A DNA stretch of 64,000 nt from Struthio camelus (taxonomy: Eukaryota; Chordata; Aves; Struthioniformes; Struthionidae): positions 4,648,001-4,712,000 of the forward strand of contig NC_090967.1 of assembly GCF_040807025.1 (NCBI RefSeq), read 5' to 3'. This document shows, in pieces, positions 1 to 64,000 of the stretch. The notes under the pieces are model-generated. The model ran no database searches, was not told the DNA's origin, and saw nothing but the letters and a program-made list of their open reading frames with translations. How positions within the stretch are numbered: position 1 is the stretch's first letter; each line of letters starts with the position of its first letter. Position numbers and translations under genes: made by a program.

Positions 1-987
1 CGGCAGCTCGTGTTGGCATATGACTACTCGCGGGAAGTGAGCTCGCTGGAGGAACTGGAAGCCTTGATTACTGATCCGGATGAGATGCGCATGCAGGCAC
101 TGCTGATCAGAGAGCGCATCTTGGGTCCTTCTCACCCCGATACTTCCTATTACATCCGTTACCGAGGGGCAGTCTATGCTGATTCTGGCAACTTTGAACG
201 CTGCATTAACCTGTGGAAGTATGCTCTGGACATGCAACAAGGCAACTTGGAGCCTCTCAGCCCTATGACTGCCAGTAGCTTCCTTTCCTTTGCTGAGCTT
301 TTCTCTTACGTGCTTCAGGACCGCTCCAAAGGCACTTTAGCAACCCACTTGGGCTTCTCTGACCTCATGGGAGTACTGAGCAAAGGGGTCCGGGAGGTGG
401 AGAGGGCACTAGTGCATGGCAAGGACCCTGTAGTTGACTCAGCACAGTTCACCAAGACGCTGGCCATTATCCTCCACCTGGTCTTCTTGCTGGAGAAGGT
501 GGAGTGCACGCCAGAGCAGGAACACCAGAAGCGTCAGACTATCTATCGCCTGCTAAAGTGCAGCCCCAGGGCCAAGAATGGCTTCACTCCTTTGCATATG
601 GCTGTGGACAAGGATACCACGACAGTGGGACGTTACCCAGTGGGCAAATTCCCATCGCTCCACGTAGTGAACTTGCTGCTGGAGTGTGGGGCTGACCCAG
701 ACAGTCGTGACTATGACAACAACACCCCGCTGCATGTTGCTGCCCGGAACAACTGCCCGCTGATCATGAGTGCCCTGATGGAGGCTGGAGCCCACATGGA
801 TGCCACCAATGCCTTCAAGCAGACTGCATATGAGCTGCTGGATGAGAAGCTGCTCACCAAGAGCATGATGCAGCCCTTCAATTACATCACCCTCCAGTGC
901 CTTGCTGCTCGTGCTCTGGACAAGCACAAGATTCCCTACAAGGGTTTCATCCCCGAGGAGCTGGAAGCCTTCATAGAACTGCACTAG
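1..987 (+). CDS. FEM1A: FEM1A, C-terminal part (CUL2 ubiquitin-ligase substrate receptor)
   Basis: The frame is open from base 1 and ends at TAG 985-987, so the gene runs in from the left edge. The apparent GTG start at base 10 is an artefact of the cut; in-frame residues RQLV precede it. About 328 residues are present, closely matching my recollection of vertebrate FEM1A. The segment holds the TPR-like middle (PDTSYYIRYRGAVYADSG), then two ankyrin repeats (KNGFTPLHMAVDKD and DNNTPLHVAARNN), then a C-terminal VHL-box. The VHL-box has a BC-box-like TLQCLAARAL and a CUL2-box IPEELEAFI of the form hydrophobic-P-x-x-hydrophobic. FEM1 proteins recruit C-degron substrates to Elongin B/C-CUL2 ligases. 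No intron interrupts the segment, as expected for the single-coding-exon FEM1A gene. FEM1B is a possible paralogue, but the wording fits FEM1A and the neighbouring genes agree. Confidence 0.95.
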   Translation, partial: RQLVLAYDYSREVSSLEELEALITDPDEMRMQALLIRERILGPSHPDTSYYIRYRGAVYADSGNFERCINLWKYALDMQQGNLEPLSPMTASSFLSFAELFSYVLQDRSKGTLATHLGFSDLMGVLSKGVREVERALVHGKDPVVDSAQFTKTLAIILHLVFLLEKVECTPEQEHQKRQTIYRLLKCSPRAKNGFTPLHMAVDKDTTTVGRYPVGKFPSLHVVNLLLECGADPDSRDYDNNTPLHVAARNNCPLIMSALMEAGAHMDATNAFKQTAYELLDEKLLTKSMMQPFNYITLQCLAARALDKHKIPYKGFIPEELEAFIELH

Positions 988-2960
988 GGCAGGAGAGCTG
1001 AAGTTCCCAGCTTTTCCCATCATCTGTTTCACTCCAAAGAGGTAGCGCAGCCTGAGATCTCATGCCATCCTTGTCAAGGTGCTGAAGGCCTTCATTGTGC
1101 TGAGACGGGCTGCAGGCTTTGTCCTCATCTGTCACCATCAAGCCAGGATGTGCAGGGGTAGGGGAGGAGGAGAAGGCTCAAGAGCTCATGGCTGTCCCTC
1201 ATTGTTGTCACCTTCAGGTACCAGATATCTCCAGTGCACTGTATCCAGAGAAGGCTGCAGGCCCTGCCCTTTCCCATGCCAACCGTCTTGTCCTGAGGAG
1301 GAAGGAAAATGGAGATCCCTGGGACCTGCTGCCTCTCCCATTAGTGCTGGATTAACTCAGCTGTTATGCTTTGGAGCAGCTACACAACACATATGTGCTC
1401 TAGCCCTTCCCATCCCAAGTACTGAACAAATAGGAATACAAGTGAGGAATGAAATATCTTCCAACTAATTCTTCCCCTGCCCACTTTACAGATTTGGTAC
1501 ATGAGTCTGATGGCTGAGTAGCTTGTGCTCTGCTGAGGTAGTTGCCTTGCATGACAGTAGGGCTGGGTATGCTGAGGACTTCCCCCCCCCCCCCCCCACT
1601 TCCTTTTTCTTTGGTTGGCCGAGTAGCAAGTGGTGTGGTGTTAAAGGCCCGAGATTTCAATGACTGCACATAAAGCTGGGTTATTTTTTCTCTTTTAGAG
1701 CCAGGCCCTATCTATGCTGCAAGACTTCTTCAATCCTGTAAGATATAGTAAGGTCAGTTCTGGTTATATAGTTTCATCAATAGATGTTGGTTTGTATGAA
1801 CGGGGAGAAAACCTGTAACCTTAAAAAATTACTAATGTGGAGTTCAGGCCCTTACCTTGCCCATTCTGCACAAGTTAACTCCCTTCCCCGTATGGAGGTC
1901 CTTCAGCTTCAGAGCTCAGCGAGAACTCAAGTTGAACTGTACAGAATGGATATGGCTAGGTTTTGGAGCCAAACCAATGCACTTTGAACTGTCTTTGAAG
2001 GTGTGCTCTTGCAAGCCCTTCCAGGACGGGAGGTACTTGTAGCGTGGGTGGTGCTTGGGTGGTTATTAAAGCAAGTGAATGTTTATGGTATGTTTGCATG
2101 AAGGTGGTCTGAAGGAAGAAGCCAGGAAGAAATTAAGTTAAAGGTGCCTTCTTGTTCTTCTAATGTTTATTAGTACCAACCCAGTGGGCTCTGTGAATGA
2201 TCCTGTTCTGGAAACCTTCCTGGAATGGGTTGTTAACTTCTGGTTTTGGCTTTTGATTCTTTTTGCAACTTTACTGAGGATGGTGCTACTTCAAGGATTG
2301 AAATTGAAATCTCATTTGGCTACTGTTTGGGCAAGCTCCTTTGCTTAATTAGGATCTGCATCCCACTTGTTTTTCTCTTTAAATCCATAGTGTCAGGGTA
2401 GGTATTTGCCTCCATTAACAGAACCCTTCGTGGTGGTAAACAGTTGGTGGTGGTAAACATGATGTTGTGCCAGCAGTTTATCTTCTTGCAGCAGGAATGA
2501 CTGGGCCTTGGCAGCCTGTGGCTCGTTTCTTGGCCCAGGCAGGGTGGAAAGCATAGTTGAGGGTGAAGCAGCTGCCTCTGAGCTTTGAGAAAAGGTCAAG
2601 ACTGGGAGAGCAGAACCCTGATGAACAACCGCACACTATACGCTACTGAAGCTTCTGTACTTGTATTTATAAGCCAGCGTATCCATAAGCCTCAATAATC
2701 CAATGCTCTCTGCCCGTTAAAAATACTGTAGATCTGCCGTTACATTTTTGCAGTGTTAACTATAACTTTTATTTATAAAGCAAGGAGGTTTAACTTTTAT
2801 CAAGACGTAAAGTGCGGAGTTAGTTTGGCTATGTTCTATTTTTTTTTCTCCTTTTGGCTGAAATCTGAACTAAACTGCAGAAATGGAATTTGTTAATTTG
2901 TGAGCTGATGAGCGCTCTTAACTTTAAATAATAAAACAAAAAATGGCTGCTAGAATGCAA
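988..2960 (+). other. FEM1A: FEM1A 3' untranslated region with polyadenylation signal
   Basis: No credible coding frame follows the FEM1A stop. The first canonical AATAAA is at 2930-2935, in AT-rich sequence. The transcript therefore probably ends near 2950-2960, giving a 3'UTR of about 1.9 kb. A run of 16 C (1582-1597) lies inside it. The end point is inferred from the signal only. Confidence 0.55.
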
Positions 2961-4326
2961 GTGCCTTGGACTTTTTGCTGGTAAGCCTCTGTTTTCAGCT
3001 CTTGCTCGTTTTCTAGGGATGGTGCATTTGTGGATATGGAAATAACGTGACTTTTACAATCAACAGGAGAGACTTTCATTTCATCTCGGTTTACTCGCAG
3101 GAAAAGTTTATCTGTACTGCGTTTGCAAACACTCTCGCCTGAAGAAGGCTAACACCGACACTTAAAGCACACCTCTCTTTAAATGCTTTGCGTTATCTTT
3201 CGATGTCAATGAAGCAATGAGAATGGATGATATCCTGTTGACTGAGATGCTACCTGCCTTATACAGAATCGGGACTGTTTGTAGGCTTGAGTACTGACTT
3301 GGCTATCTTGCTCCTGTGTGTAAAGTACTGTGATGAACTAAGCCCTCGCACAGCAGGCAGGAAGAGGGATGCAACGTGGCTGTCATCAACTTATATCTTT
3401 AAACCCCAAAGCTGTCAGTGGGTGGCCAAAAGCAGACAGAAGAATTAAAGGTACTGGAGTTAGTTCCCCAATAGGGCAGAGCTGGATTTCCGAAAATGCT
3501 CAGTCTTCCCTGGGGAGGGGAGCACATGGAGGCGTGAAGTATTTGAAAGTTTGGCCCTGTGTTGACTGCTCCGTTTTTGACACACCCCTCAGTGTTACTC
3601 CCTTCTGTTTTCTTTGAGAATGTGAACGTGACGTTTAAGTCTGCAGTTCTGTGGGAGATGCTTCTGCTGTCGTTGTGCTGCGCTCTTGGTGATGTTCAGG
3701 TATGCAGGTGAACAGCTGTCGCAGCAGGTACAGGAAAGGGGATAGCCTCTGGACTGAGGTGCTGGCTGGTCGTTCCTGACTCTGGTGCTCTCTGACTGCC
3801 ATCCCGTAGGTAGAACTGCTGTGAGGAGAGAGATGAAAAGGGAGTCGTACCGCAGAGCTAGGATGAGGAGCAGCTCTGGAGCCAAGGTCTTGTGATCAGG
3901 TAGCTGGGGGGATCCAGTCCTGTAAAAAAGCCTCATGGAAGAGGCTGCTTTGTGTGGTAGAAAAGGGCTTTTAATTTTTTTTTTTTCAGAGCATAAATAG
4001 CCTGTAATTACACAGTGAGGACCCAGCAATTAAATATTGATGGTAATTATCGGGTGGGAGAAATTACTGCATGAATTCAGGCATAATTACTGTGGACAAT
4101 CATTATTTACTGTAGGTGTTGTCTGGGCCAACTCCAGGACGCAGGGCAGAACAGATAGTTGTGGGGAGCAGTGAAATGTTTCAATGATGGATTTATTATC
4201 TGAGCAATTATCTGGGACAGAGCATGGAGTTTTTTTCACTGGGATGGCTACAGATGCCGCTGTAGCACATTGCTCTCCAGGAGCCATTCTGTACTCTTCC
4301 GTCATTGAAATGTTTGTCCCCTGCTA

Positions 4327-4389
4327 CACACACACACACCTGAGAGGTGCTTTCTTCTCTCTCTTAAAAACAACAACAACAACAACAAA
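4327..4389. repeat. Simple repeats (CA)n and (AAC)n
   Basis: A short CA/AC tract (about 4327-4339) is followed about 30 bases later by seven or so AAC triplets (about 4369-4389). Both are ordinary microsatellites in non-coding sequence. Confidence 0.85.
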
Positions 4390-4744
4390 CTCTTTCTAGC
4401 ACCTGTAATTGGCTCTCTTGACAGTGAAGGTTTCCATACAGGTTTCTTTGGAAATGCAAAACGGGAGAGAAATTCACCCAAGGTTTTCCTGGAGCCAGTT
4501 GCTCCTTTCCTTTCATGGTGGTCATTGGAGCTCTCTGAAGCCTGCTGATGTTACATGAATGTTGTTTATAAAGTAAGTGGCCTCGGGTGTAAAGATAGGG
4601 ACGCTGTGTCAGCGTTTCTGCAGTTCACAGAGAAGTTGGGGAACAACTGGAAGGTCACAAGCACATGCACGTTTTCCTGGTGAAAATAAGGCCTGAGTGG
4701 TAAGCTTCCTTTCCAGGGTCTGCAACAGCAAAGAGCTGCCTGAA

Positions 4745-4830
4745 AATCACAGAATCACAGAATCGTTTAGGTTGGAAGGGACCTCTGGAGATCATCTAGT
4801 CCAACCTCCCTGCTCAAGCAGGACCCCAAA
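4745..4830 (-). mobile_element. CR1 LINE 3'-end fragment
   Basis: On the plus strand this begins with two copies of the octamer AATCACAG and continues GTTTAGGTTGGAAGGGACCT, then ATCATCTAGTCCAACC. This is the reverse complement of the bird CR1 3' end, whose sense strand ends in tandem ATTCTGTG-type repeats. The element is therefore inserted in minus orientation. Only the 5'-truncated 3' terminus is present, which is typical of CR1. It is a good marker for avian or reptilian DNA. Confidence 0.93.
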
Positions 4831-7616
4831 ATGTGGGGTGAGTGAACCTACTGCTGCAATTGAAACAGGGCTGTGGCTCTTAAATTGCTCCCAGTAACCT
4901 TTGAGCTTGGCCTTCCACGCACAGGCTAAAAAAATACCTACAAGGTTTTACAGTCTCCTGCCATGTCTTTCCTTCTGCCTTCCTCCAGTCCAAGCAAACT
5001 TGATGTGACTGCGATAAGCTTGTTCACAAGCTAGAGCAGCTTCCAACTGACCGGTCAGTTTTGCATGATGTTTATTTATAGAAAGCAGAATAGTTGGGAA
5101 AGGAGTAATGTGTTTGGTATCTCCCAAGGGGAGGGACTGCCCTGGTAGCAGCACAGCAACAACTGCGGTGTGACAGGAATTGCGGTAACACAACACCTAT
5201 TCAAACAAAGGTGACGTAAAGGAGAGAAAATAGGGCCTTTCTGAGTGCTTAAAAGGGATCCAAGCAGTTGGAGGATTCCAGCAGACTCTATAAGAAAGTA
5301 AATTAGTTAACCCATTGTCACTGAGCCCTTAGAACTTAAAAGTAAAAGCCAGACTGTTTCAAAGTTGGAAGCCAGCAACCGATGGCAGCTCTTAAATAGA
5401 AGTGGTCTTATGTGGTTCTTGTTCTGCTCGGGACAGAGAGGACTTTGATTTGCACAAACCCTGTGTCTTGTGCAAGTTTTCAGCCAAGGAGGTCCAAGAG
5501 GAGTTAAGCCTCCTTGAAGCTTATGGGGGTGAGAGGGAGGCAGAGAGATCTTCTCTGGGCAGATCCATGAGAAAGGACCTATGGCCTCTAAAGAGGAACT
5601 TCTGGGAGATTTAAATCCAAAACTCTGATCCTGAAAGCCACTGCTCTGTTGCCATTTAAGAGTATGGGCAGTTCAGCTCTCTGAGTTCCTGCATCTGGTT
5701 GTGCCCAGAAGCTCCAGAACTTGCACTGATATTTAGTCAGGCTCTCCAGTTTCACTTTCATCCACTTCCCCCCAGGGTGCTCAGTCCAGCAGACATCCTC
5801 AGTGCCTCCTGATGATGGGCTTAGCTTGCTTGAAAATAAAAAGGCAGCAGTTGCAGCTTTGAACGCGGTGGCGGTGATTGCCCTCCTTTATACCATTACC
5901 TGCTGTCCTTTAAGGAGCTGTCCTTTAAGGAGCTGACTCCCATTCTACTGTCCCTCAGTGTTGGGGGATTCATATCTCAGTAGTTAATTTAGTAGGTTAG
6001 TACCTGTCTGAGGGGGGAGTGCTTTGTGCAGAGAGAGAGTTTAAGATAAATTAAGCCAGAAAGGAAGAGTGAAGATAGATAGTCTTTAGCCTAATGATCA
6101 AAGTGCTCCCTGGGAGGGGATTGATGTGGGCTGAACTGTCTTTTCTCCAAGAATTATTAATATCTTTCTTATGCAGTAGCTTGTTATAAAGCTTGGATGG
6201 TTTGGACAAAGGCTAGAATCCAGAATTACACCCTGTGAGTGCCCTGCTTGTGTAGTCCAGAGTCCCGGGGCAGCCTGTAGGAGTCCTTTGCTTTGGCTGC
6301 CAGACCATGCTGGCTTCTCTTGATTTGAAACGTTCTGGAACAATTATTGAGAGTGACATGCGCGTACAAACATCTGGAGAAATACAGGAAACTGAGTCAC
6401 TTCCCCTGAATCAATTACACTGGCCCTCTAGTCTCACCTTAATGAGGACTCGGCAGTTGTCTGGCTCCTTTGCAGGGACAGGAATAGCGTTGCCCTGCAG
6501 CTTGCAGACACACCCTAGATCAGCGTCTTAGGTGACTCTAGAATTTGCTGCTGTTGCTTGGGCTCTGGTCTGCAGAGGGAACAGTCCCATTTCTAGACAT
6601 CTGGTGGCATTGGGCTGACCTCTACCGACAGAGCAGGCAAAGGGCCGCAGCAGAAGGCAAGTCAGAGGGAGAGCGAGGAATCGGACGCCCTGCTGGTGAA
6701 ATGCTCCTGTGTTAAAAGCACAGTAGAAACTTGGCTCGTGTAGCCGTGGCCCAGGTCCTGCAGAATGTCCCCCTGCGTTCATGAGCTTTCTCCCTTCTTT
6801 CTGTTATCCTCTGCCCAATGCTCTTGTTCTTTGAGCCAAACATTTCCTTCAAAGGCAATAACATAAATCAATAAATGGAGAAATCTCAGTGGGAAGGATT
6901 TCTCTGTATAACGGTTAGCGTACCAGGGCCCTGCTCTCACCTCTGGCCTTTAAACAGGTAGGAATGGAGAAGTGAATCCTCAGCCTCTGCCTCCTTGGAC
7001 TCTCTGCCCATATTTCCCCTTCCAATTCCACTTTCATCAAGGCACTTTTTCCTCAAGTGCAGCTTTACTCTAAAGATTTTTGTTTAACCTTGTGTCTGTT
7101 GTGCAGTGTCAGTCCTTGTGAGTTTCACAGAGTTTTCCTAAATACAGAAATACTTTCCTTAAAGCTGTGGCTCTAGGATCATGCGGGAATTTAATCTTTC
7201 ACAAACAAAAAGCATCTCTCTCTGTGGTTTCAGAGGAAACTGGGAAAAGTGATCTCCCGACACCTCAACCCACAGGCCTGCCGCCCCACAGAAGTTTTTG
7301 AAGCCACTTTCATGACTCTCTTTGGGTCTGATTTGAGAGGTTGGGGGAAATGGCTTTGCTGGCAGGCCGCAGCAAAGAGAACGCTCTATTCACTCAAAGC
7401 AGGCATTGGTTTTAAGTGCCAAGAGGGCACCGTGCCACCCTGAGAGAAGAGGACTACCAGAAGAAAACAAGGGGACCTCATGGTGCTCAGCACCTCGACA
7501 GGAGGCCACAGTGACCCCCCCCCAAGCACTCCCTGGAAATTTTTCCCTCAAATGACTTGGCCAGGTTCACACAACTCGACAGCAGATTCTGAAACAGGAT
7601 CTAGATGTGCTGTGTC

Positions 7617-7764
7617 CCAGCACCATCCCCTGGGCTCTGCTGCCTGCCCCGAGATACACACATTCAGAACAGTTTCCCAGATATTCCTGACCAGCACCAT
7701 CCCCTGGGCTCTGCTGCCTGCCCCGAGATACACACATTCAGAACAGTTTCCCAGATATTCCTGA
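7617..7764. repeat. Perfect 74-bp tandem duplication
   Basis: Bases 7617-7690 are repeated immediately at 7691-7764 with no mismatch that I can see. The unit starts CCAGCACCATCCCCTGGG and ends CCCAGATATTCCTGA. It lies 3' of TICAM1 and outside its coding region. The identity of the copies points to a recent duplication. Confidence 0.95.
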
Positions 7765-7985
7765 CTGTCCCTTTCCCATTTCTACAAGAAAGAACTGGAG
7801 AAACACAGATGAATTAATTAAAATGTATTCATAAAATCTTCAAGTAGCCCTCAAGAGTCAAGAAAATAGTTTTTGCAGTTACTTGAAAATAAGCACAAGG
7901 AAAACAGTCTCAGGAGACTGCAACCTCTCTTGTCCAACAGAAAAGAGGTCATTTTCTCCTCTGCTCCAAGAAAGTGGTACCTTGT

Positions 7986-7991
7986 TTTATT
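7986..7991 (-). terminator. TICAM1: Candidate TICAM1 polyadenylation signal
   Basis: Plus-strand TTTATT reads AATAAA on the minus strand, about 108 bases past the TICAM1 stop codon. It is the nearest canonical signal. Use of a more distal signal cannot be excluded. Confidence 0.45.
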
Positions 7992-8098
7992 CACAGTGAA
8001 ATAATAAGAACAGTCCCAGTCCCAGCAGATTTGTTGCTATCTAGCTTAGGAATTAAGTGTGAATGTCTCTGTCCCTGGTTGAAGTTCTGCATCTTTGA

Positions 8099-10324
8099 TC
8101 AAGCCTTCTCCCTGGTTTCTTCTTCACTGTCCTCTTGACCTGATGGGGCAGTTTGCACATGCATCATGTTGTGGTTCCCAATCTGTACCATTCGAGCATG
8201 CTGAATGATGAGGTTCTGGGCAGCTCCTGGACCTTGCATCATATTGGGGTGGCCTGATGGGAGATAAAATGTTTGGGAAGGAGAGGGACCCAGCTGAGCA
8301 GGTATGGCGTGATCAGCGGAGGGAGGTGGGTATGTGGCAGGAGGGACAGGCATAGGAAAATGGCACTGTTGGGGTGACTGGTGAGGCATGAGCTGCTCCA
8401 AAAGCTGCTGTAAGCTTCCCAGATTTGGCTGTGGTGCTGACAAAGGCATCTGGGGAACGGAGCCGAGGTTCAGATCAGCTAAGTTCTTCAGTGTTTGACA
8501 GTGATCCTGATACAGCTGCAGTTTCCTTTTCTGCTCCTGGATTTGCTGTATCTGTTTCCACATGGCTTTCAGCTCACTGATCTTGCTGGGTGTAAAGGTG
8601 TTCTTTACTGTCTTGGAGAACACAGGGGAGTTCTCATCCAAGGACACCAGCCCGCTCAGTAGGGCGGGAATCTCCCTCCTCTCCAAGGGGTTCTCTCTGG
8701 GAACAAAAGGGATGACTGAGTTGTGCTTGGATGGTCGCAGGATGGACTCCATCAGAGCTGAGTTTGTTTGAAACATGCACAGCTGGCACAGGAAGTTCTT
8801 GGTCAGCAAAAGGATGGTGAAAGCAGAGTTTTCCATAGCATCTTGGAAGCAAAACAGCTGGCCACGTCCAGCAGTGAGGAAGTCCTCGCAGAATGTGGCA
8901 CCATTGGGAACCCCCATGCTTTCCAGCAGCTCCTTGACCCGACAGGCAATGTCCACATCTTCACTAGCATGCAGGACAACAAAAGTGAAGAACTTTCTCT
9001 CTTCATCTGGCTCTGATGTGGATGCTGCTTCTGCATTTTGGACAGGAGGAGGGTAGGCTGGAGAGGAGGATGAATGGAAGGAAGAGGGATATGCTGAGTT
9101 GGGAGGAACTGCCTGAAGAGGAGGGGGAAGGGCTGGGGAGAAGGAAGGTGTATGAGGAGGAAGGGAACAGGCTGAAGTAGGAGATGTAGTATGGGAAGAT
9201 GTACCTGCTGGAATATCCTCTGCAGACGTGTGGATGGGACCAGTGTGCGCTGTGGCTCTTGAATCAGGAAGACCTGTAGGTAAGTCCTCTTGCTTTTGGG
9301 CTGTGCCTTCTTTTGGTGCCTGAGGTTCTGCTGTCACTGTGCTGGAAACATCACTACTTTCGACAGGTTGGTTCACAGCACTCGGTGTAGGAAGCTGAAT
9401 TTCAGGAATAGGGAGAAATGGATGACAAGAACTGGTCTGCAGAACCTCCATCTTTGGTCTGGGGACATGGGCGGTTGTGCCCTGCATGGGATGTGAATTG
9501 GTGCTGTTGGCCCAGCTTGTTTCCTGCAGGCCGTGGCTCTCGCTCTCCCTGGCAGGCTCTCCAGCACAGCTCATAGGCTCTGCACACAGCTGGCTCAGCT
9601 GGGGGACATGGTTACAGTGAGGAGGCTGGGTGTGAAAAACGGCTGTTGGCGATTCACTGATCTCAAAGTGACTGATGAAAGAAGCTGGGCTCCCCGAGGA
9701 GCGCAAGGTCCGTGGGCCTGAAAGGTCCGACACATTTCCGATCTGCACTGGGGAACTTCGTGCCACACGGTTTGGGCTGGCAGTCTGGAGAAATCCCGGG
9801 TCCGATCTCATCATCTGGAACCTGCCACCTGAACCCATAAAGCTGATAGCAGCACCACATTTTTCCTGAGCCTCAGCCAGGATGCTCTTCAGTGGTTCCC
9901 GCTGAGGGTTCCCGCTAGTGTCACAGGCCTTGATGGCAGTCTGGTAGGCTCTGACCATAGCTTCCCGACTGCACAGTTTTTCGTCTACCAGCAGCGAGTA
10001 GATCTGTGCCAGAAGCGCTATGGCATCTGCATCCAGCTGGGGGGGCTGCAAATCCTCACCGTCTTCCTGTACTCTCGCAGTGCCCAGTCTGGTCCTGTGG
10101 ATATATAGGGCTGCCTGGTCGTTCCTCAAAGTATCCAGACAAATTCTTGCATCTGCTTCTTGCCCCAAAGTAAGCAGGACCATGGCTTGCAATAATTTGC
10201 TGCTGGGCTTAGATATCAAGTGCTTCAGTTTATGTTTGAGGTTAAGGAGTTTATCTCCTGGGATCTGGGAGAGAATATTAAAAATGTCTTCAAAGCTTGG
10301 CTGGACCTCAGCACTCTGTGCCAT
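8099..10324 (-). CDS. TICAM1: TICAM1/TRIF, TIR- and RHIM-domain adaptor of TLR3 signalling
   Basis: TRIF links TLR3 to TBK1/IRF3 (type I interferon), to TRAF6/NF-kB and to RIPK-mediated death. I chose ATG 10324-10322, giving 741 residues starting MAQSAEVQPSFEDIF. The frame is open 53 codons further upstream, but that stretch lacks family resemblance, and a good acceptor (TTCTTCAG, exon from 10352) lies between. The start matches the human N-terminal helical domain (GDKLLNLKHKLKHL, MVLLTLGQEADARI). A proline/serine-rich linker follows. The TIR domain covers about residues 444-595 (FTFVVLHASEDVDIACRVKE, GVPNGATFCEDF). The C-terminal RHIM is at about 705-722, with core VQIG in IIQHARMVQIGNHNMM. 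PVESSD (about 320) fits the TRAF6 pattern P-x-E-x-x-acidic. The pLxIS-like site reads HFEIS (Ser about 223). The coding region is a single exon, as in mammals. Confidence 0.95.
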   Translation of the reverse strand: MAQSAEVQPSFEDIFNILSQIPGDKLLNLKHKLKHLISKPSSKLLQAMVLLTLGQEADARICLDTLRNDQAALYIHRTRLGTARVQEDGEDLQPPQLDADAIALLAQIYSLLVDEKLCSREAMVRAYQTAIKACDTSGNPQREPLKSILAEAQEKCGAAISFMGSGGRFQMMRSDPGFLQTASPNRVARSSPVQIGNVSDLSGPRTLRSSGSPASFISHFEISESPTAVFHTQPPHCNHVPQLSQLCAEPMSCAGEPARESESHGLQETSWANSTNSHPMQGTTAHVPRPKMEVLQTSSCHPFLPIPEIQLPTPSAVNQPVESSDVSSTVTAEPQAPKEGTAQKQEDLPTGLPDSRATAHTGPIHTSAEDIPAGTSSHTTSPTSACSLPPHTPSFSPALPPPLQAVPPNSAYPSSFHSSSSPAYPPPVQNAEAASTSEPDEERKFFTFVVLHASEDVDIACRVKELLESMGVPNGATFCEDFLTAGRGQLFCFQDAMENSAFTILLLTKNFLCQLCMFQTNSALMESILRPSKHNSVIPFVPRENPLERREIPALLSGLVSLDENSPVFSKTVKNTFTPSKISELKAMWKQIQQIQEQKRKLQLYQDHCQTLKNLADLNLGSVPQMPLSAPQPNLGSLQQLLEQLMPHQSPQQCHFPMPVPPATYPPPSADHAIPAQLGPSPSQTFYLPSGHPNMMQGPGAAQNLIIQHARMVQIGNHNMMHVQTAPSGQEDSEEETREKA

Positions 10325-10352
10325 CTCATCAGCTGCTTCTCCAGACAATGCG

Positions 10353-11600
10353 CTGAAGAAGCATGGATGGAAAAAGCATATTACAGTCTCTAGAGCAAAG
10401 GTTTGTTTCCTTATGGTGCTCTCTGAAGCCCTGGTCGTACGTACTTTTAAGTACTGCACAAGGAATAGGTCCTTGTTGCTCACGGGCTCATCTCAGAGTC
10501 AGGGACAGTCTCTGCCTTGAAGAACTGGCCAGATGAACCTGTGAGTAGAAAAAAGGGCAGTGTTCAGAAATAGTGAGGCAGGGAGCTTGGGAGACTCCTC
10601 GAAAGGTTTGTAGATAAATATTTTTGCATCTACTTGGTACTTGCATATCCCGAGGCTTGTCTGAAACGTGCTCCACACATTATCCCAAGTCTATTATTAG
10701 GCAAACAGCAAGTCCTTCACGTTCGTTATATGTCAACTAAACTGTTTTAAAATAATTGCTAAACTAATACTATATTTAGGTAAATCCAAGTGTCCAGCTG
10801 GTTCATATCAACAGTCCATCTCCACCAGTGGCCTCTGTTGGGCAGGGGCTGATTGCAGGGGCCTCACAGCATCCTTGTAATGAGCAGTTAAGGAATAAAG
10901 CCCCGCTTAGAGGAAGCCTCCTGCCGATTACAGGCTCCGCGTCTTTTCAAATCGCTCGTACCCTGCCAGGAAGGTTTGTATTCCTTTCGCGTCCACTTTC
11001 AAGCTGTCTAATGTAATTGTGGACATACGCGTTATGGTCATATGCATCTAATCCCTGAACCCAGCTAAGCCTTTGCACTCACCAAAGCCAGCTGAACGGA
11101 GTTAAATTAGCCAGCAGCACTTGTCCGTAGAGCGAGGGAGGTCTGGGCCTCCGGCAGGTCTGTGGCAGGCAGGCGAGAAGTTGCTGAAGATGCACTGGCA
11201 GCGACTGATCCGTTTGAAAAAATCTTTCTCTATTTAAAGGAAAGCCAGAAAAAAATGTGTTTAAAAATAGCTCTCAACAACCAAACTTCTGGGGAAAGTT
11301 TGTAATTTCAAATTGTTTTTCTATCTCATAAAAATCCTCTAATTGCTTAATGAATGAGCTCAAGCTGAGCCTGAGGAAGTTGTTGTCTTTCTATGAAAAC
11401 TTCTGATTCAGTGAAACATCTAAGGAAGGAAAGGAAGGGAAAAAAAAAAAAGAAAAAAGGAAGTCCAGGCATTCAAAAACAGTAGAGGAGACCTTTGACA
11501 CTTATTTATGTTCTACCCCTCTGTGAGTCAGCAAAACCTCCCACTACTCCCCTAACTCTCTGCTCCCTCTCGCTGGGCATCTTGCTCCAGAGCCTGCAGC
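10353..11600 (-). other. TICAM1: Probable TICAM1 5' intron
   Basis: An acceptor-like tract ending TTCTTCAG stands just before 10352, upstream of the TICAM1 start. The stretch upstream of it on the minus strand shows no coding frame of note. I interpret it as the intron between a non-coding first exon and the coding exon. A possible donor (TTTG then GTGAGTGC) is near 11080. Exon positions are not proven. Confidence 0.45.
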
Positions 11601-11619
11601 TTTGAGCTTGCTCTCTTGC

Positions 11620-12420
11620 ACGACGAGCTCTTAAAAACCGGTGGGGAGCCGAGCAGGGCCCCGAGGCCGATCTCTCCCCCCTTCTGCCCTCCGACCCTCA
11701 GTAACGCTTCCACCTTCGCCCCCTCCGCTCTTCTGTGCCGCCTGCTCTTGCAGCCCTCCTCCCCGAGGCGCGAGCCGGGGCCAGCGCTGCGAAGGGACCA
11801 GCCTACCTCCGGCAGGGCCCGGCCGCCGCCGCGGCGATCCGAGCGGCTCGGCGGAGGCCGCGGGAGCTGCCCCGGCTCCCCCGGCGCGGGGCGGGGGGGG
11901 GGGGGGGGGGGGGATGCGGCGGCGGCGCCCGGGCAGCGTTTCCCAGGCGGGCCGGGGGCAGGTGGAAACGCGGCGCTCTCGGTTTCGCCGGGGCCGCGGG
12001 GAGCCGCCTGCTCCCCGACGGGCCCTGATGTCACACGAGGAAGCGGCGGCGCCCGGGAGCGCCGGGGCGGAGCGGTGGAGCGGGGCAGGGGCAGCCCGGA
12101 GCGGCGGGAAGCAGCGGGGGCGCCGGGGGGCAGGGGCAGCCCGGTGGCACCGGGGCGGAGCGGGGCAGGGGCAGCCCGGTGCGGAGCGGGACTCCCCCGG
12201 CCGGCCCGGAGGCAGCACTCGGTACCCGAGGCAGGTGGGTCTCGGCGCGGCTGAGCGGAAGGAGCCCCCCCGCCCCACCATGAGGTCGGTTATTAGCGGC
12301 CCGGGGCGCTAGCCCGGCCCTCTGCCGGTACTTACCCTCCTCTGAAGGTAGCACCGAGCAGCTGAGAGCAGACCCTGAACACGAACCTTTTTTGTCTAGC
12401 GAAAGTTTTGGTTTTGTTTC
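11620..12420 (-). promoter_or_regulatory. TICAM1: CpG island, likely TICAM1 promoter and first exon
   Basis: About 700 bases of extremely GC- and CpG-rich DNA lie between TICAM1 and PLIN3, both on the minus strand. A strong minus-strand donor (GGAGG then GTAAGTA, exon end 12336) is at the upstream edge, consistent with a non-coding first exon just above 12336. The island contains a 21-base G run (11893-11913) and a 45-bp-period minisatellite. The long overlapping open frames on both strands are side effects of GC content. Assignment to TICAM1 is by position. Confidence 0.5.
12066..12200. repeat. GC-rich minisatellite, 45-bp period
   Basis: The 18-mer GGGGCAGGGGCAGCCCGG occurs at 12082, 12127 and 12172, exactly 45 bases apart, with related GGAGCGG sequence between. 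About three units lie within the CpG island upstream of TICAM1. Confidence 0.85.
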
Positions 12421-12836
12421 CTCAAAGCATGGGGGTTTGGCAGCAGTAGGAGGACAGAAAGATGGTTAAGGCAAGTCGGGTGGAGGTTGGAGCTGGAGAC
12501 TGATGCAAGTAGGGCTGATGCTGGGAGTGGGGTGGGCAGAGCTGAAGCCCAGGGGTACAGGCAGAAGCTTCCAGGAGGCAGGACAGTCGAAATACTTTTC
12601 TACTAAAGACTGAGGCAGAGCTTGGGTCCAGCTCAGAGTGTTTAGTTCTAGCAAAGGGGAGAAAAGCCAGAGGGGAAAAGAGCAATTAGGAGATGAACTG
12701 CCTAGAAAAGTAATTCTTTAAAATGCTTCCTACAGGCTCAGGTTAAGGGGAGAAGATGATGCTATTGCTTGCTCATCAGAGCTGCTGCAGCCTTAGATAC
12801 ATGAGAGAAAGATATTCATGTGAAAACAGTCCAAAT

Positions 12837-12842
12837 TTTATT
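12837..12842 (-). terminator. PLIN3: Candidate PLIN3 polyadenylation signal
   Basis: TTTATT on the plus strand is AATAAA on the minus strand, about 935 bases past the PLIN3 stop. The stretch 12843-13776 has no supported coding frame and fits a 3'UTR. Confidence 0.45.
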
Positions 12843-13776
12843 TTGAAATCTGTTTGCCTTTTTCCATTTCTCCAGCATTAGCACTATTCACATACCAGGA
12901 CATGGGCTACCTAAATAAGTTAGGCTAAGAATAATTACAAAAACATTATTTAGTGGGAAGAAAACAGGACCCATCACCCCTATTTTAATGACAAGATATC
13001 CCATAACCATGGTAGAGAACTCCTGGGAAAAGCTGCCTCATAAACCAGCTTCTTAATGGCTGCAAAACGTTTCATGCATGGAGTTACTTAAACACAAACA
13101 GACGGTCCTTAAAGTCACTTACATGGATTAAGAAAGTAATCTCACTGAAAGTTGGCATGCTCAAAAGAAAAATCCCACCTTGTAAGTGTTTCTCTGAAGG
13201 AAAAGTGTTTGGCTGCTCTGTAAAGAGAGGTCTCCTTTGGGAAGGACCCTCTTGCCCCCAGCTGTTCCTGGTCTGCTGCATGTCTCAGCCTCACAGGAAG
13301 TGGCACAGTCAGGAAGGAAGTAGTGTCTGTAATGCTGAGTTCTAAACTTGTAGCAGGAGGGAACAGTATCAAAGAGGCCAAGTGCATCATCCTCTTAAGA
13401 TGCAGCTTGGATTAATTAAAAAAAAGCTCCAACATTAAAAATAAGTTTCAAGACCATTTCTTCTCTCCTACAACTCCTCTCAGCAAGAACTAGCCATTCA
13501 CAGCTGTGCTGACTTATTTAAAAAGCCAAAATACAGGTCCCCATCTTCCCTTTCAATGCAGCATGCTTTAGTAAAAGGTATGCAACCTTTATGCCAGAAT
13601 CAGCCCACCTTGGTTATCAAGTCACCTTGCAAACTACATCTTCTGTAAGCTCAGCTACATACCTCCAAAGCCTGGGATAGTGTCAGAGCAGGAGGCATTC
13701 CTGTAAGATTGGCAGCTGGGCACATGATTAAAAGAAGTTCTAGCCAAGGGGTTTGGGTTAGAAGAACCGGGATTTT

Positions 13777-16700
13777 TCAGAGCTCCTCCTCTGGTGCATT
13801 AGTTACTATCTCCTCTGCAGGTTTTGTCACCTCTCCTGTGCATTTCTCTACCTTCTCCTCCAACCTGTCTAGCACTTTAGACCCTTCCCCCAGGATCCTG
13901 TTTGCCCCCTTTGATTCCTTGGGGGCTTCAGCTACCTCCTTTGGTGACATACCCTTTTCCAAAGCAGGTGATTTCATATCAGTCATCATACTGCATTTCT
14001 TCTCCTTTCTGCTGTCTTGTGATACTTTGGCTGATGCCCTGAAAGGGCCCACAAGCCAGTTTAGAGGGGCGTTGAGAGTTACATATTCTAGCAAGTCATC
14101 TAGGGATCTTTGGGCTTCCCTCACACAGTCCTGGCTCTGGGTCAAGGTGCTGCCAGAGAGGTCCTGGAAGGACTTAGCACTGGAAAAAGAAGTGTGGAGC
14201 TTCTGGATGCTTTGAGTGGCTTGATGTACAGTTTCTTGGATGTTGCTGGGGAGGCCTTGAATGCTGGCTTTCAGATTCTCATATGCAGGTTGTAGCTGCT
14301 GGGTGATGATATGCAGCATAGCTAGGGTCCGTGACTCTACCTGCTAGGAAAGAATACAGCTCAGTTACTGTAGCAGATGAGATGCCCGCTATCCACAAAA
14401 GGTCTGATTACACCCTTCTAGGGATACCTCTGGTTGGGAGGCAGTTTTAATTTGGTGTCCCTTGGGTTGGGTCAGGCTCCAGTCTAGCCATAGCTGATGG
14501 AGCTTCTCCTGCCCGTCCAGAAGCTTCTGGCCAACCTCGTCTTTCACACGCTCTATCTGATGGAAAGAGATGAGGAACAGTTACATTGCAAGCACATACA
14601 AAGCAGCACAAGCGCTCCTGTCTGCTAAGCACTGGAGTCATGTTATAAAGAAGCAGCTTCCAGAATCACATTCTGCAGTGTTACCTGTCAGGGAGGGACT
14701 CAAAGGGACATGCAGCAGAAAACATACCTTAGGTGCAGAATGGAGGAAGCACCTCCATCTGGGTGCTAGCAGGGGGAAAGAAGACTCTGCGGAGTGGGAT
14801 AGAAAAGAAAAAGGGTGTTTGTACCAGGTTTATTGCTAGTTGCAGCTGGGAGAGAGTATCCCGCGTGCTTTGCTTAACACGCTGCAGTTTGTTCAGGGAG
14901 TGCCGGTAGGCTCGGAGGCGGACTTTGTTAGAGAGGGAGCCCAGACGCACAAAGTAACTCCGCTGCTGTTTCTGCTCCTCCACAGAGGCCATATCAAATC
15001 CCTCAACAGCAGTGGCAAGTTGACCTAGAGGGTACAGAGATCCAGCTGTCAACAGATGTCTCTTCTCTACCCTGTGCCCCATCCCCTTTGGCCCTGGAGC
15101 CATCAGGGCAAAGCCCAGCTGCCTCTACCCTCACTCCTTTGTCTCCATGCTCTGCTCTCCCAGCTGTGAGGGGGAAAAGGTAAGATTTGCCCATTGTGAA
15201 ACATGGGAGGAAGCTAAATCTCGCTGTATAAGTGGTAGGGGTTGGCAGTTGTTCAGAGATTACAACTAGGCCAGTCCCAGCTTGAAGGGCTCTCTTCAGA
15301 TAAGCAGACTTGACAAATAGGTTGAAGCATGTACCCAGTTGTTGTTTGCCTTGAGGCTGATAGGCAAACCAAGGAGTAGCTAGCACGTGCTTGAACTCTG
15401 TCCTATACCACGTAGCACGTCAGTGGTGACAGAAAGCCAACTGGGTGATATTCAGAGCTACCTATCTGCTTCAAAAGATGACTCCTGCAGTGTCAGGTGC
15501 TCTCTAATCATGTGGAAAGTGATTTGCAGTTACAGCTACCAGCTAAGCATTTTCTTACCCAGCTCCTCCTCTGTCATGGGGAGGTAGTGATCCACCAGAT
15601 CTTCTGATATATCCAGGACAGATTCCACACCACCTGCCACTGCTTGGCCCATTGCCTTGGCTTTACTTATGCTGTTGGTCACCATGAAATTAGTGAGCTC
15701 CACCCCCTCCTGGATAGCCTCTCTGCTGTGCTCCAGGGCTGTATTCATTTTGCTAGTTATGGTGCCATATGCAGCATCCAGAGCTGTATTGACTGTAGAA
15801 GTGACCATTGATTTAGTCTTCTCAACACCATCCTGAACAGCCTCTTTGGTTAGGTCTACTGCTTCAGTCACTTTGTTGGTTACGAGATCCTTTGCACCCT
15901 GGGCAGCCCCTACAGCCGCAGTAACAGTAGAAGCGACTGCGGCCTTTGTTAGTCCAACGCTGTCCTCCACAATGTTTTTAGTGAGGTCCACTGCTTCAGT
16001 CACCTTGTTAGTCACAAGATCCTTCGCACCCTGAGCGGCCTCCACAGCACTGACGATAGTAGAAGCAGCTGCTGACCTGGTCAGTCCAATGCTGTCCTCC
16101 ACAATGTGTTTACTGAGGTCCACTGCCTCAGTCACCCTGTTAGTCACGAGCTCCTTTGCACCCTGAGCAGCCTCCATAGCACTGGTGACAGTGGAGGTGA
16201 CCATTGACCTGGTCAGTTTAACACTGTCCCCAACAACATTTTTAGTGAGGTCCACCGCTTCAGTCACTTTATCAGCCATTGCTTCTTTTGCCTCACAGGC
16301 AGCATCCATAGCAGATGTCACTTTGGCAGAAACCAGCTGCTTGGTGTCTGAGATGACCTACAACAAGGTGAGGCAGAGAAAGATGATGCATTTTTCCAGA
16401 ATAGGTTTCCCTCCCTCAGGGAGCTTTTCACATGGCTATGCTGTGCCTGCACTCTTGTGGGAAAGGTGAGGAAATCAGTACATCTGTATTCACATGGAAA
16501 TCTATTTCCACACGCTGAAGGCAGAGCCTCGGCTTTCATCAGCTAGCAATGCCTTCTCTAGCTCAGGCAGCTGTAGCCCATATCCAGGAACTGACCTGAC
16601 AAAGCAGCACTGCCCAAGTTAGTTTCCCCATATACTTCTGTACCCATAACAGTTATATCAAGCAAGAAGAGTGAGCCATGGCTTCCCTGGAAAAAGCCTT

Positions 16701-18450
16701 TGCTTTACCTTATCTGCTGGCTGTTGAAGAAAAGGCAAGTTCTCCTCCAGCTGATCCAGTCCCTTGCAGGCATATTCATTTACAAGTGCAACTAGACAGA
16801 AGGACAGGTACCAGGTTAGTCCCTCTACTCGAGTTTGGAGGCTTTTTTGATCCTACAATGGCCAATCCAGGATGAGCTCATGAGAGCAAATAAAGTAGAT
16901 CATTGTTTGGGGTACGGGTGGTGGTCAGGGTCTCGCTAAATAGTCTCTTCGTTTTGCCTTCCCAGCCTTCTAGCAATTGAGAGCACATCGCTCCAGCCAG
17001 AGCGTGGTACTTGTTTCCAGTGGATAGGGAAGCGGATTAATGGCTTTTTACTGTCTTGGGATGAGACAAACTGAGCAAAAGGCAGAATAAACACTGATAC
17101 TACCTGATGGGATATTCACAACTTGAAGCGATAGAGGCAGAGCAGGGAGCTTTTGCCTCTCCACTTAAAGAAGCCACAGATGAGGTCAAACTTGGCTTCT
17201 GCTAGTGACAATCCCTTATCCATCAAATTCAGTGGGCCTATGGAGTGGCTGGGAGCAGTGGAGGAGTCAGCAATACTACAAGTGTTGTAGGATGTGCTGT
17301 AGGAGATGTTACCCAGAAGGGGCATCACTTGCACCTTAACGAAGCAGGGGTATCATCTAAGCTCATGGTGGTTATCTAGGCTTTGTCACATAAGCCAAAA
17401 TAATGTGGGAATGACTTTGCAAGAGACATGGTTTTAAGAGGAGACTTCTAATGTCATTTAGAGGTAGTTTACTTGTTGAAGACTACATATGGCTAAGAGA
17501 AAAAAGTTGATTTTTTTCCTCTTCCTTCTTTCATGAGGAGTGAGAAGTTTACCTCATGGCATAGGACTGGTACCTGATCCTGTTACTCAGGGTGTTTGCT
17601 GAGCCTGGTCTATGTCACCAGGGCCTCAGAGGGCCTGTGAGGCTCCCTTCCCACCTATCCCCTCTGTGGGGAGAGGGGGGCGTCTCCAGCCTCTTCACTT
17701 ACTTTGCGGCTCAAGTTGGTTCAGAATGGGCTGTGCACCACCAACCACGCTGCCGACTGCGACAGCGGCCACAGTCTCGGCCACATTGCAGGCACTGTGG
17801 AGGCAAGGGTGCGTCTCCTTGGTGTAGTTGTAGGCAGATGAGACCAGGTTGAATGCAGAGTTCAGCAAGGGCAGGTTGGTCACCCTGCTAACAGCACTCT
17901 AAAAGAGAGAAATAAGTGATATTAGACACTCTGCCTCAAGTTGGTGAGCGAATGCAAACCATGTATAGATCCAGAAAGGTCCTAAGTGCTATCAAGTCCA
18001 TCTCCTCATCGAGCTCACAGTTGAAGGGTCTTGTCTTAAAACCATTAGCAATCAGTGGCAAGCCAGAATTAGAAGCTGGAGCTCTGTCACATCTGAGTCA
18101 TACAAGGCTTTAGTACCATCAAGCCCAGATTTGGAAATAGGACCTATACCAGCCAATGTTTCAGAATTATGTGCATTGCTTGAGCCAGCCCTGGAGTTCT
18201 CTTTCTTGAGCAAGAAAAGTCAGCCTCTGCATTAACTAAAGGTTTAGATTTAGTCATGGCTTCATATGGTTAATCTTTCCCCTGCTCCCAGCCTGGATTT
18301 GAGATGGTGACAGAAGTTAGTTTACCACTGTATCCGTTAGCAGGTAGTTTAACAGCTGCATGTTGGAGTACCAGCTGTCTTGGCACCTACCGCTTGCTGC
18401 TGTTCCTTAGCTTTTAGCGGATCATTTTTTGTGGTCTTTTCAGATGCCAT
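13777..18450 (-). CDS. PLIN3: PLIN3 (TIP47) lipid-droplet perilipin with expanded 11-mer repeats
   Basis: Perilipin-3 is a cytosolic PAT protein that coats nascent lipid droplets. Seven coding exons join in phase with GT/AG borders: 18450-18391, 17898-17703, 16791-16709, 16357-15559, 15024-14825, 14556-14428 and 14340-13777. They total 676 codons plus stop. The start is ATG 18450 ([12 protein letters not shown]). The PAT region (about 21-113) reads [20 protein letters not shown] and [15 protein letters not shown], close to human PLIN3. Exon 4 holds four 44-residue units (127-302) plus a degenerate fifth. The four-helix region follows: [35 protein letters not shown], and SIQGLPSN through NWLVGPF. 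About 87 further residues follow, where the human protein has about a dozen. PLIN2 and PLIN4 were considered; the C-terminal domain and synteny favour PLIN3. Confidence 0.92.
15559..16357 (-). repeat. PLIN3: PLIN3 repeat exon: four 132-bp tandem units
   Basis: This 799-bp exon encodes units in exact register at 16318-16187, 16186-16055, 16054-15923 and 15922-15791, with a degenerate 41-residue copy at 15790-15668. Each unit is 44 residues, that is four 11-mers, with the shared core [10 protein letters not shown] and [13 protein letters not shown]. Perilipin 11-mers form amphipathic helices that bind lipid-droplet surfaces. Units 2-4 share AAQGAK and are the most alike. In human PLIN3 the corresponding region is about one unit long, so I infer a tandem expansion. 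Confidence 0.93.
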
Positions 18451-21400
18451 AGTCAAGTCAGCTGCAGCTGGAAAGGAAAAAATAGGGTAACAGCAATAGT
18501 ACAACTTAAGTTTCCACCAGTGAATTAAAATCTAGCAACAGTGGTGAGAAGCAGAGGGTGATGCATTTGGGATCAGTCATGGCCTAGGAGCTTCAGGGAA
18601 TCACTAGTCTTTCTTGCAAAAGAGCGTGAAGATATTTGAGAGGCTTCATGATTTACATGGTCAAACACACTTGCACTAGGGACTGTACTCAGTCACCTCC
18701 CTCCGCCCCGGCAGCCAAGTGTTCTTAACAAGAAGGGGCCATCCTACTTATTTTATTGCTGGTAACATTTGACTGATTTCAAAATCACAGGCCTGAAAAA
18801 AAAAAACAAACAACAGTTCTCACCCACTTATCTCAGTGGTGTATTTCCTCTACAAGAGGGACTTCAGCTTCTCACTGCAAAGAGTCTTTACTGCCCCAGG
18901 ACTGGAACGCTTGGATGAAAACTGCACGCTGCAGAAGTGGTGCTAATGGCGTGGATCACTGCATATTTGTCTCACTGATCATGACAGATTGCTACTGTCT
19001 TTCTGACAAGCCTTGCTAATAGTGGCTGTTGCAAGACAGGAAATGCAACTGCCATAAGATGAGCAGGGAAGTCTTTCAGTTTTAATTTTAGAAACCTGGT
19101 AAGCTCAAACAGTTCAGTGACAATGGATTCTAAAATTAGAAACAGTATTTACTTTTTGAAAGAAGCTCACTGAATTTGCTTAAAACCTTTGTAGGGAGAA
19201 AAGCCCTCAGATTTTCCCAATTTTGACTGGCATGGAGGTGGGTTTTCCCACAGCTCAATCCATTTTCCCCTTCTCAACAAAACGACTGGCAAGACTTTAG
19301 CTCTCATTCAGAAAGCCATCAGGGCCAGAGACCAAACAGATGCTGAAGCAGCAGTGGGCAAGTTTCATCTTAAGAAATGCTCAATAATTGTAGCTACTTC
19401 CCTTTGAAGGCTTGTTCTCGAGCATGCTCTGCAAAGGACATTGAGATCAAAGTCTCTAGAGTAGTCCCACGGCACCTCTGTTCAGTGGGGAAACTTTATC
19501 AGCTTCCCTCCTGGTGCCAGCTCCAGCAACACTGGAAGTCTGAGAGCTCTGGGAAAAATAGGAGAATGTGCTGGGGGCTTTTATAGAAAAAGTAGGCCAG
19601 GTTTTGCTGTTGTGGCATTCTGGCTGGCTACCTTGAAGCTTGTGTTCCCATGCTACCAACCAACTGGTAGAGCTAGGCAGGAAATCTCTCCTCCCCTCCC
19701 ATGAAGCTCAATCTCTGAAGTAGTCTCATTACAGAATGAGATTGAGGTTCAAGTTAAGAAATGATGCAATATCATGAATATGCATTAGCTTCCCCAGCAT
19801 AGGCCTAGCTTGGTATCTGGACACTCCAGTATCGTGTGAGAAGTCCAAGATTACTTCTTAGCCTTAGTCAGGGACAGCAGGGTCTTGAATGTATTTGTTC
19901 TTCAGCGCAGTGTCCACCTTCCCCTCCCTTGCCAGTTTAATCCTATTCTTAGAATTGCTATAGCATTTTTCAAATGAAAAACCCCCAAACAAGAATTCTT
20001 CACAAGCAGGATTCCCGTGCTGGGCACCGCTCCAAGTTAACTGGCAGACTCTTCCCCCAAAGAGCTCGTCCTCTATTCGTGACAGCCAGATCACTGCCTT
20101 GTTCCAGCCAGGAGAAGAGAACTGGGAGGAAGCAGCAGAGCAGGCATTTGCTAACCATGGACTGGCTGCGCATATAGCTGGGGGAGACTTCTCAGGAGGT
20201 AACAGCAGTATCTGACACTAGTTGCACAGTTAACTTGGAGTATAAGTTGGCATTTTAGTCACTCAAGCAAGAGGGGGATGCAGAGTGCTACATGTTTAAG
20301 GCAAGAGTTGTCACCCAGGCTGGGACCTCTAACCTGTCAAGCAGGAGGCGTGGAGCAAGCTGCTCTCCTGAGCCCCTTCCTCCCTACAGGGCTGCCCAAT
20401 AAATTGACACCCCACAGAAAACACAGCTGGAACTTCAGCAGCCTGGGAGAACGTCTAGAAAGTCTCTCCAGACAGAAGCAGGGCTTGGAAGGTAACACCT
20501 CAGCCCCCCAAGTCAGCACCATTTGCTCAGCTAGTGCTTATTTCTCTTGCACTGCTTCAAAAAACAGACTTGCCCCAAAGCAGAGCAGGCCAATTCAGTC
20601 TGCAGCCCTATCACAGGGCAAAGCGCAGCTATTTCAACACCATTACAAACAACCCCTTCACACAGTTACTTCACTCCTGGACTGGAGGAGAACCTCAAAC
20701 AAACTGTAAAGCATCTTACTGGCCTTGGTGTCAGGCTTAACATACAGGGACAAACATTGCAGCAGGGGGAAAAAAGGCAAGGGCTCTAGTTGCTAGTGTA
20801 AGTTAGAAGTTACTCCTTGGCAGATATTAAGCTCATATAAGGTTAGAATCAAGCTCTGAGATACTAGAAGTCCATCTTAATTATAGATGCAACTGTGTCA
20901 GTGACAATCCTTGCGGCATGATCATGTTAGAACATGGCTCGCGCTCCTCTGTGTAGGTGGAATCAGGGCGTGTTGCAATGCTGGTATCTGTGGTGTGGGC
21001 AAGTCCTCGGAGCCCACAGCATGGTTTTATTTTCTCTTTCTATTCCCTCCCCTGCTAGAGGGCTGAGCAGACCTTCTTTTGCCCGAAATCACAGAAAGAT
21101 GCAGCACTGGGCAATTCCAAGTCCATGGTTTGATGCTCCTTTGGTGAGAAAGAGTTTCAAGTCAAGGTAGTTTCAAGTGGGAATCCTGAAATCCTGCCTG
21201 CCACAGCAGGCAGTCACTGTGTTTGGCAACCCTCACTTAGGGGAGCAGAAACAATATCACTGTTTGCTGTGATTGCATAAAAGGAACCAATCCTCACTCA
21301 GCACATCAACTTTGTCTTGTTGACAACTCCTTATTATTGCTACATCAAAAATATGTCACTGCTGGAGAAAATCTCCTGGAAACAAGTAGTTTCATCTTCC

Positions 21401-23507
21401 GAAGACGCCAATGCATGTTTCTAGGGTGGCATGACTGCTCAAACACCGGTCATTGCCCTTGTCGGGCACAAGTCTCCATATGTAGTGAAGCTGCAAGGGC
21501 AATGGTACCAAGGCACTGTGCTGGTCAAGCTGCTGGCTACCTCAGTCTGTTTTCCTCTGTCTCAGTCAGACTCACAACCACTGGAACATGCTTGCCTGGC
21601 AGAAGAGCAAGCACTTTTCTGCTGGGATAAGCAGCTGCCCTCATTTCTGTCAGTCTGGCAGTGACTAGCATGCACCAATCAAAGAACTGGTTTTGCACGA
21701 GGCTTTTATTTGCCTGCAGGGAAAAAAAGGCTCTGCCCTTTCAAGCCATCATGAAGCCAGCCTGCTGTTAGGTTCTGCTGCAGATGGAGACGTGGGATCT
21801 TGCTGCTCAGCAAGCTTTTCTCCCCCCCACCAGGTATTTTATCTGGCTCAGACAGATTGATCCATAGCTAGCATGCCTAGTTCAATAGCTTACCTGGCTG
21901 TTCTTTAGTGACCATGAAGGAAAACAAAGTGAGGTCTCATGGTTCAGATATAAGCAGGGCGGGCTAACCAGGGCAAAGGTGTTGGTTGGTGGTTAGAGTA
22001 CTGTTTGCATTCTTTTCCAGATTTGCCATCAATATCCCAGTTGACCATAAATGCGGTTAACAGGACAGGGCCATAGAGGATGTCTAGCTGCAATGGAGAA
22101 TAGCAGCACCCACAACTGAGGAAGTTGTTTGCCAAAGCTCAGAGGGCAGCGTTAGTTTTAGGAGAGTCAGATGATTTTTTGGTTTTGACCGTGGTTTTGA
22201 CCTTCAGTTGCAGAATCACTGGCAGAAATGCATGTCAGAGGTCCACCACCTTCCTGGAAAGGCCATCAGCATTGGAGAGCCTCAGAGACTAAAGCCACTT
22301 CACAGATGAGGCAGGGTTTGCCCCACACTCACTTCTGAGGGAAACCAAACATCACAACCAGCAGCTGTTACTAAGAAGCTCCCTGGGACAGGGAGACTGT
22401 GGAGACCTATTTTTCATGCAGACAACTCCCAGGGCTAAGGGCTGTAGCTGTAACTTGCAGAGCAAGGAGCATGCTGCTGTCTTTTAAGAGCAGTTTTAGC
22501 TGGCAGTTTCAGCAGAATCTGACTTCAGTGATCTGTTTCCTTCTCCACAGCCATGCACAGTTTCAGGTATGTCATAACCTTATTTAAGAGTCTTGTTAGC
22601 CTGGAGAATTAGTGAGTTTGCCGAGTGCTCCCTCCAGCAAGCTTAGTTGCAGCCTACCTCTGCATAGAAGCAGGGTGCTCCTGAGTAAGGAAGAAGTTGC
22701 CCCCTTGCCACTTAAGCCACCCCCTTAGTTAATGCCATTATCATGCCTCCACCAAACGATCATCCCTGGAATAGCTAGAGGCAGGTCTCACAGCACTGTC
22801 AGCAAGAGAGGAATGCTCACCTGATCCATCTGCCTTGCAGAGCAAGGACTGCCCCCCCAGCATCACACAGGACACTGATGTCCAGGGCAAACATCACACT
22901 CCATCTCTGCAGGGAGAGCCAGCAGCTGTGCAGAAGAGCCACCACCTGCAGATCACCCCACACTGCAGGCATCTTCACCAGCAAGTAAGAAGAGCCACAT
23001 TTTGAGACCTGTAGCCCACTGAGCACAGCTCAGGCAGGCTTAGCTCCATGGTGTGGTTCAGAATTCATCCCAGCACTAGCAAGAGGCTTTTAGGAGGTGC
23101 ACGAAACCTTTTAGCTCTTTACCAAGGTGCACCAAATACAGCATTGATGTAGGAAGATGCAGCTTGTTAAACTCAGCACGACCAAACCCTGACAAGTCCC
23201 TGCACACAGGTGGGGAGAAGCAGCAGAGATACAGCCCACCACCCCAGCAGGCTCTGTGCTCCCCCAGGGAGCTGGGGAAGCCCAGGGACACAGATGGGGA
23301 AGCAGCCCCTCAGCAGGGTCCCTTTAGCCTCTCTGCTCCCTGAGGTGGAAGCTGTTCCCCAGGAGGGTGCCAGCTCCCAGCCCCACACCCCAGGGAGGCA
23401 GGAGGGCTGCAAACAGTCCCCCCTAAGGCAAGGGGCCACCCAGGAACAAGCCACAGACCCCATAAACACCTTCACCCAGGGCAGCCCCCTCCCATGCCCC
23501 ACCTTAC
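18451..23507 (-). other. PLIN3: PLIN3 first intron
   Basis: This is the stretch between the ATG-bearing exon and the putative non-coding first exon, whose donor GTAAGG is at 23507-23502. The acceptor near the ATG lies within TTTTCCAGCTGCAG, and either AG could be used. No coding frame within it resembles a known protein. It appears to be ordinary intronic sequence. Confidence 0.5.
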
Positions 23508-23640
23508 CTGGCTCCTCCACACCCTCAGCACCTACCACCACAGCACACCTTGGCCCCGCGCCCCGCATAAATACTGCTGCCGTGCTGACAAGCGGCTGGG
23601 CGAGCCAATCGGGGAGCTGACAGCACTGCCTCGGCCAATG
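23508..23640 (-). promoter_or_regulatory. PLIN3: PLIN3 core promoter and non-coding exon 1
   Basis: Reading the minus strand: two inverted CCAAT boxes (plus-strand CCAAT at 23635-23639 and 23605-23609), a TATA-like TATTTATG (23573-23566), then about 35 bases of leader ending GAGCCAG at 23508, followed by donor GTAAGG. The spacing puts the start site near 23543 with CCAAT at roughly -65 and -95, a classical arrangement. No start codon lies in the short exon, matching the downstream ATG at 18450. The exact start site is inferred. Confidence 0.6.
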
Positions 23641-23849
23641 GGGAGTGGGAGGAGCAATGGGGCCAGGTGAGGGGCCACAGGTAGAGCCTGGGGGATCCTT
23701 GCCCGCCCCGGGAGGGACGTGCCTGCCAGGGAGCCCCAGCGGGCCCTGCCGGAGGGGTCACCTGCCCTCCCGGTGCGTTGGCACCGGTGGTGCTGGGGGC
23801 CATGGCAGCGGGTCACAGGGGTGACACTGGCCTCCCCTCGTGTCCCCCT

Positions 23850-26800
23850 CCTCCCCCCAGCATCTGCTGAAGCCTTCAGGACTCAGCCCTTCAGTGCTGC
23901 CCTGGCCCTCGTGCCCCTGCTTGGTTCAGTGGCTGAGCTCCACCAACCCTGCTTGCTTCCATGTTGCCCCAGATGCTTGCTTTTGGGAGCTGAGGAGGGC
24001 ATGGCCAGGCACCCAGCCATTCCTGAGGCACAGACCTGCCCAGGTTCGTCCGCATTATTAGGGAAGTGGATTCAAGTGCAGGACTTGTCTGCTACTGGAG
24101 CTACTGGGAGGAGAGCTGGAGCCTGCTGAGTGTCGGAGCTGCAGGTCAGCCCTGATCCCTGAGCCCTCATCCCATGTGCAGGGCTCAGCCAGGCACCAGC
24201 AGGCCGCTTGCGTGCGGCTTTCTCTGCATTAGCAGCGAGTAGCATGGTTGGGAAGCGCATGAGTTGTTGGGCTCAGCGTGCTTACACCTGTGCTGGAGCT
24301 GCTCTTCGCTTTGCATCGCAGATGTTGTCCAAAAGCCCCAGAGAAGCAGGATGTGCACAGGGTCTGTGACTCAGCCATAATGTTTCCCTGGCAAATCTCT
24401 CCTACCCTGGAGCATGGGTGCTGTAACTACCTCCTTCGCTCAGCCTTTGCCTGCCTGCAGCAGTACGTGATGATGAAACATGCTGCTTCTCAGTTGGCTG
24501 TGACTTTCAAGACAGAGGCTGTCTTCTACTTTTATATTTGCAGAAGACCTGGCAATGCAGGACTCTGAGCCTGGCTGCAGGAAGTTTAGGCTTTTTGATA
24601 GCAATAATAAATAAGGAAAAATTTAGTTAATGTTTTGCTCTTCTCTTTGTGCCTTCTCATCTTCAGATCTCAAGAGCCTGTTTGAAACCTTCAATTACGC
24701 TTCCTGTTGCCTGTTATTCAAGATTCGTGGGGGAGGAAACTGAGGCACAGGTAAGAATTATCTGAAGTGTTCTGAAGCTATTAAACAGCTTGAGTCACCT
24801 TGTTTTTGGCTGGTGAATGCAGGAGACCTTGGGTCTCATTTCTGTGTTGCCCACAGTAAGCCATGAAGGTAATGGGGGTAGGAGGTTGACAGTGTTTTGT
24901 GAAAACATGCTGTAAGCCAACAAAAATGTAGGCAACTATCAGTTGTCAGCTTTGAGGTTAAAAAGGAATCTCCCTCCTTCCTGGAGGCAGACTTGTCATG
25001 GAGTTGTTAGTTGAAAAAGGCCTCTGGAGCTTGTGTAGTCCAACCTGCTGCTTGAGATAGGACTATTATCAACATTAGGTCATGTCAGCTGCGGCTTTGT
25101 CTAGCTGAGTCTTCAAAAACACCTAGGGATGGAGATCTCACAGCCTCTCTGGGTTCCAGTGTTGCACCACTCTTCTGATGAAGAAGCTTTTCCTAATGCC
25201 TGATATGAACTTCCCCAGCTAAAACTTGTGGCTGTTGTCCCTGGTTTTACCACCTGTGTTACTGCGAAGGCTTTTGGGGCATTTATCTGTGTGAAGTAGA
25301 CTTCACGTTCTTGCAGGACCTGTGAACCTTTCACCTAACGGATTCCCTGGCAGTGCATGGCATTGGTCCCTCCTTTGATCTCTTGTTCTCTTTGCAGGGT
25401 ACTTTGCAGTTTTGAAGCGTTCAGTGTCTTGCACTAAGTCTTAAGCCAATCAGCAGATGTTGCATGGTGGCTTATATAGGTTGTGACACATACAGGGAAA
25501 ACGATAGATGTTCATGCTTGTCCACTGAACATATAATGAAATTCCTATAGGCACCAGGAATCAAGAAGCTAGTCCTCCATTTTTTTTGAACATTTGGCCT
25601 CAATGTGGACAGTGGGCTATGTTCTCAGGTGAAGTGTCAAATAATGCACGCTGTCAGTTGGTCTGTAGGTGTAAGTTGCCTAAGTAGGCCAGTTGCAGCA
25701 GCGACGGTGAAAACTTCATGAGGCAGGCTGTATTTCATCACCTAAAGGGCTAAAACAGTACTGTGTTAATGACGCACCTTCACGTAACTTGTAACGCGGC
25801 ATAGCTGAATACGAGCAGAAGTGAGAATTCCCATGCACTGCGTTAAGTGGCAGGTCGTTTGGGTGTGATAACATCGGTGATTATCATTAATGAGACAACA
25901 TATGGTATCTTAGGAGTGGCTCCAGTGACACAGGTCAAAATATCAACGCTTGGACCTCTCTTTCAGGGTAGACCCATCTGCAGTGGCAGAACACACTGAA
26001 AATACAGTCCCTGTCCTTGTGATGGCCGAGCAAAGGTTTGCATAGTTTTCTGCACTGATGTGATTCCTGTTACTACATAAACGCTGCATATTTAAAACCA
26101 AGATAAAAACAGTTCTGTTTTAAGAAGTTTGGTGGGCGTGGGAAGGGCGTAGGAGGAAGCGGAGAAGCATGCTTGCAGAAGAGAAAGGGAATCGTATTGG
26201 CTGGAGTGAGCCAGCCCTGTGGCCCTGGGCAGTGCCGCGCACAGAAGGCAGCTTCGCACCCCAGTAGCGCCGCAGCCTTTGTGCAAACGCTGCAGGGTCA
26301 AGACATGGGCTAAAGTCTTTCTAGTGATCCCCAGAAGTAATCCCTTCGCCTCCCATGCCTGTCAGCAGCCCTGCTGCTACCTGTACAACTTTCATTTCAG
26401 CTGTGGCCGTCAGACCATCCTGTAACTGCCTTCTGCATTGCAAGGTGTCCGAGAGGTCCTGATGTGGAACAGGCCTCTCCAGCTACGAGCTTCTTAGTTG
26501 TCTCAGTCCTATTTGGATTTCTCCAGGGGCATGGAGGATTTGAAGGATCAGGCCATTATGTTGGGTTCCCACTGTTAGGCTCGATTCCTTTCCCCACTCT
26601 GCAGTGCCTCACAGCCCAGCATCATCTCTTTCGGGACCAGAGGCCACACGGGACACTCTGAAGCCCCCCAACTGCAAGTGCTGATCTACTGCAAAGGAAA
26701 GGCTGTTGTTCTTCTACGGCATCCAGTCCATTAGCAGTCTGCCAAGGTGCCATGGCCACTATTCCCAGGGTAGTAGACACAGGGACGGGCAAAGATGGTT

Positions 26801-28290
26801 CATGGGTGAGGCATGTATTGCTTTGACTTGTGTTCCTCAGTTAAGTTAAGCAAAGCCCTTGGGCTTCCAGCAAACTGCTTGAGAAGCTCTGTGCCGCTGC
26901 ACTCAGGTGTCCCTCTTTTAGGAGCTGGAGCATGGTGTTGTCAGGAGCCCACTGAGGGGAAGAGTCAGCCTGTGGTCTGTGACATTCATTGCTGGGCACG
27001 TTTCACAAGATGCTTGCTGACAATCCTGCCCATCTCCACTGCCCCAGCACTCCACTTTCTCAAGTTCCTCTCTTCCTCTTCTCCATCACTTCCCCTTGCT
27101 GGGAGTGGTCCTTTGGGTAACAGTTGCAGAAATACTTTCAGCTGGTAACATTAACTGAAAGTGCTCTTTTCCCTTTTCTCTCCAGCTTCTTCCCAGCTGC
27201 AGCAGTTGTTGATGCTCCTCACAGCAGCCTTGTCCAAGGCCACAGTCTGAATGTGTCCCTGTGCTAATCTTGCAGTGCTGGAGGTTTGGATCCAGAGCAG
27301 AGCGAGGGAGAAGGGGCAGCAGGAGAGGGCAACTCCTCCCTGGATCCCATCCTACGCTACCCACCTCTTAGTCTCTCCTCACTCTTTGCATGGATGATCT
27401 CCAAAAGCAATGGCCTTCGTAGTGCTACAGCCTTCTGAAAACAGTTCTCTAGTCAGGTACCAAAAGCTCCAGTCCAGCTCTTGCCTCCTGACCAAGCCCT
27501 GGTTTCCCTAAGTCTTCAAAGTGGCTTCTTACTTCATGGGATGTTACAGCTCTCTGCTGCCCTCACCCTGCATCAGCAGAAACAAGACTTCCATGTCTCC
27601 TGCTGCCTGGCTGCCCTGCTCAGCTTGAGGGATTCCCAGTCACTGCTTCCCTTCCAGCAGCCTATCCCAGCCTATGGGCAAGTGGCAGCAGCTCAGGCGG
27701 GTCCCTGTCCTGAGCCCCAGCCGGCTTTGCCTGTGCAGTTGGAAACAGCCCGACTGGTTCTTGGATGCTCTTCCAGTTCACCTTGCTGCTCGTTTTCAGA
27801 CTGCTTGTTCTCCACCCCTGTCTGCTACTCCTTCTGTGCCTGCACTCCTGCTTCCTATCTTCAGGGACAGCTGGGGTGAGTTAATACAATGCTGGTTGGT
27901 TTTTCATAGGTGGGAGGGTGGATGTTTTCTGGGCCTGCTAAGAGAGTCCTCTCTGTCTCAGGCCATTGCTGAGACTCCTGCTCTTCTTTCCCCAATACTC
28001 AGAAGCGAGTTTAACAGAATTACAGGCTTCCTTTACATTAAGCTCAATCTTGGGTTTTGGCTAGCTTTACCGCACTTATTTTGGAAATTGTTGGATCATC
28101 TCAGCAAACGCAGGTTCCTTCTTGGAAAGCAGAAAGGTAGAGTGCATGGATTTTGCAGCAAAAGCTTGTATTCCCTGGATCTTAGTGCACTAGTGGAAAG
28201 GTTTTTCTGACAGCTGGGCTCTCCCATGCTGATGTCTTATATCTCATACAGAATCATATAGCTGTTCTTTTCAAACACACTCTCAGGTAT
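23850..28290. other. Spacer between PLIN3 and the ARRDC5 remnant
   Basis: No supported gene. Several open frames of 100-180 codons near 26.8-28.2 kb overlap on both strands and match nothing I recognise. One CR1 element is present (about 24993-25345). Confidence 0.45.
24993..25345 (-). mobile_element. Older CR1 LINE fragment
   Basis: Diverged but collinear with CR1: AAAAAGGCCTCTGGAGCTTG and GTAGTCCAACCTGCTGCTTG, then CACCTAGGGATGGAGATCTC, GTTCCAGTGTTGCACCACTC, AGCTTTTCCTAATGCCTGAT and GAACTTCCCCAGCT. The orientation matches the 4745 fragment, so the element is on the minus strand. Point changes and small gaps indicate an older insertion. Confidence 0.85.
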
Positions 28291-28295
28291 GGCTC

Positions 28296-28729
28296 TTATG
28301 CTGCTGGGCACCCTGTGCACCATGGTATGGGTGCTCCAAGAAGGTCAGCACTTCCTACTAGCTTATACCTGTATTCTGTGATTACATTTCCTGTGGATTT
28401 GGTGCTGACAAGTAGCAGTTTTGAGGGATACACCATGCTGCAGAGCACCGTGACTTCAAGGAGGGCAGTATTTGTCCTGGACTCCAGCATCATCACTTCA
28501 GTTTGGTCTTCTAGGGAGCATTGTCCTCTCTGGGCGGTGAAGATCTCATATAAGATAGTTGAGTGCAAAACAAAAACCAGCTTAACCTGTTGTCAATATC
28601 TGTTGTTCAGACAATGGATTCACTAGGGGCAAATATGTTTTTCTCTAGGGAAATCTGAAGGATAACAGAGCCACTATTGAAGCAGCAGAGAGAAACTACT
28701 TCTAGCTCAGCTTCCACCACTAAAGAGCC
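28296..28729 (-). pseudogene. ARRDC5: Decayed ARRDC5-like alpha-arrestin C-domain
   Basis: An acceptor-like tract (CTCTCCCTCCACACAG) precedes 28729. The following frame reads SLVVEAELEVVSLCC, SGSVILQISLEKNIFAPSE, comparable to human ARRDC5 PLFVEAEEKVSYNCC and VCLQIQMERNTFTPGE. It hits TGA at 28609-28607. The similarity resumes in another frame, after a second TGA (28595-28593): KLVFVLHSTILYEIFTA, then KLLLVSTKSTGNVITEYRYK, paralleling human KTVVFALYAHIQYEGFTP and LLLSVSSSTQDGEIMHTRYE. Position and strand match mammalian ARRDC5, between PLIN3 and UHRF1. The N-terminal arrestin exons were not recognised upstream. The human comparison is from memory. A sequencing error could mimic one frameshift, but hardly both defects plus the missing exons. 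Confidence 0.62.
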
Positions 28730-28734
28730 CTGTG

Positions 28735-31470
28735 TGGAGGGAGAGGAAAGCAAAGTCTGGTGAGTTCCTCTTGCTGGACGCAGTGCGATCCTGTAGCATC
28801 TCAATGCATGTGGAAACTCCCAACATACCAGCTGAGACTGTTCAGCTCTTTATACAGGCCCTGGTATTTAACCTCGGGGAAGGTCTCTCTTGCTTTATGG
28901 AGTGTGACATGGCTGAATTGTCACCAGCCCTCCTGAGCAGCTATGCAAAGAATATGTATTTCTGTAGGTAAAAGTATAAGCATTAACACCTGAGAGGAAG
29001 GCCAAAATGGTTAAAATCAGTATATTCTAGCTATCTTGATGATCTTTGACTAACTGTTCCAATTTAGGGAGTCCTGGCTCTCAGAGCGCTTCCTACATGT
29101 CCGTGAGCCAAGCCTTACAATGCACTGTGTGCTAGGAGAGAAACACGGTGCAAACCCCAGAACAACCTCTTGTCATGATGTTCCTCATGATTTTATGGGA
29201 CCAAAACTCTAGCTTTTTCTTCCAGAATTCCTTGCATCCTTAGCATTAGATATTAAACAGTGCTATGAAGGCATTGTAAGGGATGGACTGTGAATCATAG
29301 TGACTGTAATGGGAAACTGTCCTGCCTACCCAAGGATAAATCTGGCTTCTTTGTCTAAGATTTACTTGTTTTAATCATGTTCATCAGCTCTTACAAGCCT
29401 GGGCTTTCCTTCCTCCTAATCCCTTATGCCAAAACTTCACTTTGAACATTACTATGGGATTCAAGATTGCTAGGATTTTGTCCTGCTAACTGCCTCTTTT
29501 TGCAAATGAATTCAACAAAGCCTTAAGTTTTAATAATCCAAACTGGATAGCCCTGCTGGCAGGACAGCCCAGATATTGTTTCTTCACAGCATGGGGGATT
29601 AGCCGGATGGAAGAACAGTGTTTTCAATCAGAATTTTAACTCCAAAGAAAAGGAATGCCTAAAACAATCTGAAAGGGAGGAAACTAAAACTCAGCAGCTT
29701 CCTAGGTAAATGCAATATAAGGAAGTCATGTTCTTTTTTCTACCAGTTTGTAGAAACCTGAAAATCCCAGGGTTCTATGCCACTTACACCAAGTTCTCTG
29801 TAAGTTACTCTGGCAACGTTCTTGTTTTAACAGAAGGGAGGACCTTAAAAATTTAACCAGTAATGAAATCAATTTTCCACTGCTAGAATGATCTAGAATT
29901 GGGCCTTCTTGTGAGTAACCTGTTTTGTAGACCCAACTGAACGGGGCGTAGGATGCAGCACAGTTTTCGTAGTGCGTGGATTCACTGAATGAGTAAAAGT
30001 TTCTCCAGAAACTGGGCTTTTTGTTTTCAGACTCTACTAATTCTCGAGATGCTACTAGTCATATTTGACAACTGGCATGAGTCTGACCCTCGAGCAGTCT
30101 GTACCTTACAGTAAGAGTTTCCTCTAGCGTGATGGGAACTGCCAAGGGTAAAAGGAAATACATCTGTTAAGGACTTGAATCCATGTGTGTATAGTTCTTA
30201 AACAGATAGGAGACGGGACCCAAGCGGGGCATATGGTGAGGTCAAATGCAAGGTAATAAGGTGCTATCAGAAGCATTTTTAGCCTCTGAGTGTTAAAAAG
30301 TTCATGTGAATAGCAGACTGCTGAAATATACATTCCTTGCAGGTCAGCTTCAATGGGACACACCAAGCGCTCAGGGGAGGAGGGGTCAGGTCTGTATCTT
30401 TAAGTGGCTTTTTTTTTTGAACTTATAGCACCTCTATAGAGATGTAAAGAATGCTGAAAAAAGTCTGAAAGAGGGCAGTAAAGATCCGTTGTTAAACTGT
30501 CCTGCATTTGAAAGTCCTGAGGGATGTGGGTTCTTAGCTCCTCTGAAAACGGGGAAGAACATAGGTGACACAATATGCGTTCAGGTACGCTGGTAAGCAA
30601 CAAGAATTTAAACTTCAGCCTAAAAGATTCAAAACCGAGATGCTTTGGAAATGCGACTTGTTCTTCAAAGGGAGAAATGATTTTCCCAGCACTCAGCTTA
30701 TCCTGCTGCTCCCGGTCAGGTGTGAGATGTCCGATAAGCCCTTGAGGCTGTGGGAAGGGTTTGCTGCTGCCTTAGGTCAAGGCTAAGACTCTACTGCATC
30801 TACAAGGGGGAAAAGTGACCTTTGGGCAAGGCAGCACCTTCGCATCGGGGAGGAAACGAAGCCTGATTGCTGCAGGTCGCGGTTCAGCTCCGAGGCTTTT
30901 GTGCATTGACGTCCAGCCTAAGCTTTGGTAGTCCGCTCACGTAGGCCAGGGACTTTGGACCTGCGATCTGAGGCCCAGCTCCAGAGGATCCCCAACAGGT
31001 CCTCGGAAAGGGGGGGAGGAGGGGGAACGCGCTGCTTCGGGGACTTTGACATGCTGTATCAATCCGCTAGGATGCTTCACCGGTGAGCGCGGTGAAGAAC
31101 ACTTTGCTGGTTGTGTTCGTCTTCTCAGGCTGCCGCTTTCTTTTCTCAGAAACCTCGCCGCAGTCCCCCCGGCTACCGCTTAATCTGTCTGGTGCTCGCT
31201 CGAAGCGAACTTCATCGTTTTTTATTTCCTCATAGCGTTAACCGTTTTGGGGCAAAGCTCCCCCTGAAGCAGCGCTTTGGGGGTTTTGCTCACGCAGTCG
31301 CGCTGGCACCCGTCGCACCAGCGGTAGCGGCTGGGCCGCGTTACCTCCAGGAGGCCGCGGGGTCTCCCCCACAAGCGCGGCACCACTCCGATGTGGAGAG
31401 ATTTTTTTTTTTTTTAAATTAAGATTTGGGGTAGATTCGGGGTTCAGGAGCTCTCAGACTAACGAACGTT
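28735..31470. other. Spacer between the ARRDC5 remnant and the UHRF1 CpG island
   Basis: All frames were scanned by eye for the missing ARRDC5 N-domain exons and other proteins, and nothing convincing was found. GC content rises from about 30.8 kb toward the UHRF1 island. Confidence 0.4.
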
Positions 31471-32221
31471 TGGAGGCCTCTTACTATTCGCGCTACAGCA
31501 GGGCCGAGAGCCCCGGCGAGAGACGAGGAGCCGGATGCGCGTGTTCGGCCGCGGCCTCCCAGGCGACAACGCGGGTCGGAAAGGCGGCTTTTCGGGGGGG
31601 GGGGAACGGGGAGGGGGGTTCAGCCGCCCCCACCCCGAACTCCCATCAGTTTCGTGCGGCTTTTGCTTGGATTCGCCGAAGCCACTCGAAAACGCTCCCG
31701 GAGGAGCGGCGAGGCCGGGGATGCGGCTGCCCGCGGGCGACGGTGCTTTTTAAAGACATGTATCATTATTAATTATTTCCAGCCCCCCTCCCCCGCCCTG
31801 CAGCGGGATAGAGGGGCGCGATGCGCGGACGGTGCGGGCGGAGGTGGGGGCAGCCCGGCCCGGGGACCCCCCCGCCCGCCGCCGCCGCCGCCGCCCGGGC
31901 CCCGCGCTGCCGGGGAGCCGCGGGCGGCCCGGCCCCGCCCCGCCCCGCCGCGCCGCGCTCGTTCCCGCCAGCGGCGGCCAATGGGCGGGAGCGCGCCGCG
32001 CACGGGGCTTTTCCGCGCCAAACTCCAAAGCCCGGGGAGCGGCGGCGGCGGGGCGCAGCGCGGCACCGGCCTCCAGCGCCACGGGTGAGTCCCGCCGCCG
32101 CACCCCGACGGCGCTGCCCTGCCCGGCCCCGGGGGGAGCGTCCGCCCGCCCGCCCGGGCTGGTGACAGCTGCCGCCCGCCCGCCCCGCGGGGCTTCCCGC
32201 CTCCACGGGGCGACCCCCCCC

Positions 32222-32249
32222 TTCCTCCTCCTCCTCCTCCTCCTCCTCC
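32222..32249. repeat. (TCC)n microsatellite
   Basis: About nine TCC triplets lie in the UHRF1 promoter island; on the minus strand they are GGA repeats. Confidence 0.85.
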
Positions 32250-32885
32250 CGGCGCCCCGGGACGCGCCCTCCGGTGCCGGCGCCCCCCCCCGCCCCGAGC
32301 GGGCGCCCCGCCGGTCTTTCGGGGGGGCAATTGACACCCGCGGCGGCCCCCTCCTTTTTCCCGGGTTCCCCCCACCCCGCCGGCGGCGGTTGCCAGCCGG
32401 GCGCCGCCCGGGGCTCGGCTCGGCTCGGCGGGTGCGGGCGCTGCCGGACCCCGCGGCGGCGGCCCGCGCGGCGCCCCCCGGCTCCCGGCGGCGCTGCCCC
32501 TTTAAGGCCGCCCCCCCTTCTCTCCCCTCTCATTTGCATAGTCGCGCGAGACCCGCCGAAGGAGGGCGGCCGGAGCGTTTCAATTGTGGCGCGAGATACA
32601 GTTGGCGCGCGCCGCCCGCCCGCGAGGCGGCAGAGAGGCACGGGCGCAACCAAAGCCGTTAGGCGCCGGCGGGGGGCGGGGCGAAGGCGTAAGTAGCCAA
32701 TGGGTGGCGGAACCGGCCGGGCTGACGGCCAATGAGGCGGGGACGAAGCGCGGGCGGGCCGGCCGGCTGGCGGGCCTGGCAGCGAGACGGGGCCCGGGGA
32801 GGGGGGGGGGGAGACGCGGGGGTAGGTTGAGCGGTCTCATTGATTCGGTGCCCGGAGCGCGAGCGTCGCCGCGGGCCCCGCCGGG

Positions 32886-32920
32886 CCGGACCGGACCGGA
32901 CCGGACTAGACCGGACCGGA
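32886..32920. repeat. CCGGA pentanucleotide repeat
   Basis: Four CCGGA units, one variant (CTAGA) and two more CCGGA units lie 150 bases before the UHRF1 start codon, in the leader or its intron. Confidence 0.9.
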
Positions 32921-33070
32921 CCGCGCGAGCTCCTGAGGCGGCGGCGGCGACGGGTGGGGGCGGTTCGTCTCGGCACGGGGGCAGCGCCGTGAGGGGAGCG
33001 GAGCTGCCGGCGGGCCGCTGTCCTCAGCCGCCGCGCGGCCCGCGCTTTCTCTGTGGGCAGGACCGCCGCC

Positions 33071-46409
<13,339 letters not shown>

Positions 46410-47720
46410 TTTTGTAAAGCACTTCTAATTTTCTTTTGTTCAAACTTATTAATGGGTTCTCAATGGGCTTAATTTAAAAAAGTAGTCTCTCTATTCTCCC
46501 AGACCCTAAAAAAAAAAAAAAAAAAAAGCTTAAAGTCTTCCTTCTTTAAAAAAAGAAACTATAAACTTCGAGGAATCTCCTTGTGTATGTTTGTGGGTTT
46601 TGTTTTTGTTCTAAATGTGGCATTTTTTTTTTCTTTTCCTGAAACCTACCATTCATCAGCACAGACTTTTTTAATGGACTCACAAAATGCTTCCGGTAAG
46701 GCTGCTAATAATTGTGAAAGTTCTCGGAGTGCCCTCCACCCCTCCGTTTTTTTCCCTTCTCTCCTTAAATTTCCCCCAAATGGCTTGGTTGCTAGAACAA
46801 TCTTCAAAGTTTGTGGATTTGGCCATAAAGGTAGATTTGTGCATCGCCTTGGCAGCATTTTTATGCTCAGCTTGTACAAGAGGGTACCTGGCTTATGATT
46901 TATTACCACAAGTGGGTATTTACTATTTTCAAAGAACTTTTTTTATACATTTGACAAACTATCAAAAGCCATTTCCTGCTAATCTTGTGTATCAAAAAAT
47001 AAAGCTGCTTGCATTATAGCCAAGTAGTTGGAGCAATATGAAGTACTACCTCAGTTGGACTTCTCTCTTATTATGGAACTATTTGTTCAGCCAGGTGCTG
47101 TCTTCTATCCAGAAATGCCATTGTGGAATATACTAAAGCCATTCTTAAGTGCCTTTTGTCCTTTTCTGAAAGACTGGGCTCTGAATCACCATATACTTTT
47201 TTATAAGCACTGAATTGTTTAAACTTGCCAACCGGATTTTATTCTTTGGGTAAAATATAACACTGTAGCTGTATATGATTAGCATGGATTTGCAAACTTT
47301 CAGGTTTCCTCCTAATGCTAGGTGTATTATGGTAACATGACTTCTCTATGTTTGTTTTCACTGCATTTCTACCTGGAAATGGAGAATAACCAATTCTGAC
47401 TTTTTTTTTTTGTAATGAAACATTTCATTTATTATACATGACACCAAGAAGGCTTACTTTTGTGAATGGGTTGTCTCTTTCTCACATTACCAAAGTTTGC
47501 AGTTTAATACCTCAACATGACAGGGATTTTTAATCACACTTTACTGCAGACAGACTGGAACAAATGTGCCTGTTTTTGGTTTTCTTAATGCTTACCCTTT
47601 TTAAAATTATAATGTTAATATGTTAGGGAAAAAACGTTTTATAGGGTTTTTGCTGAATTTGTCAATTTTTTGTACAATGTGCAAGTTGGAAGTTCTCAAA
47701 ATAAATATCTTTTCAGATTA
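46410..47720 (+). other. UHRF1: UHRF1 3' untranslated region with two poly(A) signals
   Basis: After the stop (46407-46409), AATAAA occurs at 46998-47003 and again at 47700-47705, suggesting short and long 3' ends. A genomic run of 20 A (46508-46527) could misprime oligo-dT cDNA and fake an earlier end. Confidence 0.6.
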
Positions 47721-49600
47721 AAGTGTTTACTGTTTTCCTTTACCTCTCTTTCTCTGAAGCTGGTTTCCAGGCCTAGTCTCTTCTACCAGAATTTATATTT
47801 GTTCTACTATACTAATCTTTCCTAAGGCCTACTATTTTAATTATTTTTTCACTATGGAGAAGTTGTAGAAATATTAGTTTGATATTCTTGTCTTTAAAGA
47901 ATCTACTGTTAGGCAACTGAGGGGCATATATTCTGCTCAACTTAAGAAAAAAGTAAAATAGGATTCCCAAAATTTCTCTGTCTTTTTGGAGTAACTCATA
48001 TTAGGTGTTAGTGCTGTGGAAATCTAACTGTGAAGTGGGAATCTGAATTGGCTGCATGTTTAATGAAAAACAAAATTGTTAGAACTGCCACGTCATGTGT
48101 CATATTAGAGGTGTTTATAGCACTAGTGTGAGCATCCGTATCAACTTCTGGAAATGGAGAATTAGAAACACCTAGTTTTCGTGGACGAATGCAGATGAAG
48201 AAAATGTGCAGCTATTTAAGGTGTAGAAAACGAAATCTGTGAAATGGTACAACTGTTGCTTAATATGCCCTCTTGAAAATCAGTATATTAAGGTCAGTGT
48301 TAACTTTAGAGAAAACGTGCACGTTTCCAGTTTCAGGTGTTCTTACTGAAATTGTCCTTCCACTTGTCATTATATATTGTAATGACAAGAATTTGGGGGT
48401 GGGGGAAATTGAGGAAATGTGTATGTTTAAATAGAAAGGTTGCAATGACTTCCTCAATATGTTGTTTTTATTATTATATGGAATTTGAAAAACAAACTTT
48501 GTGTTCCTGCACAGGCTTTCAGTGTAGTTTCTTGTTTTTTAGTGTTTGTTTAGCATAACTTAGAACTTCATTGCAATGTAGATAACGTACAATTTTAGGC
48601 TTGTAGATCTCAAAACATAATGCTGTAGTAGCAGAATTATTGCACTGGAAGTGTATGGTGAGCTAGTGTGCGGGTTTGGATAGGAATGGGTCGCTTCTGT
48701 ATTGGCAGAGACTGTTAACTGGATGATGCTTTTGTTTCTGGCGCATACTTGCGTATGCATTTTGTAGGTATATATTTTTGTTATGGAATTCTCCAGGGCA
48801 AACATCCAGCATGTGATTTGGTAAAATGAATATTCATAGATAAGGAACTAGGAAGCCAGAATAACAAGGCTGAAAAATAATACAAGGATCTTCCTTCTAT
48901 TCTGGGAATTTCCATCTTGCTTCCCAGCCAGTGTACAGAATCTATGGTCTGCACTATTTAATTGAACACAAATTAAAAAACGCTCCTGATGCTTCTTTAC
49001 CCTGGCAGGCTTCCACGGTTGTGTAATTGCAGCAGGTATGAAAAGACTAGCTGTTCCTCTGCAGTGATGGACTGTTGGAGAGGCAGGATGCGAGGAAGGC
49101 CAGGAGGTCTGGTAGCAGCACAGGTACTGCAGGCAGTTAGGGCAACCTGTAGTGCCAGCGTCGTGGCTGTCTGCCGGGGAAGGGGCAAACTGCAGGCAGC
49201 CTTGCCCAAACCTCCCAGGCCAGGAGCCTGCCACCCAGCTGCACGACAGCATGGTACTGTCATGGCTAGCGGGTGGGAAACTGGGATGAAGCGTAGGTAA
49301 ATCCTACGAATCTCAACGAAGGAACTGTTGGGGGCAGGAAGAGACGGTGCGGCGCTGCTAGTTGATGACTAATTTTTTTTTTCTTTTCTTTTTAAAGCTC
49401 TTGAGTCAACGAGGATGAGAACGGGTATGTGTGTGGGAACCAAACAGTGCATTGGTGCTGCAGCTACAGCCAACCTAAAAATGCTACCGCAGTATTGTAA
49501 AAGCTTGAACACGGAACAGCAGACTATCGGATCCTTTTTTTTTTTTTTTTTTTAAATAACAACTCCACCAGGTAGCGTGTGTCCTGTTCCCCCTCCCTGT
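47721..49600. other. Spacer between UHRF1 and the next CpG island
   Basis: AT-rich, with no supported gene. A GC-rich patch at about 49060-49270 has open frames on both strands (103 plus, 134 and 88 minus) that match nothing I know. A T run lies at 49535-49553. Confidence 0.4.
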
Positions 49601-49619
49601 CCTAACTTCACAGTGCTGT

Positions 49620-51250
49620 TCAGGAGCTGCTCTTCGCCCTCGGGGCAGGTTTCCCCTCACACAAGCCCCGGGCACAGGGGCGGCCTTTCCTTTCGCTGAC
49701 CGGCTCGGCGTCGAAGCCGCCAGCTCTGCCCCCGCCGTGCCGCAGATTTACCTCAGGGCAAAGCCCCTCCTCAGGGCGCGAGGCCACGGGCCTGAGGCCT
49801 CGGGGCCGGGCCCAGCGCGGGTGGTGGTGAAAGGACGCCGAGGGGTGAGCGGGAAGGGGATAGTTTTTTGCGGGGGGGGGGGGAGGGAGGGTGTCACTAT
49901 TTGCCCTCCCCGCCAAGCCGGCCCGGCTCCCACCTGCCCCCGCCGCCATGAGGCGCTGCGGGGGGCGGGGCCTCCCCGCCCCATTGGCGCAGGGCGGCCG
50001 CAGCGCCGCGCCCCCCCCCCCCCCCCCCCGCCCGCCCGCGCGCTGCTGTGCGGCTCCTCACGTACTCACCGCCCAGCGCCCCAGCCGGAGCGCAGGGCCG
50101 CGGCGGGCTGACGGGCAGCCCGCGCCGCCTATCGTCGCCTGTCTTGCCCCGCTCTCGTCCAATGACAGCCGAGGGAGGGCTGCCGTCTCCTCCCTTCCGT
50201 GCCCGATTGGTAGGAAGGGGCTGAACGACGCGAGGACGACCGGCTGTCCTGCCTGTTGGTAGGCGGGCCGCTCCCCAGCGCTCTCCACCAATCAGAGAAC
50301 CTTCTGGCCTTGTTGTTCGGTGTCCGGCAGCGCCACTGGCCGCAGCGGCTGCCTCTCAGCGGCCACGCTCCCAATCGGCGCGAAGGCGGTGGCGGCGGGA
50401 GCCAATGAGCGGGCCGAGGGGGCGGGCAGCAGGTGCTGGCCGTGGGGTATTGCCGATATCCCCCGCCGCCCCCCTTTTCCGCTCTCTGCCCCCCTCGCCG
50501 GGCCGCTCGGCGCTGTGGTGACCGGGAGCCGCGGGGCCGCCGCCGCCGCCGAGGGGGACCGCCGCGGGCTCAGGTACGGGGGCGACCGGCGCCTGTCCCC
50601 CCCCCCCCCCCCCCCCCGCGGGGCCTGCCTCGGCGGCCGCCGCCCCGCGGCTCCACCCCCGGGGCCGGGGCGCTTTAACCCCCCGCGGCCCGGCGCTGCC
50701 GCCCCCTCAGGGCGCTGCCGCGCTCCGTCCCCGCCGACCTTCCCCCTGTCGGCCGCGCCGGGGCCCTTCCCGGCGCCGAGCCCCCCTTCCCCCCCCGGCC
50801 GTCCCTTCTCAGCGGCGGGCCGCGGCTCTGCCTCTCGCTTCCGGACACAGCGGCCTGTCGCGCCTCCCTCGCCGCCCGCCCCCTCCTCCTCCTCGCGGCC
50901 CGGCCCTCGGCCGGCGCCGGGCCCTGGGCCCCCGGTCCCCCGGGCGCGGTGGAGGCCCGCGCCTCCCGGCCGCGCTTTGTCTGGGGGCCCCGCAGCCCCC
51001 CGCTGCCGCCTCTCCCCGTGCCCCACCGCGGGGGCCGCTTCCGTCGCCTTCCCCCCTCGCTCGGAAGCGGTGTTTCACCGCGGGGCGGGGGGGGGGGGCT
51101 GTTATTTTAATTAATTAACTCATTTATTATTTGGTGAGGGGTAACTTTCCCCCGGGGGCTGCTCGGCTCTGCCCCGGGAAAAGGGGAGCTGCGGGAGGAG
51201 CCCTCCCGGCTTGGGGGGGGGGGGGGTTGCAGCGGCTTCTCCGCGGGCAC
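49620..51250 (+). promoter_or_regulatory. KDM4B: CpG island with CCAAT cluster, likely KDM4B promoter
   Basis: Very GC-rich. CCAAT or its complement occurs at 49983-49987, 50159-50163, 50206-50210, 50288-50292, 50371-50375 and 50402-50406. About 170 bases past the last CCAAT, GGGCTCAG is followed by donor GTACGGGG (exon end 50573), a plausible non-coding first exon. No coding exon of KDM4B is visible in the window. The assignment rests on synteny with human UHRF1-KDM4B, where KDM4B has a non-coding first exon and a long first intron. Long C and G runs (49872-49883, 50011-50029, 50597-50617) are present. Confidence 0.45.
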
Positions 51251-52739
51251 CGCGTTTGCGAGCGGTTGTTTTTGTGCATGGAGGGTGTATTTATACGGGT
51301 GAATAATAAATTAGCTGGTTGGCGATTGGCAGCAGGGTTTTCCGCTGTGCGCAGCGAGATGTTCGTGCTCGGAAGCTGCCGGTAGATCTGTGTTTTAATC
51401 CCATCGTAGCGTACAAAAGGCCTGGGTCTACTGAAAAGCTGATATGACAGTGGCCTCTCCCCCCGGACTGTCAAAGTCTAGGGTCAAAGCTAGGCTTCCC
51501 CCCACCCCTTCTTAATAGTCCTAGCGTTCATGGAAACCTTTGCTTTTATACATAGAGGTTCCTTCCACTTGCTTAGTAGTCTTAAGCACAAACATTGCAC
51601 CATGAAAAAGTGAGATGCCCAGTTCCTAAGCAGTTACTGTCCGCAGAAATTGTTCGTCCGGTCGTGCGCTGTTGACTTTCCCTTGCTTTTAGCTGCTCAG
51701 TTGCATTTTTTAAATAGGTAGAGAATACACGAGGTTCTTTTCTTCTGTGATGTAGTGCTTGGCGGAAGGGGAAACTATTCAGGAAACCCTTCTTATTAAG
51801 GTGGTACTTACGCTTTCCTTTAAAGCTGTCCTTTTTTCTTTCTTTCTTTTTTTTTCTTTAAGATGGTATATATAGCTGCATAGGAGCTAGATAAATTGCA
51901 GAAAGACTATTTTGAACCCCTTTGTTTTGAAGGGTTAGGAGTCAGGAGTTAATTTTGGTTTTATGCATGTTTTTAAACGTTGTATATTTTATAAAAGCTG
52001 CTGTAGAGAATGGATGCTCTTCAGGGACACAAACTCTTTTGTGCTGCTGTCTGAAGCCTAGAGCGTTGGAGTTTTGGTCTATGACTAGATTGGCTTTGTG
52101 CTTGGGCAATGTAAATAGCTAATCATGTTATCTCAAGTTGAACCGTTCCAAAATTAAATTGGAAAAAGTTGTTCTTTAAGCAAAATGAGTCAATTTTAAG
52201 GAACGCTGTTCATCTGAAACCTATAATAGCCTATGTTTTTTTTTCTCCCCACAAAAAAGTCACTTCTTCCTTGTAGCCTCCTCTATTTTTGAGGTTTTGA
52301 TTTATTTTGTAGTATTTTTCTACTGTTGTGTTAAAATCCGCGTAGTCACTAGAAGTATTAAGACTAGAACATAAAACTTACAGTTATATTTCAGTAGTTA
52401 CATACCATAATTGTTGGCATACGTAGGAGTAACTGCTTTTTGACAGCAAGTTCCTAGTTTGTAGGTTCTCCTTTAATAACTGAAGACATTGAGATAGGTA
52501 GACTGACTCCTCCAATGCCAGAAGGAATCAGTGGCAGTTTCTTTCCCATTACTGGTGAAAGTTACTCCTATGCAAAGTATATGTAGGAGGAGGTACTTGA
52601 TTATTTGTGAACAGTAGACCTGTAACAGGGAAAGGTGCTCACTGAAACTTTTTCTGAGAGGGAAGTACCGTCCAACACTCAGTAACATATTATTCCGTTT
52701 TTGCTCACCGAAAAGAGATAATTCACCTAACTAATTCAG

Positions 52740-52782
52740 TAAGACCATATGTATATGCAAATTATACGTGCATATGGTCTTA
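52740..52782. repeat. 12-bp perfect inverted repeat
   Basis: TAAGACCATATG (52740-52751) and CATATGGTCTTA (52771-52782) are exact reverse complements around a 19-base loop. G-T pairs could extend the stem slightly. No function is known. Confidence 0.9.
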
Positions 52783-55700
52783 TATAAAAAAGTTTATCAT
52801 GACGTTAGAACACATGGGAGAAAGAACAAAGTACTCACACAGGTCTTCCATGCAAAGTTTGACCTGAGAATGAATATGGCCTTTTCTATGTAGGACCGTA
52901 TATATGTATTTATATGTTAACAATACCTTATGTAAGAAGTTCCGTCAACTTTTTGATGAGAAGAAGTTGATTGAAGGATACCCTTTGACAGAAAATCCCA
53001 CCTATCTTCTGTAGAGGATGCTAGTTATTAGTCACAGACAAAATAATTTACTGGCATAATATGCTGTAAGTTGGCATAATGAACTGAACTGCTCTTGGAG
53101 CAAGTTTAATGAAAACTATTTCCAGTGATGCTATCAGCTCCTGTCATTTAACAGATAAAATAGATAGGGTGATTGTCTTGCTGATCTGCTTTTAACTCAT
53201 CAAAAGCATGTGCAGCTTCTCAGAACTCTGAACATTTTCGTAGAACAGGACTTGAGAAATTTTATATGGGTCAAGAAAACCAGTTTGTCCAGCCGCGCTG
53301 GATAAGCATGTTGGCTCTATGGGTTTTTTTGTACATTTGTTAATAGTTATGGTTTTTTCTTGTAGGATATTCAGCTGTGATACAATAAACAATGTGTTGG
53401 CGTTTGAGTAGTTGTAATTAGGCTTCAAAGTTTACATCTTGTTACGATGAATAGGGAAGTTCACACTTAAGGAGAAATAACAGCACTGACTTGCTGCAGA
53501 CTGAGACCACCATGCACCAGTTAACACGTTATGAAAGTCTCTTTGCGGTTATAAGATCTAGAAACTTTATTTCCTTTTTATTAATTCTAGTCAGTATAGA
53601 AGAACTGCAGACTGATGATTTTTTCACCCTTCCTGACTCACGTTTTAATGTTTTGTCTTGTGCCGTTGGAACGGGTCTGTAACGTCTCTTACTGTGTGTC
53701 CGTTCATTGTCTGCTTGTGCTATATGCAGCATTACTTGCAATATAGCATCTGTTAATTTCAAAGATGGATGACGGCTAAATATGTCACTGTAAGTGAGGG
53801 ATTCGCTTAATATATTTGTATGCTGTCAGGATTTTCCGTAGCCCTGCAAGGTACAATTTGAAATAATTTGTCTTGTTTTTTTGTTTTTTTTTAATAAAAA
53901 AGATGGTTTCTCTGTTTGGTGTATTAGCAAACTGTGAAATCCTAGAGTGCAGCAAAATACTGGCAACAATGTTGTCATTGTACATGGGTTTAAAGATTTT
54001 AATATCCTGTTACATTCTCTGTGTAAGATCATTGCAGGGTAAGAAAGGTGTGTTTTCCTTTTCAGTATTCTTCAGTAAACTGATTGTTGCTTATCAAGAT
54101 TTTTTTTGTTTGTTTCTTTTGGACCAAAACGCCCTGTCTTATCATGACTTATGTGTATAGACACTTATTACAGTGGTTTAGTTATTAAGGTGCTTATTTT
54201 CATTTATATTTTTATGGAGCAAATTATTCTCTTTTATAAATTATGAAGCTTCTCAGATGCGTTCTTACTGGATGACTGATAACCCAGGAAAACACATTTG
54301 TGTGCTGCTGTATTATTTTTGTGTCATACAAGATTGCATGCCTCGACCATGGCAGAAATGGCTTGCAACTTGATTTATTTTTTCCTGCTGTTTCAGAAGG
54401 CTCATAAACAAGCCGTATCTCCCAGTTTCGTGGAACATAAAGGACTGTTGTTTCCTACACCTATTTGAAAAAAAAAAAGAAGATTGTACTTGAATGTGGC
54501 CAAGAAAGATAATATTGCAAGTTGGCAATGTGTTAAGATGCTCCCTTGAGAGGTTCTGATGTTCCGGGGTTAGACTGATGTTATTGCAATTTCTGATACG
54601 TAGTCAGAGTAGAGGAGAGGCTTTTGGTGGACCTCTTTTTTGTGGTATGTGAGAAACTTATATGAGGTTTGTTCTGAATTCTATGTTGGCAAAACAACCA
54701 GGGCTTCTTTGGCTTTAATGTATATGTCAAGGCTTGAAGCTGTAGGTTTCAGAGAGAAGTGGGTAAAATTGGGCTGGAGAACTTACTAACTGTGAGAGAT
54801 TAAAGTTGTCTAATGTTACCTTGAAGCTTATGTGGAACTAGCCTGTTTTTCTCTTAGATTTTGCTTTAATTTAGGTTCTAAAGTGTCACTTCTTTCACTC
54901 ACAGTTGTGATTAAAAAGTGTGAAAAGGATACGTAGATAAAGACTTTATATATAACACATACCAGAAGACTGTTGTTGGTTTTTTTTTTCCCCCTTCTCT
55001 CTGTAAAGATGAGTGTTTTAAGTTATTTACAGGTGTAGTCCAGGACAGATAATCTTGCTGAAGCATGTTTCTGGAGTTGCGTGAGTGTGTTTCTGGAGTT
55101 GCATGAGGTGTGTTCTGCTCCTTGGTCCTGTTCTTCCCCCTGCTGGCTTTTCCTCTTTCTCAGTCTCTTCCTGAGTAGATAATTTTCTGGCAATGCAGCT
55201 GCTCTGAAGCCTGGAATCTGGGTCAGTGTGTCACACCCACTCTAGGCAGGACCTACAAGCACCTTGTGCAGGGATGCAACCAAGATTTTAATGTTTAAAG
55301 TAAAAAATATTTTCAACAGTCCATGCTCTGACTGGCTAATTTGTTGAGATTCTAACTCTGTCTTACAAAAATCTGAGCTAATGTAGAGAAGAAATTGAAT
55401 AAGTTACCGAGAATATTGCTGCAGGTTTCTAGTTCTAGCAGGTTTGCTGAAGGAAGACTTTTGGGATTTAGTCCTCATTAAGCTATTAATCTGATATAGG
55501 AATTAGGTTTTTGTGTGAAGTTGTGCAGTGCTCAAGTTTTTTAGAATGCATACTCTTTCTGATAAATAATAATAATACACTGTGGGTTACTTCGGGATGC
55601 TGTAAGGTTTACAGCACTGCTGCCTTGGATTCAAGTGTTGTGGAAGGAGACTTTGAGTTCTTGTTTTGACTAAATAGTAACATAGAAAAGAGGCACTTTT

Positions 55701-57651
55701 CCCCCTCCGTTACTCCAGGTCTGAGAAAAAAGATTCTCTTTACACTAGAGCCTTGAAGTTTGAAATAGTGAGCTCCTAAGTGGTGTTTTTTGTATTCCAA
55801 CAAAGTGAACCCAAGCTGTGTTGTATGCTTGGCCTCAAAGATGGCAAGTCACAGTAGAGCTTCTGAGATTTGAGTCAATGGAGCTCCATGTAGGTGATAT
55901 TGGGCAGAAAACAGTTCCTAAACACGGTTATTCTAAAACGTGCAGCAGTGTGAGCAAAATATGGCTCCGTATACTAAATTATTGGACCTTATTTTAAAGG
56001 GAGAATTCATTCAATCCATTTTAACTTAGAGGGCATTCCGCTCTTATGTCCACTAATAGCAATCGGGCTGAATCTCAAGAGAACCAATCCAGGTGAAATG
56101 CTTTTTTACCCTTGCATGCAAAGATAACTATTGTGACTAATAGCAAACTGAAATTTGTAGGACACCTAGATCTAGATTCTGTCTCAATAGTAGTGGCATG
56201 GTAACTGCTTTTTTAAATGTGAGTTTACCTTTTCTATTCAATAGAACACTAAGTTTAGGGGAGAGTTGTGTACTGATTCTAAATTTAGTCAGGAATAGAT
56301 ATTACAGAAGGCTGTAGACTACATTGATTTGGTCAATGATGAGCTGTTTTAGTTTTTTACAGATTTATTGCTCTTAAATCCAAACGTATTTTCTGCTTTT
56401 AAATGCTGTTTGTAACTTCAGCTTTAAATAATTTTGCTGCAGTATGAAGAAATGAGTATGAGTAACTGTGCACTTATATAGCTAAGAGGATGTCCTGAGG
56501 GAAAGGAAAAGCTGTTTGGTATTCTGCTATTGATAATTAGTCTTTATTTTACTTTAATGAGCTATGCTTGCTGCTTGATTCCCAGTACAGTAGCATCTGG
56601 AGTTCTGGAGGAGCCTTATGAGACTTTTTTTCTTATGTGGAGTTTATAATTCATCAGAAGATGCTCTAATTTGTGAAATAAATCCCCCTAACTCTCTGTA
56701 GATATTCATCAGTTTGGCTAGTGGGTGCTTGCTGGTGCCCTATAGGAGTAAGTGTCATCTCTGTTTCTCCTTCTCCGATCTTTCATCTATTGCATTTACT
56801 CAGACCTTGTGGAGGATATAAAAAGCTCAAAGTGACTTGGAGGTTAAGAATGTAATGAATTGAATGTATACGTACTTTTTCAGAAAAGGTGCTAGTTATA
56901 AATTCTTGCTATAATCTTGCGGGGAAAAAAAGGTCATTAAAAACAATGGGCTGGGCAGCGAACAGGGTGAACTGCAAACTTACCAATTACCAATTTACAC
57001 TGTCTTGGTCCAAATGATGTAACTTGATACTCAGGAATAAAGAGAGAAGAAAGTAAAGTTCTCACAGCCATAGTTGTTACACAGGATTTTTCTCTAAAAC
57101 TAATGATATGTGTTAGTCTATTTATAGACGCTCTTGATGTTTTGCAACAGTTATTTTTTGCTACTAAGAAACTTTTAATAGTGCCTGATTCATGAGAAAC
57201 TAGATGTAAATTTGATTGTAATTAGTTGACTTACTGAGACAGGAAGTACCTTGGAGTACAAGCAGCTGCCCTCTAAGTTCCAGCCTAGTTCCTCAAAGGC
57301 ATCTCATTTTAAATAAACATATGGGGTTTCTTTTAGTATTTGCACACCATGCTTAGTAGTCAAAAAATGAGTTAAAAGTAAATTCTGAAAACTTCTCTAT
57401 CGAACAGGATTCTTACCTTTCATTCCTGAAAACGCCTCAGAAATACTAAGTGAATCAGAAGAAGCTGTTAATTCAGGCACATTGAAATCTGTGTTTTGTT
57501 TTTGGTTTTGTTTAGAAATTTTCCATTTTTCTCAGCTGAGGATCAGATTTTTTTTTTTTTTTCCTCAAACTGAACTTAAAATGAAAGTAAGTTTGCTAGG
57601 GGCTTAACGTAGACCTGGGCAAAACTTATAGACGGCAAGCTTGCTTTCTTT

Positions 57652-57653
<2 letters not shown>

Positions 57654-57684
<31 letters not shown>
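57654..57684. repeat. 31-base poly(T) tract
   Basis: An uninterrupted T run. It may be the tail of an old minus-strand retroposed sequence, but I could not recognise a body to its right. Confidence 0.9.
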
Positions 57685-57689
<5 letters not shown>

Positions 57690-60600
57690 CTAAAGGATAT
57701 CTGCAGCCCCAGAAAAGTTAAAGGTCTGAGCCCCTGCGGTGTGGTTCATACCACAGTACAAGAGGTCGCAGCAGGAAGAAGTTCCCCTGTAAGCATTTCT
57801 CAGTGCCCTTTTGACAAAGAGCAGAGAGACGTAAGCACAGACAGCAAGGCTGTGAATCCCGATTTCTCGCAGTGCTACTATGTTTATCTGTCTTTTAGAT
57901 TCTGCAGGAGAAGTTGGTCTTTGCTGAGAAGGACTGCAAGCGAGGGAGGCTGCTCTGCCTCCTCCCACGCTTCGTTTGAAGTCATGCTCCTCCTAATCAG
58001 TGCCTGACTTTGCCATGAGCTCCCTAAGAACGGACATAGAACCAACTTGATAGTTTAATCGAGGATGATGACATAAATGACCAGGATTAAGTCCCTTTTA
58101 CAGGTTTTCCCTTTCCCAAGTCCTGATAAAAGTAGTTGTTACTAGCCCTTTGCCCACGCGTGTGGGCAAACAGCAGTGCGTTCCTAACCGTTTTCTTTCT
58201 CGTTGGAAAGATGAGCTCTGGCTGCAGCCGCCCAGCTGAGTTACTGTGAGGTAAGCGTAAGGATGGATTTCTGGCGCATTGAGCGTTCTGCTGTAATACC
58301 CGCAGAGAGTGCTTTGCTAAGTGCGTGGTAGCTTAATTCTCCGTGGCAGCGAATTAAGGCACATTGTATGGGTAAGTATGTGCGGATGTACAGCTACTGG
58401 GGAATTTTTAATATGCTGTACAGCCTGTCTTACCAGGAGAATTTGGAATGAGTCAAACCTGTTTACTTCTAGTCATCATATTGAAAGGCCAGGGGAGGTT
58501 TGGTAGATGTATTTGGATCAATGGACATGAATTTTCAAGGGAAGTTGTTGGTAAGGAAGGACCCTAGAGATCTAACAATTGGGGTGTTGAAACAAGATCA
58601 GAGAGCTTGTTACCATTTGTATTCAATTCCACTTTGTGTTACACAGTGCTGCAAAGCTTACTTGTGGCACGTGTAGAGGATTATAATGAAAAATGGAGGA
58701 AGAGGGAAGTTTTAGGGGTTTGTTCTGGTAATTTAAAAAGTTTACTGAAGATAGGGTATTTCTCTTTATTTTTCTAAAGTAACGAAACAGTAGATTGTGT
58801 GTCTGTTAGCAGCTTCCTCCACTCAGGAGTAGAATGCACTCGGAAATCTTTTCCTGCAGCGAGAGCATCTATGTTTTCAGCACTGAAACTACCAATATGT
58901 TATATATTAATGATGTTTGTGCTTTATGTTGGAAGAGGCACTTCTTTATATCTTCAGTTATCTGAGCTATTTAAATGTGCCTCATTTAGATCTCCTCATT
59001 AGATCTTTTTCGATCTATTTCATTCCCCCCCCCACGCCTTTTTTTTTTTTCCTCTTTGGTATCTAGGACTTATATTTTCCTGCCTTGCTTTGAAGTATGT
59101 TTTCCTTAGGAGGTCTCCCATAAGGGTGTATAATTCACTGTCCTTAGGTAGCGTAGCGAGCTGTGGAAGTTAATTTTCTTAACTGTTAACAGCAGTCTTA
59201 CGGGTGTTACAAGTGCAGTGATGTTTGTTGTCCGCATTGATTAGATTAAATGTTAGTAGGTTCAGCGTTCTGTAATAAAAGGGCAATTGGATTGAAGAGC
59301 ACCAGTAGCCCTCAGTCTATTTTTGAGTGTGTACCAACTCCGGTTTACATATGTGAAAGAGCTCTCCTGATTGGGGAAGAGAGACTGTGTTGGAGGAGGA
59401 GAAATTATTATAGTTGTGCCCTCTAGAAAAGTTTCACTTCTTTTGCTGTGTTTCAAGTGTTTGAAACTCTTTCTGTCGTGCTGAAGCTGTGGTTTGATGA
59501 GATGGAGACTTTGCAGAGTTCCTGCCTCTGTGATGACACACTTGTTTTAAAGCACTGCCGCGCAACCACAGTTGGTCCCTTATCATTTCGCACTGTGGCA
59601 CCACAAATTGTATTTGGCACAGGAGAAGAACAAATGGCCACGGGTGGGAGGTCAGTAGCTGTCCAAGTTGGTACTGCTGCGAAACTTCCTCCTGCTTCAA
59701 ACCTCGCCAAAAGCTTTGTTCGTACTGTGGAGTTTTGATGGCTTTAGTTCCTTGTCCTCCAGCAGCGTATGACACCGATGCCAGGGTTTGTGCCCGCTGC
59801 GAGGGTGAGCAGGTTAATGCCTATGTCTTCTGCTCTGAGTTTGGAGGATGTTTCAGTGTGTCTTCTCAGCCCCTTTTCATGCAATGCGATGAACTCCTGC
59901 GGAGTCCTTGTCGGTGCCATGTATTTCCTTTGTTTCACAAAGTTATTTTTGCCCCCTGTGGCTTCCAGGTGACAATTTTGCCTACCAGGTTTTGAATGCC
60001 TAGGGCTTCTCTCTTTTGCTACTGGCATATGTACCGAATGGCTTTTTCCTTTATCTTTTTGGATTTTGGCTTTCTGGCTTCAAAGCCTTTGACAAAAAAG
60101 CCAGTAGGAGGTTTTGTGGGGTTGATGATGGAAAACTGCACCTTTGGAGAGACAGCAGGTGGTTCAAAAGTATTTTTGCCGGTTGTGTACAGTAATAAAA
60201 ATGGTAATAGGGGCATGTATCTCTTGGGCAGAAGTTTTACCTTTAAACTGGTGCCTTCTTTAAAAGGGCTCTAAAGGTACATGCATTCAGTTTTTTGAAG
60301 AAACTGAACGTACCTTAGAGTATGTTAAGTTTGTTTTAGCAAGATTGGAGGTGATCTTATTCTAGTGAGACCGTCTAAACAGAACGAGTTGTCTTCTGTC
60401 ATAAATTCATGTTTCTTAGTGTACTGTTTGGGATTGATGATGGATGGCTGGAGTAATAGCAGAACAAGTTTGTTTTACGTTTGCAAAAGTGTGCCCTTAA
60501 AGCTCACCCTGGGTATATGTACAATATTCTGCTCCAGTAATGGTGCCTAAAGACGGATTTATTTCCACTAATAGTCGCTACCTTTAGTCAAAGCTACTCC

Positions 60601-63600
60601 CTAACTCGAAAGCCTGAGGAGAATAAGTTGACGTTATTCCATTTCTCAAAGATCAGTAGTGTTAGACCGGCAGGGAACTACTTTAAAAGTCCCAAGCTTT
60701 TCACTGAAAGCAAGTATTCCTGCTTCTAGAAGTTGGTAGGGGCTTTAGTAAGCACAAGTCGTTGATCTCAGCTGGGAACTTAGGCTTTTTCTATGCCATA
60801 GAAAGCTTTTAATCAACGGGTTTAGAATATCAGTCACAAACGTATCTTAGTTCACATCAATTTGAGAGGTAAAAGTCTCATGTGCAAGTCATTGAAATTA
60901 AAAACTCACCTCTTTGTGTCCACTGAGATCATCTCTCTGGAGACATATTGTAGTGTTTCCTTATAGCTATTGCAAATTAGAAGATATTTCAAAACATTTC
61001 AGGTTGTTACTCTCTCTTACAAAGAAACAGCATGCACCCTGCTGAGAAAAATACCATAACACTTATTTTCAAGATCTAATAGGGGGCTTAGAATTTTCTG
61101 TAAAATTGTCCTTTTCAGTATTAATAACAAAGAGAGCAGAGTCTGTTCAAATGCATTGTCACCATCCACCCCTTAGCTGTGGAGTGCAGAGCTATGAATG
61201 AAAAATGGGTTTAGTGTTCTCAGAATAGTTGGATTCTGCTGTGAATTCTTTCTTGCTGATGCTCGTGATCTGTTTTATGGAGAACATCTCCTTAAAATTA
61301 CACACTGTAACTATAGCATGGTTTAGTTTGTATCAGCAGCCCTGCTGCTAGTGCTACTTCCTTGGTCCCTTGGGATCAGTGTGATTGGGAGCTGAGAAGG
61401 AGTTAACAATAAATACTGCTACTGGTTATCCAAACTACATTAATGTTGCCGTTTGCAGTTGTCTGCAAAGCAGTTGTGAAAGAGAAAGAAATCCTTTTCT
61501 CCCAGAAGCTTTCTCTGTGACTTGGATGTTTCTGTGTGTTTCCAGTAGAAGGGCGTGTGGCTGGGGATGGGAAGTCATTTACGCGCAGGGGCTTTGCTGC
61601 ACTTTTTGTAAGTGAAGAAAAGTAGGTGAATTGAGTCTCCCTTTTCATGAGCTCCATGGTTAGCTTTTTACTACTGTAATTAGTTTAATCACATAAATAT
61701 ACATAACAGCAAATATTATCTGGGGTTAATGTTAAGATTCTTCTTAGAATAAAGAGATCACGTTAAACATGGACAAATCTAATTTACTTGCTCTGCACTA
61801 TAAAGTTCCATGAATGACATTTATTGCGTTGAGGCAAATAAACACTTTATTACATGTTGCAACAATAGTGATTATCTTCGCATGAAGTATTTTTTGATTT
61901 TCTTTTTTTGCCCTATTTGAGCATGTGTTTTGATTATTCACTCCCAGCGCATGGAATAAAAAATGGAATTGTTGGAGATCATCTTGAGAAAGCATAGGAT
62001 AAAACCTGGCTTTGTCTACTCTTTTTGTGGTTGTGAGTCTAAAGCAAAGCTGCAAATACTGGGAATGAATCCCTGGAGCAGATGGTACTGGCAAGGATCC
62101 TCCTCAGGAAGGAATTTGAGATACCCACCCTATGCCGGGTACTCTAGGTCAGCCTGTGCACAGTGTTGATGTATAGCATGACTTTGTTCATCCTGCTTTT
62201 ATGAACTCTCGTGTCATTCCTAGGCCTAGTTTAAAAATAGCAGAAGTATTCTCATCAAGTCTGTGTCCGAATAGAAGTTCGGGGATGGTTTCTCTGCGTG
62301 TCCCGCTTCTCGAATATTTGCTTTTCTTCTACTTTGAACTCTTCACCAGAGTCGATCATGCTTTCCTAGTGAATAATTTTTTCTTAAAATACTTTGGAGG
62401 AAACTTCCAGTTGATGGATGCTCTGAGCTTGATGCTTATCAGCTCCAGCGCTTTGTCTTGGGAACAGGAGGTGCTATTTCCTTTTTGCATTTCTGTGAAA
62501 CATTTGGGTAGTAAATTGTTCTTGCAGGTATAGATCAAATATATTCCTTATCTTAAAGTATTGACCCTGAAACATGGCAGAACCTTTTCTGTATCGCAGG
62601 GTTAGAAATCTCTTCAAGCACAGCCACACTGAAGATTGAAGTGGTTGGATAAAGGACCTATTTATTGAAGACTGCAACAATTTCTGTAAGAAATGCAGTT
62701 GTTAGAAGTATCTGCAAATTACTGAGGGAGAGAGGAGTGAAGGGAGTGGAACTGTAACCTTTTCCTAGGATGATTTTTCTCTGGGTTATTTTACAATATT
62801 TGACCTTATACTTTGACGTTATTATGGACTATCACTTGCATCTCTGGCTCCTTTTTTTGGAAGTGCTCTTCTGACAGGGTGTCTAGTTTTAGGGATATAA
62901 TAAAGCTCAGCTGCGGAGACAGCAAACAGAGGCTTGTGCATAGGAAGAGCATGAGAGAGGCCCCTATTTTATGCCTGATTCTTTTTGAGTCTGCGTTAGG
63001 GAAGAGCTTATAATTGCAGACCACTGTTTTGAAACAAGTTTTACATAAAAATTGTTCTGACAGTGTTTTTATGTTTCAAGTAGCAACTATTCATTTGCCT
63101 TTGAAATGAAAATCATTTTACTCAACTAAAATTGTACAAGAAACTTTGATGCCTTCGGAGAGCTGGGTACTGGGTCTGCCCAAATTAGCACGTGATATGT
63201 TTTAATTGTAGGGGGCAAGAAAATGTGTACGGTCTCTTTGGAGACAAGTCTTCCGCCAGGCTCAACACTTAAAGGATTGGTATAGCAGTGTGTCTTTTAT
63301 TTTATTTTTTTTCCCTCCTAACACAAAGAGTAGTTTTAGTAGCATCTGGAATACTTTTTGGCTAGTTCAAAATCGACTTAAATCCAAACCTTGTGATTTG
63401 GAAGTCACGTTCGACTCGGTATTGCTGCGTGTTGGTTTTTTCATCAGACGTCCTGCACTGCCCTCTAGTGATGCTCTGGCTATATTGTGCAGACTCGGGG
63501 AATATTTCCATAGTTATGTTTGCAGCTGAAGTGTCATTAAAACTTTTTGTTTGCCTTGGAAGTTTCTAGCATAAGCTTACAGTGGCCAGTTTTTAAAGTT

Positions 63601-64000
63601 GTCATTTCATCCTGAATTGTTTTGGATTTTTTTTCCCCTGCACGTTTTGAAGTAAACTGAGCAATTTTGCTTTTCAGGTTGGAAGGCCCTTTGAAATCAC
63701 ACACCTAAGGTTTTTTTATGAATTGTCTGACGCTTCGTTTTCTCTGTGTACATTGGAAATACAATCAAACTGTAATGCAGGAATTGCATGTTAAAAACTC
63801 CTTTTTATAATTTTGTATGTGGGCTAGCACATAAGGAACCAGTAGCAGATACGTTGGCCTTAAGATGTTGTTTTTGAAATTGACTTAAAAAAGGAAGAAG
63901 CGCTCTGATGGACCATTTTTAAGAGGCAACTGGTTCCATGTATGTGTTCAGTGAAAAGTGTGTTGTTCTTTACTGTCATTTTAATGACAAGTAATTCCAT

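Follow-up and report, generated by a model that had tools for sequence, protein, structure and literature searches.

The closest described systems to the locus analysed here are the helices built of 11-residue repeats (11-mers) in human PLIN3 and PLIN4. The PLIN3 helix is 90 aa long (PMC5889406, Table 1); the PAT domain of the protein and its 11-mers have no ordered structure in solution and turn helical on membranes, and residues 114-204 alone are cytoplasmic in cells (PMC10238389). The helix of PLIN4, a protein without a PAT domain (PMC11413419), extends over 968 aa and carries about three basic and two acidic residues in each 33-mer (PMC5889406). According to PMC5342826 and PMC8064757, PLIN4 is known from mammals only. 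PLIN3 and the PLIN4 helix both prefer droplets under tension and seem to replace phospholipid (PMC11413419). The 11-mer helices of alpha-synuclein and the apolipoproteins are likewise 3-11 helices that fold on lipid (PMC5889406); they belong to other genes with other lipid preferences, and are likened to the present helix by helix type, homology aside.

Published work ties droplet binding by these helices to their length. PLIN4 fragments of 66 aa are cytosolic, those of 132 or 264 aa are found on a fraction of droplets and those of 660 aa on all (PMC5889406). On wild-type yeast droplets, 198 aa of PLIN4 bind and 132 aa do not (PMC8064757), and PLIN3 11-mer constructs give a length-dependent signal on triolein droplets (PMC10238389). 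The PLIN3 helix exchanges within seconds and a PLIN4 12-mer hardly at all (PMC8064757). Composition matters besides length, as the stability of PLIN4 hinges on polar residues of its own (PMC8064757) and a PLIN4 helix turned net negative becomes cytosolic unless it is also made more hydrophobic (PMC5889406). Among the titles and abstract openings of articles outside subscription journals and preprints, we found no report of tandem units in a non-mammalian PLIN3. The window, a stretch of 64,000 nucleotides of the ostrich genome, contains a PLIN3 gene whose helix reaches about 242 aa, nearly three times the 90 aa of human PLIN3.

The PLIN3 locus and the repeat array of exon 4

The perilipin gene lies on the minus strand from 18450 to 13777, and its spliced translation matches the Pfam Perilipin family (PF03036) at 1e-149, with 499.5 bits against a curated cut-off of 33. 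The first coding exon (18391-18450, 20 codons) was read from the sequence. Exon 2 (17703-17898) encodes the PAT region and carries a Perilipin match, and exon 3 (16709-16791) encodes the end of that region; exons 5 (14825-15024, again with a Perilipin match) and 6 (14428-14556) belong to the C-terminal domain. These four exons were each placed by an acceptor signal and a donor read from the sequence. The last coding exon (13777-14343), an open reading frame with the stop codon that matches the mouse PLIN3 structure 1szi, contains the rest of the C-terminal domain and a tail of 87 residues. The 11-mers reside in exon 4 (15559-16357), which is exactly 799 bp long (266 codons plus one base), is flanked by AG before and GT after, is open in frame across its 266 codons and matches Perilipin at 3.1e-31.

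The predicted C-terminal domain matches 1szi, the structure of mouse TIP47/PLIN3, at 5.1e-64, and the bird and mouse PLIN3 domains are 48.7% identical; 1szi is the sole strong PDB match, in a list that holds no other perilipin folds to compete with it. In a small tree (support 0.72), the window gene and mouse PLIN3 do not form a group that excludes bird PLIN2. The PAT region, the 11-mers and the C-terminal domain are all present in one gene, as is required of a PLIN3. The gene sits beside a FEM1-type gene (1-984, +), TICAM1 (8102-10492, -) and UHRF1 (from 33068, +), which we take to be the gene order around human PLIN3; among PDB entries FEM1C comes closest to the FEM1-type fragment, which may be FEM1A or FEM1C. 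Family match, structural match and neighbours together bear out the first-pass annotation in calling the gene PLIN3, and on this sequence evidence we assign it as the PLIN3 orthologue. It shares the PAT region, 11-mer helix, C-terminal domain and gene neighbours with human and mouse PLIN3, and differs from them in the length of its helix and in its C-terminal tail. The tail (13777-14040), which follows the conserved WLVGPF motif, is rich in lysine and glutamate; the chain of mouse 1szi stops 10 residues beyond the aligned part. Downstream of TICAM1, at 7617-7765, two identical 74-bp copies stand in tandem and may be either very recent or a small assembly duplication.

Tandem Repeats Finder placed an array at 15845-16267 (period 132, 3.2 copies, 79% matches, score 492), and a repeat search resolved four ungapped copies at 15794-16321, spaced 132, 132 and 132 bp apart, where three of the copies share 65-85% identity with the fourth, taken as reference. 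Each 132-bp unit encodes 44 aa, or four 11-mers. With unit borders set in one chosen phase, exon 4 opens with a leading half unit of 22 aa (16292-16357), which agrees with the 3' halves of U1-U4 at 29-36 of its 66 bases. There follow U1 (16160-16291), U2 (16028-16159) and U3 (15896-16027), all of them ungapped 132-bp repeat copies, then U4 (15764-15895), 44 aa as well, and finally the degenerate U5 (15632-15763), which fits U4 best once slipped by three residues (14 of 35 residues); all lie on the minus strand. The array first reported as four 44-aa units and a degenerate fifth, with four 11-mers in each, in an exon of 799 bp is thus real, and the span originally given to it (15668-16318, 651 bp, 4.9 units) covers it, missing the edges by no more than a few tens of bases. 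A continuation of the repeat into the intron was considered at the 5' exon edge and rejected, as only 17 of 66 bases match across that edge at a 132-bp shift.

Identity between residues 44 apart, over residues 1-235 of exon 4, is 0.53. In 5,000 shuffles that kept every residue in its own 11-mer phase, the mean was 0.20 and the maximum 0.30, so that none reached the observed value (0/5,000), indicating that the 44-residue unit is not a by-product of the 11-mers. At lag 33, the period of PLIN4, identity in exon 4 was no higher than expected, the observed value being reached in 4,755 of the 5,000 shuffles, and a 33-aa sub-period was rejected on this basis.

Properties of the exon 4 helix

Residues 1-198 of exon 4 keep one 11-aa register without a break, and a slip follows at U5; no proline occurs in residues 1-242. 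The hydrophobic moment calculated for residues 1-198 has its peak at the 3-11 angle (98.18 degrees), with 0.242 there and 0.047 at 100 degrees, and 2,000 shuffles gave a mean of 0.052 and a maximum of 0.165. A long continuous 3-11 amphipathic register, our working mark of a PLIN4-type helix, is therefore present over these 198 residues, whereas the helices of human PLIN1-3 are broken by short linkers (PMC8064757).

Counted as in the published table, hydrophobic residues make up 0.44 of the helix, large aromatic ones 0.008 and charged ones 0.23, compared with 0.37, 0.01 and 0.23 in human PLIN3 and 0.35, 0.002 and 0.15 in human PLIN4 (PMC5889406). It is PLIN3-like, including its charged fraction, and rather more hydrophobic. 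The net charge is -7 over 242 residues, with -1, -2, -1 and -2 in U1 to U4. Acidic residues gather on one side of the helix (R 0.83, 0/2,000 shuffles), and basic residues, which are less clearly clustered (R 0.39, 65/2,000 shuffles), lie at a different angle; this segregation recalls the uneven polar face of PLIN4 (PMC5889406). The 11-mers are not all alike: the third and fourth of U3 and the third of U2 are weakly amphipathic (moments 0.13-0.18), and the fourth 11-mer of every unit is oriented about 90 degrees off the others. An AlphaFold model of exon 4 alone, made from one sequence and given little weight (pLDDT 72, pTM 0.40), places helices at 2-129 and 134-258 with a break at 130-133.

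Origin and expected function of the array

On balance, we favour an explanation in which the 11-mer exon of PLIN3 was lengthened by in-frame tandem duplication, the resulting array being old and constrained and conferring a firmer, PLIN4-ward binding to droplets. One 132-bp module (44 aa, four 11-mers) would have been duplicated in frame, so that an exon with about one unit came to contain four good ones besides a half unit and a degenerate one. As the module consists of complete 11-mers, every copy would prolong a single continuous 3-11 amphipathic helix and leave the orientation of its face unchanged. The resulting helix of about 242 aa, in place of one of about 90 aa, would measure about 36 nm with the usual rise per residue. 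The region may be disordered in the cytosol and fold on new or tense droplets, where a longer helix would have more contact area, bind more firmly and for longer, and cover more bare oil per molecule; the protein would thereby be shifted from the fast exchange of human PLIN3 towards a PLIN4-like coat. Since 242 aa falls within the droplet-binding range of PLIN4 fragments, firmer and longer-lived binding is plausible by analogy with the published length-dependence. The net charge of -7, read with the published charge data, would speak partly against it, and the non-uniform face (the weak 11-mers, the offset of every fourth 11-mer and the AlphaFold break) counts against the explanation as a whole.

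Comparison within the genome bears on the direction of change. Exon 4 encodes 95 aa in PLIN2 (contig C41) and 86 and 81 aa in two PLIN3-like genes on contig C18, leaving space for one unit each, and the human helix is of similarly short length at 90 aa; these comparisons support an expansion relative to both the paralogues and human PLIN3. Exon 4 of the window gene without its four units would retain 90 residues, a count that takes in some residues beyond the helix. U4 shares 21 of 39 residues with PLIN2 and also with the plus-strand C18 gene, and U1-U3 share 12-16 of 39; the original unit is most plausibly U4, the closest to the single units of these two genes. A gain on the line leading to this genome appears the simpler reading than a loss in mammals.

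The six pairs among U1-U4 are 64-80% identical in DNA (20-36% differing) and 55-73% in protein. Their dS ranges from 0.51 to 1.71 (Nei-Gojobori), values that come from 44 codons per pair, with pairs that are not independent, and that conversion between copies may distort. The dN/dS comparison among units proposed in the first-pass annotation gave a pooled value of 0.26 for the six pairs (0.15-0.41 by bootstrap over 44 codon columns), as expected of constrained copies. Units so diverged suggest that the array is old and may be common to many birds; given the purifying selection as well, the array is probably a long-established trait of PLIN3 in many birds and not a recent event. The expansion claimed at first is therefore supported relative to human PLIN3 and to three paralogues in the same genome, but not as a recent or species-specific one. 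As a rough comparison, the lowest dS between units is about twice the Jukes-Cantor distance of 0.23 between the PLIN2 copies on contigs C40 and C41 (808 of 4,137 aligned columns differ, with gaps counted as columns and a stretch taken for a CR1 element left out). Since chromosomes evolve at different rates and gene conversion among copies is possible, we claim no date.

The same high dS would also fit an ancestral long array, in which the PLIN3 of early amniotes or tetrapods already had several units and was shortened in mammals, and the protein identity of 55-73% between units agrees with great age, given the 48.7% identity of the bird and mouse C-terminal domains. We nevertheless regard this as unlikely, if the most credible of the alternatives: the three paralogues have one unit, the 44-aa unit of PLIN2 and of the plus-strand C18 gene resembles U4 alone best, and a single gain is simpler than losses in several genes. 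Slightly less likely again is passive amplification by slippage or unequal crossing-over, with selection preventing each copy from doing harm and the number of copies without effect at the droplet. Whole 11-mers added to a tolerant disordered helix may be neutral, and unit number varies in human PLIN4 as well, where a disease family shows 31 to 40 units (PMC7360652); that expansion, however, is pathogenic rather than neutral, and the dN/dS of 0.26, the 198-residue register and the phased moment argue against mere tolerance, although they reflect constraint on the sequence and not on the number of units. An assembly artefact, with copies falsely duplicated or mis-joined, had been named at the outset as a way in which the array might fall; it is very improbable, since the units differ by 20-36% in DNA whereas false duplication would yield near-identical copies, and the frame stays open through all 266 codons.

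Tandem duplication of the PLIN3 module, as favoured here, gives a structure that shares several traits with PLIN4. Both helices are extended by tandem copies of whole 11-mers with the register unbroken within the array, contain few aromatic residues and have charges segregated on the polar face. In contrast, the window gene has a 44-aa unit instead of one of 33 aa, about 5 units instead of 29-31, and units that are 55-73% identical where those of PLIN4 are near-uniform; its units are not net positive, its helix is net negative, it retains the exon of the PAT region and it occupies another gene position. The early proposal that the array approaches PLIN4 is thus upheld for length and for the unbroken 11-aa register, and fails in that the helix is a quarter of 968 aa, has no 33-aa period, is net -7 and accompanies a PAT domain. 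The likeness is one of principle, a helix lengthened by duplicating whole 11-mers. That the gene is a bird counterpart of PLIN4 by descent would account for a long tandem 11-mer array inside a perilipin but is highly improbable in view of its PLIN3-type neighbours, its PAT region, its want of a 33-aa period and the mammals-only occurrence of PLIN4 given in PMC5342826.

More tentatively, birds, which are reported to lack PLIN4, may have arrived on their own at a perilipin coat with a long helix, through amplification of a 44-aa module in PLIN3, so that a PAT domain of the diacylglycerol-sensing kind and an oil-coating helix would be combined in one protein and the number of units would act as a selected length setting for binding; we hold this wider reading to be possible but doubtful. 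The gene would form a natural link from the short helix of PLIN3 to the giant one of PLIN4, in a lineage from which PLIN4 is reported absent, and would bear on how birds coat their fat droplets. The relation between helix length and droplet hold has so far been studied through cut-down PLIN4 and charge mutants, and an evolved, net negative series of 44-aa units would provide an independent test of length versus charge.

Other perilipin sequences in the genome

Among the best candidates scored in each search of the genome, the PF03036 profile gave 39 matches, all at the window and seven other perilipin places. The four units used as a protein query gave 6 matches, of which the window's own was the sole strong one; in PLIN2 and the plus-strand C18 gene the match extends over about one unit (E values of 1.5e-4 and 4.5e-4), and E is 1.7-4.8 for the remaining three. 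A 72-base repeat query returned 3 places, all inside the window. No second 11-mer array was found in the genome among the best candidates of these three queries. Outside it, in collections without vertebrate genomes, 9 stretches in viral contigs and 57 in other genome contigs matched the pattern, none of them confirmed as a relative.

The two PLIN3-like genes on C18 lie in opposite orientation at 3.02 Mb (-) and 3.036 Mb (+) and their C-terminal domains share 45.5% identity. The plus-strand gene may be decaying, as it has an in-frame TAG in exon 5. PLIN5 as such was not found in the genome perilipin search, neither C18 gene being clearly PLIN5-like. PLIN2 is located at 24.35 Mb of C41, and a diverged copy with stops at 10.34 Mb of C40. 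A stretch of 1,441 bp at 56.15 Mb of C40 is 99.65% identical to one at 75.69 Mb of C41, and the two contigs resemble a Z/W pair in which a large part still recombines. Two perilipin fragments are possible pseudogenes: one at 15.52 Mb of C41, which contains stops and matches only in the C-terminal and 11-mer regions, and one at 71.43 Mb of contig C1, which has a PAT-like exon.
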